Part shown: positions 1 to 64,000 of the stretch, in pieces | Position numbering within the stretch: position 1 is the first letter of the stretch | Layout of the letters: each line of letters begins with the position of its first letter | Origin: Deltaproteobacteria bacterium | GTDB taxonomy: Bacteria; Desulfobacterota; DSM-4660; Desulfatiglandales; Desulfatiglandaceae | Length of the DNA: 64,000 nt | Assembly: GCA_021737785.1 (NCBI GenBank) | Contig: JAIPDI010000018.1 | Span: 1-64,000 of the forward strand | Direction of reading: 5' to 3' | The notes under the pieces: model-generated | Told to the model about the DNA's origin: nothing | Database searches by the model: none | The model's input: the letters and a program-made list of their open reading frames with translations, nothing else | Position numbers and translations under genes: made by a program

Positions 1-449
1 GTCTCATGCTTGAACTGATGGCCAGAGGCGGGATGAGGGTTGGTGAAGTCCTGAAACTCAGGGCGATGGACGTCCATGACCGGAAACTGACGCTGAGGGA
101 CCCGAAAAGCGGCAAAGAACGGGAGTATGTTTTCATCCCACAGAAAGTGGCTGACCGGCTCAAGGAATACATCAGGGACAACGGGATTCACCCGGACCAG
201 AGAATTTTTCCCTTGTCCTACGAGGCCACACGTAGCATGGTGAAAAAGGCAGGCAAAAGGGTCGGGATTCGGCTCAGGCCCCATGATCTCAGGAGACATG
301 CTGCGACATATGCCTCTCGGTCAGGTGTGCCCATCGAGATCGTGTCAAAAGTCATCTTACGGCATGCGAACCTGTCAACTACCCAGATTTATTTGGGAAA
401 AGTGCCTGACGCCGAGGCTATGAGGTGGATCGAGAACATCTATGCGTAA
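1..449 (+). CDS. Tyrosine recombinase/integrase, catalytic C-terminal part (5' end outside window)
   Basis: The open frame enters from the left edge, so this is the catalytic domain of a longer protein. Counting from the first in-window Met (base 6), the catalytic residues of the lambda-integrase/Xer family are visible: Arg11 in GGMRVGEVL, the H-x-x-R box at His93-Arg96 (HDLRRHAAT), His120 in LRHANLSTTQ, and the nucleophile Tyr129 in TQIYLG. The enzyme would cut and rejoin DNA at specific sites through a 3'-phosphotyrosine link. The TAA stop falls exactly where repeat copy A begins, so this recombinase may act on that repeat family. It could equally be a prophage or stand-alone XerC/D-like enzyme, because the DNA-binding arm is not in view. 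Confidence 0.9.
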   Translation, partial: LMLELMARGGMRVGEVLKLRAMDVHDRKLTLRDPKSGKEREYVFIPQKVADRLKEYIRDNGIHPDQRIFPLSYEATRSMVKKAGKRVGIRLRPHDLRRHAATYASRSGVPIEIVSKVILRHANLSTTQIYLGKVPDAEAMRWIENIYA

Positions 450-930
450 CGTGATCGGGCCGGGGTGGAGGCCATAAAGGCCTTCAGCCCTGCTGACTCT
501 TTTCGAATGACATATCCAATTGATATTAATAGACTTATTGGCATGCAAAGCCTGCCAGAGATGGCAGATATCCGTCAAAATCGGTGGTGCTGAATTTGTG
601 GGTTATCCAAAAGGAAAGCGCGGCGATCTTATTCTTGTAACACTGCTGATTAGGACCGGTTTCAGCCGCTGATACATCTAAGCAAAATATGATCAATCTT
701 AGCTCAATCGACAGCTTTCCGTTCTGATAGTGAGTCTATTTGGAAAACATTGCCTGTTTTGGTTGCACGGAAAGATCTCATGTGGTAGATATTCACTGAA
801 TCATTTGAAGCAGGACCCCCAATATCTTGTGGGTGCCAGAAAAGTTGAATGAATTCATAGGGCTGGGACCGACGTAGGCATATCTCAGGTTTTTGCTGGG
901 CCAGAATCTATGAGATTACGAAAATATATC
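447..930. repeat. Long intergenic repeat, copy A
   Basis: Copy A starts at the recombinase stop codon. Bases 447-700 align with copy C, and bases 518-900 align with copy B. Landmark words keep nearly the same spacing from the central palindrome (552-567, CTGCC-N6-GGCAG): a TTTTGGTTGC word at +205, a CCAGAAAA word near +287, and an ATAGGGCTGGGACC word near +305. I estimate 65-80% identity by eye. The minus-strand frame reading RSQPYEFIQLFWHPQDI is open in A but shifted in B. The A/B differences there are mostly amino-acid changing, so I do not read it as a protein under selection. The stretch 931-1341 up to the next gene shows nothing else I can name. Confidence 0.7.
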
Positions 931-1341
931 TGGCTATTTCGCATAGCCGACAGAAGAATCATATTCCATATTCACCAAGCCGCCGGGATCGGGGATATCC
1001 CAAGTACCGGTGGTCTATGATGGACTATGGATAAAACTCCGGACCTATGTCTCTTGTACGCCACCGGATTATCCCACACATACCGAAGAACCATTTCTGT
1101 TGACTTACTTGGCAAGTTGTTGCTGATAAGCCAAACACTCCTACCAAACCCATAACCTCGTAACAGGGGGTTATTGCATGGAGCAACCTCTCAAAATCTG
1201 TTGAGAATGTTTTCCGTTCGGAGGCACTGTCCGGATGGAGCGACTGTAAGCCTGGGAACATGGTCTTTTCAAAACCAGATTCAAACATTTGATAGTCAAA
1301 TTAATATCAACAGCGTTTCGCAACATTTGAAGGAGGTCCAA

Positions 1342-1941
1342 ATGAAAAGAGGAATCGTTTTTATCGGCGCTGCATTATCGTTATTAATTATGGCATCCCA
1401 ATCAACTGGTGAGATGAAGATAACCCCTGATGGCGTGACATTTCCAAACGCCTCCACCCAGACCATGGCCGCTACCCCGCCGTGGTCGCAGATATTGCCG
1501 GCTGCTGATCGATTTCAGCTCGTGATGGGAAGGCTTGTGCTCGACCCCATCGTCCATATGGAATACCCTGCCGTTCTGGACAAAGAGACGGGGCTTGTCT
1601 GGCAGCGAGACACGGATAACGCCCTACGAGACTGGAATGGAGCTTGCGCTTATTGTTACATGTTGAGTCTGGGAGGCCGCAAAGGGTGGCGGCTTCCGAC
1701 CATAGAGGAGTTGTCCAGTCTGGTGGATCCAAGCCGAACCGACCCGGCCTTGCCAGAAGGCCATCCGTTTACCAATGTGAAAGTGGCTGATTTTCACTGG
1801 TCGAGCAGTAGTACCTACGCGGGCTACCCGGACGGCGCGTGGTACGTCGATTTCGACTTTGGGTTCGTGCACTACTACGCTAAGACGGGTGACTATTACG
1901 TCCGTTGTGTGCGCGGCGGACATGGGTATGATGCTCGGTGA
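1342..1941 (+). CDS. Exported DUF1566 (Lcl-type) domain protein
   Basis: This 199-residue protein begins at ATG 1342, chosen because AAGGAGGT lies 7 bases upstream. The open frame extends further 5' but without a ribosome site. Residues 1-25 form a signal peptide (Lys-Arg, then a hydrophobic stretch ending near SQSTG). The ITPDGVTFPNASTQT segment after it is common in deltaproteobacterial surface proteins. Residues 75-195 form the DUF1566/Lcl domain: GLVWQRD, then GGRKGWRLPTIEELSSLVD, then a Trp/Tyr-rich end with WSSSSTYAG and YVRCVRGG. Family members are extracellular and some bind host or matrix polymers; the target here is unknown. The domain has a C-type-lectin-like fold also used by diversity-generating retroelement targets, but no reverse transcriptase is nearby. 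Confidence 0.8.
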   Translation: MKRGIVFIGAALSLLIMASQSTGEMKITPDGVTFPNASTQTMAATPPWSQILPAADRFQLVMGRLVLDPIVHMEYPAVLDKETGLVWQRDTDNALRDWNGACAYCYMLSLGGRKGWRLPTIEELSSLVDPSRTDPALPEGHPFTNVKVADFHWSSSSTYAGYPDGAWYVDFDFGFVHYYAKTGDYYVRCVRGGHGYDAR

Positions 1942-2174
1942 TTGGATGATTTGAATTATTTGGTTATTGCAGTCTTGAGGGGGTACAGGGGGATTGTATC
2001 GCCCTGTTCGCGACCATTTTTTGAGACTCGACCGAAAGACGTGAAAGACGGGGTGCACTGAATTTAAAAATGGCCTATAAAGGTAAGCTGGAGAAGTTCT
2101 CCAAGGGCATTGGCTGTTTAAGCCAAAAAATGTATTTCAGGTTACCTGCTGATACGGCGGTTCAGACACGCTGA

Positions 2175-2488
2175 TCACCGAAGGCCCGCAAACAACAGAC
2201 GAAACGCATCAAGCAAACGGGCGTAACAGGTCGCTCGATCAAGACCATCCTCGGATAAGGCGTCAATGGGGCAGGCCTCTATACACTTCCCACCGTCCTT
2301 CTTTTTGCCATCTGCCAGTTCATCACGCCAGCCGGTTGCAGTGGCCGTATTTCTCTCAGACGCAGAAATCGATTGTCGGCCTTTGCACAGGCCATCATGG
2401 GCTTCCGCCAAATGTTTATCTGATTGTATTCCTCCGGGTAGCTGGCAGCGTAGTCTATGAGCCATTGCGAAAGTGTTTCGAAATCCAT
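2175..2488 (-). pseudogene. Degraded 4Fe-4S double-cluster (epoxyqueuosine reductase-like) protein
   Basis: Two overlapping minus frames each hold part of one protein. The first, from ATG 2488 with an AAAGGAA ribosome site, reads MDFETLSQWLIDYAASYPEE and then NIWRKPMMACAKADNRFLRL, which resembles the N-terminus of COG1600-like Fe-S proteins. The second, ending at 2175, reads GGKCIEACPIDALSEDGLD...CYARLLD, the ferredoxin-like cluster motif near the C-terminus of the same family. The middle is missing and the frame changes, so I call an internally deleted, frameshifted remnant. It lies 52 bases downstream of the HAD gene on the same strand, suggesting a former operon. The family assignment is moderate because little sequence is left. 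Confidence 0.55.
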
Positions 2489-2540
2489 AATTCCATTCCT
2501 TTTAAGCGATTGTCCGATTGCCGCAAAGGTGCCATGAAAA

Positions 2541-3245
2541 TCATACCCCCAGCTTGCGGCACAGCTCGTCGAAGTCCCGGGCTTCAATATCGAAATTGGG
2601 GTCATCCGGCTCCTCAAAACCTTCCGCCATGTTGTCCTCTTCAGGGACGTTGACATATGCCGTATGCAAACCGGCAGCCCGGGCTGCAGCCAGATCCCCT
2701 TCATGGGCAGCCACCATTATGGCTTCAGACGGCTTCAGCCCCAAAAGCCCTGTTGCTTTCAGGTAGGCCTGTAAAGACGGTTTGTAATAGCCCAAGAATT
2801 CACAGGACAAAATGCCGTCCCATTGGACACGGGCTCTCTTGGAACTCTGAACGATGCTCTCCCAACTCAAAATGGTGAGCACCACGACCGTGTATCGGGT
2901 CCGCAATCGGTCGATGGCTTCAGCCGCACCAGAAAAGGGCTTGAGATGACTCCAGGTCATTTCGACCAGAGATGTTTTGTCAAGCCCGTCCAGCAGTGGA
3001 TAGTCGCCCGCCATGTTCACCAATGCCTGAAGATGCATGTGGTCGGCGTTCATCCAAGGCAGGTTTCCCTGCCTGACTTGGGTATGAACCTTGAACATCT
3101 CTGCCCGCCACGCATTGGCAAAAGCGTCACTGTCGATAATCTCTCCTTTTTCATCGGCCAGTTTCTGAATGTTTTCCCGGGCCGTGTTCTTCCAGTCAAA
3201 CACGGTGCCCCCGACATCGAAAAATAGTCCTTTGACATTGTCCAT
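2541..3245 (-). CDS. HAD-superfamily hydrolase, haloacid dehalogenase type II-like
   Basis: This 234-residue protein starts at ATG 3245 behind TGGAGG. Motif I is FFDVGGTVFDW with nucleophile Asp10. Motif III is the Lys of YYKPSLQAYLKA, and motif IV is MVAAHEGDLAAARAAGL, a form typical of the (S)-2-haloacid dehalogenase subgroup. Motif II (VVLTILSWES) departs from the usual S-N-G end. Members hydrolyse C-halogen or phosphate bonds through an aspartyl intermediate in the cytoplasm; substrate cannot be read from sequence. The gene is followed by the broken Fe-S gene and lies between repeat copies A and B, away from core operons, consistent with an accessory function. Confidence 0.85.
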   Translation of the reverse strand: MDNVKGLFFDVGGTVFDWKNTARENIQKLADEKGEIIDSDAFANAWRAEMFKVHTQVRQGNLPWMNADHMHLQALVNMAGDYPLLDGLDKTSLVEMTWSHLKPFSGAAEAIDRLRTRYTVVVLTILSWESIVQSSKRARVQWDGILSCEFLGYYKPSLQAYLKATGLLGLKPSEAIMVAAHEGDLAAARAAGLHTAYVNVPEEDNMAEGFEEPDDPNFDIEARDFDELCRKLGV

Positions 3246-3787
3246 ATGGCCTCCAGTGGTCTTGATAAGCCGATTTCCATTCAGACGCTTCTGACAATGA
3301 ACCTGAAACTAAACCCCGATGTTGCACAAAATTTCGGAAGCTGCTTGAAATGAATCGCGTATGTGAGCTTGGAAGCAGCTGTCGAATGCCCTGCAAGGAC
3401 CTCATCATCTGTGCTGTCCCGGATAGGGCGGGTCAAGTGGTTTTGGCACATATATAGCAGGATATACCATTGCTTCATGCGGTTTTTAATGCAACATCGG
3501 GGTGAAACAAAAACGTTGTGCATTTCCTGTTGATTTAGATCTTCTACCCATTTAATGGAACAAAACCTTCTTTGATCCAACTGGTAACCAATGACCCCTT
3601 GTAATCGACTTTGTATCCCAATGATTTCATAGCATTCTCTTCAGTCTGAGTGACAATGATGACAAGCTTTAAAGACATGATCCCGGCCACTGAATTCAAG
3701 AATTTGCTGTTGGTCGGCTACCGAGAACTGATAGTCGTCGTTCACGGTACGGCGAAAAATTCGAGGTATGGTGCGTCTTTTCCGGTA
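3246..3787. other. Gene-free stretch with an inverted-repeat relic
   Basis: No convincing gene was found here on either strand; the 99-codon minus frame has no recognisable motif or ribosome site. The only structure is the terminal-inverted-repeat element annotated at 3313-3504. Confidence 0.6.
3313..3504. repeat. Candidate MITE or insertion-sequence remnant with 14-bp terminal inverted repeats
   Basis: ACCCCGATGTTGCA at 3313-3326 is repeated exactly in inverted orientation as TGCAACATCGGGGT at 3491-3504, giving a 192-bp unit. The interior has no open frame of transposase type. This is the layout of a non-autonomous miniature element or an internally deleted IS. I cannot identify the parent family, and no target-site duplication is obvious. 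Confidence 0.5.
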
Positions 3788-4551
3788 CTATTTGAACGAT
3801 CCGTGTCGTCCCATGCCTCCCGCAAAACGTGATGCTCCCTTTACAGTCTCCCCGCTTTCGATCGTCGCCAATCCAAGCTTAAACTCATTTTTCATGGCTT
3901 CTTCAAAAGACAATTCCAACGCTTCATAAGCGGAACGTCTATCGGACAGCACACAGTTCCAGGGGAACTGAGCGATTTCAAGGGCCAATTCTTCGGCCTG
4001 CTCTCTGGATTTTCCGTAAGGAACCACCCGGTTGGCTAGGCCCATCCTGAGCGCCTCCTCGGCGCCTACGGGCCGACCCGTCAGGATCATATCTAAAGCG
4101 TTGGAGACTCCGATCAATCGAGGCAAACGGACCGTGCCGCCGTCAATCAAGGGAACACCCCAACGTCGACAGAAGACGCCAAAAACGGCGTCTTCGTCCA
4201 TGACCCGAAGATCACACAGCAGGGCCAGTTCCAACCCTCCGGCCACGGCGTACCCGCTCACTGGGCAATGACTGGCTTGGGCAACTTCATGCGTGAAGGT
4301 CCCATGGGGGCATTGTCATCGGTTAACCAGCGATGGAAAATCCCCTTTGACAGAGATTTCAGGTCGGCACCTGCGCAAAAACAGTTGTCCGCCCCGGTCA
4401 GCACGGCCACTCTGGCATCCTTATCCGCCTCAAAATCTCGAAATGCATTGGCCAACGCCTTGGCCGTCGATGGATCTACGGCGTTGCGCACTTCCGGGCG
4501 ATTGATGATTATTGTTGTGACACGTGCTTCTTTTTCAATGATCACATTCAT
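3788..4551 (-). pseudogene. Enoyl-CoA hydratase/isomerase (crotonase), split by a frameshift
   Basis: The N-terminal half (from ATG 4551) carries the first oxyanion-hole segment, NCFCAGADLKSLS, and stops after KPVIAQ at 4258. The C-terminal half continues in another frame with SGYAVAGGLELALLCDLRV, then GVPLIDGGTVRLPRLIG, the active-site region of crotonases. Together they make about 250 residues, the normal family length. One missing G in CAG(G)TGAGC would explain the break. The two frames overlap as GTGA, so translational coupling is formally possible, but a frameshift is simpler. Crotonases act on enoyl-CoA thioesters in beta-oxidation and related pathways. A sequencing error cannot be excluded. 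Confidence 0.8.
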
Positions 4552-5670
4552 TCTTATTCTCCCTCGTCAAGCCACTAATCCGGATCTAATCTTCTCTGCT
4601 TTAGCCCTAATTTTATCCATATCGCCGGGAATCAAACTCCTTTCAATCTCACGTCGCAATTTTCTTTCATCGTACCGAAATTTGAAGAAAATTGTCAACA
4701 AGGGAATCCATTCCATCCATTCCATGAATCTGCATCTGTATAATAAGCAGCGGGAGGCTCCATGTCCTAATCAAATACAGACATTCAGCTGGCGGTTTTG
4801 AAAAGATGAGTAGATTGAGATCGCTTCAGATGCTTATAGTCTATCTAATTGATATTGCAGAATATTTAGCATCGAGGATGCTGCCAGAGATGGCAGATAT
4901 CTCAGGTTTTGAGAGGTCGCAATTCTTTGATATATCCAGAAGATAAGCCCGGTGGCTCCCTAAAGTTACTCCTCTCTGTTACGGCCGTCCAAGTCATTAA
5001 AAAAGATCATGCAAAACCGATCAACCTTGCCCCTATCGATATCTTTCCCTTTCAATAAAGACACTCTTAGAAAAGATCGTCTATTTTGGTTGCGCGTAGA
5101 GACGTGGTGTAGTAAGTATCAACAGAATCTCGCGGAACGGCACACCGCAATATGTTGTGGCTGCCAGAAAAACCTAATGAATCCATAGGGCTGGGACCGA
5201 GTAGGCATATGTAGCGTTTTTGGTGCGCCGAAATTTTTGAGGTTTCCAAAAGATGTACGAATGAAAGGACACACCGCTTCTGCGGATTTACAGCAAGCCG
5301 CTGAGTTGGAAGTCCAGTCCTGGAAATCACAGTGACAACCCCCATTTCCCGATATTCCCGAATAGCGGGAAAAGAACTTCTGGATACGCTGGATTTTCCT
5401 CCCCAAAGATCTCCCCAGCTTCAGTCAGCTGATAACGTTGGCAGTTGCAAGTCACGTGGCGACGGGTGATGGTGATTTTGCATGATTGCGGGTCAGCTCT
5501 ACTGCTGACTGTTAGTCTCTTAAATGAAAACTGGCGTTCTCCGGTGGCTAAAGAGCCGGGCGATATCCTGCACAGGAATGGAACGATTGAGAAGAGATGA
5601 AGGCGAAAAAGGCCTATTAAACAACAATTTGGTGAGTGGAATTGTCGGAAAAAATCGAAAGGAGAAACCG
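4552..5670. other. Gene-free stretch of 1.1 kb containing repeat copy B
   Basis: Apart from repeat copy B (4840-5260) I see no gene. The small open frames on both strands have no ribosome sites or recognisable motifs. The last 400 bases lead to the C45-family lipoprotein gene without a clear promoter. Confidence 0.6.
4840..5260. repeat. Long intergenic repeat, copy B
   Basis: Copy B is collinear with copy A from AATTGATATT (4847 versus 518 in A) to the ATAGGGCTGGGACC word (5184) and a few tens of bases further. The central palindrome CTGCCAGAGATGGCAG is at 4881-4896. Distances from palindrome to landmarks differ by only one or two bases from copy A across more than 300 bp, although about a third of the positions differ. 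Confidence 0.7.
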
Positions 5671-7254
5671 ATGAAAAAGATATCTTTTTCCAGGATTGTA
5701 TATTTGCTGTTAGCCTTGTGTTTTGGCACAGTTTTGGGGTGTTCAAGCGATAGCAGTGACACCCGCAAAGATTACAGCTATCTATTGAAGGGGGCCTTTC
5801 TTGAACAGCCTTCGGGAGAAAATCATCCCGCTATTTTGCATATTGAAGGCAATCATTATGAAATGGGCTTTCAGCAGGGATACCTTCTGGCGGATCGTAT
5901 CGCAGAGGCTTACAGCGCCTTTTTCACATTCACCGCATACCTGTATCATATTTTTCAGGGTGAAGAGATGGTGGTTCTCGAACAGACGCAGTTGAAGGCG
6001 TTTCATGAACTGCTGATTCAACAGTCCAAAAAATACTTCCTGAATGTTATTCAAGAGAAAACCCCCGAGCTTTTGGAGGAAATTCAGGGAATGGCGGATG
6101 GTTTGGCTGCAAAAGGATCTCCTTTTGGTTTTGATGATATCGTTGCCATGGCAGGCCTAATAGACGTAGTGGACAATGAAAACATGCTTTTTCTTGAGTT
6201 TTTTGAATTGGCGCCTAATGTGGCTGAATTGTCCATTTCAGGACTCGCTTGCTCGGGCTTTGCCGCCTGGGGGTCCGCCACATTCGATGGCAGAATCATC
6301 CATGGTGCAAACCAGGATCTTGTCAGTGTCGGCCTGCTGGATCAGACCATTGTTACCGTTGCGAAACCCGATACGGGGAATGCCTTCCTTCAGGTGAGCT
6401 TTCCCGGATGGTTTACCATGTCCGGCATGAACGAGGCGGGAATAACGGCAAGTGAAATGGCTTCCCCTTCCTCGGATACAAATCTTCTCGAAAATCCGGA
6501 AATTCCCCATACCCTGCATATGAGGATGATGGTCCAGTACGCCAATGACCTGGAACAGGCAACGGAGACGATTAAAACCTACGGCGGTGCGTCCGGATGG
6601 AACATCCTGGTTTCGGACGCCAATACCGGAGAAGCGGTGGATATCGAATGTTCGACCCTCAAGATTGGTCCCGTCTATCCCTGGGATGATCCCGCAACAC
6701 CTTCGGTAAATGAAGCTCAAGGACTGTGTGTTACAAACCAGTATATGTCATGTCCCGGGTTCCGCGGTTATTCGGGTGAGAATCTGACCGTGGATCAAAT
6801 GCAATACGACGGCGTGGATACATCCTCGTGGGGCACGGGAGATGAATATATGGTTAATTGGGAAGCCCAATTTCAGAAACAAGATTATGCACGTTCGGGA
6901 TCATGGGATCGTTGGAGCCGATTATGGGATTTGTACGCTTCCAAATACGAGACGATTACCGTTGAAGATGTGATCGCATTCATGAGCGATACAAAAGAAG
7001 GGCCACACGGGGGAATTATTTCCCATGCCTCTGAAGAGATAATTTGGTTTGACGGTGAACCTGTGCCGCAAATAAATGGTCCCGACAAAGCGATCACATA
7101 TTATTCACTTGCGAGCGTGTACAGTTGTGTCTTTGACCCTGAATCGAGCACAAAGGGTGTCGTATGGGTCGCGGCGGCCGGGGCCAAACCTGCTCAAAAT
7201 GGCGCATTTTACCCCATTGATTTTGGAGATTCGCTGAATAAAACAAATCAATAG
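5671..7254 (+). CDS. C45-family (acyltransferase-like NTN hydrolase) lipoprotein
   Basis: This 527-residue protein starts at ATG 5671, preceded by AAAGGAGA. Residues 1-24 are a lipoprotein signal peptide with lipobox VLGC (Cys24), so the protein is anchored in an envelope membrane. The region GNHYEMGFQQGYLLADRI fits the N-terminal strand of the C45/phospholipase-B-like family. ACSGFAAWGSATFDG supplies the likely N-terminal nucleophile Cys194 after self-cleavage, followed by GANQDL. Family members hydrolyse or transfer acyl groups of linear amides; the substrate is unknown. The length and position of Cys194 imply a prosegment of about 170 residues. It lies directly downstream of repeat copy B and appears monocistronic. 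Confidence 0.8.
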   Translation: MKKISFSRIVYLLLALCFGTVLGCSSDSSDTRKDYSYLLKGAFLEQPSGENHPAILHIEGNHYEMGFQQGYLLADRIAEAYSAFFTFTAYLYHIFQGEEMVVLEQTQLKAFHELLIQQSKKYFLNVIQEKTPELLEEIQGMADGLAAKGSPFGFDDIVAMAGLIDVVDNENMLFLEFFELAPNVAELSISGLACSGFAAWGSATFDGRIIHGANQDLVSVGLLDQTIVTVAKPDTGNAFLQVSFPGWFTMSGMNEAGITASEMASPSSDTNLLENPEIPHTLHMRMMVQYANDLEQATETIKTYGGASGWNILVSDANTGEAVDIECSTLKIGPVYPWDDPATPSVNEAQGLCVTNQYMSCPGFRGYSGENLTVDQMQYDGVDTSSWGTGDEYMVNWEAQFQKQDYARSGSWDRWSRLWDLYASKYETITVEDVIAFMSDTKEGPHGGIISHASEEIIWFDGEPVPQINGPDKAITYYSLASVYSCVFDPESSTKGVVWVAAAGAKPAQNGAFYPIDFGDSLNKTNQ

Positions 7255-8050
7255 TGACTAAATGAAAAAATAGGAAAAGGCAATCAGAGCGACTGGAATA
7301 TGTTCTTTCGCTTGAAAGCTCAAATGGGCACTTCTGAATCATGGTTTTTGCCAAAACCTAAATAAAAAACCTCGAAAGACAAATTCTCTTTCATGCACAC
7401 GCCTCGAAATATGGCGTTCGGCTTACTGGGCGTACCCGATAGTAAGTCAACCAATTCAAATGTCTTGGTATCTTCATTCAGATGAGCGAAAAGTCGGCCA
7501 TGACACACGTGGAATTCGAGAGGCAAGGGCCTGTAAATATCTCAGGTATGTCAGGTGGAAGCGGTTGGGTAGATGCCATCTACCCAACGCTATTATTTGA
7601 AAGCGGCTTCAAAGCTTGTGTCAAGGACCCTTACATTTTGTGGGCAATTCCTATAACATGATGAGGACGGGGTGGAGGCTAGGACGGTCTTCACCCTGCT
7701 GACTCTTTTGTGTGGCCGTAGCTTATTGATATTAAATGCTTTATTGGCATACGCAGCTTGCCAGAGATGGCAGTTATCTGTCAAAAGGATTGGTACTGAA
7801 CCCGTGAGATAACCAGATGGTAACTCCGTGTCGCCCGGAGCTTTCCAACTCTCACAATTTCCTCCCATTCGCTGATCTCTCCGAATGAATATTATCGAGA
7901 TACCCGTAAGCAAAACGATTGCGGCTAAAAGGACCCTATGATAAAGTACCTCCCTCAAAAAGACGCATCGGCTGTTTGCCATTTTTCGCTTTTGGTTTCA
8001 TGAGACCCATCGGCTTACCCAATATCATCCGACATAGAGGAGTGATTTTT
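7255..8050. other. Gene-free stretch of 0.8 kb containing repeat copy C
   Basis: The part 7255-7650 shows no gene I can support; a 68-codon minus frame (7320-7526) has no motif and no ribosome site. From 7654 the stretch is repeat copy C, and its end leads to the S41 protease gene. Confidence 0.6.
7654..7905. repeat. Long intergenic repeat, copy C
   Basis: Copy C matches copy A from its first base. TAAC at 7654 corresponds to TAAC at 447, followed by CGGGGTGGAGGC, CCTGCTGACTCTTTT, TTATTGGCAT and the palindrome core TGCCAGAGATGGCA at 7759-7772. The spacing from the left end to the palindrome equals that of copy A (105 bases). To the right it follows A up to the CGCTGAT word (7870), then a deletion of about 50 bases seems to separate the copies. 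Confidence 0.65.
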
Positions 8051-9544
8051 ATGTTTCTCAAAAAGCCTTCTTTGTTAGTGATTTCTTGTGCTTTGTCATT
8101 AATCTTAACTGTGTCTTCCTGCAGCGATGACGATGGCAGCTCCACATCTGCCTATAGCCTACCCGAAACAGTGGATTACAGCACCCTTAGCTGGAGCGAG
8201 GCATTTGAGGCCGCGAACGCCAAATTCTCCAGGGAATATGCCTTTACGGAGTGGAAAGGTGTCGATTTTGGGAACCTCTATGCGAGGTTTGCACCAAGAA
8301 TTGCTGCGGCTGAGGCTGCGGCCGATACAGACACCTATTACCGTACGTTGAGAGAGTATCTTTTTTCCATTCCTGATGGTCATATTATGATTACCTCTCC
8401 CGATCAAGTCGGCCTTTCAGCGGACGAGATCGCAGGCGGGTTCGGTCTGGTCGCAGCTGAACTGGACGATGGCAGGATCATCGCCGCTGCCGTTACAGAC
8501 GGCGGGCCGGCCGCAAATGCCGGCATCCAGGTGGGAGCCGAACTCCTGGCCTGGAACGGTGTCCCAGTCGATGTGGCCGTAGAAGCAGTTTCCGTTCTTT
8601 GGAACAAAGAGCCGCCGGCTACGAATGAAAACAGGCGCATGGAAAAGATTCGCTTTCTCACCCGTGCCGCTGTTGGGGCGGCGAGAACCGTCGATTTCAG
8701 GAATCCCGGTGAAAGCGAACCTCATAGTGCTGTCATGATCGCAATCGATGACCACAAGAAGGGGCTGGATCTGGTCAATTTTGCCCCCAGTCCTGATATG
8801 GAAGATGTCATGAAACTGGTGGAATACCGGGTGTTGGACAGCGGCTATGGATATGTAAGGGTGTATGTTGAAAGTGATATGGATGGTGAATCCGAATATG
8901 CCTGGGCTGTATACGCCAAATTTGAGGAAGCCATTAAGTATTTTGTTGAACTAAACGTTCCGGGTCTCATCGTCGATTTGCGGGGGAATATGGGCGGATC
9001 GGATGAAACCGCAGCCGATCTTTCCGGATTTTTCTACAGAGAAGCCAGGCATTATGAAAACCAGTTCCTGTACAATGCACTGACCGGCGAATTCATGTGG
9101 GTGTTTATGGACGAGAAAGAGGGTGACATCCTTCCTATCCCCAAGCCTCTTGAGATAATGCCCCAAAGCGTCTATTACGGCGGTCCGGTCATCGCCCTTG
9201 TTAATCCGGCGTGCATCAGTTCAGGAGAAGGGATCGCCATGGGGATTAAGGGTTCTCCGAATGGGCGTGTGGTTGGCTTTTTCGGTACGAACGGGTCTTT
9301 TGGCATTACGGGCGGTACGATCATCATGCCTTATACATCGGAGTTCAGATGCGGGTTCGCATACCCGATCGGCCGCTCCCTCGATGCCGACTTCGTTGTT
9401 CAGATTGACAGCGGAAAGGATGGAAAGGGAGGCGTCTTTCCAAACAACCGTGTTCCTCGGACTTTGGAGAATGTGCTGGCTTATGCAAACGGTGATGACG
9501 TCGAATTGCAATTTGCCATCGCTATTCTTCAAAAGGGGAGTTGA
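8051..9544 (+). CDS. S41-family (tail-specific protease-like) peptidase, lipoprotein
   Basis: This 497-residue protein starts at ATG 8051 with AGAGGAG 9 bases upstream. Residues 1-24 form a lipoprotein-like signal ending in VSSC (Cys24) before a DDDGSS linker. After an N-terminal helical domain comes a PDZ-like segment (GGFGLVAAELDDGRI, GGPAANAGIQVGAELLAWNG, about residues 138-180). The protease core follows, with LRGNMGGSDE and NPACISSGEG, where Ser390 (S-x-x-E) is the likely nucleophile. Such enzymes are envelope serine peptidases of the C-terminal-processing/tricorn-core type. The catalytic Lys cannot be placed with certainty. The gene stands alone downstream of repeat copy C. Confidence 0.85.
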   Translation: MFLKKPSLLVISCALSLILTVSSCSDDDGSSTSAYSLPETVDYSTLSWSEAFEAANAKFSREYAFTEWKGVDFGNLYARFAPRIAAAEAAADTDTYYRTLREYLFSIPDGHIMITSPDQVGLSADEIAGGFGLVAAELDDGRIIAAAVTDGGPAANAGIQVGAELLAWNGVPVDVAVEAVSVLWNKEPPATNENRRMEKIRFLTRAAVGAARTVDFRNPGESEPHSAVMIAIDDHKKGLDLVNFAPSPDMEDVMKLVEYRVLDSGYGYVRVYVESDMDGESEYAWAVYAKFEEAIKYFVELNVPGLIVDLRGNMGGSDETAADLSGFFYREARHYENQFLYNALTGEFMWVFMDEKEGDILPIPKPLEIMPQSVYYGGPVIALVNPACISSGEGIAMGIKGSPNGRVVGFFGTNGSFGITGGTIIMPYTSEFRCGFAYPIGRSLDADFVVQIDSGKDGKGGVFPNNRVPRTLENVLAYANGDDVELQFAIAILQKGS

Positions 9545-10047
9545 CCAAAATTGCTCTGGAATACCCTATATCCTTGACTTTTGAATCCACACAAGAGGGC
9601 CTCTGCTCCTATAATGCTACATCAATTTCACGAAGTTATTTAATCAGGACATCCTGTTGAAGATGTGGTTTTTCTTGATTGAATTCACCAAAGATTTTAT
9701 GATAGGTTACGGCGAATAAGGATTGAACCTTTCAAATACCTCGGCGCGGCCATGTTCTATCTTCCAGCCAAAAAAGCCACTTTCATTATCCTTCTGAATC
9801 AGAGCAATGACTTTGGCGGAGCGCTCCGGATCTTTGTCTGCCTTGCCAATGCCGTTTTTCCAGGAACAATTCCAACAAAAGACCCTGAAATCCTGCCCGG
9901 TACTGAACAACGCTTTGTGATAAATTCAAAATAGGAGCGTGTATGTTCCATACCACTGCTTTTAAGCATCCGGATCGTAATTCTCGTGCTGTGGGTAACT
10001 CAGTATGAATGGGTGTTCAACACGTGAGAGAAAAGCGGAGGGTAAAG
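9545..10047. other. Intergenic stretch with a gene fragment
   Basis: Nothing is recognisable except the short beta-lactamase-like tail at 9728-9934 and the leader of the DUF2845 gene. Confidence 0.5.
9728..9934 (+). pseudogene. C-terminal fragment of a beta-lactamase-fold serine hydrolase (relic)
   Basis: The frame reads PFKYLGAAMFYLPAKKATF, then IILLNQSNDFGGALRIFVCL and ends NAVFPGT...IPTKDPEI. This resembles the last strand and helix of class C beta-lactamase/DD-peptidase-like hydrolases, where M-x-Y-L-P-x-K-x-A-T is a familiar end. None of the catalytic part (S-x-x-K, Y-x-N) is present upstream, so this is at most a remnant. The match is by recall of the family only. Confidence 0.35.
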
Positions 10048-10425
10048 ATGACTGAGATGAAAATGCAAATGGAATATGGGGTGTTTCTCATATTCACATG
10101 TCTTTTGATCGTATTTGCTGGCAGTGCTTCTGCCATCGCAGGGGCAAACTTCCGATGTGGCGGAAGAATTATAGCTGTGGGAGCTACTCGAGATTACGTT
10201 CTTGAGAAATGTGGAGAACCCACCAGCATTGAGGAAAGAACCGAAGGAATCGCGAGGGGATTCATGCACCGTTATCCGGAGGGCCATGAGGAACTCAAGT
10301 ATGTTCTTGGAAAAATACAGGTTGAGGTGTGGACCTACAATTTAGGGAGCACACAATTTATTCGATATCTCACTTTCCGAAACGGCAGGTTAGTTGCGAT
10401 TGAAACAGGAGGTTATGGCTATTAG
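10048..10425 (+). CDS. Exported DUF2845 domain protein
   Basis: The ATG at 10048 is chosen because CGGAGGG lies 6 bases upstream; the frame starts earlier without such a site. It encodes 125 residues with an N-terminal signal peptide (hydrophobic VFLIFTCLLIVFAG, small residues SASAIAGA at the cleavage region). The mature part matches the DUF2845 pattern: FRCGGRIIAVGATRDYVLEK, then CGEPTSIE, then VEVWTYNLGSTQFIRYL and FRNGRLVAIETGGYGY. The function of this family is unknown; members are periplasmic and about this length. Position at the end of the accessory region suggests a further exported cargo gene. Confidence 0.8.
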   Translation: MTEMKMQMEYGVFLIFTCLLIVFAGSASAIAGANFRCGGRIIAVGATRDYVLEKCGEPTSIEERTEGIARGFMHRYPEGHEELKYVLGKIQVEVWTYNLGSTQFIRYLTFRNGRLVAIETGGYGY

Positions 10426-10742
10426 AACTATCGCCAACTATTTTCCTTCTGAGCCATTTCAGTTTCGAATGAGAAAGGATGCTAATCTACTCAGAAGGTT
10501 TGGGGCAGCTCGGAATCCGGCCACCTGCGGGGCTTCGAGATCCCGATAGAGATCCCGAAGAGGCGTCGATCTCATGTAAAGTGCCTATGGTGGTGAAAGG
10601 AAACCGGTTTATTTTCATTCCCAAGGGCAGTTCACATAGAGTTTTAAGCGGTTGTCCATAATAAGCCCGGGTATCTCTCAAATCCTGTCCAAAAACAAGA
10701 CTCTGTAATCCCTGTGAACTCTGCGAGAGACACTCGGTGATG
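10426..10742. other. Intergenic stretch, nothing recognised
   Basis: This is a gene-free interval between DUF2845 and the toxin-antitoxin pair. A 60-codon plus-strand frame is present without a ribosome site or motif. No hairpin followed by a T-run was seen. Confidence 0.5.
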
Positions 10743-11033
10743 TCATTTCGCGGCATCAAGCCTCTTTTCTTTTTCGACCCGTTCGCGAAGCCAAATTGCC
10801 ATGAGTTGGGTGTGTGGAACGCCTTTCTTTCGGGCGAGGCGCTTGATCATCGAAAGATCAAAGGGGTCCATGCGGAGGGAGACGGGCTGACGGGGAGGAC
10901 GGGGAACCTGAAACGGCTCAGCGTCATTCAGCAATCCCTGAATCTGCTCAGGAGTCTCTCTCGAAATCTCCTTGTCCCACCGGACAGCCTCTTGTTTGAG
11001 ATTTTTTCTTGTCTTTTCTGGAATCCTGCTCAT
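10743..11033 (-). CDS. BrnA-like antitoxin
   Basis: This 96-residue protein starts at ATG 11033, which overlaps the toxin stop as ATGA; the longer open frame upstream is toxin sequence in another frame. The C-terminal half (RQPVSLRMDPFDLSMIKRLA, then KKGVPHTQLMAIWLRERVEK) has the ribbon-helix-helix look of BrnA/CopG antitoxins. The N-terminal half is charged and likely wraps the toxin. In BrnTA systems the antitoxin neutralises the RNase toxin and, as a complex, represses the shared promoter. The palindrome upstream of the toxin fits this. Toxin-first gene order is normal for the family. Confidence 0.75.
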   Translation of the reverse strand: MSRIPEKTRKNLKQEAVRWDKEISRETPEQIQGLLNDAEPFQVPRPPRQPVSLRMDPFDLSMIKRLARKKGVPHTQLMAIWLRERVEKEKRLDAAK

Positions 11034-11350
11034 TTCTTTATCCTCTTGAAATAGGCCTTTTGGGTGGTGTTCGACATGGGGAATGCCGTCACGCAACGCC
11101 ATGCGCCATACTGTGGATAAGGGGCAACAATCACTTCGATACATGTGCCCGAAGCGTCTGTGCCCCACAGCCGGTATCTATATTCACCTGATTTTATATG
11201 TTTTTTCTTCTGCTTAACAGCCAGGGTCGGAAACGGCCCCTCGCTGTAATAGACCTCTTCAACCTGCTCCGGGGTCAACCCATGCTCAGCAATATGGCTG
11301 ATATTGTCTTCGTCCCAATCAGGTGCAAGATTCTCATCAGGTCTAATCAT
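11030..11350 (-). CDS. BrnT-like ribonuclease toxin
   Basis: This 106-residue protein begins at ATG 11350. The opening DWDEDNISHIAEHGLTPEQV matches the BrnT pattern (WDE-x-N, then K/E-HG-V/L). It is followed by EVYYSEGP, an RYRLWGTDASGTCIEVIVAP strand pair and a basic end (FKRIKK), consistent with a RelE-like mRNA interferase. It is the first gene of a two-gene operon with the antitoxin (ATGA overlap). The promoter's -10 box ends only 6 bases before the ATG, so the transcript may be leaderless. The region around it is otherwise gene-poor. Confidence 0.8.
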   Translation of the reverse strand: MIRPDENLAPDWDEDNISHIAEHGLTPEQVEEVYYSEGPFPTLAVKQKKKHIKSGEYRYRLWGTDASGTCIEVIVAPYPQYGAWRCVTAFPMSNTTQKAYFKRIKK

Positions 11351-11356
11351 AAATAG

Positions 11357-11385
11357 AATTTAGCGTAATCATTTGATTACGTCAA
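11357..11385 (-). promoter_or_regulatory. brnTA promoter with overlapping operator palindrome
   Basis: On the minus strand TTGACG (11385-11380) and TAAATT (11362-11357) are separated by exactly 17 bases. The spacer is filled by the perfect palindrome CGTAATCA-TT-TGATTACG (11364-11381). A repressor bound there would cover both promoter boxes, as expected for toxin-antitoxin autoregulation. Confidence 0.7.
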
Positions 11386-11952
11386 GTCTCCCGATCAGGA
11401 TGTTCAGATCTCCTTTCCCAATCAAAAGCGTAACATCGCTCACCTGGCAGAGAAAATCAACCTTCCTCTTGTAACGGTCTCCCCGTCTTTTCGTCACACA
11501 GCAGTTCGCTGCAGAGGGTGAATTGTCCATCCGGCGCCGGCTTTTCGGTTGCAAGCACTGCCGTCATTCGAATCTCACATTCTGAAATCTGAAAGATTCT
11601 TCTGCCATGGAAAGTTTTCATGTTGAAGCTGAATGCTTGTGATACTATCATTCAGTGAGCCGGATCGAAGGTGGGAATGATCATGCCTGGGATGGTTCAC
11701 CGGTCCCCGTTAAGACGCCATTCCGTTGAAATAGCAGTATCTTACTGAGAACCTCCATCAGCCCCGTATCCGCAATCCGACGATGCTGATCTCCCTGATA
11801 TTATTATGCGATTGCATCGCGCGGACATCGGCATTTCATGGTTTGGATTGACATTGCTCATGATTGGGGGCATTAAGAATCAAAAGGGATGGATAGGGCC
11901 TTCGTTATTGATGGCAAATGACGAGGAAAGGCTTGAACATCGGCAGGAGCGG
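11386..11952. other. Intergenic stretch, no supported gene
   Basis: Small minus frames (for example 11457-11651) lack ribosome sites and known motifs. The plus frame that leads into the flavin reductase is open from 11806, but its first 49 codons show no family similarity. Confidence 0.5.
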
Positions 11953-12429
11953 ATGATGAAGGAAGCGATTTTGAAAAATATGGCCCATATGACCTATGGG
12001 ATTTATGTGCTCACCACACGCTTTGAACAGAGCATCAACGGCATGATCGCTTCCTGGATGAGCCAGGTTTCCTACGAGCCGCCGTTATTCATGGTGGCAA
12101 TCCATCCCAACCGCTACTCACACGAATTGCTGGTGCAAAGCGGGTCTTTTGCCCTACACATTATTTCCAGCGAACAGAAGAGTCTCCTGCACCGTTTCAA
12201 AGGCCCAATCGCCAAAGAAAAATTTGAATCGATTGACTGGAAATACGGTGTGACCGGGTGTCCGATCCTGGCAGACTGCATCGGCTGCATGGAATGCCGT
12301 ATCATACAAAGCCTGGCTCCAGGGAACCATACCTTGTTCATCGGTGAGGTGGTTAACGCGGTTTTCAATGCTGAAAAAAGACCACTTTGCACATTGGACT
12401 ACGAGGGCAGCTACCTGGGCAAGGCATGA
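11953..12429 (+). CDS. Flavin reductase-like domain protein
   Basis: I place the start at ATG 11953 (or 11956), behind AGGAG, because the family similarity begins at once with ILKNMAHMTYGIYVLTTR. The product has 158 residues. It has the flavin-reductase split-barrel pattern: INGMIASWMSQVSYEPPLFM, then HPNRYSHELL, then GCPILADCIGCMECRI. The enzyme should bind FMN and reduce it with NAD(P)H, or act as a small FMN protein partnered to ferredoxin or rubredoxin in anaerobes. The stop overlaps an ATG of the next gene's frame, so the two are probably co-transcribed. Confidence 0.8.
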   Translation: MMKEAILKNMAHMTYGIYVLTTRFEQSINGMIASWMSQVSYEPPLFMVAIHPNRYSHELLVQSGSFALHIISSEQKSLLHRFKGPIAKEKFESIDWKYGVTGCPILADCIGCMECRIIQSLAPGNHTLFIGEVVNAVFNAEKRPLCTLDYEGSYLGKA

Positions 12430-12452
12430 TTGCGCGAATGAGGGGAGACCAC

Positions 12453-13292
12453 ATGGAGACACGCATTACCATTCTTTGCGACAACAGCATCAGCCGGTCG
12501 GGATTTGTGGGCGAACACGGGTTCAGTTGCCTCATTGAGAGGGGAGATGAGAAATACCTCTTCGATACGGGTCCGGGGAGGTCCCTTCCCCTTAATCTCG
12601 AAACGCTGAACATGGACCTCAAGGGTCTGAAAAGGATATTTATCAGCCATGGGCATTATGACCATACGGGCGGACTCCCGTGGGCGGTGCAGCAGGTGGG
12701 CGAGATCAAGGTGGTTGCCCATCCCGCGGTTTTTTCCCGGCATATGGTCATGGATCCGGCGGCACCGGACAAGCCTCCCCGGTATATCGGATGCCCGGCC
12801 TCCCGAGAGGAGTTGGAGCGGTCCGGCGCGATCTTCAGGTTTATGGACCACACAGAGGAGGCGGCACCCGGTGTCTGGTTTGTGACCGGAATAGACCGGG
12901 ACCCTGATAAAGCGCCGAAGGATCCCCGGCTGGTAGTGCCTGAAGGAAATGGATTTGTGCAGGATTTCATCGAAGACGACGCATCGCTTCTCATTGAGAC
13001 AGATGGCGCTCCTGTGCTGATCCTGGGGTGCGCCCATGCAGGGGTCCTGAACATCCTGGAGTATTTGTGGACAAAGATGGGGATTGACAGGCTCCGCGCC
13101 ATCCTGGGGGGGACCCATCTGATGTTCTACGGCCCGGAGGACCTGCCCGGGGTGATTAAGGAGTTTGAGAGGTTTTCCGTTGACCTGGTGGGGGTCTCCC
13201 ACTGCACGGGTTTTCAGGCGGCCGTCAAACTCTCAAACCATTTCGGCGATCGATTTGCGGCCGCATCCGCGGGAAAGACGTTCACTTTTTAA
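12453..13292 (+). CDS. Metallo-beta-lactamase-fold hydrolase, COG1237-like
   Basis: This 279-residue protein starts at ATG 12453 with AGGGGAG upstream; an earlier in-frame ATG (12426) overlaps the flavin reductase stop. It holds the metal site ISHGHYDHTGGL (H-x-H-x-D-H), a second ligand in CAHAGVLN, and SHCTG near the end. This set is characteristic of the group named after the methanopterin enzyme 7,8-dihydropterin-6-methyl-4-(beta-D-ribofuranosyl)-aminobenzene-5'-phosphate synthase. In bacteria the role is unknown. It is probably a cytoplasmic hydrolase in a two-gene unit with the flavin reductase. Confidence 0.8.
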   Translation: METRITILCDNSISRSGFVGEHGFSCLIERGDEKYLFDTGPGRSLPLNLETLNMDLKGLKRIFISHGHYDHTGGLPWAVQQVGEIKVVAHPAVFSRHMVMDPAAPDKPPRYIGCPASREELERSGAIFRFMDHTEEAAPGVWFVTGIDRDPDKAPKDPRLVVPEGNGFVQDFIEDDASLLIETDGAPVLILGCAHAGVLNILEYLWTKMGIDRLRAILGGTHLMFYGPEDLPGVIKEFERFSVDLVGVSHCTGFQAAVKLSNHFGDRFAAASAGKTFTF

Positions 13293-13334
13293 AAATCTGC
13301 GGATAACCGCAACCAAAACAGCCGTGTGCTGTCC

Positions 13335-13412
13335 CGTCATTCCGGCATGCCCTTAGCCGGAACCAGTCCGCCCTATTTCTGGATTCCGGCTGGAAACGTG
13401 CCGGAATGACGG
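13335..13412. repeat. REP-like intergenic palindrome, copy 1
   Basis: CGTCATTCCGGCATG at the left is mirrored by CGTGCCGGAATGACGG at the right, enclosing a second GCCGGAA/TTCCGGC pair. A related element is at 54303-54388. Such CGTCATTCCGGC palindromes are common in intergenic DNA of many bacteria. Confidence 0.7.
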
Positions 13413-13535
13413 AAGGCTAAGTGGGCAGTGGAAGGATGGCCGTATTCTCTTGTTTTCATGACAGAAAACCTGGCAATAAGGTCCTGAATAACCAAAGACC
13501 GGACAGAAGACCATTTATCAGGAGGTTTTAATACC

Positions 13536-15173
13536 ATGCGTTCAGACATATTAAAGAAAGATATCGAGACACTGCCGCATCGGGCATTGCTCATGTCGGC
13601 AGGTTTGAAAAAGGAGGATTTTGATGCGGACAGGCCGTTTGTGGGCGTGGCCAACAGCTACAACACCATTATTCCCGGTCATATCCATCTCAACGAATTG
13701 ACCCGTGAGGTCAAAAGGGGTATCCGGGACGCAGGCGGGGTCCCGCTGGAATGGGGGGTTCCTGGCGTATGCGACGGGGTGGCCATGTTTGTGGAGATGC
13801 GGTTGAGCCTCCCCAGCAGGGAGCATATTGCGGACAACATCGAGATCATGGTCCTTTCGCACTCCCTGGACGGATGGGTCGGGGTTACGGCCTGCGATAA
13901 GATTACGCCCGGAATGCTCATGGCGGCCGGTCGTCTCAACCTGCCTGCCCTCATGCTGACCGGCGGACCCATGAAGGCAAATATCGTGAACGGCTTGAAG
14001 CACCATCCGATCGAGGGATTCGGACTGGTCGGGCAGGTGAAGGGGGGCCGGATGACGGCGCAGGAGGCAGAGGCAATGCTTCCCGCCATGACCTGCGGGG
14101 CCGGTTCCTGTGTGGGGCTCTATACGGCCAATACCATGTCCGTGGTGACCGAGGTCCTGGGCATGTCCGTGACCGGGTGCGCCACCACCCTTGCGATCGA
14201 TCCCCGGAAAAAGGAGGAGGCCTATGAATCTGGGAAACGGATCGTAGAACTGATCAGGAACGATGTGAGGCCCAGGTCCATCATGACGCCCCAGGCCTTT
14301 GAAAATGCCATCCGGGTGGATATGGGGATGGGAGGCTCCACCAATGCAGTGCTCCACATCCCGGCCATCGCCCGGGAGGCAGGGATACAGATCGACCTGG
14401 ATCTGTTTGACAGGGTTTCGCTGGAGACGCCGCACCTGTGCGCCATCATTCCCGCCGGCACCCATGAGATGGCCGATATCGGGAGGGCAGGTGGGATACC
14501 GGCGGTCCTCAGCCGGCTGCGCCATCAGATAAAGGACTCCCCAACCGTGAATGGCACATCCATCAGGGAGGTCGCCATTGAAGGGAAGGTCCTGGATGAT
14601 GACATTATCCGGCCCCTTGACAAGGCCTACCATGCACAAGGCGGGATTGCGGTACTAAAGGGCAACATGGGAAACAGCGCCATTATCAAACAAACGGCAG
14701 TGGCGCCGGAGATGCAGGCCCATTCCGGTCCGGCAAGGGTCTTCTATGCGGAACGGGATCTCCTGGCCGCCCTTGAAAATAAGGAGATCAGAGAGGGGGA
14801 TGTGGTGGTCCTCCCCTTTCAGGGACCGGCAGGCGCCCCCGGAATGCCGGAAATGCTGACCCCCACCGATGCCATCAAGGGGGCCGGGTATAAGAAAGTG
14901 GCCCTGATTACCGACGGCCGGTTTTCAGGGGCCACATCAGGTCCCTGCATCGGGCACGTTGAAATGGAGGCCTATAACGGCGGGCCCATCGGCGCCGTCA
15001 GGGATGGGGACATCATCGATATCGACATCCCCAACAGACACCTGAATGTGCGATTAAGCGATGAACAGATCAGGCAGAGGCTGAAAGATGTCTCTGTTCC
15101 CGAAAGAGCGCTAACGCCTCTCCTGAAACATTACAGAGAAAAGTTTAGTGGGATCAACTGTTATGGGCATTAG
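13536..15173 (+). CDS. ilvD: Dihydroxy-acid dehydratase
   Basis: This 545-residue protein, close to the family norm, starts at ATG 13536 behind AGGAGG. It dehydrates 2,3-dihydroxy-isovalerate and -methylvalerate to the 2-keto acids in valine, leucine and isoleucine synthesis, using an Fe-S cluster and Mg2+. Visible signatures are NSYNTIIPGHIHLNEL, CDKITPGMLMAAGRLN (cluster-ligand segment), MTCGAGSCVGLYTANTM (second Cys segment) and TDGRFSGATSGPCIGHVEME near the C-terminus. The pgl gene follows after 18 bases. No other ilv gene is nearby. Confidence 0.96.
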   Translation: MRSDILKKDIETLPHRALLMSAGLKKEDFDADRPFVGVANSYNTIIPGHIHLNELTREVKRGIRDAGGVPLEWGVPGVCDGVAMFVEMRLSLPSREHIADNIEIMVLSHSLDGWVGVTACDKITPGMLMAAGRLNLPALMLTGGPMKANIVNGLKHHPIEGFGLVGQVKGGRMTAQEAEAMLPAMTCGAGSCVGLYTANTMSVVTEVLGMSVTGCATTLAIDPRKKEEAYESGKRIVELIRNDVRPRSIMTPQAFENAIRVDMGMGGSTNAVLHIPAIAREAGIQIDLDLFDRVSLETPHLCAIIPAGTHEMADIGRAGGIPAVLSRLRHQIKDSPTVNGTSIREVAIEGKVLDDDIIRPLDKAYHAQGGIAVLKGNMGNSAIIKQTAVAPEMQAHSGPARVFYAERDLLAALENKEIREGDVVVLPFQGPAGAPGMPEMLTPTDAIKGAGYKKVALITDGRFSGATSGPCIGHVEMEAYNGGPIGAVRDGDIIDIDIPNRHLNVRLSDEQIRQRLKDVSVPERALTPLLKHYREKFSGINCYGH

Positions 15174-15191
15174 ACCGGGAGGAGCGCTCTA

Positions 15192-15920
15192 TTGAAAATC
15201 ATGATCGCGTCCGATCCGGCCGATCTGGCCCGCAAGGGAGCAGCCATAGTTTCACAAACCGCGCAAATGAGCGTCGCATTGAGGGGACGCTTCATGGTTG
15301 CCCTGTCCGGCGGGTCGACCCCCAGGCCCATGCACCGCCTCCTGTGTGAAGCGCCACACCTTAATGAGATCCCGTGGGACAGGACCCATATCTTCTGGGT
15401 GGATGAGCGCTGCGTTCCTGCAGATGATCCGGCAAGCAACTATGGGGCGGCCAGGGCCGACCTTCTTGACCGGGTGCCTGTCCTTCCCCATCAGGTTCAC
15501 CCCATGCCAATGAATCTTTCCCCTGAGGAGGCGGCCGCGACCTGCCAGGAAGAACTGGTCCGCTTTTTTCAATCACCGCCTTCAGAGATTCCGGTATTTG
15601 ATCTCATCATTCTCGGCATCGGGACCGACGGACACACGGCCTCCCTCTTTCCCGGCGATAATGCCTTGAGGGAGCAAGAGCGGCTAGTGGTCCCGGTCAG
15701 GGGAGGGGATCCTGATGTCGACCGCCTGACCATGACACTTCCCCTGCTCAACAATGCCTTAGAAATCGTCTTTCTGGTCTCGGGAAAGCGCAAGGCACCA
15801 ATCCTGAAGTCCATCCTCGAGGGACCTCCAGGTAAATATCCCGCGCAGATGATCCAACCGATCCATGGCAATCTTACCTGGCTACTGGACCGGGAAGCGG
15901 CTCCCCGGCGCCATTGGTGA
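15192..15920 (+). CDS. pgl: 6-phosphogluconolactonase
   Basis: This 242-residue protein starts at TTG 15192, favoured because GGGAGGAG lies 6 bases upstream; an in-frame ATG is at 15201. It has the DevB/Pgl pattern: MVALSGGSTPRPMHRLL, IFWVDERCVPADDPASNYG and LIILGIGTDGHTASLFPG. It hydrolyses 6-phosphogluconolactone in the oxidative pentose phosphate pathway. The gene is likely co-transcribed with ilvD, an unusual pairing. No glucose-6-phosphate dehydrogenase is in view, so its metabolic context here is unclear. Confidence 0.93.
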   Translation: MKIMIASDPADLARKGAAIVSQTAQMSVALRGRFMVALSGGSTPRPMHRLLCEAPHLNEIPWDRTHIFWVDERCVPADDPASNYGAARADLLDRVPVLPHQVHPMPMNLSPEEAAATCQEELVRFFQSPPSEIPVFDLIILGIGTDGHTASLFPGDNALREQERLVVPVRGGDPDVDRLTMTLPLLNNALEIVFLVSGKRKAPILKSILEGPPGKYPAQMIQPIHGNLTWLLDREAAPRRHW

Positions 15921-16149
15921 AGTTCCAAAAAATCTCCCCGGTTTTTGCCTTGACCTCAGCAGACAAAAATATAGGACAGGTAGCGCCGTCATTGTCACAC
16001 GCACAGACTCCGGGCTCGATCTCTTTATACCTCACCTGAGAACGCCGCCTCACCGAAAGGGCCATGACCGACATGATCCTTGCAATTTTGCTTAGAATCT
16101 CTTAAGGTAAAAGCCGTCAGTCTGCGATTTTGTTTACGGAGGTATATCC

Positions 16150-17715
16150 ATGCCACTCGATGAACTTCTCCCCAAGGCACTCAAGCTGCATCCCAAACAA
16201 GAAGCCGTGGTCTGCGGTGAGGCCCGCATGGACTACCAGGCCTTTGGCCAAAGGGTCTGGCGGCTGTGTCAGGGGTTGATCTCATTAGGGCTAAAGCGGA
16301 ATGAACGTGTAGCGATTATCCACGAGAATTCAAACGAATTCCTTGAGGCCTACTTTGCCGCGGCCCACTTGGGGGCCATCCTGGTCCCCCTCAATTTCCG
16401 GCTGTCTGCCAAGGAACTGGCAGTGATCCTCAACGACAGCCAGACGCGCATCCTCATCTCACAGGGCCAATTTCACGATAAGGTCAACGCCCTTCCCGCA
16501 TCCGTTCCCACCATCGAACAGGTGATCTGGACCCGGGCGGATTTTGAACCAGGCGGTCCACGGGAACTGGGTTATGAATCGCTGTTGGCCGGTCAGAGGC
16601 CGGAACCACCGCCTGTGCAGGCCCTCAAAGATGATGACGTGGCCCATCTCTACTATACCAGCGGCACCACCGGCCGGCCCAAAGGGGTGATGTTGACGCA
16701 CAAGAATGTCAAGAGTCATGCCCTGGGCACCATTGCCGAACTCCATCTCACGGACAGCGACAACTGGTTTCATGTGGCCCCGCTCTTCCATCTGGCCGAC
16801 GCCTGGGCCACCTTTGCCATTACCTGGGTCGGCGGGAAGCATGTGATCCTCCCCTCGTTTGAGCCCCTTGAGGCGCTTCGCATGATTCAGAGGGAAAAGA
16901 TCACCCTGTCCAATCTGATCCCCACCATGTTGAACCTGATGGTCAACCATCCTGATGTGGACGGATTCGATTATTCGAGTCTCCGTGTCATCCTGAGCGG
17001 GGGAGCGCCCATCGCCCCTGAAACCGTGCGCAAGATCATCGACGCCTTCAAGTGCGACTATATTCAGACATACGGGATGACTGAAACCAGCCCCTATCTG
17101 ACCCTTTCGATTCTCAAAAATTACCTCAAGGACCTCCCGTGGGAGGAGCAGCTCCGATTCAAGGCCAAGACCGGACGGGAATTTATCAACGTCAGTCTCA
17201 GGGTGGTGGATGAAAAGGGGGATGATGTCGCGACGGATAATGGCCAGGTAGGAGAGATTATTGTCCGGGGGGACACGGTGACGCCCGGTTACTGGGAGCT
17301 GCCCGAGGAAACCCGGGCGGCCATCCGCGACGGCTGGCTCTACACCGGAGACCTGGCGGTCATTGACGAGGAGCAGTATGTGACCATTGTGGACCGGAAA
17401 AAGGATATGATCCTGACCGGGGGCGAAAACGTCTATTCCACCGAGGTGGAGAATGTCCTTTATCAGCACGAGGCCGTTCTGGAGGCGGCAGTCATCGGGG
17501 TGCCCGATCCCCACTGGGGGGAGGCGGTGAAGGCCTGTGTGGTATTGAAGGAGGGGTGTGCGGCGACGGCCGAAGGTCTCATCTCATTCTGCAAGAACGA
17601 GATGGCCCATTACAAGGCACCGAAAAGCATTGATTTCCTGGAAACCATTCCCAAGACAGGCTCCGGCAAGATATATAAGAAAGGACTGCGGGATCCTTAC
17701 ATTCAAAAAACGTAA
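16150..17715 (+). CDS. Acyl-CoA synthetase (AMP-forming), long-chain fatty-acid CoA ligase-like
   Basis: This 521-residue protein starts at ATG 16150 behind CGGAGG. It has all adenylate-forming motifs: AMP/phosphate loop YYTSGTTGRPKGVMLTH, YGMTETSP, GWLYTGDL, DRKKDMILTGGENVY and the catalytic C-terminal Lys in PKTGSGKIYKK. It would activate a carboxylic acid with ATP and CoA. The chain length of the substrate cannot be read. It is a stand-alone gene with 230 bases of non-coding DNA before it. Confidence 0.92.
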   Translation: MPLDELLPKALKLHPKQEAVVCGEARMDYQAFGQRVWRLCQGLISLGLKRNERVAIIHENSNEFLEAYFAAAHLGAILVPLNFRLSAKELAVILNDSQTRILISQGQFHDKVNALPASVPTIEQVIWTRADFEPGGPRELGYESLLAGQRPEPPPVQALKDDDVAHLYYTSGTTGRPKGVMLTHKNVKSHALGTIAELHLTDSDNWFHVAPLFHLADAWATFAITWVGGKHVILPSFEPLEALRMIQREKITLSNLIPTMLNLMVNHPDVDGFDYSSLRVILSGGAPIAPETVRKIIDAFKCDYIQTYGMTETSPYLTLSILKNYLKDLPWEEQLRFKAKTGREFINVSLRVVDEKGDDVATDNGQVGEIIVRGDTVTPGYWELPEETRAAIRDGWLYTGDLAVIDEEQYVTIVDRKKDMILTGGENVYSTEVENVLYQHEAVLEAAVIGVPDPHWGEAVKACVVLKEGCAATAEGLISFCKNEMAHYKAPKSIDFLETIPKTGSGKIYKKGLRDPYIQKT

Positions 17716-17859
17716 TGACCATGAACGGAGATTCGATGCCATGTGAAGCAGGATTATCTGTTGACAACTGCACCTGCTTGCCTCTAAAATTAGCGATATT
17801 CTCCTTAGAGAACCTATGCATTACACCTCGAGAGACGACCTCAGAAGGGATAAAAGGCA

Positions 17860-18819
17860 ATGGACGCGAAGAATGACAAAGATAAGGAAAAGGTGAAATA
17901 CGGCCGCATCATCGGTGTCATCATTTTAGTTCTGGTCGTGGTTTCCCTCATTATCATGGCGATCAACTCGAGAAAACCCGAGCCACTCCAGCTGGGGGAA
18001 TTGGACAAGACCGTCAACGGGGCTGCTTTTGTCAAGGCAAATGAACTCCTGATTGAACAGATGAGCGATAACTGGCTGCCCAACGATCTCTTCTGGCCCA
18101 CGGTTTTTCTGGATAACATGCCCAATTTCCAGATCGGCCAGCTGGAGGTGATCCGGTACAACATACGGGTGCTGAGGGATAATCTCTCCCGGATGCGGAC
18201 CACGGACAAACTGGATCGATGGGCCGAAGGCGCCTTTACCGCGCTTTCCAACGACCCCTACAAGTGGTGGTTTCCATCGGCCGAAAGCAGATGGCAGAAG
18301 GCCTACAAAGACCTGCAAGGCTATTATCAGGGCTTGAAGAATGGAACATCCTTTTTTTATCCCAGGGCTGACAATCTGGTGGAACTGCTGAACCAGTATG
18401 CATCGCTCATGGGCGGGGTAAACACCCGGCTGATCAATGCGCCGCAGCGCAAGGGGACGGTCCTGCCGGTCACGGAAGATGCGGGGAAGCCGTCATCGGC
18501 AGACGAAATGGTCCAGATCGATATCCCCTGGCGTCAAATTGATGATAATTTTTACTATGCCCAGGGCGTTGCCTATGCCCTCCATGAAGCGTTCAAGGCC
18601 ATCCGGATCGATTTTTATGAGGTGCTGGACCGTAAAAATTCCCTCAAACTCATCGATAAAATTACTGAACTGCTTGCACGGTGCCAATTTGAACCGTGGA
18701 TAGTGTTCAACGGTTCGCCCGACAGCATCTTTGCCAATCACTCCTTGAATGTCTCGGGTGTTTTCAATGATGCGCGGCAGAAGATCTACTCTTTGACGGT
18801 GGCCCTGCAACAGGGATAA
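17860..18819 (+). CDS. DUF2333 family membrane-anchored protein
   Basis: This 319-residue protein has a basic start (MDAKNDKDKEKVKYG), one N-terminal transmembrane segment (about residues 15-34, IIGVIILVLVVVSLIIMA) and a large soluble domain outside. The domain segments LLIEQMSDNWLPNDLFWPT, DNMPNFQIGQLEVIRYN and NDPYKWWFPSAESRW are typical of DUF2333 proteins, whose function is unknown. It is probably attached to the inner membrane with the domain in the periplasm. It is single, following the acyl-CoA ligase by 144 bases. Confidence 0.85.
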   Translation: MDAKNDKDKEKVKYGRIIGVIILVLVVVSLIIMAINSRKPEPLQLGELDKTVNGAAFVKANELLIEQMSDNWLPNDLFWPTVFLDNMPNFQIGQLEVIRYNIRVLRDNLSRMRTTDKLDRWAEGAFTALSNDPYKWWFPSAESRWQKAYKDLQGYYQGLKNGTSFFYPRADNLVELLNQYASLMGGVNTRLINAPQRKGTVLPVTEDAGKPSSADEMVQIDIPWRQIDDNFYYAQGVAYALHEAFKAIRIDFYEVLDRKNSLKLIDKITELLARCQFEPWIVFNGSPDSIFANHSLNVSGVFNDARQKIYSLTVALQQG

Positions 18820-19122
18820 CGACGTTTATATTCCGGTTTCATCATCGCTTCGGCCAAAGAGGGCAGATGCGGCTTTCAGTCGCAGACACTGGCAATGGGG
18901 TGTAACTGAAGGCTATCTCCCCGTGGTCGCAATCCGTCGGTGGTTGCACCGGGACCGATGCATGATCAATATCTGGATTATGGGTCAGGGAGTTTCCACC
19001 CGGGATATGCCCGTCTTTTGCCATTCCGTTTCCAAGCCCTCTTAATTTTAATCGGTCAGCGTATATCTCTTGAGCGGAATCGAAAGGCCCGGCAGGGCCT
19101 TTTCAGGAAAGGCGGCCGTCTA
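18820..19122. other. Leader region upstream of hypA
   Basis: The hypA frame is open back to 18940, but this part shows no HypA similarity and no ribosome site, so I treat it as non-coding. It ends with a compact hairpin (19083-19102). No clear sigma-70 or sigma-54 promoter was found by eye. Confidence 0.5.
19083..19102 (+). terminator. Hairpin just upstream of hypA (terminator or leader structure)
   Basis: AAAGGCCC-GGCA-GGGCCTTT is a perfect 8-bp stem with a 4-base loop, followed by a short T run (TTTTC). It lies 20 bases before the hypA ATG and may end upstream transcription or attenuate hyp expression. Confidence 0.45.
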
Positions 19123-19464
19123 ATGCACGAGATGTCGATTGCCCAAAGCCTTCTCGATATCATAAAGGAAGAGATGGAAAAACACCACGCAAGGGTATTG
19201 CGTTCGGTTCGCCTTAATATCGGCCGGCTTTCAGCCGTTGTGCCGGAATCCCTCTCTTTCTGCTTCGAGGTGATGACGAGGGGCACCCCATTGGAAGGCG
19301 CCAGGCTGGACATGGAAATTATCCCCCTCAGGGGAATCTGTCGAGAGTGCAAGGAGGAATTTGAGATTGAGGACTACGCATTTGAGTGCCCCCATTGCCA
19401 CAGCCGGGATATTGAAACCATATCCGGTCAGGAATTATCCATCGTGGAAATGGAAGTGGACTGA
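19123..19464 (+). CDS. hypA: Hydrogenase nickel-insertion protein HypA
   Basis: This 113-residue protein starts at ATG 19123 with AGGAAAGGCGG upstream. The start MHEMSIAQSLL gives the nickel-binding N-terminal His2 conserved in HypA. The zinc site is formed by ICRECKEEF and FECPHCHSRD (two C-x2-C pairs). HypA, with HypB, inserts nickel into the large subunit of [NiFe] hydrogenase. It is first of the cluster hypA-hypB-hypF-hypD, 49 bases before hypB. No hydrogenase structural gene lies in the window. Confidence 0.95.
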   Translation: MHEMSIAQSLLDIIKEEMEKHHARVLRSVRLNIGRLSAVVPESLSFCFEVMTRGTPLEGARLDMEIIPLRGICRECKEEFEIEDYAFECPHCHSRDIETISGQELSIVEMEVD

Positions 19465-19513
19465 GTGCAACGATCATCCGGCAGCAAATATTCCAGCATG
19501 AAGGAGTACTAAA

Positions 19514-20185
19514 ATGAAGGTATCGGTGGTAAAGAATATATTGGAGGCCAATGAGCGCATTGCTCAGGAGAACAGGGCAATATTTGACGAAAAGGATCTC
19601 CTGGTGGTTAATCTGATGAGTTCCCCTGGGGCGGGAAAGACCAGCCTTCTGGAAAAGACGATCGGCGCCCTCAAGGACGAAATTCGGATGGGGGTCATTG
19701 AAGGAGACATCCAATCATCTCAGGATGCCGAGCGAATCGCGGCAATGGGGATCCCGGCCGTGCAGATCAATACCGGAGGCGCCTGCCACCTCGACGGGAA
19801 CATGATCCGAGATACCTTCAAGGAGTTTGATTTTGACGCCCTCGATCTTCTTGTGGTTGAGAACGTGGGCAATCTTGTCTGTCCGGCGGAATTCAAGGTT
19901 GGAGAAGATTTCAAGGCCATGATCCTGAGCGTGGCCGAGGGGGACGACAAGCCGGCCAAGTACCCTCTCATGTTTCACGAATCAGAGGTCCTTCTGGTGA
20001 ACAAAATTGACCTTCTCCCCTATGTGGACTGCTCGGTTGAAAAGATTCGGGAGGAGGCCTTGAAGATAAACCCGGGTCTCTCTATTTTCGAGATCTCCTG
20101 CAGGACAGAAGAGGGTCTGTCGGCCTGGTATGACTGGCTCCGAGAGAAGGTGAAGGCCCGGGGGTCGGCGCGGAAACAGCAATGA
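19514..20185 (+). CDS. hypB: Hydrogenase/urease nickel-incorporation GTPase HypB
   Basis: This 223-residue GTPase has Walker A SSPGAGKTSLLE (about residues 37-48), a metal-site segment GGACHLDGNM, NVGNLVCPAEF and the G4 motif NKIDLLPY. It supplies energy and nickel with HypA for [NiFe] hydrogenase assembly. It lacks the His-rich nickel-store and the N-terminal CXXCGC high-affinity site found in some homologues, so it is the short form. It starts at ATG 19514 after AAGGAG. Its stop overlaps the hypF start by 4 bases. Confidence 0.95.
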   Translation: MKVSVVKNILEANERIAQENRAIFDEKDLLVVNLMSSPGAGKTSLLEKTIGALKDEIRMGVIEGDIQSSQDAERIAAMGIPAVQINTGGACHLDGNMIRDTFKEFDFDALDLLVVENVGNLVCPAEFKVGEDFKAMILSVAEGDDKPAKYPLMFHESEVLLVNKIDLLPYVDCSVEKIREEALKINPGLSIFEISCRTEEGLSAWYDWLREKVKARGSARKQQ

Positions 20186-22503
20186 ACAAACGGTCCAGAG
20201 GGGCTATCCAGGGCATTGTCCAGGGGGTTGGTTTTCGCCCTTTTGTCTACCGTCTCGCCGCAAGGCACGGCCTGAGCGGGTATGTCGCCAATTCGCCTGT
20301 CGGGGTGGAGATAGAGGTTGAGGGCGCTGAAGCGGACATCCGGATGTTTGCCCGCGCCGTGGCGACCGAGCATCCCCCTCTGGCCTACATCGCCGATGTC
20401 CGATGGGAAGAGATCGCGCCGAAAAATGAGGTGGCGTTTACCATCATCCAAAGCCGGGAAGGGCCGGAACGATCGGCCCTCATCTCCCCTGATGTCTGCA
20501 TCTGTCCCGACTGCCTCTCGGAACTGCGGGACCCGCTGAACCGGCGGTTCGGATATCCCTTCATCAACTGCACCAACTGCGGCCCCCGATATACCATTAT
20601 TGAAGATGTCCCGTATGACCGGCCCGCCACCACCATGCGGAAATTTGCCATGTGCCGCGCCTGTCAGGAGGAATATGATAATCCTGTTGACCGGCGGTTT
20701 CATGCCCAGCCCAATGCCTGCTGGGAGTGCGGTCCGAAGACCTCGCTTCACGACAGAGACGGCAATGCCATTTCCTGCGAGGACCCCGTTGCCGCGTGCA
20801 TATCCCTCCTTCAGGAAGGGGCCATCCTTGCCGTTAAGGGGCTGGGGGGATTCCATCTGGTGGCGGATGCATCCAACCACGCGGCCGTGGCCGGACTCCG
20901 AAAAAGAAAACACCGGGAAGAAAAACCATTGGCCGTCATGGTCAGGGATATGAATGCCGCCTTCGAGATTGCCCATGTCAATGACCAGGAGGCCGGACTC
21001 CTGGGTTCCCGGCAGCGCCCTGTGGTCCTTCTGAAAAAACGGCGGTCCCATGGCCTATCTTCCTTGGTTGCCCCGAGGAACAGGTATCTGGGCGTGATGC
21101 TGCCCTATACGCCGCTCCATTATCTGTTGATGGACGGCCCGTTCAGGGCCCTGCTCATGACCAGCGGGAATATGACGGAAGAACCGATCTGCATCGACAA
21201 TAAGACGGCGGTCAATCGTCTCAAAGGAGTTGCCGATTACTTCCTGACCCACAATCGCGATATCTATCTCAGGAGCGATGACTCGGTCCTGAGGGTGGTG
21301 GACGGGATCTCAAGACAGATTCGTCGTTCCAGGGGATATGTGCCGATACCGATTTTTTTGCCGGACGAGTTGAAAATGCTCCCCCCTGTTCTGGCAGTGG
21401 GGGCGGAACTCAAAAATACGATCTGTCTGACCAAGAAAAACCGTGCATTCTTGAGCCAGCATATCGGAGATATGGAGAATCTGGAGACCTTTGACTTTTT
21501 CTCTCTGACCGTGTCCCATCTGAGTCGCATACTGGAGGTCGAACCCGAGGTAGTGGCCTGTGATCTTCACCCTGATTACCTCAGCACCCGGTTCGCACGG
21601 GGCCAAAAGGAGCGCCCTGTCGTCGCGGTACAGCATCATCATGCCCATATCGTCAGTTGCATGGCGGAACACGGTCTCAGGGGACCGGTCATCGGGGTGG
21701 CGATGGACGGGACCGGACTGGGCCTGGACGGCCATATCTGGGGAGGAGAGGTCATCGTCTCCGATTTAACCTCGTTCAACCGAAAGGCGCAACTTGAGTA
21801 TGTCCCCCTCCCCGGCGGGGACGCCGCCGCCAAGAACCCCTGGCGCATGGCCCTTATCTATCTTTACAAGTCCTATGGCGAGGACCTCTTCGATCTTTCC
21901 ATCCCCTTTGTCCGGGATCTCAATCCACCGGAGGCTTCCATCGTCCTCCGGATGGCGCTGAAGGGGATCAATTCACCCTTGACCTCCAGTTGCGGAAGGC
22001 TGTTTGATGCAGTCTCCGCCTTATTGGGCTTGAGGCGGACCATCGCTTACGAGGGCCAGGCGGCCGTGGAACTTGAAATGGCACAATCCGGCACAGATGA
22101 AGGGGTTTACCCCTGGGAGGTAAGTCCGGAAGGGTGCGGCTGGATAATAAAGACCGCCGGAATCATTCACGGCATTGTTCAGGATATGGAGAACGGAGAG
22201 GGGAGGGGGGTCATGGCCCGGCGGTTTCACAACACCCTCATCCGAATGCTGAGAGACGTCTGCCTTATGATGAGGGAAGAAACCGGGATCCAACAGATCG
22301 CGGCCAGCGGCGGCGTGTTTCAGAACGCCACCCTCCTCACCGGCCTGACCAGGGTGCTTGAGGCCGAAGGCTTCAGCGTATATACCCATGCCAGGGTGCC
22401 GGCCAATGACGGGGGGATATGCCTCGGCCAGGCCGTCTGCGCCGGACTGAGACATCTCGGCCTTAAAGGGGCATTTGAGGACAGCAATGAAATATATGGA
22501 TGA
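20182..22503 (+). CDS. hypF: Carbamoyltransferase HypF
   Basis: This 773-residue protein has the full HypF layout. The N-terminal acylphosphatase domain carries GIVQGVGFRPFVYRLA. Two zinc fingers follow (CICPDCLSEL, INCTNCGPRY, MCRACQEEY, CWECGPK). Next comes a YrdC-like domain (GAILAVKGLGGFHLVADA, HREEKPLAVMV), and then a Kae1-like domain (VQHHHAHIVSCMAEHG, GTGLGLDGHIWGGE). It moves carbamoyl from carbamoyl phosphate to HypE, the first step in making the cyanide ligands of the NiFe site. It overlaps hypB (ATGA) and hypD. Confidence 0.97.
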   Translation: MNKRSRGAIQGIVQGVGFRPFVYRLAARHGLSGYVANSPVGVEIEVEGAEADIRMFARAVATEHPPLAYIADVRWEEIAPKNEVAFTIIQSREGPERSALISPDVCICPDCLSELRDPLNRRFGYPFINCTNCGPRYTIIEDVPYDRPATTMRKFAMCRACQEEYDNPVDRRFHAQPNACWECGPKTSLHDRDGNAISCEDPVAACISLLQEGAILAVKGLGGFHLVADASNHAAVAGLRKRKHREEKPLAVMVRDMNAAFEIAHVNDQEAGLLGSRQRPVVLLKKRRSHGLSSLVAPRNRYLGVMLPYTPLHYLLMDGPFRALLMTSGNMTEEPICIDNKTAVNRLKGVADYFLTHNRDIYLRSDDSVLRVVDGISRQIRRSRGYVPIPIFLPDELKMLPPVLAVGAELKNTICLTKKNRAFLSQHIGDMENLETFDFFSLTVSHLSRILEVEPEVVACDLHPDYLSTRFARGQKERPVVAVQHHHAHIVSCMAEHGLRGPVIGVAMDGTGLGLDGHIWGGEVIVSDLTSFNRKAQLEYVPLPGGDAAAKNPWRMALIYLYKSYGEDLFDLSIPFVRDLNPPEASIVLRMALKGINSPLTSSCGRLFDAVSALLGLRRTIAYEGQAAVELEMAQSGTDEGVYPWEVSPEGCGWIIKTAGIIHGIVQDMENGEGRGVMARRFHNTLIRMLRDVCLMMREETGIQQIAASGGVFQNATLLTGLTRVLEAEGFSVYTHARVPANDGGICLGQAVCAGLRHLGLKGAFEDSNEIYG

Positions 22504-23584
22504 ATACCGGGACAGGGATGTGGCAAAGGCCCTCTCCGAAAAGATCCGGGAGGTTTCGCAACGACCGGTCCGGTTTATGGAGATCTGCGGGACCCATACC
22601 ATGGCCATTTTCAGGCACGGGATCCGCAGTCTTTTGCCGGAGCACATCCAATTGGTCTCAGGACCCGGATGTCCGGTCTGCGTGACGGCCATGGAGGAGA
22701 TAGACAGGGCGGTCAAACTGGCACGGATTCCCGGAGTCCTGGTGACCACCTTCGGAGATATGCTCAGGGTTCCCGGAAGCTTATCCTCCTTGAAAAATGA
22801 ACAGGCCAATGGCGCCGCCGTCAAGATGGTGTATTCCACCATCGATGCCCTCAGACTTGCGATCGACACCCCCGATCGTGAGGTGGTGTTCTTAGGGATA
22901 GGATTTGAGACGACGGCGCCCACGGTTGCCGCCGCCATCAAGACGGCTCATGAACAGGGGCAAAAGAACTTCTCGGTGCTTTCCGCCCACAAGCTCCTCC
23001 CTCCGGCCATGGATGCGCTCCTGTCGGCGGGGAACCTTGCCATAGACGGCTTTATCTGCCCCGGCCATGTCACCACCATTATCGGCACCGCCTCTTATGA
23101 AAAGGTGGCGGAGCGATATCATATCCCGTGCGTGGTGACCGGATTTGAACCGGTGGATATCCTGGAGGGGATCCTCATGCTGGTGAAACAGGTGGAGGAG
23201 CAAAGGGCGACGGTACAGATCCAGTACGGCCGCGGGGCGAGCCCGGAAGGAAATCAGGCGGCCCTCCACCTGATGGATGAGGTGTTCGAACCCTGTGATT
23301 CCCCGTGGCGGGGCCTGGGCAACATACCCCGAAGCGGTCTGGCGATTCGAAAGCGCTATTCGCTCTGCGACGCCCGAAGCCGATTCGACATCGCCGTGCC
23401 GCCGGCCAGCGAACCTGCGGGATGTCGTTGCGCGGAAATCCTGAGGGGTGCGGTCCGCCCTACGGATTGCAGGCTCTTCCGAAAGGCCTGTACCCCTCGT
23501 ACGCCGATCGGTCCCTGCATGGTTTCGAGCGAGGGGACATGCGCGGCCTATTTCAAATACCATGACGACGACGAAGAAGGATGA
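22487..23584 (+). CDS. hypD: Hydrogenase formation protein HypD
   Basis: This 365-residue protein starts at ATG 22487 inside the end of hypF, with TTGAGGA upstream. It is the Fe-S scaffold that, with HypC, delivers Fe(CN)2CO to the large subunit. Conserved segments are FMEICGTHTMAIFRHGI, SGPGCPVCVT, GIGFETTAPTVAAAI, GFICPGHV and a cysteine-rich C-terminus (ASEPAGCRCAEILRG, TPIGPCMVSSEGTCAAYFKY) that holds the [4Fe-4S] cluster. HypC, normally encoded just before hypD, is not present here, and hypE does not follow. Confidence 0.96.
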   Translation: MKYMDEYRDRDVAKALSEKIREVSQRPVRFMEICGTHTMAIFRHGIRSLLPEHIQLVSGPGCPVCVTAMEEIDRAVKLARIPGVLVTTFGDMLRVPGSLSSLKNEQANGAAVKMVYSTIDALRLAIDTPDREVVFLGIGFETTAPTVAAAIKTAHEQGQKNFSVLSAHKLLPPAMDALLSAGNLAIDGFICPGHVTTIIGTASYEKVAERYHIPCVVTGFEPVDILEGILMLVKQVEEQRATVQIQYGRGASPEGNQAALHLMDEVFEPCDSPWRGLGNIPRSGLAIRKRYSLCDARSRFDIAVPPASEPAGCRCAEILRGAVRPTDCRLFRKACTPRTPIGPCMVSSEGTCAAYFKYHDDDEEG

Positions 23585-24266
23585 ACTTCCCTTGTTTGAG
23601 AGACTCAGCCTTTCAGATCCCCGACAGAAACGCCGCGGCATGTTGAGGGCGGCCTCAAGCACGCGGCCTGCGATCCGGCGTGTGGAGGAGAAGGGGATGC
23701 GGGCGGTGGTCAAGGATTTCAGCGCCAACAGATATCTTTTCAGGAATACGGTGGGCCGCTTTCTCATATGGCGGGAGGCGAAGGCCTACAGGCGGCTGAA
23801 GGGAGTAAAGGGGGTGCCGACACTGTACCGGGTCATTGACGGGATCGCCCTGATCATAGAGGAGATTCCCGGAAGAAGCCTGGAGAACCTCGAACAGGAG
23901 ATGAGACTCCCTCCCGCCTTTTTTAATGAGTTGAATGACCTGGTGGCCTGTTTTCACCGAAGGGGCCTGGCCCACTGTGATCTGAAACGGGCGCCCAATA
24001 CCCTGTTGGGGGAGGACGGGCATCCCTACATCGTGGACTGGGCCGCATCCATCAGCGAGGCGGAGTTTCGACTTCCCCTCCTGCGCCTCATATACCGCAG
24101 GTTCCTGTTGGACGATCTCTTGGCCGTCATCAAACTCAAATTACGCCACTCCCCTGAAACCGTGACTCCCGAAGAGAGGGCGCGTTACGTCTATCGAAGC
24201 ACGGGTGAAAAATTTATAAGGGGCGTCAGGGACAGGCTCAGAGAGATGCTGCAGAAGGCTGCGTAA
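23562..24266 (+). CDS. Kinase-fold protein (RIO1/lipopolysaccharide-kinase-like)
   Basis: This 234-residue protein starts at ATG 23562, overlapping the end of hypD by 23 bases, so it is the last gene of the hyp operon. It carries kinase-fold motifs: IIEEIPGRSLENLEQ at the hinge, the catalytic loop GLAHCDLKRAPNTLLG (H-x-D-L-K...N) and VDWAAS in place of DFG. The GIALIIEEIPG/VDWAASI pattern resembles WaaP/Kdo-kinase-like and RIO1-like proteins of proteobacteria. A role in hydrogenase maturation is not established; it occupies the position where hypE is often found. Substrate unknown. Confidence 0.7.
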   Translation: MTTTKKDELPLFERLSLSDPRQKRRGMLRAASSTRPAIRRVEEKGMRAVVKDFSANRYLFRNTVGRFLIWREAKAYRRLKGVKGVPTLYRVIDGIALIIEEIPGRSLENLEQEMRLPPAFFNELNDLVACFHRRGLAHCDLKRAPNTLLGEDGHPYIVDWAASISEAEFRLPLLRLIYRRFLLDDLLAVIKLKLRHSPETVTPEERARYVYRSTGEKFIRGVRDRLREMLQKAA

Positions 24267-24291
24267 GATTGCGTCAGCCAAATCAGGATGC

Positions 24292-24984
24292 TCAGCTCCG
24301 GACGTTCTCCTGGTCCAGGGCGACCATAATGACCTGGGCGACCCCCCTGCCGATGGCCAGCCGTGTGTGCCCATGCCCCAGAATAATCCTTCCTTGTCCG
24401 CTGTTGGCAATAACCTCTATGGTATCGCCGGGACGCAATCCCAGGGCGGCCAGGCGGGCCCTCCGCGTCCTCCCACCGGACACCTCTCGGATAATCACCC
24501 GCTCTCCGGGTTTGGCAGCGGCCAGGGGCATCAAACGTTGTCTTCTTGAGAGACAATCCGAACACAATCCATAGATTTCCATCCTGTGCTGAAGCATGTG
24601 AAACCCATATCTCGCGGCCACTGTCAACTGGCACCTCTCAATATGTTCGTCGGAAAATTCGACGATCTTCCCGCACTTGGTGCAGACCAGGTGATCGTGA
24701 TGCCTGCCGAGATGACGATGCTCATACCGGATCGGTTGCCCGTCAAACTGCTTTTTCCGGGCAAATCCCAATTCAACCATCCGGTTCATGCATTGGGCCA
24801 CAAACACCGGATCAAACGCATAGCCCTTTTCCTTCAGAAGCTGCACCATCTCCTCGAAGGTGATATGTGCCTCGGTTCCAAGAAAAACATCAATGATATC
24901 GAGTCGTTCCTGAATCCGGTCCGTGCCGTCTTCTTCTATAAGGGCCTTGAAATTGGCCTTTTCCAGATCGTTAGAATGTGTCAT
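24292..24984 (-). CDS. Fur-family regulator fused to a FeoA domain
   Basis: The first ~140 residues are a Fur protein: winged-helix region (ITFEEMVQLLKEKGYAFDPV, FVAQCMNRMVELGFARK), metal-sensing HRHLGRHHDHLVCTKCGKIV, and GLCSDCLSRRQR completing the C4 zinc site. Residues ~150-230 form a FeoA/SH3-like domain (KPGERVIIREVSGGRTRRARL, AALGLRPGDTIEVIAN). Fur represses iron uptake genes, and FeoA is normally a small partner of the ferrous iron transporter FeoB. ATG 24984 is chosen; a GTG at 25008 is possible. It follows the metallo-hydrolase gene by about 40 bases on the same strand. Confidence 0.88.
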   Translation of the reverse strand: MTHSNDLEKANFKALIEEDGTDRIQERLDIIDVFLGTEAHITFEEMVQLLKEKGYAFDPVFVAQCMNRMVELGFARKKQFDGQPIRYEHRHLGRHHDHLVCTKCGKIVEFSDEHIERCQLTVAARYGFHMLQHRMEIYGLCSDCLSRRQRLMPLAAAKPGERVIIREVSGGRTRRARLAALGLRPGDTIEVIANSGQGRIILGHGHTRLAIGRGVAQVIMVALDQENVRS

Positions 24985-25023
24985 ATGCGAACTATCCTGA
25001 AGATACACTTCATAACTGATTTA

Positions 25024-25905
25024 TTAATGTTTAGCATTTAGGAATCCAACAAACCCTTTGATACTATTGGTCATAAACATCCGTTCTCTATTCTGCATAT
25101 CTGAATTCATGCGGTGAAATGCCGCCAGATTGGGATCGTTTTCGAGCAGGAGATCCATGGCGTTTCGGATGATGGTGTCATCGTTTCCCCCCTGACGGAC
25201 ACATTGGCCGATGATTTTCTTCCAATGGAGAAGCTGCTCCCGGAAGCGACTCAACATGGCGTGGGAACCTCGGGCCTTGCCGAAGTGGGCGTACCGTATG
25301 GGTTGATCCTTTAAGGTTGACAGCGCATCGAGACTCTTCAGAAAACCATCCAAAAAGAACTTTGGGGGGGTGGCTGGACGCAGATAGTCCAGACCGTCAA
25401 AATCGATATAATTGCCCGCGGCCTCACCGGCATAAAGTCTTTCCTGATAGCTGTAGCTGAGGTGGTGAACCGCATGGCCGGGTGTCTCTATCACAAGAAG
25501 TTCCTTAAGCTTCACCCCGGTATGGGGGATCAACTTTTCCCCGGGAACCGGCTTTGGCGGGCCGTATGCGCTTGCAACATCCCCCAGGACATTCAGGCTG
25601 CTGATCCAGAGTCTTTCCGGGTTGATCAGGTGCCGGATCGCGTCAGCATGGCATATTGCCCGGGCCATGGGATATTCTTCCAGTATCCGGGCCAGGGCCC
25701 CGGCATGATCCAGGTGAATATGGGTGATGAGGATATAATCCACCCGGGGGAGCTGGAGCCGGGAGAGCGACCGGATCAGCCGGTCTGCACTGTTGGCAGG
25801 ACCCACATCCACAATCAGGTTGAGATCGCCCCGGCAGATCCACGATCCGAAAAAGGAATTGAATCCGGGGATATCCTGTTTTATCTCAATAAGCCGATCC
25901 ATCAT
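25024..25905 (-). CDS. Metallo-beta-lactamase-fold hydrolase
   Basis: About 293 residues from ATG 25905; the open frame extends to a TTG at 25983, but similarity begins at LIEIKQDIPGFNSFFGSWIC. The metal site is THIHLDHAGAL (H-x-H-x-D-H), followed by ICHADAIRHL and ETPGHAVHHLSY, as in glyoxalase II-like and quorum-lactonase-like members of this superfamily. The C-terminal third (FLDGFLKSLDALSTLKDQPI onwards) is helical. Substrate unknown. It shares a strand and probably a transcript with the Fur-FeoA gene. Confidence 0.8.
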   Translation of the reverse strand: MMDRLIEIKQDIPGFNSFFGSWICRGDLNLIVDVGPANSADRLIRSLSRLQLPRVDYILITHIHLDHAGALARILEEYPMARAICHADAIRHLINPERLWISSLNVLGDVASAYGPPKPVPGEKLIPHTGVKLKELLVIETPGHAVHHLSYSYQERLYAGEAAGNYIDFDGLDYLRPATPPKFFLDGFLKSLDALSTLKDQPIRYAHFGKARGSHAMLSRFREQLLHWKKIIGQCVRQGGNDDTIIRNAMDLLLENDPNLAAFHRMNSDMQNRERMFMTNSIKGFVGFLNAKH

Positions 25906-26099
25906 ATGCTTATCTTTGTCGCTGGTAAACAAAGGTGGCGCACGCTTCAGTAATCCAGACCCAGGCCCCTCGATGATCCGCAACAGGCCTTTGAATCGAG
26001 GTCAATATAGCGATGTGGGGGAGGAGAGTCAAGGTGTGGAATTGCGACAGATAGTTGTTCACTCCGATACGAAAACATGATAAATAAAATATTTTACGA

Positions 26100-27095
26100 A
26101 TGAAGGTGAAGGTCCACGTTCGGGAGGGTCCCTGTCCTTTGGAAAACCGTTTCCCTATCCTCATTGTCGAAGACGATCCGGTCTCGCGAAGGCTTTTGGA
26201 GATGACGCTGTCAAAGGCCGGTTATGAAGTGGTGTCCGCCAAGGACGGGGAGGAGGCGTTGGCATGCTTCAATGCGCAATTCTTTCCCATCGTATTTACG
26301 GACTGGATGATGCCGGAGATGGACGGGCTGCAGCTATGCCGCAGTATCCGAGAGGAGGTCTCGGCCGGTTATGTGTTTATCTTTCTGCTGACGGCCAGGG
26401 ACTCCAGGGAAGATATGCTTGCCGGCCTGGAGGCCGGGGCCGACGATTATCTGACCAAACCCTTTGACCGATCAGAACTTTTTGCCCGCCTCAAGACGGC
26501 TGTCCGTATCCTGAATCTGGAAAAATCGTTAAAAGACGCCAATGACGCCATCCGTATGCTATCCATAACCGATACCATGACAGGGTGCTACAACCGCACC
26601 TATATGGACGCACATCTTCCCCATGAGCTTCAAAGAGCAAGGCGGTACGGCCATCCCATTTCCGTACTTATGGTGGATATCGATCACTTCAAGGGGGTCA
26701 ATGATACGTACGGACACCAGGCCGGAGATGAGGTATTAAAGGCCTTTGTCCAAACAATGGGCCGGTCGATCCGTTCAAGAGTGGATTGGATCGCCCGTTA
26801 CGGGGGGGAGGAATTTATTGTGGTTCTTCCTGAGACGGATTTTGATAAGGCGCAAGTCCTGGCGGAAAGACTCCGCGCCAAGGTATCGAAGCAGATTGTC
26901 TTCCATAAGGAAGAAGCGATTCGGATTACGGCCAGTTTCGGGGTTACGGGCCTTGCACCTGGCCAGGGCGTGACAGGCTTTCCGCCGGATATCTCGCACG
27001 AGGCCATGATCCGTGTGGCGGACAAATGCCTGTACGCGGCCAAGGAGGCGGGCCGAAACAAGGTCATTGCAAGTCCTGTAATCGAGAGGCCCTGA
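26100..27095 (+). CDS. Response regulator diguanylate cyclase (REC-GGDEF)
   Basis: Up to 331 residues. The REC domain (about 18-135) has acidic pocket VEDD, phospho-acceptor Asp in FTDWMMPEMDG, and TKPFDRSE. The GGDEF domain (about 160-325) has ITDTMTGCYNRTYMD and an intact RYGGEEF active site, so c-di-GMP synthesis is likely. The residue pattern before GGEEF is S-R-V-D rather than R-x-x-D, so the usual inhibitory site appears absent. A TTG at 26139 behind GGGAGGG is a competing start that would leave the REC domain whole. The cognate kinase is not in the window. Confidence 0.92.
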   Translation: MKVKVHVREGPCPLENRFPILIVEDDPVSRRLLEMTLSKAGYEVVSAKDGEEALACFNAQFFPIVFTDWMMPEMDGLQLCRSIREEVSAGYVFIFLLTARDSREDMLAGLEAGADDYLTKPFDRSELFARLKTAVRILNLEKSLKDANDAIRMLSITDTMTGCYNRTYMDAHLPHELQRARRYGHPISVLMVDIDHFKGVNDTYGHQAGDEVLKAFVQTMGRSIRSRVDWIARYGGEEFIVVLPETDFDKAQVLAERLRAKVSKQIVFHKEEAIRITASFGVTGLAPGQGVTGFPPDISHEAMIRVADKCLYAAKEAGRNKVIASPVIERP

Positions 27096-27103
27096 GACGA
27101 TCC

Positions 27104-28084
27104 ATGCGTGCGATCGTATTTGACGGCCATCTCCAATACAGGGAGGATTATCCCGAACCGGAGGCGATGCCGGGTTGGGCCCGGATCAGGGTGCTCAAGG
27201 CCGGCATCTGTACTACGGATATCGAGATTACCAGGGGGTACAAGGGTTTCGAGGGGGTTCTGGGACACGAGTTTGTCGGGGTGGTCGATTCCAATATCTT
27301 GATCGGGGATCAGCCTGATTTTACGGGAAAACGCGTTGTCGGCGAGATCAATGCCGGGTGTGGGGCCTGTGCGTCCTGCGTCAAAGGCCTGCAGCGTCAT
27401 TGCCCTCACCGGAAGTGTTTGGGCATCCTCGATTTGAACGGTTGCATGGCCGATTATTGTATGCTGCCGGTGTCCAACCTTTACGTCGTTCCTGTCTCGA
27501 TGGCCGACAACAGAGCGGTTCTGGTGGAGCCGCTCTCCGCAGCCTTTGAGGTGTTGGAACAACTGGCGTTAACCGGGTCGGAACGGGCGGTGGTATTGGG
27601 CGACGGGCGCCTCGGGATTTTGTGTGCATGGGCGCTTGCAACAGCCCTTCCGGATGTGACGCTCATAGGACACCATAAGACAAAGCTCGAAAACGCCCGC
27701 TGGCGTGACCTCAAGATCCGGTCGGAATTTCCAGCAGAGATGGCGGGAAAGGTCGATTTCGTTGTGGAAGCCACCGGATCAGCCGCGGGCTTGACTGATG
27801 CGGTAACGCTCTGCAGGCCCCGCGGAACAATTGTGCTCAAGTCCACGGTGGCAGGTGAGTGGAAGGTGGACCTGTCGAGCGTGGTGGTCAATGAACAGAC
27901 ACTGGTCGGGTCCAGATGCGGCCGGTTTGAGGTGGGCCTTCGCATGCTGGCGACTCATCCGGATATGCCCCTTGAACGCCTCATCTCCGCCGAATACCCG
28001 ATGGCACAGGCGCTGGCGGCATTTGAATCGGCGAAGCGTCCGGAGGCATTAAAAATACTGATTGACATGGCCGTGAAAGAATAA
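27104..28084 (+). CDS. Zinc-dependent medium-chain dehydrogenase
   Basis: This 326-residue protein starts at ATG 27104, 8 bases after the diguanylate cyclase stop. It has the MDR alcohol-dehydrogenase layout: catalytic-zinc segment KAGICTTDIE, GVLGHEFVGVV, the structural zinc loop GCGACASCVKGLQRHC (four Cys), and a Rossmann region where AVVLGDGRLGILCAW replaces the usual G-x-G-x-x-G spacing. FVVEATGSAAGL lies in the cofactor domain. It oxidises an alcohol or polyol with NAD(P)+; the substrate is not identifiable. Lower-than-usual length reflects a short C-terminus. Confidence 0.85.
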   Translation: MRAIVFDGHLQYREDYPEPEAMPGWARIRVLKAGICTTDIEITRGYKGFEGVLGHEFVGVVDSNILIGDQPDFTGKRVVGEINAGCGACASCVKGLQRHCPHRKCLGILDLNGCMADYCMLPVSNLYVVPVSMADNRAVLVEPLSAAFEVLEQLALTGSERAVVLGDGRLGILCAWALATALPDVTLIGHHKTKLENARWRDLKIRSEFPAEMAGKVDFVVEATGSAAGLTDAVTLCRPRGTIVLKSTVAGEWKVDLSSVVVNEQTLVGSRCGRFEVGLRMLATHPDMPLERLISAEYPMAQALAAFESAKRPEALKILIDMAVKE

Positions 28085-28188
28085 AAAAATTTTTCAGATG
28101 GTGAGACACTCTCTTGGTTCTGGATTGACCAGATTCGCCATCTGCAATTTAAACACAGTTCCGGATTATCCGGGTAAGGCAGATTGAC

Positions 28189-28848
28189 ATGTTTACCGGT
28201 CTGATTGAAGGATTGGGCAAGGTCGGCGGAATTCGACGTTCGCGCAATGACATGAAGGTCACCATCATCCCGCCTTTTGATGCGATCGACTGCGAGATCG
28301 GGGAGAGCATCTCTGTCAACGGCGTATGCCTCACCGTAACGGAGATATCGGGGAATGCTCTGGGCATGGATGTATCCGGCGAGACCCTTTCCCGTTCCAC
28401 ACTGAGGTTTCTGAAGATGGGGGATTCGGTAAATCTTGAGCGGGCCCTCCGGTTGACGGATCGTCTGGGGGGACATCTGGTCGCGGGGCATGTGGACGGC
28501 GTCGGAACGATCGTCGGGAAAGATCAATCCGGGCAATCTTGGCGCATACGGATCCGGATTGAACAAGGTCTTTCCCGTTACCTCATCGTGAAGGGCTCCA
28601 TTGCAGTGGATGGGATCAGCCTGACGATTAATGCTTGTGAAAATGATCTCTTTGAGGTAAATATCATCCCTCAGACCGGCGTTGCAACGACGCTTTTGAA
28701 AAAAAAGACAGGAGACCCGGTCAATATCGAAACCGACCTCATCGGCAAATATGTGGAGAAGCTGTTTTCCAGAGGGAGGCCGGACCGGGACACAGAGGCC
28801 TCGGGAATTGACCTCGAAGCCCTCGCAAAACATGGGTTCATCAGATAG
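28189..28848 (+). CDS. ribE: Riboflavin synthase, alpha chain
   Basis: This 219-residue protein shows the two tandem lumazine-binding repeats of riboflavin synthase: MFTGLIEGLGKVGGI with ISVNGVCLTVTEI, and VAGHVDGVGTIVGK with GSIAVDGISLTIN. It dismutates two 6,7-dimethyl-8-ribityllumazines into riboflavin. It is first in ribE-ribBA-ribH-nusB-leuS. Only 104 bases separate it from the upstream dehydrogenase, and I see no FMN riboswitch there. The ribD gene, usually directly upstream in relatives, is 27 kb away on the opposite strand. Confidence 0.96.
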   Translation: MFTGLIEGLGKVGGIRRSRNDMKVTIIPPFDAIDCEIGESISVNGVCLTVTEISGNALGMDVSGETLSRSTLRFLKMGDSVNLERALRLTDRLGGHLVAGHVDGVGTIVGKDQSGQSWRIRIRIEQGLSRYLIVKGSIAVDGISLTINACENDLFEVNIIPQTGVATTLLKKKTGDPVNIETDLIGKYVEKLFSRGRPDRDTEASGIDLEALAKHGFIR

Positions 28849-28937
28849 CAGGCAGGAGACCCTCTTCCTGGCGACGACCTCATGGGGACTTTGAGCGGCT
28901 CTCTGATGCCATTAATGATGCACCATAAAAAAGGATC

Positions 28938-30149
28938 TTGAAGATGCCTATATCCAATATCGCAGATGTGTTAGACGACCTGAAACAAGGAAAGACGATC
29001 ATCCTTGTGGACGATGAGGGGAGGGAGAATGAGGGGGATCTGACCATAGCGGCTGAAAAGGTAACGCCGGAGGCCATCAATTTCATGGCCAAACATGGTC
29101 GCGGTCTTATCTGCCTCGCATTGGAGCCGGAGATCGTGGAAAAATTGGAACTCGACCAGATGGTCAGCAAGAATCGTTCTCCTTTCCAGACGGCCTTTAC
29201 CGTATCGATAGAGGCCGCCCGAGGTGTTACCACGGGCATCTCCGCTGCTGACAGGGCCCATACCATTTTGACCGCCATAGCGGATGATGCAACACCCGAA
29301 GACCTTGTTCATCCAGGACATGTCTTCCCTCTGAGGGCCAGACGGGGAGGGGTCCTGTTCAGGACCGGACAGACCGAGGGTTCGGTCGATCTTGCGCGGC
29401 TCGCCGGTCTCAAGCCTGCGGCTGTGATCTGTGAAGTCATGAAGGATGACGGGACCATGGCCCGCCTGCCGGACCTGGAGATATTCGCCCAAGAGCACGA
29501 TTTGAAGATCGCCACCGTGGCCGATCTCATCTCTTACCGGATGCGAAAGGAGTCCTTTGTACACAAGGCTGCAGAAACGGTCCTGCCGACGCCCTTTGGG
29601 GAATGGAAGGCCATGGCGTTTGTCAATGACATAGACGATTACGAGCACCTGGCCCTGGTAAAAGGCGAGATTGATCCGGAGAAAGATGTGATGGTCAGGG
29701 TCCATTCCGGGTGCCTGACCGGGGATGTTTTCAGTTCCTATCGATGTGACTGCGGCGAGCAGTTGGAAGCTGCCATGTCTATCATCCAGAAGGAAGGTCT
29801 CGGCGTAATACTCTATCTCCAGCAGGAAGGGCGAGGTATCGGCCTTGCAAATAAGCTGAAGGCCTATGCCCTTCAGGATCAGGGGTTCGATACGGTGGAA
29901 GCCAATGAAGAACTCGGTTTCGCTGCAGACTTAAGGGATTATGGAGTGGGGGCCCAGATCCTGGTGGCCATCGGCGTCAAGAAAATGAGGCTGCTGACCA
30001 ATAACCCGAAAAAAATTATCGGACTGGAGGGTTATGGGTTGCAGGTTACCGGACGGGTGCCCATCGAGTGCATACCGAGGCCGGAAAACCTTCGATATCT
30101 GTCCACCAAGTGCCACAAGTTAGGACATCTGTTAAACAGAATTGAGTAA
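28938..30149 (+). CDS. ribBA: 3,4-dihydroxy-2-butanone 4-phosphate synthase / GTP cyclohydrolase II
   Basis: This 403-residue bifunctional enzyme supplies both precursors of the riboflavin ring. The N-terminal RibB domain (about 1-200) has ILVDDEGRENEGDLTIAAE and HPGHVFPLRARRGGVL. The C-terminal RibA domain has the zinc/active-site run RVHSGCLTGDVFSSYRCDCG, and LYLQQEGRGIGLANKL. Start ATG 28938 is used; the ribosome site is weak. Gap to ribE is 89 bases and to ribH 37 bases, fitting one operon. Confidence 0.96.
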   Translation: MKMPISNIADVLDDLKQGKTIILVDDEGRENEGDLTIAAEKVTPEAINFMAKHGRGLICLALEPEIVEKLELDQMVSKNRSPFQTAFTVSIEAARGVTTGISAADRAHTILTAIADDATPEDLVHPGHVFPLRARRGGVLFRTGQTEGSVDLARLAGLKPAAVICEVMKDDGTMARLPDLEIFAQEHDLKIATVADLISYRMRKESFVHKAAETVLPTPFGEWKAMAFVNDIDDYEHLALVKGEIDPEKDVMVRVHSGCLTGDVFSSYRCDCGEQLEAAMSIIQKEGLGVILYLQQEGRGIGLANKLKAYALQDQGFDTVEANEELGFAADLRDYGVGAQILVAIGVKKMRLLTNNPKKIIGLEGYGLQVTGRVPIECIPRPENLRYLSTKCHKLGHLLNRIE

Positions 30150-30186
30150 TGGGTTTATTCAAGCATCCATTTGAAAGGGGGGTGTT

Positions 30187-30657
30187 ATGCCCAAAGTAGT
30201 AGAAGGTCGATTGTCGGCGGAGGGCTTTCGTTTTGCCATCATTGTGAGCCGCTTTAATGATTTTATCTGCTCCAGATTGATGGAAGGGGCCATAGATGCC
30301 TTGACGAGACACGGTTGCGACGAAAAAGACATATTGATCATAAAGGTCCCCGGGGCATTTGAGATGCCTCTCGCGGCGAGGAAGATGGTCCGGACCGGAG
30401 AGTCTGACGCGGTCATATGCGTGGGCGCGGTGATCAGGGGGGCGACACCCCATTTCGATTATGTGGCGGCCGAGGTATCCAAAGGTATCGCCAGCGTGGC
30501 ACTGGAGAGTGAAATCCCAGTGACCTTCGGCGTCCTTACCACAGACAACCTCGAACAGGCCATTGAGAGGGCCGGGTCCAAATCCGGAAATAAAGGATTC
30601 GAGGCCGCCATGGCCGCCATCGAAATGGTTAACCTCTTCAAGGAATTGCAGAGTTGA
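30187..30657 (+). CDS. ribH: 6,7-dimethyl-8-ribityllumazine synthase
   Basis: This 156-residue protein starts at ATG 30187 behind GAAAGGGGGG. It condenses the RibB product with the ribitylaminopyrimidine. Family signatures are [54 protein letters not shown] and [14 protein letters not shown]. It usually forms a 60-mer shell or decamer in the cytoplasm. The dispersed GGATTGCGGAATCC-type repeat begins immediately after its stop codon. Confidence 0.96.
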
Positions 30658-30660
30658 CAA

Positions 30661-30731
30661 TTTGGAGGATTGCGGAATCCAGGCGTCGAACGTAATTCGA
30701 AATTCCTAAATTCCCTGAATCCTTGGAATTC
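30661..30731. repeat. Dispersed intergenic repeat (GGAATTC/GAATTCC type), copy 1
   Basis: The words GGATTGCGGAATCCAGG, AAATTCCTAAATTCCCTG and AATCCTTGGAATTCG recur in related form at 33788-33826, 47586-47615 and 57863-57902. It fills the ribH-nusB gap. Confidence 0.5.
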
Positions 30732-30749
30732 GCTCTTTGACGGTGAAAT

Positions 30750-31208
30750 ATGGGGAAAAGAAGACGGGCTCGTGAATTGGCTGTCCAGGTTCTGTTTCAC
30801 CTGGAGTTCAGCCATGATGATCCGTCCGAGGTCTTTGACCTGATTTGTGAGAACTTCGAGGCCTCGGAATCTATCAGAGAGTTCTCAAAGATGCTTGTCT
30901 TGGGGGTATGCGGGAAAAAGGAGAGCCTGGACAAAACCATCAGTCAGGCATCCAAGAACTGGCGTATTGACCGTATGGCGCGGCTGGATCGATCCATACT
31001 GAGGCTGGCAGCCTTTGAAATCCTGTTTGTCCCTGAAATCCCCGCAAGGGTCTCGCTTGATGAGGCCGTGGAGATCGGAAAAAAGTTCGGAAGCGAAGAT
31101 TCGGGGAGATATATCAACGGCGTATTGGATAATATCTACAATACCCTAATAAATGAAGAATGCAACGACACTGAGACTACAGAAGGCGTGACAGAAGATG
31201 AAATATAA
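30750..31208 (+). CDS. nusB: Transcription antitermination factor NusB
   Basis: This 152-residue all-helical protein begins [20 protein letters not shown], the standard NusB start. It later shows [20 protein letters not shown] and [16 protein letters not shown]. With NusE (S10) it binds boxA of rRNA leaders and supports antitermination. Placement after ribH is widely conserved in bacteria. Its last bases overlap the leuS start. Confidence 0.95.
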
Positions 31209-33774
31209 CCCGCAAGAGATAGAGCTTAAATGGCAGTCAAATTGGGAAAAAAATAAAACATTCAAATCTATAGATGATATCTCTAAACCAAAATATTACC
31301 TTTTGGAGATGTTTCCCTATCCCTCCGGGAAAATTCATATCGGGCATGTGCGCAATTATACCATCGGTGACGTGGTGGCCAGATATCAACGGATGTGCGG
31401 AAAAAATGTCCTCCATCCGATGGGATGGGATGCCTTTGGCATGCCTGCGGAAAACGCGGCCATAGAAAATAAGACCCATCCTGCCCAATGGACTTACGAC
31501 AATATCGCTGCCATGAAAGTCCAGCTTAAGCGGATGGGCTTCAGCTATGACTGGGACCGGGAACTGGCCACCTGCGATCCTGAATATTATCGATGGGAGC
31601 AGTTGGTGTTTCTGAGAATGTACCAGGAGGGTTTGGCCTATAAGAAGAAGACCTTTGTCAACTGGTGCAACAAATGTCAGACGGTGCTGGCCAACGAGCA
31701 GGTTGAAGATGGATGTTGCTGGCGTCATCCGGACGTGGAAGTCAGCATAAAAGAGATGGACAGCTGGTTTCTCAAGATAACGCACTATGCCGATGAAATC
31801 CTGGAGTATTGCGAAAAGCTCCCAGGATGGCCCGACCGGGTGCTCACCATGCAGCGGAACTGGATCGGAAAGAGTTATGGCGCCATCATCCGGTTTCCCC
31901 TGGCAGGTTCGGAGGAAGTCATCGAGGTCTTCACCACCCGACAGGATACGGTGTTCGGAGCGACGTTTATGTGTCTGGCCCCGGAACATCCGTTGGTCCA
32001 GGAGATCATAAAAGGACGCCCCGAAGAAGGTGAGGTGCTTAAGTTTGTTGAACATACGCTCAAGATGGACACCTTTATGCGCACAGCGGACTTTACGGTG
32101 AAAGAGGGGGCCTTTACCGGTAGGTATTGTATGAATTCGGTGACCGGTGAGGAGATTCCGATCTTTGTGGCCAATTTCGTTCTCTTTGATTACGGAACCG
32201 GCGCGATTATGGCGGTCCCTGCCCATGATCAGAGGGACTTTGAATTCGCCGGAAAATACGGTTTGAAGCTCAGGGTGGTGATTCAACCGGTCGATGGAAG
32301 TCTCGATGAAAATGCCATGACAGAGGCCTACGTAGGGGAGGGGACCCTGGTCAACTCGGGTCCATTCAACGGTCAACGAAACCTGGATGCCCTGGACAGC
32401 ATCGCCGATTATCTGGAATCCAGGGGTGCGGGACACAAGACCGTGAATTTCAGGCTGAGAGACTGGGGGATCTCCAGACAACGATACTGGGGGGCCCCCA
32501 TCCCAATCATTTATTGCGAGAAATGCGGCACGGTTCCGGTTCCTGAAGCGGATCTCCCGGTGGTGCTCCCTCTGGCGCTGGATATGAGACCGAATGGTGG
32601 ATCCCCCCTCCCTCTTGAACCCTCCTTTTTCGAGACGACCTGCCCAAACTGCAACGGAAAGGCGCGACGTGAAACAGATACCATGGATACCTTTGTGGAG
32701 TCTTCCTGGTATTTCGACCGATACACCTGCCCGCGCTATGATAAAGGCCCCCTGGATCCAGAAAAGGTGGATTACTGGATGCCCGTGGATCAATATATCG
32801 GGGGGATCGAGCACGCCATACTCCACCTTCTCTACTCCCGTTTCTATACCAGGGTCCTGAGGGACTTTGGGTATCTGAAGGTCAGCGAACCCTTTACCAA
32901 CCTGTTGACGCAGGGGATGGTCTGCAAAGAGACCGAGGAGTGTCCGGAGCATGGCTACCTTTATCCCTCAGAGGTCAAGGATGGCAGGTGCGGTTATTGC
33001 CGGGCAGAGGTGATACGGGGCAACACGGTAAAAATGTCCAAGTCCAAGAAGAATGTGGTCGATCCACAGGAGCTGATTGACCAGTATGGGGCCGATACGG
33101 TCCGGGCATTCTGCCTCTTTGCTTCGCCCCCGGACAAGGACCTGGAGTGGAGCGACCAGGGCGTCGAGGGGTCCTACCGGTTCCTGAATCGAATCTGGCG
33201 GTTGGTGACGCTTCATCTTGGAAACGTGTCGGAAGTTTCTGCATATGCGGGAGGGGAAATCCTGGAGGGACAACTCAGGGCCTTACACCGAAAAACCCAC
33301 GAGACCATAAAGAAGGTGACGGGCGACATAGAAAACCGGTTCCATTTTAATACGGCCATCTCCGCAGTCATGGAGCTGGTGAATGATATGAATCAGTTGC
33401 TGAACAGTAACGAACAAAAGGATGCCGTCGCCTGGTCGGTGGTCAGGGAGGCCATAGAGGCGACCGTGGTGCTGCTGTCCCCGGTGGCGCCCCACATCAC
33501 CGAAGAACTGTGGGGGATGTTGGGCCATGACACCCCCCTGATCGAGGTCCCCTGGCCGGTCTGCAATGAGGCAGCATTGGTGGCTGAAACCAGACAGGTC
33601 GTGCTCCAGGTGAACGGAAAGGTACGCAACCGAATTGAGGTGCCTGCCTCCTATGATGAGAGGGCCATTGAGAAGGCGGCCCTGACAGACGAAAGGGTCC
33701 GGCAGTTTGTCAGCGGAAAAGAGATCAAGAAGGTGATCGTCGTCCAGAAAAAACTGGTAAATGTGGTGGCATAG
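31198..33774 (+). CDS. leuS: Leucyl-tRNA synthetase
   Basis: This 858-residue class I synthetase starts at ATG 31198 within the nusB end. Signature sites are the HIGH region [15 protein letters not shown] and the KMSKS loop [11 protein letters not shown], with the CP1 editing domain between ([20 protein letters not shown]). Cysteine pairs CEKCGT and CPNCNG, and a later ECPEHG...CGYC, suggest zinc-binding inserts. It charges tRNA-Leu and edits norvaline and isoleucine. The C-terminal domain ends in [15 protein letters not shown] as usual. The order leuS-lptE-holA is the classical proteobacterial arrangement. Confidence 0.98.
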
Positions 33775-33778
33775 GAAT

Positions 33779-34378
33779 ATGGCTGCAGGGAGTTATGGAT
33801 TTGGAGATTCAGAAATTGGGGGAGGGTTGAAGCGCAATCCTGTTTGCAGTTCACATATCATCGTTCAAGTCGTTATACTCCTGTCCTTCCTCTGGATGTC
33901 CGGATGCGGATATCAGCTCCAGGCCACGAAACAGCCCAAAGGGATGAGTATCCCGAGTCTGGCCATCCCCCTTATGGCAAGCCCCTCGTCGTCCCTCGGT
34001 TTTGAGGGCGACTTCACCATGATGATCCGAAAGGAATTTGTCAGCCAGTCCCAGATTCCTCTGGTTTCAAGGGACCGGGCAGCATTCGTCCTTATCGGAA
34101 ATGTGAGCGACATCACCACCGAACCCCTCAGCTACAGGGTCACCGACGGTACATTTGAAGTAACCAGTTCCCGCTGGCTCAGAATCAGACTCTCAGCCAG
34201 GCTGCTGAACAGGACCACCGGAGAGATCGTATGGAATGAAGAGGCCATGGATGAAAAGGCCGCCTTTACCGTTGATTCCGACCCGTTGAGGACACGGTAT
34301 AATCAGAGGAAGGCCGCCAGAAGGATCGCCCAATTACTGGCCGAAAGAATCTACCTGCGGACCATGGAACGATTCTGA
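33779..34378 (+). CDS. lptE: LPS-assembly lipoprotein LptE
   Basis: The protein (199 residues if ATG 33779 is used) has a lipoprotein signal: VVILLSFLWMSGC, where the lipobox MSGC is followed by GYQLQATKQP, the typical LptE start of the mature protein. It then shows beta-rich segments (PLSYRVTDGTFEVTSS, RLLNRTTGEIVWNEE). LptE plugs the LptD barrel that places lipopolysaccharide in the outer membrane, so this organism makes an LPS-type outer membrane. The first 16 codons are made of the dispersed repeat, so the true start may be TTG 33827, directly after GGGGGAGGG. It overlaps holA by one base. Confidence 0.88.
   Translation: MAAGSYGFGDSEIGGGLKRNPVCSSHIIVQVVILLSFLWMSGCGYQLQATKQPKGMSIPSLAIPLMASPSSSLGFEGDFTMMIRKEFVSQSQIPLVSRDRAAFVLIGNVSDITTEPLSYRVTDGTFEVTSSRWLRIRLSARLLNRTTGEIVWNEEAMDEKAAFTVDSDPLRTRYNQRKAARRIAQLLAERIYLRTMERF
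33788..33826. repeat. Dispersed intergenic repeat, copy 2 (runs into the lptE start)
   Basis: Words ATGGATTTGGAGATTCAG and AAATTGGGGGAGGG match the family seen after ribH and at the glyA end. Confidence 0.4.
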
Positions 34379-35376
34379 TGGCAGCAGATCTCTCCCCCGA
34401 CCAGATACTGGACCTGTTGAAACGCCGCCAGTTGGGCAAGGTGTATCTCTTCTACGGCCCCGGAGAATTTCAGATTGAAAAGATATTGGGCGACGTTAGT
34501 AAAGCCCTTATTCCCGAACCAGCCCGGGATTTCAACTTTCAGACCTTTTATGGCAGCGATACCACAATCCCCGCAGATATCACTGATGCGGCCTGCTCGC
34601 TCCCGTTTTTGTCTCCAAAACGTCTCATCATTGTCAGGCGGACTGAAAACATCCCGGGATCGGCGCTTGAATCCTTAACCCCTTACATAGAAAACCCCGT
34701 AAAAACCACTTGCCTGATATTTATATCTTCAAGAACCGATTTCAGGAAAGACTTCTATAAGAAGATCAGAGCGGCCGGCGGTGCCGTGCATTTCAAGGAG
34801 CTGTATGACAGGCAGGTGATCCCCTGGATAAAACGGTTTGCCGGCGAACTGGGGTTGAATATCACAGAAGAGGGATGTGTTTACCTGCAGGCCATTGTCG
34901 GAAACCGGTTACGGGATCTGTATACTGAGATGGAGAAGCTCTATCTCCGCCATGGGAACACGCCGGTGGGCGCGTCCGAAATCAGGAAACTCGCCATCAA
35001 CACCCGTATCTATACGATCTTTGAATTAATGGATGAGGTATCGCTCAGAAGACGCGCAAAATCCCTTGCAATTCTGAACAGGTACTTGGAAGAGGAGGGT
35101 CGGGATGCCGTATTCGGAATCATCGGGATGCTGAACCGGCAGATTCGTCTGATTATCCAGGCAAAATCCGTCATGGACAAGGGCGGAAGGCCCGCTGATG
35201 TGGCCAAACGGCTTCAGATCCAACCCTTTCTGGCGAACAAGGTACTTCAGCAGGCCCACAACTGGCGCATCGATGATCTTGAACGTGCCTTAGACCTGCT
35301 CTGCCAGGCCGACAGGCATCTGAAGTCGGGCTCTCAGCCTCGCCTGATGCTCGAACACCTGCTCCTGTCCTTCTAG
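34378..35376 (+). CDS. holA: DNA polymerase III, delta subunit
   Basis: This 332-residue protein opens with LSPDQILDLLKRRQLGKVYL, then FYGPGEFQIEKIL, the pseudo-P-loop region of HolA, then LPFLSPKRLIIVRRTENIPG and later IYTIFELMDEVSLRRRAKSL. It opens the beta clamp and is the clamp-loader wrench. The start ATG overlaps the lptE stop (TGATG). Position after lptE is conserved. The gene converges on rpsT, with only 26 bases between stops and no clear terminator hairpin. Confidence 0.95.
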   Translation: MAADLSPDQILDLLKRRQLGKVYLFYGPGEFQIEKILGDVSKALIPEPARDFNFQTFYGSDTTIPADITDAACSLPFLSPKRLIIVRRTENIPGSALESLTPYIENPVKTTCLIFISSRTDFRKDFYKKIRAAGGAVHFKELYDRQVIPWIKRFAGELGLNITEEGCVYLQAIVGNRLRDLYTEMEKLYLRHGNTPVGASEIRKLAINTRIYTIFELMDEVSLRRRAKSLAILNRYLEEEGRDAVFGIIGMLNRQIRLIIQAKSVMDKGGRPADVAKRLQIQPFLANKVLQQAHNWRIDDLERALDLLCQADRHLKSGSQPRLMLEHLLLSF

Positions 35377-35402
35377 GAAGAGCCGGGTACCGCGGAGGAG
35401 AG

Positions 35403-35678
35403 TTATCCTTCGGAAGCGGCAAGCCGTCGGATCCCGCGCGCGAGACGGGAGATCTTTCGGAATGCCTGGTTTTTGTGAATAACACCTTTGGAAGCGGTCT
35501 TCTGGAGGACGGAAACAGCCTCCTTGAAGCTCTGTTGGGCCTGCTCTGCCGAATTGGCAGCGATGGCGGTTCTAACCTCCTTAACCGCCTTTTTAACCCT
35601 TGTCTTGTAACCCTTGTTTCTGACTCTCTTGACCTCGTTCTGTCGTGCCCTTTTGAGCGCTGATGGATGGTTTGCCAA
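35403..35678 (-). CDS. rpsT: 30S ribosomal protein S20
   Basis: This 91-residue basic protein begins MANHPSALKRARQNEVKRVR, the standard S20 start, and ends with helices KEAVSVLQKTASKGVIHKNQ and KISRLARGIRRLAAS. It binds 16S rRNA early in 30S assembly. The start codon is TTG (35678), with GAGGAGA 8 bases upstream; a TTG or UUG start on S20 is known in other bacteria and can limit its translation. It is divergent from murJ across a 108-bp gap. Confidence 0.97.
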   Translation of the reverse strand: MANHPSALKRARQNEVKRVRNKGYKTRVKKAVKEVRTAIAANSAEQAQQSFKEAVSVLQKTASKGVIHKNQAFRKISRLARGIRRLAASEG

Positions 35679-35786
35679 ATCCGGATCTCCTCATGTGATA
35701 GTTTTATGGGTGGTACATAAGCGACTGTTACCGCTGCTGTTTCATTTCAGCAACCGAATTAATAAATTTAAAAGAAGTTGGCTTTA

Positions 35787-37406
35787 ATGTCAAGAAAATT
35801 TTCAACGGTCCCAAAACCATCAAATTCCGAAAACAGGAAACTGGGTTACGCCGCCGGGGTCGTCAGCTTTTTTACCTTTCTGAGCCGTATACTCGGTCTG
35901 GTCCGGGATATGGTCATCGCAGGTCTTTTTGGCTCCGGGCTGGCCGCGGACGCATTTTTCGTTGCATTCCGCATCCCCAATCTTCTAAGGCGTCTGTTTG
36001 CAGAGGGATCTCTCACCATTGCCTTCATCCCGATCTTTACGGAGTATCTCACTCTCAAGACAAGAAAGGATGCCTTTGACCTGGCAAGGGTGGTACTGAC
36101 CCTTCTATCCATCCTCCTGGCCTTGGTGACCGTTCTCGGCATCTTGTTTTCCCCGTGGATCGTGCGTGTTCAGGCATTTGGTTTCGGGGGTTCCGGTATT
36201 AAATATGATCTGACCGTTCTTCTTACCCGGATCATGTTTCCCTATATCTTTTTTATCAGCCTGGTGGCCTTTTTTATGGGGGTCCTCAATTCTCTCAGGC
36301 GGTTTGCAGCGCCGGCCGCCGCCCCTATTTTATTGAATGTGGGCATCATCGCCGCGGCATATCTGATCTCCCCCCATTGTGCCGCTCCCATTGTGGGCAT
36401 TGCCATCGGGGTGCTGATCGGCGGAGCCCTCCAGGTAGGCCTGCAGATCCCATCGGTCATCAGAGAAGGCCTCATCTTACTTCCCAAATGGAACCCCGCC
36501 CATCCTGCGCTCAAAAGGATCGGCTTTCTCATGCTCCCGGCGATTTTCGGTTCTGCCGTCTACCAGGTGAATCAGTTCATGGGAACATTGCTGGCCACAT
36601 TTCTTGAGGAAGGAAGCGTTTCATGGCTCTATTATGCGGATCGACTGGTTCAATTTCCCCTAGGGATTTTTGCCATCGCCATCAGTACGGCCGCACTTCC
36701 CTCCCTTTCCACGGAAGCAGCCAAAAATGATCTTGTCCAGTTTCAAAGCACCCTTAATCACGCCCTTTGCCTGGTTTTTTTTATTACCTTCCCCTCGATG
36801 GCGGGACTGATGGTCTTAGGCGAACCGCTGGTTCAGCTTCTATTCGAAAGAGGCGCTTTTGATTCACACGCATCCATAATGACAGCTCGCGCACTCTTGT
36901 ATTATACCGTGGGTCTCTGGGCATTTTCCGGGGTCAGGGTGATGGTGTCCGCATTTTATGCCCTTCAGGACACAAAGACGCCGGTAAAGGTGGCGACCGT
37001 CGCCCTGGCGCTCAACTTGGCATTAAGTCTGTTGCTGATGGGACCTCTAAAGCACGGGGGCCTGGCCCTGGCCCTTTCCCTTGCGTCATCTGTTCAGTTT
37101 TGCCTTTTGATTTTTCTATTAAAGAGAAGAGGTTCAATTATAAACATCAAGCCGGTTATTATATCTTCAGCCAAATCCGCCCTGGCCGCCGCCCTGATGG
37201 GCGTTGGAGTGTATGGGTGTTTTTCCAGGTGGCTGACCATTGATCCCGAAACAGGGGTATCCAGTATGGGTATCCACCTGGCCGCCCTTATCGTGATCGG
37301 TATCATCATCTACTTCGGGGCCGCCCGCGTCTTGGGCTGCAACGAGATCCGCTCAATCCGGTACATGCTTTGGCGAAAGCGCACAAAGCGTCGAAGCGCC
37401 GGATAA
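35787..37406 (+). CDS. murJ: Lipid II flippase MurJ
   Basis: This 539-residue integral membrane protein starts at ATG 35787 (AAAGAAG upstream; a TTG nine bases earlier is less likely). The N-terminal signature SFFTFLSRILGLVRDMVIAG, then ADAFFVAFRIPNLLRRLFAE and GSLTIAFIPIF, is diagnostic of MurJ/MviN in the MOP superfamily, with about 14 hydrophobic segments along the chain. It flips lipid II across the inner membrane for peptidoglycan synthesis. The last residues (RRKR-type basic tail) are cytoplasmic. The ParB-like gene begins 2 bases after its stop. Confidence 0.96.
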   Translation: MSRKFSTVPKPSNSENRKLGYAAGVVSFFTFLSRILGLVRDMVIAGLFGSGLAADAFFVAFRIPNLLRRLFAEGSLTIAFIPIFTEYLTLKTRKDAFDLARVVLTLLSILLALVTVLGILFSPWIVRVQAFGFGGSGIKYDLTVLLTRIMFPYIFFISLVAFFMGVLNSLRRFAAPAAAPILLNVGIIAAAYLISPHCAAPIVGIAIGVLIGGALQVGLQIPSVIREGLILLPKWNPAHPALKRIGFLMLPAIFGSAVYQVNQFMGTLLATFLEEGSVSWLYYADRLVQFPLGIFAIAISTAALPSLSTEAAKNDLVQFQSTLNHALCLVFFITFPSMAGLMVLGEPLVQLLFERGAFDSHASIMTARALLYYTVGLWAFSGVRVMVSAFYALQDTKTPVKVATVALALNLALSLLLMGPLKHGGLALALSLASSVQFCLLIFLLKRRGSIINIKPVIISSAKSALAAALMGVGVYGCFSRWLTIDPETGVSSMGIHLAALIVIGIIIYFGAARVLGCNEIRSIRYMLWRKRTKRRSAG

Positions 37407-37407
37407 G

Positions 37408-38418
37408 ATGCCACTCAGGAGCAACATGGTTATCCCAGAAAAGATGGAGACGGTGTCCCGGCAGATCGCCCTGAAGGACATTGATGATTCGCCGGGTCCC
37501 TATTGCATGAGTTTCGGGGTCGATCTGGAACCCCTGGCCCGGTCTATCCGGGAGATCGGCCTCGTTAACCCGCCCATACTCAAAAGAGAGCGGGAAGGGT
37601 TGACCGTTGTTACCGGCTACCGAAGGATTATGGCACTGAAGGAACTGAAGGCTGAGACGGCCGCAAGCAGAATTATTTCCGGGCGTGACAACCTCCGGCC
37701 CCTCGAATGCCTTCTCTTGAATCTCCATGACAATCTGGCCACAAGACACCTGAATGATGTGGAAAAAGGGATGGTCCTCAGTCGGCTTGAGGCATGGGTG
37801 CCCACGAAAGAACTTGTAGAACGCTACATGCCTTTGCTGGGACTTCGATCCCGGGAGGAAGATCTTCACTTTCTCATTGAAATGGAAAGGGAATTCGACA
37901 CACCGGTCAAGACGTTTATTTCAGAGGGGAGGCTCTCATGGCAGGCCGTGAAGATGCTCTCAAGAATCGATGCCGCATCCAGGTCAGCCATCTTGAAATG
38001 GATTTCAAAGCTAAGGCTGAACATTAATCAACAATCACAATTCATTGATTACCTTGTCGATTTATCATTTATTGAAAACAAAAGTATTCCCCACATATTG
38101 GGGGAGAAAGGGCTTAATGGGCCAAGTCCGGACACGCCGGTGAACCGGCCGCAGCAGGCAAAGGCCGTGCTCAACACGCTGAAGGCCCGGCGTAATCCGT
38201 TGATCGTCCGGGCTGAAAAACAATTCAAAAAAACCATCTCTGATCTGAATCTGCCGGACGGGATACAGATAAGCGCGCCCCCTTTTTTTGAGGGAGAGAA
38301 TTACAGAATGGAGGTAATTTTCAGGGGAGGGGAGGACCTGAAAATCAAGCTCGAAGGCCTTAACCGTATACAGGGCCTGGGCACGTTGGGCCATCCATGG
38401 AGGGAAGATCCCGAATGA
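37408..38418 (+). CDS. ParB-like N-terminal domain protein
   Basis: This 336-residue protein has a ParB/sulfiredoxin-type domain at about residues 40-110: FGVDLEPLARSIREIGLVNP, then LTVVTGYRRIMALKEL. A helical middle (EKGMVLSRLEAWVPTKELVE) resembles the ParB HTH zone, but the rest has no match I know. It is probably not the chromosomal partition ParB, since no ParA or parS is nearby. It starts 2 bases after murJ, and its stop overlaps the radical-SAM gene (ATGA), so the two are likely to act together. ParB-fold domains can be CTPases or nucleases; the activity here is unknown. Confidence 0.75.
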   Translation: MPLRSNMVIPEKMETVSRQIALKDIDDSPGPYCMSFGVDLEPLARSIREIGLVNPPILKREREGLTVVTGYRRIMALKELKAETAASRIISGRDNLRPLECLLLNLHDNLATRHLNDVEKGMVLSRLEAWVPTKELVERYMPLLGLRSREEDLHFLIEMEREFDTPVKTFISEGRLSWQAVKMLSRIDAASRSAILKWISKLRLNINQQSQFIDYLVDLSFIENKSIPHILGEKGLNGPSPDTPVNRPQQAKAVLNTLKARRNPLIVRAEKQFKKTISDLNLPDGIQISAPPFFEGENYRMEVIFRGGEDLKIKLEGLNRIQGLGTLGHPWREDPE

Positions 38419-39521
38419 GCGCATTTACCATCAAAAGGATCTTTCAGGATGAGGGTGCATCGGCATATTCTCTGACCCGGCACATCCTGGCGCAATTTCC
38501 AGGTATTCCTGTCAATACAATGACCGGGGGGGCTGATGAGCGCATCACAACTATCGACATGGGGAAGGAAACGCTTTATCTGCAGTGTTATAAAGGCGAT
38601 TTCCTGAAACCCTGCCCAGGAACCCGGGAGTATATCTGCTGTGGATATCAGATCCTCAATCTCGCGGCCAATTGTCCCCTTGACTGCAGTTATTGTATCC
38701 TTCAATCCTATTTTGCCCATCAACCTTTTTTGCGGGTCTTTGTAAACCTGGAAGAAAGACTGGCGGATATGATGGATTTTATCGAGAGCCAGCCCGGTCA
38801 GATATTCAGGATAGGCACGGGCGAGTTCACGGACAGCCTTGCCCTGGACCCGATAACATGTTGGAGCGACATGCTGCTGCCCAGGTTCTCTGGATTAAAG
38901 AATGCGGTTCTGGAACTCAAGACCAAGACGACCCGGATCAGCAGGGTGCTTGCCTCCAGGCACAGAGACCGGATTATCCTTTCGTGGTCGCTCAACGGCC
39001 CCGGGATCTCATCAAGGGAGGAAAAGGGGGCGGCAAGCATCCGGAAGCGAATTGAGGCTGCCAAACAGTGCCAATCAGAAGGGTTTATCCTGGGATTTCA
39101 CTTTGACCCCCTTGTCCCGCACCCTGGCTGGAAGGACGATTATGCCAGAACTATCGAGATGTTGGATAGGGAGATCGACCCGCGGGGGATTATCTGGATC
39201 AGCATGGGTTCTTTCAGATTCATGCCTCCCCTGAAACCGATCATCCGCAAGCGCCACCCGGAATCGGCCGTCCTCGATGGCGAGTTTATTCTCGGTCTGG
39301 ATGGAAAAATCCGCTATTTCAAACCCATTCGAATAGAATTGTATGATTTTATGAGGCAACTTCTGGAAACATGGCATCGGGATCTGGGGCTATATCTCTG
39401 TATGGAATCGGATGAGGTATGGCGGTCCAGTATGGGGTGGAGTCCCGGAGACTCGTCCGGCCTTCGAGAATTCTTGGATCGACGGGTGGTGAAATTCTTC
39501 AGCACCCCACCCCCGAAGTAG
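38415..39521 (+). CDS. Spore-photoproduct-lyase-like radical SAM protein
   Basis: This 368-residue protein has the radical-SAM cluster motif ANCPLDCSYCILQSYF (Cys87, Cys91, Cys94; C-x3-C-x2-C) and the overall pattern of SPL-family DNA repair enzymes. These cleave thymine dimers through a 5'-deoxyadenosyl radical. From a recalled alignment with Geobacillus SplB, the region FRIGTGEFTDSLALD aligns with the segment bearing the catalytic H-donor Cys, and here that position is Glu137. If so, it is not a classical spore photoproduct lyase. The organism shows no sporulation genes in this window. It is coupled to the ParB-like gene by ATGA overlap. Confidence 0.75.
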   Translation: MSAFTIKRIFQDEGASAYSLTRHILAQFPGIPVNTMTGGADERITTIDMGKETLYLQCYKGDFLKPCPGTREYICCGYQILNLAANCPLDCSYCILQSYFAHQPFLRVFVNLEERLADMMDFIESQPGQIFRIGTGEFTDSLALDPITCWSDMLLPRFSGLKNAVLELKTKTTRISRVLASRHRDRIILSWSLNGPGISSREEKGAASIRKRIEAAKQCQSEGFILGFHFDPLVPHPGWKDDYARTIEMLDREIDPRGIIWISMGSFRFMPPLKPIIRKRHPESAVLDGEFILGLDGKIRYFKPIRIELYDFMRQLLETWHRDLGLYLCMESDEVWRSSMGWSPGDSSGLREFLDRRVVKFFSTPPPK

Positions 39522-39677
39522 CGGTAATCCTCTAATGGTTAAGTCTCCTTGGGTCACTATTTCGGTAGCCATTCAAGGGGATATATGGTAAATGGAAAAT
39601 TATTGCGCCATTTCCGGCAGGAGTGTACATGACAAGCGACAATAAGCAAACCAGATAAACAAAAGGAGACAAAACAG

Positions 39678-39905
39678 ATGACATTAAGGGAACAGGTGGA
39701 GAGCGCACTTGACAAGGTTCGCCCCTCGCTGCAGGCAGATGGGGGCGACGTGCAATTGGTCGATGTGGAACAGGATGGCACGGTCAAAGTGAGATTGACG
39801 GGTGCCTGCAAGGGATGTCCCATGTCGCAGATGACCCTCAAAATGGGAATTGAGAAGATCTTGAAACAGAATGTTCCCGAGGTGACAGGGGTGGAGTCTG
39901 TATAA
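39678..39905 (+). CDS. NifU C-terminal-domain (Nfu-type) Fe-S carrier
   Basis: This 75-residue protein is a stand-alone Nfu domain: LREQVESALDKVRPSLQADG, then GDVQLVDV, and the cluster ligands in TGACKGCPMSQMTLKMG (C-x2-C). Two monomers bind one [4Fe-4S] cluster and pass it to apo-enzymes. ATG 39678 follows AAAAGGAGA. It lies between the radical-SAM gene and hbd, with about 150-200 bases on each side, so it may be expressed on its own. Its C-terminus is complete (VPEVTGVESV). Confidence 0.93.
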   Translation: MTLREQVESALDKVRPSLQADGGDVQLVDVEQDGTVKVRLTGACKGCPMSQMTLKMGIEKILKQNVPEVTGVESV

Positions 39906-40103
39906 CCGGCAATTCTGCTCAAGGCCTTTCAACCGAATTGCTGCTGTCTTGAGGGATTGTCCTCCATTCGGTGTGCTGGGTCTGACCAGTTTGCGCATTT
40001 GGACCTCACTGCGGGATTGTCAGGCCCGAACGCATCGGTACGATAACATAGGTTGCACGCGGGTTTATTGTTTGTAGAAATAGATAATTGAAAAGGAGCG
40101 GTT

Positions 40104-40964
40104 ATGGAGATTAAAAAAGTTGGCGTTGTGGGTGCCGGGACCATGGGAAACGGCATTGCGCAGATCGCGGCACTGATCGGTTGTGATGTGGTGATGCGGG
40201 ATGTCAAGGATGAATTTGTCGATCGGGGGATGAAGAGTATCGATCGATTTCTTTCCAGAAGTGTCGAAAAGGGGAAGATGGATGCGGACCAAAAAAAGGC
40301 CGCCATAGGCAGGATCCAGGGGACTACAGATCTGGGGCTCATGAAAGATGTGGATTTTGTGATCGAGGCGGTCATCGAAGACCTGGACCTAAAGAAGAGC
40401 GTGTTCAGGGAGCTTGATGAGGTGTGCCCCCCCGAGGTGATCCTTGCCTCCAATACCTCGTCCATGTCTCTGACCGAAATCGCGTCAGCCACCAAACGAC
40501 CGGAAAAGGTCTGCGGGATGCACTTTTTCAATCCGGTGCCGCTGATGAAGCTCGTCGAGATCATCAGGGGGTATTCAACCAGCGATGACACCGTGGCCAC
40601 GACCACGGCGCTCGCCCAAAAGATGGGAAAAATTACCGTGGAAGTCAGGAAAGATTCTCCCGGATTTATTGTCAACAGGATCATGATTCCGCATATGATA
40701 GAGGCCATAAAAATCGTTGAGGAAGGGATCGCGACTCCGGAAGACGTTGACATTGCGGTCAAAAACGGCCTCAATTACCCGATGGGGCCGTTTGAATTGA
40801 TGGACCTGACGGGCATCGATGTCTGTTACTTTGTTGCCGAATATTTTTACAAGGAATTGAACAAGGAGTCCAAATGGGTTTCCCCCAATCTCCTCAAGAC
40901 CATGATTCGGGCAAACAGGCTGGGAAGAAAAACAGGGGGCGGTTGGTACGAATACGGCAAGTAA
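40104..40964 (+). CDS. hbd: 3-hydroxybutyryl-CoA dehydrogenase
   Basis: This 286-residue protein starts at ATG 40104 behind AAAGGAGCGG. It has the NAD-binding fold VGVVGAGTMGNGIAQIAA, VIEAVIEDLDLKKSVFRELD, ASNTSSMSLTEIA, catalytic His in GMHFFNPVPLMKLVE, and KDSPGFIVNRIM. The C-terminal domain ends in NRLGRKTGGGWYEYGK, the standard end. It interconverts acetoacetyl-CoA and 3-hydroxybutyryl-CoA in fatty acid or butyrate metabolism. It is followed 30 bases later by a strong terminator hairpin and is probably monocistronic. Confidence 0.95.
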   Translation: MEIKKVGVVGAGTMGNGIAQIAALIGCDVVMRDVKDEFVDRGMKSIDRFLSRSVEKGKMDADQKKAAIGRIQGTTDLGLMKDVDFVIEAVIEDLDLKKSVFRELDEVCPPEVILASNTSSMSLTEIASATKRPEKVCGMHFFNPVPLMKLVEIIRGYSTSDDTVATTTALAQKMGKITVEVRKDSPGFIVNRIMIPHMIEAIKIVEEGIATPEDVDIAVKNGLNYPMGPFELMDLTGIDVCYFVAEYFYKELNKESKWVSPNLLKTMIRANRLGRKTGGGWYEYGK

Positions 40965-40994
40965 CCCTCGTGTTCCATACTCTTTGCTTGTATG

Positions 40995-41028
40995 AAAAAA
41001 GGCAGTTCGATTTCGAACTGCCTTTTTT
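40995..41028. terminator. Bidirectional rho-independent terminator between hbd and the bS22-like gene
   Basis: AAAAAAGGCAGTTCGA-TT-TCGAACTGCCTTTTTT is a near-perfect stem flanked by A and T runs, so it can end transcription from both sides: hbd on the plus strand and the 29-codon gene on the minus strand. Confidence 0.95.
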
Positions 41029-41050
41029 CGGCGCTGAGAAGGGAAAAATA

Positions 41051-41140
41051 TTATTTGTTCTTATGACGCATTTTCTTGCGGAGTTTTCTGTATTTGTGCT
41101 TAGTAATTTTTTTTCGACGCTTCTTAACCACACTACCCAT
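41051..41140 (-). CDS. bS22/AURKAIP1-COX24-type small ribosomal protein
   Basis: A 29-codon gene: ATG 41140, stop TAA 41053-41051, with ACGGAGG 10 bases upstream. The product starts MGSVVKKRRKKITKHKYRKL and ends RKKMRHKNK, extremely basic and without acidic residues. This matches the AURKAIP1/COX24 C-terminal domain family (KKRRKK-x2-KHK-x-RK-x3-RR/KKMR), which includes the small-subunit ribosomal protein bS22 seen in some bacterial ribosomes. The shared terminator ends 22 bases after its stop. Genes this short are usually missed by automatic annotation. Confidence 0.88.
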   Translation of the reverse strand: MGSVVKKRRKKITKHKYRKLRKKMRHKNK

Positions 41141-41333
41141 TCGATACGACCTCCGTTAGATAATTTACGAGGAAAGGAATTTAGTCGGATTCAGGATCGA
41201 TCACTCGCTGCAGTGAAACCCGTGTCTACCAAATTTTAAGAGGATCTGTCAATCTATATTTTCAAAGGCAAAATCGGATGTGAATTTTCCCTAAGATTTT
41301 TCCCTTCCCTATAAGTTTACATAATATATATTA

Positions 41334-42242
41334 TCAGACTAAATAAATTGCGGAATTTTCCGGGATCGCCAGGTTACCTTTCTTCAGCTCTTCCTTTTTT
41401 TCGTACAGCTTTCGGTCCGCCTCAGCTACCAGCTCCTCAGCTGTCATGCTACCGGAAAAGACGGCATATCCTGCGCTTGCGGTCAACCCGCAGGCCGCCT
41501 CGATCCCATTCCGGATGCGCACGGACATCATCTCCGCAACCGACGCATCCGCATCTATGAGAATAACGGCAAATTCGTCGCCGCCGTATCTATACCCTGA
41601 ATCCACGTCCTCCCTGACGCTGCTGCCGATAACGTCCCCCACCTTCTGAAGCAGTCTGTCGCCGGCCAGGTGTCCGAATTTATCATTATACTGCTTGAAA
41701 CAGTCCAGATCGAGAAGGATCAGGGCCAGATTATAATCCTGCCTTCTGGACCTCACGATCTCTTCTTTAAGGCGGACATAAAAATGCCGCTGATTGTAAA
41801 GCCCGGTCAGGGAATCGGTAATGGAGAGCCTATTGAGTTCCTGACGGGTGTTACGCTCAATGATCGCCCGTTTTATCTTGGCCTCGAGTTCCTCAATTCC
41901 GAACGGCTTGTTAACGAAGTCCGTGGCCCCTGCGTTAACCACCTCCACATAATTGAATTCTTTAGAATGGCCGGTCATTGCAATGGCGCAGACGTTCGGG
42001 TATTTGCTTTTGGCCTGACGGATTAATTCAAGACCGTCCACGTCACCGAGCATACGGATATCCGTCAGCAAGAAGGTGTACTCTTTTTCCGCAAGTCTTT
42101 CCAGCGCCTCCTCCCCGGATCGCTCCGCTTCCGCTTTAAAGCCCAGCCGCTCCAACATGGCAACTATCGGTTCCCTCACGAACTCCTCATCATCCACCAC
42201 GAGGACGGCTTCATCGCCATAACAAATATTATCTGTTTCCAT
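41334..42242 (-). CDS. Response regulator diguanylate cyclase (REC-GGDEF)
   Basis: This 302-residue protein starts at ATG 42242, chosen for AGGGGTGAT upstream over a GTG at 42248. The REC domain (about 8-125) has VVDDEEF, phospho-acceptor Asp in LLTDIRMLGDVDG, AMTGHS and NKPFGIEE. The GGDEF domain has ITDSLTGLYNQRHFYVRL and the intact RYGGDEF site, so it should make c-di-GMP. The usual R-x-x-D inhibitory site five residues before GGDEF is not matched (E-D-V-D). It follows miaB by 30 bases on the same strand, so it may be in the miaB transcript. No partner kinase in view. Confidence 0.92.
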   Translation of the reverse strand: METDNICYGDEAVLVVDDEEFVREPIVAMLERLGFKAEAERSGEEALERLAEKEYTFLLTDIRMLGDVDGLELIRQAKSKYPNVCAIAMTGHSKEFNYVEVVNAGATDFVNKPFGIEELEAKIKRAIIERNTRQELNRLSITDSLTGLYNQRHFYVRLKEEIVRSRRQDYNLALILLDLDCFKQYNDKFGHLAGDRLLQKVGDVIGSSVREDVDSGYRYGGDEFAVILIDADASVAEMMSVRIRNGIEAACGLTASAGYAVFSGSMTAEELVAEADRKLYEKKEELKKGNLAIPENSAIYLV

Positions 42243-42272
42243 GGTCACATCACCCCTAGGCCGCGAAACACG

Positions 42273-43613
42273 TTATTGGTCCGGCAGACTCGATGAGATC
42301 TCTTCCCCCCACAGGGAATTGAAAAAAGAATGTTTAATTTTTACTTTTACTAATCTCCCTATGATATCTGGATTACCGGTAAAATTAACAACTTTATGGG
42401 AATCTGTTCGTCCGGAGAGCTGGTGTCCTCTTTTACTTCCGCCCTCCACCAGAATATCTACCACCTTTCCTTCAAGCGCCTTATTTTTTTCAGTGGTAAT
42501 GCCTTTTTGGATGGTCTGGAGAGTGGCGAGTCGGGAGGCTTTTGTCGCGTCATCAATTTTGCCATCCATTTTGTCTGCTGAGGTCCCTTTTCTATCGGAA
42601 TAATTGAAAGAAAAGAGGGCATCAAACTTGACCCGTTTGATGAGATCCAGGGTCTGTTCGAAATCTTGGTCGGTTTCTCCGGGAAACCCTACCATAACAT
42701 CGCTGGTAATGGCAATATCCGGTTTCACGGCCCTTAGTTTTTGGATCAGGGCCATATAGTCTTCCCGGGTATATCCCCGTCGCATGAGCTTGAGAATACG
42801 GTTTGCCCCCGCCTGAAATGGAAGATGGATATGCGGGCAAAGCTTCTGGAGTTCCTTGAAGCAGGAAATAAGATCATCAGAGAGGTCCTTTGGGTGTGAT
42901 GTGACAAAGCGGAGTCGCAACAAGCCGTCCAGTGTATCCAGCTCATGCAGGAGGTCTGGAAAGGTCCATCTCATGTTGTCCTCCCCTAGCCAGGAATAGG
43001 AATTTACATTTTGCCCAAGGAGCGTAATCTCCTTGACGCCCTCGGAAAGGAGATGATTCGCCTCGGCAGCGATCCCTTCAGGAGATCTCGATATTTCCCG
43101 TCCACGAACGTAGGGAACAATGCAATAACTGCAGAAGTTATTGCACCCCTCCATAATAGAAATGTGTGCCGAAACCCTTCCATGAAAATACCCGTGACAG
43201 GGCGCATGAGCGGGAGGACCAAAATCCATCCCCGTGGCCACGATTTTTCCCGATGGATGACCTATTCTCTTCAATACCTCTGGAAAGCGGGACAATTCCC
43301 TGGAACCCATAATCAGGTCCAGTTGAGGAAACCGTTTCAACAACTCGGCGCCTTTCATCTGAGCGAGGCACCCGACAAGTCCAAGGAATGTGCGCGGGCG
43401 CGCCGCCTTGATGGCGGAAACCCGTCCAAGAAAACTGTACGCCTTCTGTTCAGGTTTGGCCCGTATGACGCAGGTGTTGATGAGAATAACATCCGCCTGT
43501 TCAGGCGTGTTTACCGGGACAAAACCATTAATGATCAGGGACTGGGCAAGAAAATCAGAATCGTATGCATTCATCTGGCAGCCCATGGTTTTTATATAAA
43601 AGCCCTGTGACAC
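42273..43613 (-). CDS. miaB: tRNA-2-methylthio-N6-dimethylallyladenosine synthase MiaB
   Basis: This 446-residue methylthiotransferase adds a methylthio group to i6A37 of tRNAs. The N-terminal UPF0004 domain has IKTMGCQMNAYDSD, INTCVIRAKPEQKAY and LVGCLAQMKG, giving three cluster Cys. The radical-SAM motif is MEGCNNFCSYCIVPYVRGRE (C-x3-C-x2-C). The C-terminal TRAM domain is VDILVEGGSKRGHQLSGRTD. Length is normal. It is flanked by a DUF4911 gene upstream and the diguanylate cyclase downstream. Confidence 0.97.
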   Translation of the reverse strand: MSQGFYIKTMGCQMNAYDSDFLAQSLIINGFVPVNTPEQADVILINTCVIRAKPEQKAYSFLGRVSAIKAARPRTFLGLVGCLAQMKGAELLKRFPQLDLIMGSRELSRFPEVLKRIGHPSGKIVATGMDFGPPAHAPCHGYFHGRVSAHISIMEGCNNFCSYCIVPYVRGREISRSPEGIAAEANHLLSEGVKEITLLGQNVNSYSWLGEDNMRWTFPDLLHELDTLDGLLRLRFVTSHPKDLSDDLISCFKELQKLCPHIHLPFQAGANRILKLMRRGYTREDYMALIQKLRAVKPDIAITSDVMVGFPGETDQDFEQTLDLIKRVKFDALFSFNYSDRKGTSADKMDGKIDDATKASRLATLQTIQKGITTEKNKALEGKVVDILVEGGSKRGHQLSGRTDSHKVVNFTGNPDIIGRLVKVKIKHSFFNSLWGEEISSSLPDQ

Positions 43614-43755
43614 AAGTGCCTCTTTTCTTGTGGGGACGCAATCATACTGATGACGCGTCTCAATTTCCCGACGGTCGGAACTGCATAATACTGAATATCT
43701 ATCTTTGAATATATGAAGAAAATCTTAAATTATGTCAAGAGAATGCAAATTATTT

Positions 43756-44013
43756 TCAAAGCCTTTGCTCAATGAAAAGACCTTCGTCGGATTTCAGGGA
43801 CGCCAGCAACTCCAAAATGGTCTCTTCGCACCCGGGAGAAATGGAAATCTCGATCCACGCGGCAATGGGGTCCACTGTCGTTACCATGGCCATCCCGGCG
43901 TACGATTCGAGTGTGAACCGGATGTATCCTATTTCCTTGCGATCTACACGGAAATAGCGCCTTGTAAGCGACCCTTGACGAGGCGCGATGGTCGAAGGAG
44001 ACGACATGCGCAT
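43756..44013 (-). CDS. DUF4911 domain protein
   Basis: About 85 residues from ATG 44013 (AGGATCC upstream); the frame is open further back to 44100 but without similarity. The C-terminal 65 residues (RRYFRVDRKEIGYIRFTLES, YAGMAMVTTVDPIAAWIEIS, then GCEETILELLASLKSD) fit the DUF4911 pattern: a short alpha/beta domain often encoded next to tRNA-modification or miaB genes in Deltaproteobacteria. No catalytic residues are recognisable. It precedes miaB on the same strand with a 142-bp gap. Confidence 0.65.
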   Translation of the reverse strand: MRMSSPSTIAPRQGSLTRRYFRVDRKEIGYIRFTLESYAGMAMVTTVDPIAAWIEISISPGCEETILELLASLKSDEGLFIEQRL

Positions 44014-44287
44014 TGAGGATCCTGGAACCTGATGCTGGGTTCCGAATAATTGTTCGGATGCTGTTGGAAATTCGAACACTCCGATACGATTACCATACAT
44101 ATATGCATCTTTGAATGGATACGCGTTTGTGAGAAAATATTATCTAACGCGGATACCCGCAACTAATCCTAGAGACAAACAGATTTTCTTGTTTTTTTTA
44201 CTGGGTTACTGGAAATAAGGGCCTAAAGATGGATGGGCCATGAAACGGTCACCGGATATAACCGGCGGGTTCCATGGGGTATATTCA

Positions 44288-45172
44288 TCAATCTTCAACC
44301 CTCCTACAGGTAGCCCCCCCCCACATGAGCTTGGTCCTGAGGATCTCGAAATAGCTGTGATCCGGGGACTTGAAAAGGATGATCTTTTCATCTGATTTCC
44401 GGATGGACACCAGGTCCTCATGGTGCAGATCAAATCCCACCTGTCCGTCAAACGTCAGGATGACGGTCTCTTCGCTCTCTTTTCCCATCTTGATATCGAT
44501 AACCGCGCTATCCGGGACAATGATCGGTCGATTTGTCAATGTGAACGGACAAATCGGGGTCAGGACAAAGCTCTCGGACGTGGGGTAGAGGATCGGGCCT
44601 CCTGCAGAGAGGTTGTAGGCGGTGGAACCGGTCGGGGTGGAGATGATGAGGCCGTCGGCCCTGAAGGTTGTGAGAAAATTGCCGTTGATCGTGACGTCAA
44701 GATCGATAATCCTGGCCAGTGTGCTCTTGTTGATCACCACATCGTTGAGCACCTGAAACTGGATGGCCTCGGCCGCATTCCGTAAGACTTTGGTCTCTAA
44801 CATCACCCGGGTTTCCACATCGAGGCCGTTTTGGATCATGGTCTCGACCACCGGATAAAGCCGGTCCAGGGGGATGCAGGTGAGGAACCCAAGACCTCCC
44901 AAGTTGACCCCAAGCATAGGGACGCCGTAGCGGCCAACGCGACGCGCCGCCCCCAGGAGGGTCCCGTCTCCGCCCAGGACAACCACCCAGTTCACATCCG
45001 TCGGGATGGCAGACGATTCCTTGAAGGTTCCATTCGCAGGTCCTTTGGCATCCATTTCTTCTGAAAAAACCCGAATGTCTTTCTTTCTGAACCATGTACT
45101 AAGCCTTTCCGCCTCTTTTCTTGCCGGTTCGTGATCATGTTTATAGATGATTCCGACCGATTGAGACGCCAT
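44288..45172 (-). CDS. nadK: NAD kinase
   Basis: This 294-residue enzyme phosphorylates NAD to NADP with ATP or polyphosphate. It carries the diagnostic VVVLGGDGTLLGAAR (GGDGT at 67-71), LGVNLGGLGFLT, LNDVVINK, RADGLIISTPTGSTAYNLSA and ICPFTLTNRPIIVP. The start ATG 45172 lies 12 bases after the ade stop, making it the last gene of the long minus-strand run that starts with the FrhB-like gene. The C-terminus is slightly basic and complete. Confidence 0.97.
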   Translation of the reverse strand: MASQSVGIIYKHDHEPARKEAERLSTWFRKKDIRVFSEEMDAKGPANGTFKESSAIPTDVNWVVVLGGDGTLLGAARRVGRYGVPMLGVNLGGLGFLTCIPLDRLYPVVETMIQNGLDVETRVMLETKVLRNAAEAIQFQVLNDVVINKSTLARIIDLDVTINGNFLTTFRADGLIISTPTGSTAYNLSAGGPILYPTSESFVLTPICPFTLTNRPIIVPDSAVIDIKMGKESEETVILTFDGQVGFDLHHEDLVSIRKSDEKIILFKSPDHSYFEILRTKLMWGGATCRRVED

Positions 45173-45184
45173 TGGAACCCTCCG

Positions 45185-46924
45185 CTACGCTTCCATAAAA
45201 AGGGGAACGAGTTCAAAACGGTTGACATCCACCAGTCCCTTGTCGGTCAGCTTGAGTTCGGGGATCACCGGGAGGGCCAGAAAGGAGAGGACCATAAAGG
45301 GGTCCTCCAATGGGCAACCCAGTTCAACAGCGGCCCGCTTGATCATCTTGAGCTGTGGGACCATTCTTTGAAGAGGCTGAGCGGACATCAGGCCGCCGAT
45401 TTCCAGGGGCACGCTCGCACAGATCTCATGGCCCCGCACCACGGCGAGCCCCCCTCCCATGTCTCTCACCACCTCGACAGCCCTGCAGATCTCCTCATCC
45501 GTAACGCCGGCAACGATTACATTGTGAGAATCGTGGGCAATGGATGAAGCGATCGCACCCTCCAGGAGTCCAAAACCGCTGACCAGTCCCAGCCCGATGT
45601 TGCCGCTTCCTGTATGCCGTTCCACCACTGCCAGTTTCAGCAGATCCCTTTCAGGGGCTGTCTTTACGAACCCATTTACTGATGGAACGGCTTCCATGCG
45701 GGTGTGGGTAAGGATCTGTCCGGGCACCAGTTGGATGATTCGCGCCCTGCCCCCGGGATGGGGAATGCGAAAATCACCAGGATGAAACGGAGCGATCGGC
45801 AGAGGGCTGGAGGGTTCACGCAAAAACGCCGGAGTATTCCACCACCCGGAGTCAACCGGCTCACCGTCCCGGACCACATGCCTCCCGTCCTTGTACACAT
45901 CGTCGACCGCGAAAGTTTCGAGATCGCTCAAAACAACGATATCCGCCTGATAACCGGGAGCTATGGCGCCCTTTTTGCGCAGACCGAAGTAGGCGGCCGG
46001 ATTCAAGGTCGCCAATCGTATGGCCGTCATCGGATCCAGACCGGATCGAACCGCTTTTCTCATAACAAAATCAAGATGCCCTCGATCCTGAATATCCTCG
46101 GCATGAAGGTCGTCTGAAACAAAACAGAACCGATCCCGATTCATATCGGTGACCAGCGGAAGCAACGCATCCAGATTCCTGGCCGATGTCCCCTCGCGGA
46201 TCATGAGCATCATCCCATTTTCCATCTTTTCAAGGGCTTCCTGACGAAGGGTCGATTCGTGATCAGATCCGATCCCCGCGCTCAGGTATGCCTGGAGATC
46301 ATAGCCGGACAGCATGGGGCAATGTCCATCCACCACCCGATCCTGAAAGAGAACAATCTTTTCAAGGACCTGGGGATCTCCCATAAGGACTCCCGGGAAA
46401 TTCATCATCTCCGCCAATCCCAGGATGCGGGGTTCATCCAGGAGTCCCTTAAGATCCGAGGCGGTCAGGGTGGCGCCCGAAGTCTCCAGGTGGGTGGCCG
46501 GCACGCAGGAGGGGGCCATGAAAAATATATCAAAGGGGATATCGCTGCTCTCCTTCAGCATATACCGGATACCCTTAAGACCCAGGACATTGGCAATTTC
46601 ATGGGGGTCTGCCACAATGGCCGTCGTCCCATGAACGAGGAGCGCGGTTGCAATATGCGAAGGGGAAAGCATGCTGCTCTCTATATGAAGATGTCCGTCG
46701 ATGAGGCCCGGAATGATCCATCGGTTGCTGACGTCAACTTCAATTTTCCCGTGATAGGTAAGCCCCACCCCTACGATGAACCCATCCGAAACCGCAACAT
46801 CCCCTTTCTGGATCTTGTTGGAAAAGAGATTGACGACCCGGCCGTTTTTCAGGACGAGATCCGCCGGGATCTCTCCTTTGCCGGCCAGGATCCTTCGCCT
46901 GAGGGTTTCTGTCGGAGTTCCCAT
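45185..46924 (-). CDS. ade: Adenine deaminase
   Basis: This 579-residue protein starts at ATG 46924, 9 bases from AGGAGGTG; the GTG at 46936 lies inside that ribosome site. It is an amidohydrolase with LIDGHLHIESSMLSP (metal-binding H-x-H), ATALLVHGTTAIVADPHEIA, and a C-terminal domain (GSGNIGLGLVSGFGLLEGAI, IAHDSHNVIVAGV) as in Bacillus AdeC. It converts adenine to hypoxanthine and ammonia in purine salvage. Neighbours are a P-loop kinase and nadK; the purine nucleoside phosphorylase is about 8 kb away. Confidence 0.95.
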   Translation of the reverse strand: MGTPTETLRRRILAGKGEIPADLVLKNGRVVNLFSNKIQKGDVAVSDGFIVGVGLTYHGKIEVDVSNRWIIPGLIDGHLHIESSMLSPSHIATALLVHGTTAIVADPHEIANVLGLKGIRYMLKESSDIPFDIFFMAPSCVPATHLETSGATLTASDLKGLLDEPRILGLAEMMNFPGVLMGDPQVLEKIVLFQDRVVDGHCPMLSGYDLQAYLSAGIGSDHESTLRQEALEKMENGMMLMIREGTSARNLDALLPLVTDMNRDRFCFVSDDLHAEDIQDRGHLDFVMRKAVRSGLDPMTAIRLATLNPAAYFGLRKKGAIAPGYQADIVVLSDLETFAVDDVYKDGRHVVRDGEPVDSGWWNTPAFLREPSSPLPIAPFHPGDFRIPHPGGRARIIQLVPGQILTHTRMEAVPSVNGFVKTAPERDLLKLAVVERHTGSGNIGLGLVSGFGLLEGAIASSIAHDSHNVIVAGVTDEEICRAVEVVRDMGGGLAVVRGHEICASVPLEIGGLMSAQPLQRMVPQLKMIKRAAVELGCPLEDPFMVLSFLALPVIPELKLTDKGLVDVNRFELVPLFMEA

Positions 46925-46939
46925 CGGGGTATGCACCTC

Positions 46940-47545
46940 CTATCGAGTCGTCTTTCCGATCACGAACCATTCTTCGGTCAAATCCGATGTGGTATCCACC
47001 AGAAGATGGACGAAACTTGATCTGGAATAATGCCCTTTGAGCGCATCCAGGTCCACCGGCTCGAATCTGTTTACGTTATTGGTATAGGCCTGCTCGGTCA
47101 GGGCGTTTGATTCATAATTCTCTTTGGTCCGTCTCGAGATACGGCTGAGGGAAACCGCTTTCGGGCAGTGGGTCTGTTGAATCACCAGCTTCATTCCGTG
47201 TGTCTCCGCCACCTCTGCCGCCCGCATCCTGAGGGCCTGGGTGACAAATGTGGCGTCCAAGATCATGGAAGTGCCGTCAGCGGCCAGCTCATGGGCCATC
47301 CTGAACATCTCGTCATACACCAGTGTCCGCTTCTTCATACTGGACGCCACCTTTTCATCGAAGATATCCTCGTTCTTGAGCACCTCCAGGCGGATCAGAT
47401 CGGATCTCAGAATAGTGTATCCCTTCAGATCGGCGATGACCTCCGTCGTTTCCGTCTTGTAGGATGCGGGCAGGCCGCAGGCAATGAGAACGGTTCTTGG
47501 CCCCAACTCATTATTCATAAACTCCACAAATGGTTCCTTCATCAT
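46940..47545 (-). CDS. P-loop kinase, zeta-toxin/COG0645-like
   Basis: This 201-residue protein has an N-terminal nucleotide loop LIACGLPASYKTETTEVIAD (G-x-P-x-S-x-K-T), LRSDLIRLEV resembling the substrate-side Asp of polynucleotide/zeta-type kinases, and DGTSMILDATFVTQALR. It likely phosphorylates a small molecule. In many bacteria a domain of this kind is fused to the C-terminus of an aminoglycoside-phosphotransferase-like domain (COG2187). Here the latter is the separate upstream gene in the same order, so the pair probably works as one enzyme. It is no antibiotic resistance gene by this evidence. Confidence 0.75.
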   Translation of the reverse strand: MMKEPFVEFMNNELGPRTVLIACGLPASYKTETTEVIADLKGYTILRSDLIRLEVLKNEDIFDEKVASSMKKRTLVYDEMFRMAHELAADGTSMILDATFVTQALRMRAAEVAETHGMKLVIQQTHCPKAVSLSRISRRTKENYESNALTEQAYTNNVNRFEPVDLDALKGHYSRSSFVHLLVDTTSDLTEEWFVIGKTTR

Positions 47546-47585
47546 ATCACTCCTTTGGTCAGCACTACTGTCACGGCAGCGGCGT

Positions 47586-47615
47586 GATTCAATCCAAAAA
47601 TTCCTGAATTCCTAA
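47586..47615. repeat. Dispersed intergenic repeat, copy 3
   Basis: CAATCCAAAAATTCCTGAATTCCTAAG-type sequence between the two kinase-like genes, matching the copies after ribH and at the glyA end. Confidence 0.45.
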
Positions 47616-47718
47616 GGTGGCCAGACGGGCACAACCAAACAGGTTTCACCCAAGTCCCGGAAGCGCTCTGGACGGGCAAATTTCTTCGCACGTTGCAGAG
47701 AAGTTACAGACAAAGAGT

Positions 47719-48720
47719 CTAAACCCCTATATACGAGGTTGCGAGCTGAAAGTATTTTCCGGCCGTCAAGACCGCCCTCTCTTTTTCCTGCTTGCCGATA
47801 GACGCGTCATCCACTTGAAATCCGTTTACCTTTCCCCGAACCACCGCCCGATAGACCTTGTAGAACGTCAGCAGCGCATCCATCTCTTCCTCCCGGGCCA
47901 GCTCTTTGTAATAGTCCCAAAGGGTTCCGGCAAGATCACCACCCCCATGATACTCCAGGTCCATCAAGAGAAAGGCGATATCTGCAATGGTATCGCTGTA
48001 ACGGAAGCGATCATTGAATTCGATGCAGTCGAAGATGGGGAGGTCTTCTGTCAGGCAGATGTGCTCCATGTGAAGGTCGCCATGACAGTCTCTGATCCGG
48101 CCCTGCACTACCCTCTCCATAAAGAGCGATCCATGCGATTGATAGAAGTCCTCTGTCCAGCGCTTAAGTGACCGGAACTGCTTCTCAGTAATGGTTATCC
48201 CCACATACTTGCTGATCTGATCGAAGTTTTCGTCCGTATTGATCTTAAACCGTTCCGGCGCCCCGAAGGCGTCGATCTCAGGGGTCCTGGCGGTGTTTGC
48301 GTGGAACGCGGCAACGACCTCGGCGATCTGCTTAAGATGAGTTTTCTCTATCCCATTGCGGGGAAAGAGCGATTTCATGAGCTTGTCATCCGGGATCCGT
48401 TTCATCTTGACCGCGTAGTCCACCGCCTCTCCTCCGGTTTCCCGAAGGGTGTGTGTTGTCCCCCGGAGGGTGACGGGGAGGACCCCTAAATAGAGGTCCT
48501 TGCTGAGCCGCCGGTTCAGGTCAACCTCCCGGTGGCAGTAGAATTTCCGTTTCTCCAGGGTGGAGAAGTCCAAGAAACCGAAATTAACAGGCTTCTTGAC
48601 CTTATATACAAACGCATCCGCCACAAACACGATGGAGATGTGGGTCTGCACCACGGTCACGCTCTCTGTCTTGTCCGGGAGGGCGCCGGGATTCTGAAGG
48701 TCCTTGATAATCGTATTCAT
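47719..48720 (-). CDS. Aminoglycoside-phosphotransferase-like kinase (COG2187)
   Basis: This 333-residue protein has kinase-fold features: ISIVFVADAFVYKVKKPVNF with the ATP-site Lys, VAAFHANTARTPE, the catalytic loop IRDCHGDLHMEHICL (H-G-D-x-H-x-x-H), and FDCIEFNDRFRYSDTIADIA in the metal-binding position. This is the COG2187 group, whose substrate is unknown despite the name. It overlaps the PHP gene by 4 bases (ATGA) and precedes the P-loop kinase by 173 bases. The fused version of the two is common elsewhere. Confidence 0.8.
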   Translation of the reverse strand: MNTIIKDLQNPGALPDKTESVTVVQTHISIVFVADAFVYKVKKPVNFGFLDFSTLEKRKFYCHREVDLNRRLSKDLYLGVLPVTLRGTTHTLRETGGEAVDYAVKMKRIPDDKLMKSLFPRNGIEKTHLKQIAEVVAAFHANTARTPEIDAFGAPERFKINTDENFDQISKYVGITITEKQFRSLKRWTEDFYQSHGSLFMERVVQGRIRDCHGDLHMEHICLTEDLPIFDCIEFNDRFRYSDTIADIAFLLMDLEYHGGGDLAGTLWDYYKELAREEEMDALLTFYKVYRAVVRGKVNGFQVDDASIGKQEKERAVLTAGKYFQLATSYIGV

Positions 48721-49610
48721 GATCTGCTTTCCGTCGCTTTGATGCCGAACTGTTCCGCCACATAGCCCGGCACATCGACCGTACCCATAATAATCGGGTC
48801 TTGATGACAGTCAGACCCGCCCGTGACCATTAATCCTTCCTCCCGGGCCAACTCGATGTAGGCCGAGGTGCTCTCAGCGCTGAGCCTCGAATGCCAGCAT
48901 TCCAGACCATCCAGAAAGGGAACCATGGCCTCCCGGATGATCCGGCATTGTTCCTGAATGGATGTTGTCAGGCCCATCAGGGAAGTCCCGTTGGGGTCAT
49001 TTCCGTGGGCCAGCATCAATTTGCCTCCCGCCCCCCGGATAAGGCGGGAGGCCTCTTCCAGGGAAAGGGGCATTTTAGGCACATTACAGGCCACCAGATA
49101 GTTGTCAAAAGCCTCCTGCCGTGTGGCGACCATCCCTTTTCTGACCATATAGTTGGCGATGTGCGGCCTGCCAAAGGCGCCGTCAACCGTCTCTTCAATG
49201 GCCAGGAGATCTTTCTGCGTAAAGGGAACCAAACCCCTTTTTATGAATTCCAGGTTGATCTTATTCAGGATCTCTTCGGCCCGGCGTCGACGATAGGCGA
49301 TCAGTTCTCCTATCTTATTGATGAGGGGAGAATCGTGGATATCATAGTCGTATCCCAGGACATCCAGAGATACGGCCTTTCCGCTTTTATAGTCGGGGTG
49401 TGAAAAAGAGATGTTTAATTCCACCCCGGACAGATAATCCATCCCGTAATGCGATGCCAGGGATCTCGCGGTCTCCTGGCAGGCGATATTATCGTGATCT
49501 GTGATTGAAATCAGCCCGATACCTCTTGAATGGGCCTCTTTGAAGATCTCCGGAAGGGTCAGCTTGCCGTCCGAGCAGTCTCTGGAATGTATATGAAGAT
49601 CAATTTTCAT
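48717..49610 (-). CDS. PHP-domain phosphoesterase
   Basis: This 297-residue protein starts MKIDLHIHSRDCSDGKLTLP, the first PHP motif (H-x-H-x-x-x-S-D-G), followed by SITDHDNIACQ, a LSGVELNISF metal-ligand region, LAHGNDPNG and TGGSDCHQDP near the end. These are the metal ligands of trinuclear PHP phosphoesterases such as nucleoside 3',5'-bisphosphate phosphatase (RnaseAM/YciV group). Substrate not certain. It overlaps iorB by 11 bases and the COG2187 gene by 4, so expression is tightly coupled. Confidence 0.85.
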   Translation of the reverse strand: MKIDLHIHSRDCSDGKLTLPEIFKEAHSRGIGLISITDHDNIACQETARSLASHYGMDYLSGVELNISFSHPDYKSGKAVSLDVLGYDYDIHDSPLINKIGELIAYRRRRAEEILNKINLEFIKRGLVPFTQKDLLAIEETVDGAFGRPHIANYMVRKGMVATRQEAFDNYLVACNVPKMPLSLEEASRLIRGAGGKLMLAHGNDPNGTSLMGLTTSIQEQCRIIREAMVPFLDGLECWHSRLSAESTSAYIELAREEGLMVTGGSDCHQDPIIMGTVDVPGYVAEQFGIKATESRS

Positions 49611-50211
49611 AATCTCGAATCATGTCTCCGCCGAGTTGCAGTGCCCTCACATTTGCGGGGAGTTTGGAGGCGGGGAAGATGCTCTGAATGACCTCCTGGA
49701 TATCGCTGGCGGCTAAAGGGAAACCGGGGAGTGCGCAGAGTGCGCCCAGCATAATCATGTTGAGAATGATGGGACCTCCCAGATCCAGGGCCTTGTCCGT
49801 GGCGTTCAGCCAGTAAAGCTTCTGACCGGCCTTTTCCAGGATGTTCCGGATCCATTCAGGATCAGGATATTCCACATCGCCGGCGATCACATTCAAGGGA
49901 TGTATGGGCCTGGAGTTGGTGATAAACACCGTCTCTTCATTGCCATATTCCTCCACAATCCGCAAGGTCTCCAGCGGCTCCAGCCCGATGATGATGTGGG
50001 CCGTGTTGGGCGGTATCAGCGGGCCATAAATTTTCGCTTCAGACAGGCGGATGTGACTCATCACGGCCCCGCCCCTCTGAGACAGGCCGAAGGTCTCGCC
50101 GATGGTGACCCGAAACCCCTTCCTGAGTGCGGTCTGACCCAGTATCTGGGATGCCAGGACATTCCCCTGTCCCCCGACTCCGGTAATGATCAGGTTTAAC
50201 GGCTTTTTCAT
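49600..50211 (-). CDS. iorB: Indolepyruvate ferredoxin oxidoreductase, beta subunit
   Basis: This 203-residue subunit carries the gamma-type domain of 2-oxoacid:acceptor oxidoreductases: LIITGVGGQGNVLASQILGQ, then GFRVTIGETFGLSQRGGAVM with SHIRLSEAKIYGPLIP. With IorA it oxidatively decarboxylates aryl pyruvates (from Trp, Phe, Tyr) to aryl-acetyl-CoA, reducing ferredoxin; the reverse can supply aromatic amino acids. Start ATG 50211 overlaps the iorA stop (ATGA). Confidence 0.94.
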   Translation of the reverse strand: MKKPLNLIITGVGGQGNVLASQILGQTALRKGFRVTIGETFGLSQRGGAVMSHIRLSEAKIYGPLIPPNTAHIIIGLEPLETLRIVEEYGNEETVFITNSRPIHPLNVIAGDVEYPDPEWIRNILEKAGQKLYWLNATDKALDLGGPIILNMIMLGALCALPGFPLAASDIQEVIQSIFPASKLPANVRALQLGGDMIRDYEN

Positions 50212-52112
50212 GATTTTTTCTCTCGCTCAATAGCCTCCTGCGGGCAGATATCTCCGCAAATCCCACACCCCACACAGATGACGTCATCGATTTTCGCCTT
50301 TCCAGCCGCTTTATCCCATAGGAGTCCGGGACAGCGAAAAACCCGGGTGCAATACCGGCCGCACCCGCATGCCTCGCCCAGACACCGATCCGGGTTGACG
50401 CGCATTCGATACGGGAATCCCCCTTGTCTCCCCTGGACTAGTGCGCATTTGCGTCGCATCACAAGGACCCTGGGCCCCGTCTTTTGCATGAGCCGGTAAA
50501 TGGTGCGGGCCGCATTGTCCAGTTCATAGGGGTCTTCCACTTCCACGTAAGCCCCCAAGGCGCGGCAGATCCCTTCGATATCGGCTGGAACGGTCGGCTC
50601 TCCCATGGCAGTGGCGTCGCTGCCGGGATGGGGCTGGAATCCGGTCATGGCGGTTGCGCTGTTGTCCAGGATCAGGAGGAGGATGTCGGATTGATTGAAA
50701 GTTGCGTTGATCAGTCCGGGAAGGCCTGCATGAAAAAAGGTGGAATCTCCCACCACAGTGATCACGGGCTGATCAAAACCGAATCTATCGAGTTTTCCGT
50801 AGCCGGAGGCAATGCCTAATCCTGACCCCATGGCATGCACGGATTTCACCTGGTTGAACCCGGTAGGAAACAATCCCAGGCTGTAACACCCGATATCACC
50901 TGAGACAAAGCCGTCCCGATGGTCCCAGGCCAATGCCGTTTTGATGGCGTAATATGATCCTCGATGGGGGCATCCGGGGCAGAATCCGAATTCCCTCGCA
51001 GAAATGAGATCGTTTGTAAGCTCTTTAATTCTAAGTTGATATTCAATATTGTTCCAGGAAAGGTTGAATAAATCTCCCACGACACGGAGGATAATCGAGG
51101 GAGAAAGCTCGCCGCCTAGAGGAATGTGGCCTGATGCCCTCCCCATGTATTCCTTGAGACCGATTTTCTTACCGAGGTCCGCGCCCAGGGACTTGACATT
51201 ATCCTCCATAAACGCATCAATCTCTTCCACGAAGAGGATGCGATCGCAGCTTCCCAGATGTTTCTCCAACAGGTTTTTGGGGAGCGGCCAGGTGGTTCCC
51301 AGTTTCAGGACACCCGCCCGTTCCTCAAGGCCCAGGATCTGGACCGCCTCGGAAACATAATTCCAGGCACACCCGGATGAGATAATTAGGATCTCCGGCC
51401 TGTTCGGGCCTTCGTAGCAGTTAAAGGGAGAGGTCTCATACAGATCGGCCGCCTGTATCAGCTTCTCATGCCTCGCCACGTCTTTGGCGACCACGGGAAA
51501 AGTGTGAAAAGGGGTGTTCGTATCCACGCGCGGGGTCACCCGATTATCCGGGATCGCCCCGGTTTGGACATTGCTTCGGGTATGGGAGAGCCGGGACACG
51601 CTCCGAAGCAACACAATATTCCCGATGATCTCGGACAGCTCAAAGGCCCACCGGGTCATCTCCAGGGCCTCCTGGGGGGTGGCCGGCTCCAGCAGAGGGA
51701 TCTGGGCCAGGCGGGCAAAGAGCCGGGCATCCTCCTCATTGGTGCTGGATATGCCGCCCGGATCGTCACACGTCACCAGGACCAACCCCCCTTTTGTCCC
51801 CGAAAGCGCAAGATTGGTCAGGAAATCAGAGACCACGTTCACGCCGTTCTGTTTCATGCTGGCCAAGGCCCGGCACCCGGCAAATGAGGCGGCGGCAGCG
51901 GCCTCAAGGGCCACCTTTTCATTGACCGACCATTCCACATAGATCGACAGATCACGGGATGCCTGGATCAATGTTTCAATAATCTCCGACGACGGGTTAC
52001 CCGGATACCCCGCACAGAAAATAACGCCCCCTTCCAGTGCCCCCCGCGCAATCGCCTCGTTTCCCTGAAGAAGGAGTTCCTGTCCATCGGCCTTTTCGCT
52101 GATTCTGTTCAT
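50208..52112 (-). CDS. iorA: Indolepyruvate ferredoxin oxidoreductase, alpha subunit
   Basis: This 634-residue protein begins with the pyrimidine-binding domain (GNEAIARGALEGGVIFCAGY, PGNPSSEI). It has the TPP-binding segment CPGCPHRGSYYA with GDIGCYSLGLFPT, and VVGDSTFFHAGLPGLINATF with LDNSATAMTG. It ends in a ferredoxin-like domain with two cluster motifs (CLGEACGCGRYC...CPGL and CVGCGICGDICPQEA). The enzyme is cytoplasmic and oxygen-sensitive, typical of anaerobes that ferment or synthesise aromatic amino acids via ferredoxin. It follows the FrhB-like gene by 3 bases. Confidence 0.96.
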   Translation of the reverse strand: MNRISEKADGQELLLQGNEAIARGALEGGVIFCAGYPGNPSSEIIETLIQASRDLSIYVEWSVNEKVALEAAAAASFAGCRALASMKQNGVNVVSDFLTNLALSGTKGGLVLVTCDDPGGISSTNEEDARLFARLAQIPLLEPATPQEALEMTRWAFELSEIIGNIVLLRSVSRLSHTRSNVQTGAIPDNRVTPRVDTNTPFHTFPVVAKDVARHEKLIQAADLYETSPFNCYEGPNRPEILIISSGCAWNYVSEAVQILGLEERAGVLKLGTTWPLPKNLLEKHLGSCDRILFVEEIDAFMEDNVKSLGADLGKKIGLKEYMGRASGHIPLGGELSPSIILRVVGDLFNLSWNNIEYQLRIKELTNDLISAREFGFCPGCPHRGSYYAIKTALAWDHRDGFVSGDIGCYSLGLFPTGFNQVKSVHAMGSGLGIASGYGKLDRFGFDQPVITVVGDSTFFHAGLPGLINATFNQSDILLLILDNSATAMTGFQPHPGSDATAMGEPTVPADIEGICRALGAYVEVEDPYELDNAARTIYRLMQKTGPRVLVMRRKCALVQGRQGGFPYRMRVNPDRCLGEACGCGRYCTRVFRCPGLLWDKAAGKAKIDDVICVGCGICGDICPQEAIEREKKS

Positions 52113-52115
52113 GCA

Positions 52116-53165
52116 TCACTCATCTTGTGTTGAACGGTCAATTTCCGCCTGCCTGGCCCTGTGCCGCTTATTGCGGGCAGCCTCCCTGAGATGGTCGAGA
52201 CTTGCACCGGGTAGGTCATCTGTTTCCAGCCAGCCTTCGTTAATGGCCCGCTTCAATAGCTGAGACCCTGTTTCTGTCCTTGCAATCACCGTGTTCCAGC
52301 CGTTGCGGCCTTCCGCCGTCCCCACCGAAATGTCGGACGTCTCGGCGGTCATGTCCTCACACAGGAAGCATCCCTTCTGGACCATCGGACGGATATCTGA
52401 GAGAGGGAAACTCCTCCACCCGACCTGGGTCTGGACCTTGAATGTTTCAGCCGGCGGAGGCGGGATATCGGCTTTCAGTACAGGGCCTTCCACTTTCTGC
52501 CGGGCCAGGTAGGCCGTCAGACTGGGATAATCAAGTGCCCATGTACAGAAAAGACCGATTCTGAGGGATACCGCATCGGCCCTCTCCTCCCCATCCGGCT
52601 GTACCAGACGCATTCGGGCAAGGGCCTCCATCTGACAGGGCAGGCCCACCACCCCCAGACGGGAATACCCCTTCTTTAAGGCCGTGTTCATTGCCGATAG
52701 TCCCCCAGAGGCCGAATACCTGGAACCGGCGCAGTCCAGGACCTCGGACCTCCTGTGCACAATCCTCCCCTTAGGTGCAAAGAGATCTCCGGCATCCGTC
52801 AAAACAGCCGAAGATATCACCTCTTTTTCAAGGGCGTAGATGAGAAGCGCGGATACAACGCCGCCATATTGCGATCTCTTTTGGATTGCTTCATCGGTAG
52901 ACCGTGCCATCAGAATTTCCCTGCACTCGCCGATGTCGCCGGCGGAGGTTCCCTTGAACGAGGAAGTCCCCTCGTAATCGGCCCTGGGGCACACCTGAAG
53001 GCATTGAAACGTCCCGGCAGGACAAAGGTCCATCACCACGACCTTTCCGTCAAAATAATTAAAATAGGGACATAATCCGACGCAGGCCCCGCATCGAACA
53101 CAAAGGCCTTTGTTGATCACCCGTGCAATTAACCGCCCCTGCCCTTCTGGATTCGGTATGTTCAT
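52116..53165 (-). CDS. FrhB-type flavin Fe-S oxidoreductase subunit (coenzyme F420 hydrogenase/dehydrogenase beta family)
   Basis: About 349 residues from ATG 53165; the frame extends to 53249 without similarity or ribosome site. The N-terminus has a ferredoxin pair (NKGLCVRCGACVGLCPYF and CLQVCPRADYEG). The FrhB domain follows with KRSQYGGVVSALLIYALEKE, ECAGSR-like VLDCAGSRYSASGGL, GVVGLPCQMEALARM, and KGCFLCEDMTAETSDISVGT. Members bind FAD and pass electrons between ferredoxin, F420 or NAD(P)H and a partner. Being the first gene before iorAB suggests it is an electron acceptor module for the indolepyruvate enzyme. Confidence 0.85.
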   Translation of the reverse strand: MNIPNPEGQGRLIARVINKGLCVRCGACVGLCPYFNYFDGKVVVMDLCPAGTFQCLQVCPRADYEGTSSFKGTSAGDIGECREILMARSTDEAIQKRSQYGGVVSALLIYALEKEVISSAVLTDAGDLFAPKGRIVHRRSEVLDCAGSRYSASGGLSAMNTALKKGYSRLGVVGLPCQMEALARMRLVQPDGEERADAVSLRIGLFCTWALDYPSLTAYLARQKVEGPVLKADIPPPPAETFKVQTQVGWRSFPLSDIRPMVQKGCFLCEDMTAETSDISVGTAEGRNGWNTVIARTETGSQLLKRAINEGWLETDDLPGASLDHLREAARNKRHRARQAEIDRSTQDE

Positions 53166-53585
53166 CTCTTGCGGATTTCCCCTAAGGCGGGCCTGACAGC
53201 CGCAACCAAAAAAGGTATTGGTGGCAATCCCGGAAATTTTTCCGAGCACTTATTGATATGGCGCCAACATCTCCGCATGGCGCAGAGACATTATGACCAA
53301 AGATTCTATTCAGCATATGTTACGACGGTGCAGAACACCCTCCACAGTCTTACAGGCGCCTGCGGTGAGCCCCCGCCATCGGTATTCCACCGGGAGTTCA
53401 CAGACTGAAGATTTGTTTGGTTGAATCAATCGGCGAGTCGTGCGAAATGCCGGCGCCCCATTTCCTCTCCGGCCGGGTTCTCACACAACTTCGGCGTATA
53501 CTTATATCAGGGTGGAGAGGAGGTCAAGGCGAAAAAAAGGTTGAAACCGATAAAAAGGAAATAGAAATGCCATCGGCCTGTATTG
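53166..53585. other. Intergenic stretch between FrhB-like gene and transglycosylase
   Basis: No gene is supported. The only structure is a possible hairpin CATCGGCC/GGCCGATG (53571-53578 with 53603-53610) that spans the transglycosylase stop; the promoter of the FrhB-ior operon must lie here, but no strong box was seen. Confidence 0.45.
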
Positions 53586-54215
53586 CTAAACGTTGTCTGC
53601 TTGGCCGATGATTTCGTTCGTGTAATAGTGATAATACGCAAAGACCTTTTTTACGTAATGCTGGGTCGCCTTTATGGGAGGGATGCCGTGATGCCGTTTG
53701 ACCGTGCTGCTTCCGGCATTGTAGGCCGCTAATGCCAATTCGATATCGCAATTGAACTCTTCCAAGAGTTGTTTGAAATATCTGACGCCACCATTCACAT
53801 TATGCTCGGGATTGAACGCGTCCTCCACGCCCAATGACTCAGCCGTTCTGGGCATTAGCTGCATGAGCCCGGTGGCTCCCTGGCTGGAAACGGCTTGAGG
53901 ATCGTATCCGGATTCAGCCATGACAATCGCCTTGATAAGCGCAGGATCTACCATGTGACGGGTTGCAGCCTTAAGGATGATATCATGATAGCGCTTGGAT
54001 TTTTTTCCCAAGGCGGGAGGCATATCGATATTCAAGGCGGGAGGCATATAGACATCCACGGCGGGTTCTTTTTCCACCTGTTCGTATTGAGGCTGGGGTC
54101 GAAGACTTGTCACTCCGGAAGAACTGAATGCAAGGAAGGTGGAGGCGACTACAATACAGAGAATAAAAGCAGATTTCTTAAGGAAAATCGATCGTATGAA
54201 TACGTCCTCATCCAT
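53586..54215 (-). CDS. Lytic transglycosylase (SLT domain)
   Basis: This 209-residue exported protein starts at ATG 54215 (GGAG upstream) with an N-terminal hydrophobic segment (FLKKSAFILCIVVASTFLAF), a signal anchor or signal peptide. The SLT domain (about 75-200) has catalytic Glu101 in IVMAESGYDPQAVSSQGATG, LMQLMPRTAESLG, and LALAAYNAGSSTV. It cleaves peptidoglycan to anhydro-muropeptides in the periplasm. A short linker holds a tandem repeat MPPALNID-MPPALG, made by a near-exact DNA duplication. It is a single gene, with a REP-like element upstream. Confidence 0.92.
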   Translation of the reverse strand: MDEDVFIRSIFLKKSAFILCIVVASTFLAFSSSGVTSLRPQPQYEQVEKEPAVDVYMPPALNIDMPPALGKKSKRYHDIILKAATRHMVDPALIKAIVMAESGYDPQAVSSQGATGLMQLMPRTAESLGVEDAFNPEHNVNGGVRYFKQLLEEFNCDIELALAAYNAGSSTVKRHHGIPPIKATQHYVKKVFAYYHYYTNEIIGQADNV

Positions 54216-54810
54216 TTTTCAACTCCTGATTTAATGATTAAAAACTCCACAGTCCAGAGTTCTCGTAATGTATTGATTTTATTGAATGCATAAATTCCAG
54301 GTCGTCATTCCGGCGAAAGCCGGAATCCAGTGTCTTTTTGATAAGTTAAATGTTCCCCGTACTTGCGGGGATCAAGTCCGGCATGACGTAAGAACTTTGG
54401 ACTCTCAAGTTAAAAAATTTAATGACTATTTAATGTCTGTCAACTATTTTCGGGTGTTGAAGAAAGAGGATATCCTGTTTTCATCCGATCGACTGTTTGA
54501 TACCATTCCACCCCGGAAGAGCATTTCTCAGGATTTGCCAAAGTAAGCAAAATGTGCGCCACAACATCGTATTGGAGAGTATGCTATTGATTTTATGTTT
54601 TTTTTGTAATATGCACGGTGACAAAGGATATGAATGACGCTTGGCCAGTGTGGCGCTGACGCCTCATTTAACAGGATGTCGACCACAGGATGACCGTTTA
54701 AGTGGGTCCCTGATTCGACCGGCTCATTTTCAACGTGGCATACTGACGTCCGTTGCAGTATATTGAAATTTTCTGACTGCTGAATGCTTGAGGACGAAAA
54801 GGAGGCCCAA
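54216..54810. other. Divergent promoter region with a REP-like palindrome
   Basis: Gene-free 595 bases between transglycosylase and the phosphorylase. It holds the REP-like element at 54303-54388. The remaining sequence has small frames only; a promoter must exist for both flanking genes, but no clear boxes were seen. Confidence 0.5.
54303..54388. repeat. REP-like intergenic palindrome, copy 2
   Basis: CGTCATTCCGGC-GAAA-GCCGGAAT forms a hairpin, a second one is TCCCCGTACTTGCGGGGA, and the unit closes with TCCGGCATGACG, the mirror of its left end. It is related to the element at 13335-13412. Confidence 0.75.
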
Positions 54811-55632
54811 ATGGAAGAAAAGATATCAAACACCGTGGCGTTCTTGAAAGACAGGCTGAAGGAACCCCCTGAAATAGGGATGATTACAGGAACAGGATTG
54901 GGGGCGCTAACGGAAAGGATCACCGCTGACCTGCGTCTTCCCTATGAAAAGATCCCCCATTTTCCCAGATCAACGGTTGAAGGTCATAAGGGGACCCTGG
55001 TAGCCGGCAGAGTCGCCGACAGATCGATTATTGCCATGGAAGGCCGTTTTCATCTCTACGAGGGGTATTCCCCTCAGGAGGTCACCTTTCCCGTGAGGGT
55101 CATGGCCGGTCTCGGCGTGCGCTATCTGCTGATGTCAAGCGCGGCCGGCGGGCTCAACCCACAGTTCAATAGCGGAGACCTTATGATTGTTACGGACCAT
55201 ATCAATCTGAAAGGGTCCAATCCGTTGCCGGGAGCCAATCTTGATCAGTTCGGTCCCCGCTTTCCTGATATGAGCAGGGCCTATTCAAAAGATCTGATCC
55301 GGATCGCCAGGCAGGAGGCCGTTCAGGCGGGGATTATGATCTGCCAGGGGGTCTACGTGGGCGTCTTGGGGCCGTCCTTGGAAACGCCCGCCGAAACACG
55401 ATTTTTAAGGATGATCGGCGCGGATGCAGTGGGGATGTCCACGGTTTCACAAACCATTGTCGCGGTCCACTGCGGCCTCAGGGTCCTCGCTATCGCCGTT
55501 ATCACCAATGTAAATCTTCCCGACTGCATGGAGCAGACCTCAATGGAAGATGTAATCACCGCATCCCAAAAGGCTGGGCCGGTACTGACGGATCTCTGGG
55601 AACGGATTATCGGCAGGCTGCCGGCCAAGTGA
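54811..55632 (+). CDS. Purine nucleoside phosphorylase
   Basis: This 273-residue protein starts at ATG 54811, behind AAGGAGG. It is of the trimeric PNP/MTAP family: IGMITGTGLGALTERI, RSTVEGHKGTLVAGRV, MEGRFHLYEGYSPQEVTFP, MSSAAGGLNPQFNSGDLM, VGVLGPSLETPAETRFLRM and GADAVGMSTVSQTIVAVHCG, with a late Asn/Asp position in VITNVNL. It phosphorolyses purine nucleosides (or MTA) into base and ribose-1-phosphate, feeding purine salvage with adenine deaminase. It is alone on this strand and ends at a proposed inversion breakpoint. Confidence 0.93.
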   Translation: MEEKISNTVAFLKDRLKEPPEIGMITGTGLGALTERITADLRLPYEKIPHFPRSTVEGHKGTLVAGRVADRSIIAMEGRFHLYEGYSPQEVTFPVRVMAGLGVRYLLMSSAAGGLNPQFNSGDLMIVTDHINLKGSNPLPGANLDQFGPRFPDMSRAYSKDLIRIARQEAVQAGIMICQGVYVGVLGPSLETPAETRFLRMIGADAVGMSTVSQTIVAVHCGLRVLAIAVITNVNLPDCMEQTSMEDVITASQKAGPVLTDLWERIIGRLPAK

Positions 55633-55724
55633 TCGACCGTGTTCGAGAATGAGAATTGACTCCTGGGAAATGTTTGTTCAGGCGCGCTCCATTTGTGGTA
55701 TGCCCGTCTCAACCTCTCTCAAAT

Positions 55725-56840
55725 TCAATACGAGGGGTATCCCCTTATCAAGATGTCATCTCCAAATCTTCTCACCCGGATTTCTTTCAGGACCATGGAA
55801 TCCTCCATCTTCTTGGGGCCCGGGCCGACTGCCATCGGAATGCCGTCATCTCCGCCAAGGAGCCTGGGCGCTTTGAAAAGGTAGAATTTGTCGATCAATC
55901 TCCCTCTGATCATGGATCCGGTGAGGGCGGCGCCCCCTTCCACCAGGACACTCATGACAGACATCTTTCCCAACTGTTTCATCAATGCCTCGAGATCGAT
56001 TTTACCCTCCCTCACCGGGCATGTGACAGTGGACATCCCGCTTTCTCGAAAAGACCGGAGATCCGCGGCCTCCGCACCTTCACCCGTTACGATCAGGGTA
56101 TCGGCAGAAGAATGCTGCCTTAAAACCTTTGCATTGCGCGGGATCCTGCAGTGTGTGTCCACTACAATTCGAAGAGGATCTCTCCCTCTCCCCCTTTTCA
56201 GTCGCGTGGTCAGGGAGGGGTCGTCCGCAAGAATCGTTCCGATTCCCACCATAACGGCATCCACCCTGTCTCTCAGACGGTGCACAAAGGCTCTGGATTC
56301 CTCGTTGGTGATCCATTTTGAGTGACCGGTGGAGGTTGCAATCCACCCGTCCAGGGTCATGGCCGACTTTGCGATCACAAAGGGTTGTCCGTCTCCAATA
56401 AATTTCAGAAAATCTTCATTGAGCCGCCGGCATTCGGCCGCCAGAACACCCACCGTCACCTCAATACCATGGGCCTCCAGGAATTCACACCCTCCGCCGG
56501 TCACCTGTGGATTCGGATCTTTCATTCCGACCACCACCCTTCGGATGCCGCTCTTAAGTATCGCCTCGGTGCAGGGCGGCGTCTTACCCGTGTGATTGCA
56601 GGGCTCCAGGGTGACATAAAGGGTATCTCCCGGGGACCGGTTTCCCAACCGGTTTAATGCCTCCGCCTCTGCGTGGGGGAGGCCCGCCTGTCTGTGATAT
56701 CCCTTTGCGGCGACTGTTCCATTTCTAACAATGACCGCCCCTACCGCAGGATTAGGCGAGGTCCGGCCTGAACCTTTTCGCGCCTCTCGAAGAGCCAGCC
56801 TCATGAATTCGGCATCCATTTTATTCGGATCTTTTCTCAT
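55725..56840 (-). CDS. ribD: Bifunctional riboflavin deaminase-reductase
   Basis: This 371-residue enzyme carries out steps two and three of pyrimidine processing in riboflavin synthesis. The N-terminal deaminase domain has the zinc site LPHAEAEALNR and VTLEPCNHTGKTPPCTEAI. The C-terminal reductase has AKSAMTLDGWIATSTGHSKW, GIGTILADDPSLTTRL and VLVEGGAALTGSMI. Start ATG 56840; an alternative is 56819. It is the last gene of the fab-glyA-nrdR run; ribE, ribBA and ribH are 27 kb away in opposite orientation. Confidence 0.96.
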   Translation of the reverse strand: MRKDPNKMDAEFMRLALREARKGSGRTSPNPAVGAVIVRNGTVAAKGYHRQAGLPHAEAEALNRLGNRSPGDTLYVTLEPCNHTGKTPPCTEAILKSGIRRVVVGMKDPNPQVTGGGCEFLEAHGIEVTVGVLAAECRRLNEDFLKFIGDGQPFVIAKSAMTLDGWIATSTGHSKWITNEESRAFVHRLRDRVDAVMVGIGTILADDPSLTTRLKRGRGRDPLRIVVDTHCRIPRNAKVLRQHSSADTLIVTGEGAEAADLRSFRESGMSTVTCPVREGKIDLEALMKQLGKMSVMSVLVEGGAALTGSMIRGRLIDKFYLFKAPRLLGGDDGIPMAVGPGPKKMEDSMVLKEIRVRRFGDDILIRGYPSY

Positions 56841-56908
56841 TGGTGGATAGTTTCAACGGGGTTTGTTTCGGGGAATCACATCGGGAGTCATTCGGCACTT
56901 TTCGCGGT

Positions 56909-57391
56909 TTATACGGATCGGGGATTCCCCATGTCCTGCTTGGCCTTAAGTATCTCTTCAAGTTCCGACATAAACTCATTGATATCCTTGAATTGCCTGT
57001 ATACAGAAGCGAACCGGACATAGGCGACTTCATCCCATTCCTTCAGCGTATTGATGACCCGTTCCCCAATCTCCGAACTGTTAATTTCCTTTTTGCCCAG
57101 ATCCTGGAACTGGGTCTCGAGAGAATCTGCAAACTCTTCGATCCGAGCCACACTGATCGGCAGTTTCTGGCATGCCTGCCGAATACCGGATATGATCTTC
57201 TCGCGGCTGAACGCCTCACGCCTGCCGTCCTTTTTGACCACCATCGGAAGGACGTCTTCCAGCCTCTCGAAGGTGGTAAATCTGCGGCCGCAGGCAATAC
57301 ACTCCCGTCTCCGTCGAATGGTCCTGGCATCCTTGCTGAGTCGGGAATCGATCACCTTATTGTCGATTTTGGTACAGTAGGGACAAATCAC
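56909..57391 (-). CDS. nrdR: Transcriptional repressor NrdR
   Basis: This 160-residue repressor of ribonucleotide reductase genes starts [20 protein letters not shown], and [13 protein letters not shown] completes the four-Cys zinc ribbon. The ATP-cone follows ([30 protein letters not shown] at the end). It binds NrdR boxes and senses ATP/dATP. The start overlaps the dCMP deaminase stop by 4 bases, a link that makes sense because both govern deoxynucleotide supply. Confidence 0.97.
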
Positions 57392-57834
57392 GGAGGAAAC
57401 CTCACAATCTGGACGCCGGCCTCAGCCAGCATTTTGTCGGCCAGCGGATCATCATATCCCTCCTTATAGAACACGGTTCTGATGCCCGCATTGATAATCA
57501 TTTTGGAGCAGATGATACAGGGCTTATTCGTGCAGTAGAGAGTGGATCCGCGAATGGAAATTCCGTAGCAGGCCGCCTGAATAATGGCGTTCTGTTCCGC
57601 GTGCAACCCCCGGCAGAGTTCATGCCTCATACCGGAAGGTACAGACCCATTCGCTCGAAGGCAGCCGGTCTCCTCACAGTGTTTGAGACCGGCGGGTGCA
57701 CCATTGTAGCCGGTCGCAAGGATCCTCTTATCCTTGACCAGGATAGCGCCCACAAACCGTCTGAGACATGTGGATCGAGTGGCCACCATCTCGGTGATGG
57801 ACATGAAATATTCGTCCCAGGAAGGTCTGGGCAT
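57388..57834 (-). CDS. dCMP deaminase
   Basis: This 148-residue zinc enzyme has the cytidine/deoxycytidylate deaminase signature [17 protein letters not shown] (H-A-E) and [20 protein letters not shown] (P-C-x2-C), plus [20 protein letters not shown]. It makes dUMP from dCMP for thymidylate synthesis. It starts at ATG 57834, 18 bases after the glyA stop. Homologues are often called ComEB in Gram-positives. The placement glyA - dCMP deaminase - nrdR - ribD is common in Deltaproteobacteria. Confidence 0.94.
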
Positions 57835-57852
57835 AAGGCCACCTACAGCGAG

Positions 57853-59172
57853 TTAAGATCTTCCCCAAAAATTTCTCAATCCCTGAATTCCGCAATCCTG
57901 ATCATATATCGGGAAGCTGTTGCATAGATCGGAGACGATTCCCTGAGCCCGCTCCAGAATCCGGGCGTCCTTTGGGTTTTCCAGCAGGTCCGTGATCACG
58001 GCCGAGATCTGTTTCATTTCAGGTTCCTTAAGGCCCCGAGTCGTAAGGGCCGGCGTGCCCAGTCTCAGACCGCTCGTTATCTTGGGACCCCGCCGGTCAA
58101 AGGGGACGCTATTTTTATTTGCAACAATTCCGGCGTTTCCAAGACGTTGCTCTGCCTCCAGGCCTGTGATCCCTTTTGCCGTCAGGTCAATTAAGACCAT
58201 GTGAGTATCGGTACCTCTCGATACCAGCTCAAAACCACGTCCAATAAGCGCCTCTGCGAGCACCCTCGCGTTTATAACCACCTGTTTCTGGTAATCGACA
58301 AAAGACGGATCAAGGGATTCTCCGAATGCAACCGCCTTGGCCGCGATCACATGCATCAATGGCCCCCCCTGCGTACCGGGGAAAACGCCCTTATCCAGTC
58401 TGGCACCATATTTTTCAGAAGAGAGGATGAATCCGCCCCTGGGGCCTCTCAGGGTCTTATGGGTGGTGGAGGTGATGACGTCGGCGTTTCCAACGGGTGA
58501 GGGATGGAGCGCGGCAGCCACCAGCCCGGCGATATGCGCCATGTCCACCATGAGATATGCTCCGCATTCACGTGCAATATCTGCGAATTCCGCAAAGTCG
58601 ATGCGCCTGGGGTAGGCGCTCGCCCCGGCCACAATCATCTGAGGCTTGCATTCCCTGGCCAGTGTTCTCACCTTACCATAATCTATCAGGTGGCTTTTTG
58701 GATCTACCCCATAAAAAACCGTCTTGAAAAATTTACCTGAAAAGTTCACAGGACTCCCATGGGTCAAATGCCCTCCATGGGAGAGATCCATGCCCATGAT
58801 GGTGTGGCCGGGCGTGAGAAAGGCCAGATAAGCGGCCATATTCGCCTGAGAACCGGAATGGGGCTGTACATTTGCATACTCGGCACCAAATAACCGTTTC
58901 ACCCGATCAATTGCCAGTATTTCAACCCTGTCCACGGATTCACACCCGCCGTAATAACGGGCTCCGGGATAGCCCTCTGCATATTTATTGGTCATCACGT
59001 TGGCCTGGGCATCTATTACGGCACGGCTGGCATAGTTCTCCGAAGCAATCATGACCAGGGTGCGCTGTTCTCTTTTCAGTTCCGCGCTGATCGCGTTATA
59101 GACTTCCGGGTCCAGATCTATGAGTCTTTGTCCGTTTACCATCGCTTTGTTTAGCCAAACCTCGATTTTCAT
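57853..59172 (-). CDS. glyA: Serine hydroxymethyltransferase
   Basis: This PLP enzyme (439 residues from ATG 59172; ATG 59142 is also possible, neither with a strong ribosome site) makes glycine and methylene-THF from serine. Signatures are [68 protein letters not shown] (PLP-Lys) and [13 protein letters not shown]. The last ~17 residues ([17 protein letters not shown]) are encoded by the dispersed intergenic repeat and make the protein longer than usual. It lies between fabF and the dCMP deaminase gene. Confidence 0.97.
57863..57902. repeat. Dispersed intergenic repeat, copy 4 (forms the end of glyA)
   Basis: AAAAATTTCTCAATCCCTG followed by AATTCCGCAATCC matches the ribH and lptE copies and covers the last codons of glyA. 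Confidence 0.45.
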
Positions 59173-59220
59173 GAAGGCGTTGCGAATTTGAAAACAGGGG
59201 AAAAGGGGATGAGTTCTTAT

Positions 59221-60465
59221 CTAATTTTCTTCATAGGCCTTTAAGATGAGGCTGGCGTTGGTGCCGCCAAAGCCGAATGAATTAGACATGGCCAGCTTGA
59301 CATCCGCCTTCCGTGCAACATTGGGCACATAATCCAGATCGCATTCCGGATCAGGGGTCTCATAATTCATGGTTGGGGGAATGATTCCATTTTTTAAGGT
59401 CAGTGCCGTAAAAATGGCCTCCACTCCCCCTGCCCCGCCGAGGAGATGCCCCGTGACCGATTTTGTGGAACTGATACAGAGTTTGTACGCGTGCGCTCCG
59501 AATACCGCCTTTATGGCCTTATTTTCAGACAGGTCGTTTAGTTTTGTAGAGGTGCCGTGGGCATTGATATAATCGATCCTCTCAGGGGTTAGTCCTGCAA
59601 AATCAAGGGCCATTTTCATGCATTGAATCGCCCCTTCCCCCTCGGGGTCGGGCGCTGACACATGATAGGCATCCGCTGTCAGTCCGTAGCCGACGACCTC
59701 GGCGTAGATCTTTGCACCCCTTTCGAGCGCGGTCTCCAGATCCTCCAGAATGAGTATGCCGGAACCTTCACCCATGATGAACCCATCCCGATTCAGATCA
59801 AAAGGTCTGGAGGCCTTTTCCGGTGCATCATTCCTTGTGGAAAGCGCACGCATGGAGCAGAAGCCTCCGAGGGCCAGGGGCGTAATAACCGCCTCTGCGC
59901 CACCGGTGATCATGACATCTGAAATGCCGTCCCGTATCATCCGGAAGGATTCGCCGATAGCATGCGCGCTGGCTGCGCACGCCGTCTCGATAGAGAGATT
60001 GGGTCCTTTGGCCCCAAACTCGATGGCGATCTGTCCGGGGACCATATTGGCAATGATTCCGGGGATAAAAAACGGGCTGATGCGCTTCGGTCCTCTCTCT
60101 AAGAGGATGGAGTGATAATTTTCCAGCATGGTAAGCCCGCCCAGACCGGTTCCGGTCACACAGCCGACCCGATGGCAGTTGCCGGCGTCGATTCTCAACC
60201 CCGAATCCTCCAGGGCCATCCTTGCTGATGCAATGGCATAGTGGATGAATATATCGAAGCGCCGGATCTCCTGTTTATCCATGAAGTCCTGTGATCTGAA
60301 GTCTTTGACTTCACCGGCAATCTGCGAGGAAAATCCCGACACGTCAAACTTGGTGATCGGAGCAATCCCCGACGCACCGGAGCATGCCGCTTCCCAGCTT
60401 TTCTCGACACCGGTTCCCAGGGGAGTAACCATCCCCAGACCTGTTACCACAACCCTTCTGGCCAT
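59221..60465 (-). CDS. fabF: 3-oxoacyl-[acyl-carrier-protein] synthase II
   Basis: This 414-residue condensing enzyme elongates acyl-ACP with malonyl-ACP. The start MARRVVVTGLGMVTPLGTGV is standard. Active-site residues are Cys163 in IETACAASAHAIG, the first His in NAHGTSTKLND, the Lys of TKSVTGHLLGGAGGVEAIF and the second His in that same run. It follows acpP by 107 bases and precedes glyA by 48. It belongs to the fatty-acid synthesis cluster. Confidence 0.97.
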   Translation of the reverse strand: MARRVVVTGLGMVTPLGTGVEKSWEAACSGASGIAPITKFDVSGFSSQIAGEVKDFRSQDFMDKQEIRRFDIFIHYAIASARMALEDSGLRIDAGNCHRVGCVTGTGLGGLTMLENYHSILLERGPKRISPFFIPGIIANMVPGQIAIEFGAKGPNLSIETACAASAHAIGESFRMIRDGISDVMITGGAEAVITPLALGGFCSMRALSTRNDAPEKASRPFDLNRDGFIMGEGSGILILEDLETALERGAKIYAEVVGYGLTADAYHVSAPDPEGEGAIQCMKMALDFAGLTPERIDYINAHGTSTKLNDLSENKAIKAVFGAHAYKLCISSTKSVTGHLLGGAGGVEAIFTALTLKNGIIPPTMNYETPDPECDLDYVPNVARKADVKLAMSNSFGFGGTNASLILKAYEEN

Positions 60466-60572
60466 CTTCCTGCTCCTTCAGATGCTATTGTTCGATGTTG
60501 CATGTCTGCGGCGGGACGTGTGAACGTCGAGACCCTGCGTTCTGATGAGGCTCTCAGGAGGCCGGCCACAGA

Positions 60573-60812
60573 CTATTTTTCAAGCGCCTTTTGGATATAG
60601 TCAATGGCATCCTGCACGGTCCCTATTTTTTCTGCATCTTCATCCGGGATAGAGACGTCAAACTCTTCTTCCATCGCCATGATCAATTCCACCTGGTCCA
60701 ATGAATCGGCACCCAAATCATCCACAAACGACGCCTCCGGAACGACATCCTTTTCGCCAACGTCCAACTGTTCACAAATGATCTTTTTAATTTTGTCCTC
60801 AACTGCTGACAT
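60573..60812 (-). CDS. acpP: Acyl carrier protein
   Basis: This 79-residue acidic protein carries Ser37 in [20 protein letters not shown], the site for the 4'-phosphopantetheine arm, and ends [12 protein letters not shown]. It holds growing acyl chains for FabF, FabG and PlsX. The start ATG 60812 follows TGGAGGTAAC. A gap of 179 bases separates it from fabG, so it may have its own promoter, as is usual for this highly expressed gene. Confidence 0.98.
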
Positions 60813-60991
60813 AAACCGTTACCTCCATAATTTAAATGATGTTCGCATTACCGCGAAAAATCGACTGTGTCGCATATTTGATATAGGGATATTAGAGCCC
60901 GGATATTCAGGCATCATTTTGAAGCCGGTATTCACGACCGAAGACATGACCTTGTACGGCTATCCGGATGCCGGGCAAGAGGACGCCCCCG

Positions 60992-61741
60992 CTACATATA
61001 CATCCCGCCATTTACATGAATAATCTGTCCGGTGATATAGCCGGCGGCATCGGAACAGAGCCAGTATACGGTCTCGGCCACATCGTCGGGCATCCCCATT
61101 CTCCCCATTGGAATCTGGCTCAGGAAACTCTCCTTGACTTTGTCAGAGAGCGCGGCCGTCATTTCGGTGTCAATGAACCCCGGGGCCACCCCGTTAACAG
61201 TAATGCCCCTTCCGGCCAACTCGCGGGCGGTCGTCTTGGTCAAGCCCATGACCCCGGCCTTGGAAGCGGCATAATTGGCTTGTCCCGCATTTCCAATCTG
61301 TCCCACAACGGAGGTAATATTAACAATCCGCCCGCTTCTCTGTTTTATCATGGGCCGTACAACGGCCCGGGTGCAGTTGAATACACCCTTCAGATTCACG
61401 CCTAAAACGGCATCCCACTCCTCTTCACCCATTCGCATCAAAAGGGTGTCCCTGGTGATGCCGGCATTGTTCACGAGGACATCAACGCCCTCAAATCGCG
61501 TGAAAATATCCCCGAACCAGTGATCTACGGATTCGAATGAAGATACGTCCAGCTTGTGGGCCTCTGCGGTTATCCCTTTACTCTCCAGGTTGTCCAGAGT
61601 CTCCCGGGCCGCAGACTCGTCTGCATCAAAGTGGGCCAGAATAATCCGGGCGCCTTCTTTCGCAAATTTGAAGGCCACTGAGCGCCCGATTCCTCTGGAC
61701 CCTCCAGTAATAACAACGACTCTTGAGCGTGAGTGCTCCAT
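60992..61741 (-). CDS. fabG: 3-oxoacyl-[acyl-carrier-protein] reductase
   Basis: This 249-residue short-chain dehydrogenase starts at ATG 61741 (GGGGAA upstream; ATG 61753 is an alternative). NADPH site VVITGGSRGIGRSVAFKFA, DVLVNNAGITRD, catalytic Ser in NITSVVGQIGNAG and Y-x-x-x-K in ANYAASKAGVMGLTK, and PGFIDTEMTAAL. It reduces 3-oxoacyl-ACP in chain elongation. It lies directly after plsX. Usual neighbours fabH and fabD, normally between plsX and fabG, are missing. Confidence 0.97.
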   Translation of the reverse strand: MEHSRSRVVVITGGSRGIGRSVAFKFAKEGARIILAHFDADESAARETLDNLESKGITAEAHKLDVSSFESVDHWFGDIFTRFEGVDVLVNNAGITRDTLLMRMGEEEWDAVLGVNLKGVFNCTRAVVRPMIKQRSGRIVNITSVVGQIGNAGQANYAASKAGVMGLTKTTARELAGRGITVNGVAPGFIDTEMTAALSDKVKESFLSQIPMGRMGMPDDVAETVYWLCSDAAGYITGQIIHVNGGMYM

Positions 61742-61761
61742 GGTTTTCCCCATTGATCTGA

Positions 61762-62757
61762 TTAGCAGGATTTGGATGTCTGCAATTGAAGCGTCATTTT
61801 TTCGAGGACCCGGTTGTTCACATACTGAACCGCGATGGAGATGGCATTTTTGATTGCTTTGGCCGAAGACCCTCCATGGCAGATCATCCCGACACCGTTG
61901 ATGCCCAGCAGGGGAGCCCCGCCATGCTCCTCATAATCCAGTTTCCGAATGAAGTTATAGATGGCATTGCGGCCCAGCATCAAGGCGGCCCGGCCTAAGA
62001 AAGACCCCATCAATTCCCTTTCAATGACCTGTCCCATGGCCGCCACTGTCCCCTCGGTCAATTTCAGCACCACGTTTCCGACAAACCCGTCGCAGACAAT
62101 GATCTTGACCTTGCCTGAAAGAATGTCGCGTCCCTCCACGTTTCCTACAAAATTGAGGTCACTCTTGACAAACAGCTCCCGCGCCAGGCGGACCTGTTCA
62201 TTTCCCTTACCTTCTTCCTCGCCGATGCTCAGAAGCCCCACCGTCGGGTCGCTTATTCCGAGACAAGAAGAGGCGAAGGCGTTGGCCATCACCCCGAATT
62301 GAAAAAGGTGAGATGGCCTGCTATCTACATTGGCACCGACATCGATCAGCACGATGGGGCCCCTCTCTGTAGGGAGAATGCCCGCGATCGCAGGTCGGTC
62401 TACCCCTTTCATCCGGCCCAATGTCATGACGGCGGCAGCCAGTGTTGCCCCTGAATTGCCGGCACTGATCACGGCGTCCGCATGGCCGCTTTTTACGAGT
62501 TCAAACGCAACCCGGATTGAGGCGTCCTTTTTTTTGCGCAAGGCCTTAAGCGGCGACTCCTCCATTCGCACGACATCTTCGCAGTGATGGAAGGAAATAT
62601 GACTATCCACCGGATGACCATTGAGCGCCTCTGCCACCCTCTTCTCATGACCGACAAGAATGATATGGATGCCGAGTTCAGCAACAGCATCCAATGCACC
62701 CTGAACCACCAATCCAGGGGCATGATCACCCCCCATGGCGTCCACGGCCACGTTCAT
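61762..62757 (-). CDS. plsX: Phosphate acyltransferase PlsX
   Basis: This 331-residue enzyme converts acyl-ACP to acyl-phosphate, the first step of phospholipid synthesis with PlsY. Family features: MNVAVDAMGGDHAPGLVVQG, ISAGNSGATLAAAVMTLGR, LIDVGANVDSRPSHLFQFG and CDGFVGNVVLKLTEG. Start ATG 62757 overlaps nothing and lies 1 base after the rpmF stop, so the L32-PlsX pairing is translationally tight. The rpmF-plsX-fab order is conserved across Gram-negatives. Confidence 0.97.
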   Translation of the reverse strand: MNVAVDAMGGDHAPGLVVQGALDAVAELGIHIILVGHEKRVAEALNGHPVDSHISFHHCEDVVRMEESPLKALRKKKDASIRVAFELVKSGHADAVISAGNSGATLAAAVMTLGRMKGVDRPAIAGILPTERGPIVLIDVGANVDSRPSHLFQFGVMANAFASSCLGISDPTVGLLSIGEEEGKGNEQVRLARELFVKSDLNFVGNVEGRDILSGKVKIIVCDGFVGNVVLKLTEGTVAAMGQVIERELMGSFLGRAALMLGRNAIYNFIRKLDYEEHGGAPLLGINGVGMICHGGSSAKAIKNAISIAVQYVNNRVLEKMTLQLQTSKSC

Positions 62758-62758
62758 A

Positions 62759-62941
62759 TCAGCTCTCTTTAATTTTTATGATTGTTTTACCCCTGTAGGT
62801 CCCGCACTCGGGGCACACATGATGAGGCAAAACAGGCTCGTGACACTGTGGGCAAGTGCCGGTATTAGGCAGTTGGATGGCATCGTGGGCACGTCTCGTA
62901 TCCCGCTTAGACTTTGATTTCTTTTTTTTGGGTACAGCCAT
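62759..62941 (-). CDS. rpmF: 50S ribosomal protein L32
   Basis: This 60-residue protein starts [20 protein letters not shown], and carries the zinc knuckle [20 protein letters not shown] (two C-x2-C). It binds 23S rRNA. The KKK-rich start is standard. It lies between the DUF177 gene (85-bp gap) and plsX, a widely conserved gene order. Confidence 0.98.
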
Positions 62942-63025
62942 GACTTAAAATTCACTCCGCTTCACCTCCGGCGGAAATCGATATTCCCGACGGATGGCTC
63001 AAGATATATGTGATTAATACCAGAT

Positions 63026-63559
63026 TTAATCTCTGTTCAATTCCAGTTCCTTTAACTTCAAAAATGCCGGATGCCCCCTTTTCGTCCGGCATGTGCATTC
63101 TTCCTGATTCAGGTTTATCCCACACACGGGGCAAAGCCCTCGGCAACGCTCCTGGCACAGAAATTTTATCGGCAAGGTGAGATAGAGTTGTTCTCTGACA
63201 AGGTGATCTATCTCAATTGCATCATCAGCTGAGAAGTCGACCGACATATCTTCTTCCGAGAGCACAATCTCGCTGCCGATCGGTTCAGGGAGCGGAGACG
63301 CAAGAAGGAGTCTGAAATCAGACTGAACTTCACGGGAATAGACTTCCAGACATCTGTCGCACCTTACTCGGATTTTACCTGAAAGGCTGCCGTCCACAAC
63401 ATAGTGGCCTCCTTCCTTGAAAATCGTCAGATGAACCTCCAAAGGCCCGTCAAGATCCAGGACCGGGTCACCGGAATCCTCCATCCGCCACCAGTTCGAT
63501 CCAAAACTGAGGTCAATGTGACGGGGCGCCTGCAGTATCTCTTTTAAACGAATAATCAT
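63026..63559 (-). CDS. DUF177 (YceD) family protein
   Basis: This 177-residue protein starts at ATG 63559 (MIIRLKEILQAPRHI); the open frame goes back to 63610 without support. The pattern SGKIRVRCDRCLEVYSREVQ, DAIEIDHLVREQLYLTLPIK and LCQERCRGLCPVCG, then NLNQEECTC, is typical of DUF177/YceD, with Cys pairs likely holding zinc. Known homologues affect 23S rRNA accumulation. It is conserved directly upstream of rpmF. Confidence 0.92.
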   Translation of the reverse strand: MIIRLKEILQAPRHIDLSFGSNWWRMEDSGDPVLDLDGPLEVHLTIFKEGGHYVVDGSLSGKIRVRCDRCLEVYSREVQSDFRLLLASPLPEPIGSEIVLSEEDMSVDFSADDAIEIDHLVREQLYLTLPIKFLCQERCRGLCPVCGINLNQEECTCRTKRGHPAFLKLKELELNRD

Positions 63560-63731
63560 TGGGTGGTGACCCACATTTGAAATGGGCACATCCGATGCGT
63601 TTGAAGGCAAAAGTTAGTGAATATATGAAAAATTCCTATTTTGTCAATATATTTATGTAGGCTGTTTCGGGAACACCCTCCGGGGAACACTTGCAAGGAG
63701 ATCTCTCCATCCGGAAAAGTTTCTTTTTTTA

Positions 63732-63760
63732 TTGACACTTAGCACATTTTCAAATAATAT
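63732..63760 (+). promoter_or_regulatory. Near-consensus sigma-70 promoter
   Basis: TTGACA (63732-63737), a 17-base A/T-rich spacer and TAATAT (63755-63760) give a predicted start near 63767 reading out of the right edge. It is the best promoter I saw in the window. Confidence 0.75.
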
Positions 63761-63813
63761 CATACCTCAATTTTGTATCGAATTGTGCCCAGAGTAAAAT
63801 AGATTAGGCAGAA

Positions 63814-63914
63814 CCTCTGAACATGCCCCTTTTGCCCTCCGGGGCGTAGGCCCGGCACTACGAACCAGAGGCCCGATCTCTGCGACAGGACCCATCCCGC
63901 TGAAGGCCGGGATG
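63814..63914 (+). ncRNA. Possible structured leader or small RNA
   Basis: Downstream of the promoter, paired arms are visible. CCTCTG (63814) with CAGAGG (63866) encloses GCCCC/GGGGC (63825-29 with 63841-45) and GTAG/CTAC (63846-49 with 63858-61), a three-way-junction layout. CATCCCG/CGGGATG (63893-63899 with 63908-63914) forms a separate hairpin. I recognise no known RNA family, and the part beyond the window may be needed. Confidence 0.35.
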
Positions 63915-64000
63915 GAGCATCGAAATATCCCACACATCCCTGTGGTTAAGATTATCAATTGACCTGTCATTGATGGAATTTATTATTTTTTAAAGGCATA

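Follow-up and report, generated by a model that had tools for sequence, protein, structure and literature searches.

A probable integron-like cassette system with site-like cores of about 58 bp beside a Xer-like tyrosine recombinase

Repeats and genes at the start of the contig

The window analysed here is the first 64 kb (positions 1 to 64,000) of contig C18 in genome G000, which is 5.33 Mb in size and comprises 96 contigs. It opens on the C-terminal part of a tyrosine recombinase, which is followed by the repeats and genes listed in Table 1. Two small overlapping ORFs on the minus strand at 10743-11350 resemble a BrnA/BrnT toxin-antitoxin pair by sequence and are putatively assigned as such.

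Table 1. Coordinates of the genes, cores and other features in the window.
Feature	Position	Strand	Remark
Tyrosine recombinase, C-terminal part (148 aa, PF00589)	3..449	+	Cut by contig start
Left flank of copy A	447..560	+	Common to copy C, the C34 copy and relatives' recombinase ends
GC-rich hairpin right after recombinase stop, GGGGTGGAGGCC-loop-GGCCTTCAGCCC	462..490	+	Fold z -2.58
Copy A, first core, L type	561..617	+	Site-like module
Promoter-like element TTGCACGGAAAGATCTCATGTGGTAGAT in leader	763..790	+	Pattern recurs at fixed offset in right flanks
Copy A, second core, R type	872..930	+	Related to L type, direct
Lcl_C domain protein (PF07603)	1342..1941	+	Cargo
HAD hydrolase	2541..3245	-	Cargo or chromosomal gene
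Enoyl-CoA hydratase as two ORFs	3788..4551	-	Likely frameshifted
Copy B, first core, L type	4889..4948	+	
Copy B, second core, R type	5198..5257	+	
Acyl-transferase-like protein (PF03417)	5671..7254	+	Cargo
Copy C, hairpin	7669..7696	+	
Copy C, core, L type	7766..7824	+	
S41 peptidase	8051..9544	+	Cargo
Leader (right-flank) fragment	9639..9751	+	87% identity to stretch 3' of core in G002 contig C99

The repeat copies A (447-930), B (4840-5260) and C (7654-7905), described in an initial annotation of this DNA, were found at these positions with a similarity far beyond chance, and copy A does begin at the stop codon of the recombinase as had been claimed. Positions 447-617 of A aligned to 7654-7823 of C with 74% identity (E = 3e-25), and positions 691-927 of A aligned to 5019-5254 of B with 72% identity (E = 6e-28). 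The three had been taken for copies of one long repeat; A and C, however, have the left half in common, and A and B mainly the right half together with a short matching stretch at the core. The homology of C to A sets in where A has the recombinase stop, yet no recombinase is present upstream of C.

The unit common to all three was a core of about 58 bp, ATGGCAGATATCTCA-N23-TGAGATATCCAGATGG. Two related cores lie in direct orientation approximately 310 nt apart in each of copies A and B, as evident from an HMM of the left module alone that also matched the right module, and copy C holds one. The conserved unit is this core, and the other roughly 400 nt belong to leaders and tails that vary, so that the repeats can be described neither as length-conserved nor as much longer than attC sites, to which the core is close in size. 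Judged by their sequences, the repeats are mosaics around a recombination-site-like core of about 58 bases in place of one three-copy repeat.

The core, its arrays and its flanks

The cores had the consensus ATGGCAGATATCTCAnnTTTTnGGTGGTGCTGAATCTTTGAGATATCCAGATGGTA, in which a centre of about 23 bp separates the inverted arms GGCAGATATCTCA and TGAGATATCCAGATGG. In the arms 80% of the cells paired, compared to at most 49% when slid, and covariation was weak. RNAalifold gave no consensus structure for the cores, and a reading of them as structured RNA was dropped for this reason.

Iterated profile searches of the genome and its relatives detected many partial copies. The repeat occurred in more than one copy and in association with a recombinase, and the two outcomes that the initial annotation had named as speaking against its interpretation are therefore absent. 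Cores were dispersed through G000 and related Desulfobacterales, and differed from one another by 20-30%. With a sequence-only model of the core and its surroundings, the matches at E <= 0.1, many of them weak and uncertain, numbered 18 in G000, 32 in the congeneric genome G002, 5 in G003, 14 in G018, 2 in G036 and 7 in the genome of locus L058. At E <= 1e-6 and with stricter filters the counts for the five family members were 11, 16, 3, 8 and 2. Some cores adjoined housekeeping genes outside clear arrays, for example after secG and before enolase (names from translations). At position 10374 of contig C85 in G000 (locus L046), a group II intron (Rfam RF02005) starts a few bases 3' of a core.

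The cores of G000 were clustered, with 5 pairs within 5 kb against 0.17 expected at random. Clear arrays contained just 2-4 cores per contig, and are perhaps longer than visible because the MAG contigs end at these repeats. Over 12 kb of a single strand, locus L058 displayed (gene names taken from translations) a beta-helix gene, a core, a histidine kinase, a core, small putative HicA/HicB-like genes, the recombinase, a hairpin, a repeat protein, a core, a transporter and a core. Four cores were present at L112 (G002 contig C23), with all genes on one strand. Among 43 cores, adjacent ones within 8 kb were co-oriented in 19 of 19 cases, even where the intervening genes differed in strand. Genes were on the same strand as the core in 32 cases and on the opposite strand in 8 upstream, and in 32 and 5 downstream; since neighbouring genes at these loci agree in strand by 145 to 65 regardless of cores, and ORFs of core neighbourhoods were called by length only, the co-orientation of the cores is the stronger sign.

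The 150 nt to the left and the 150 nt to the right were compared for all 903 pairs of the 43 cores; flank and array comparisons were made between species and between MAGs, in which misbinning is possible. G002 and G061 represent one sample, locus L057 and locus L056 of G036 one contig, and locus L059 belongs to G018. Left flanks were linked in 20 pairs and right flanks in 63, and no pair was linked on both sides, where about 1.4 would be predicted under independence. Unit-wise copying of the repeat would predict many pairs linked on both sides.

Sequence identity shifted abruptly at the core. Block X was 89-95% identical to the right of the core between G002 C23 and G000 C34, whereas the core itself was about 72-80% identical, the left flank was unrelated and the upstream gene was a different one. 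G002 C99 and G000 C17, like G002 C139 and G000 C85, matched to the left of the core and differed to its right, and blocks Y and X occurred in a different order in G002 and G000. Two cores of L058, at 6755-6810 and 10218-10273, had an identity of 98% across 56 bp, and their flanks were unrelated. At L062 and L063, where the recombinase is more distant (66% identical to the query), the recombinase unit formed a discrete block of about 1.09 kb (7831-8918, 96%) with unrelated flanks and with the same arm motif at its end, and a core of about 66 bp was in common between unrelated flanks. For block X the upstream unit keeps the site, in the manner of attC; this rule is not strict, as in the C99/C17 case the core itself differs too.

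The pattern TTGC-N-TGTGGTAAAT/TAGAT was detected at fixed offsets in 14 of 43 right flanks and in no left flank (shuffled mean 0.4) and is promoter-like in sequence; the 14 matches are not 14 independent events, since the flanks are related and the pattern was written after examples had been seen. A non-coding leader of about 500 nt was common to four cores in three genomes (right flanks of L056, L119, L055 and L117) and contained a terminator-like hairpin, AAAACCCCG..CGGGGTTTT, with different genes after it. ARPP-1, considered as a common cassette gene, was dropped, the matching part being the non-coding leader. Because one leader can stand before different genes, the limits of the cassettes are blurred.

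The recombinase and its relatives

A copy of the recombinase with 98% identity ends contig C34, and a pseudogene piece with 94% identity is located on C8. Against the C34 copy, dN was 0.009 and dS 0.30. The start of C18 and the end of C34 break at the same recombinase base, with about 139 identical bases and a difference of approximately 7% in the rest; this shared break reflects either an assembly repeat or recent homogenisation. The dN/dS of the recombinase was about 0.03-0.11, and by this measure the gene is under purifying selection. The R-K-HxxR-H-Y catalytic residues (R126, K149, H208, R211, H235 and Y244 in the family alignment) were invariant. Most of the recombinase relatives had a hairpin adjacent to the stop, in which, by eye, the stem was kept while the sequence changed.

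The best NCBIfam match was NF040815 XerA_Arch with 134.6 bits, under its cut-off of 220; XerD (74.7 bits, cut-off 329.6) and XerC (62.2, cut-off 335) also remained under theirs. With the IntI model TIGR02249 (cut-off 265), the best family member scored 60.2 bits, and only residues 4-172 aligned in the best stretch. Placed in a tree together with two genuine IntI and ten further tyrosine recombinases, drawn mostly from these genomes, the family formed one clade with 100/100 support. The two genuine IntI, of G000 and G003, carried the IntI-specific insertion (patch III), which was absent from 12 of 12 family members. The nearest PDB match was 4a8e (E 1e-15). An AlphaFold model with a mean pLDDT of 50 was left out of the evidence.

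Relatives of the recombinase were found mainly in MAGs of Desulfobacterales and once in a MAG labelled Nitrospirae. A phage or plasmid origin was dropped, given that IMG/VR contained no close relative and that in plasmid collections the best listed matches were about 31% identical and all were below 60%.

Among the 46 genomes of the host's family, cores were present in 5 of 5 with a recombinase at least 78% identical, compared to 2 of the 41 others (hypergeometric about 1.5e-5, hand-calculated). G003 and G068 had cores, and a recombinase was not detected in them. Genomes with only 51-66% identical recombinases contained no cores recognised by this core model, as expected if the sites diverge with the enzyme. 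No arrays were established around other distant recombinases (L079, L069, L074 and others), the repeats there being intragenic or unrelated. At L169 (G026 C456), a repeat of about 90-280 nt surrounds a 51% identical recombinase at 1238-1511, 10726-11000 and 4717-4810, and could be the site family of that recombinase.

At seven loci (L057, L058, L059, L060, L062, L063 and L073) the recombinase N-terminus contains an A8 run (AATTCACAAAAAAAATAC) soon after which the frame opened by AGGAGG-ATG stops, the catalytic frame lying at +1 relative to that of the start codon. L065 has an A7 run and L067 an A9 run; L064 and L069 have a single open frame throughout. The conserved A8 run with the change of frame suggests programmed frameshifting or slippage.

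Interpretation and comparison with known systems

The observations are probably best accounted for by a cassette system that resembles integrons but relies on a tyrosine recombinase other than IntI, and that is partly decayed in the window; copies A, B and C would be junctions in it. The idea of recombinase-made, integron-like cassettes put forward in the initial annotation gains support from the many co-oriented sites, the reassortment of flanks and the co-occurrence of recombinase and sites across genomes. A Xer-like recombinase of its own clade, presumably the neighbouring one, would act on sites of about 58 bp with two inverted arms and a centre of about 23 bp. It would pair two cores, and strand exchange, probably within the core, would swap what stands to the right or to the left and so insert, remove or reorder blocks. 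Such a block would consist of a leader with a promoter, one or more genes and a 3' flank, and blocks would be lined up unidirectionally behind different sites, like the cassettes of integrons. Circular cassettes may be the intermediates, and the A8 frameshift may limit the production of the recombinase.

An origin of the repeats as old dispersed non-autonomous elements (MITE- or REP-like) behind genes, with mosaics made by homologous recombination or gene conversion and the recombinase as a passenger, would suit copies that are diverged, partial and scattered, some of them beside housekeeping genes, and if they inserted behind genes, the orientation bias would in part be accounted for. We consider this origin unlikely, as no pair of cores is linked across both flanks, adjacent cores are co-oriented even when the genes between them are not, recombinase and cores co-occur, and the breakpoints fall at the core and not anywhere in the approximately 480 nt. 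A regulatory reading, with the repeats as conserved leaders or structured RNAs whose sequence sharing stems from regulation and not recombination, is very improbable. The junctions with a common right and an unrelated left side would then stay unexplained, the cores have no consensus fold, and Rfam searches of the window and the loci gave only the group II intron beside one core, even though the promoter-like element at its fixed offset agrees with regulation, as do the hairpins that follow the recombinase or occur in one leader family. G000 does contain two true IntI genes, C54:26461-27396 (439.7 bits) and C48:10365-11303 (364.6 bits), and the logic of the arrays is integron-like; that the cores are attC-like sites of these enzymes and the neighbouring recombinase is irrelevant is nevertheless hardly credible, since the RYYYAAC/GTTRRRY box pair was present in 0 of 43 cores on either strand, and G002, G018 and G061 have cores without an IntI above cut-off.

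We see an even chance that, alongside integrons and convergent with them, another platform for cassette shuffling exists here that needs no IntI, with a distinct Xer-derived recombinase clade in Desulfobacterota, sites of about 58 bp of its own, promoter-carrying leaders and a recombinase gene that retains an A8 frameshift. No description of this cassette system was found in the open PMC literature searched. If the reading is true, cassette shuffling would have originated more than once, or else have derived from an older Xer-like state, and tools that seek IntI plus attC would overlook such a system. It would also supply concrete sites and an enzyme for testing cassette shuffling without IntI and attC.

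The closest sequence relatives of the recombinase are found in the Xer/dif/pdif systems and archaeal XerA. Unlike in these, the recombinase scores under the XerA cut-off, the cores are many-copy and co-oriented, and their centre of about 23 bp contrasts with approximately 6 bp between the arms of dif and pdif, the latter known as pdif modules from Acinetobacter plasmids. A likeness to group IIC-attC introns is given by the single case in G000 C85, where the group II intron starts just after the core. The standard case of a tyrosine recombinase that stocks and reorders gene cassettes by way of short repeated sites is the integron, for which the IntI insertion and the attC boxes count as diagnostic. 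In integrons, sedentary chromosomal ones included, the IntI integrase works with attI and with attC cassette arrays; attC recombines as a folded single strand with a conserved hairpin, and circular cassettes are intermediates that the integrase inserts at attI. As in integrons, a tyrosine recombinase lies beside co-oriented short sites with inverted arms and with unrelated genes in between, the site mostly remains with the upstream unit (the block X case), toxin-antitoxin-like genes occur in one array, and flanks are exchanged at the site, here by sequence comparison. The recombinase differs from IntI in its low score, the missing insertion and its separate clade, and the cores differ from attC in lacking the boxes. 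Finally, the blocks here often exceed 1 kb and have a leader and a promoter-like element of their own, and several small arrays and scattered sites are present.
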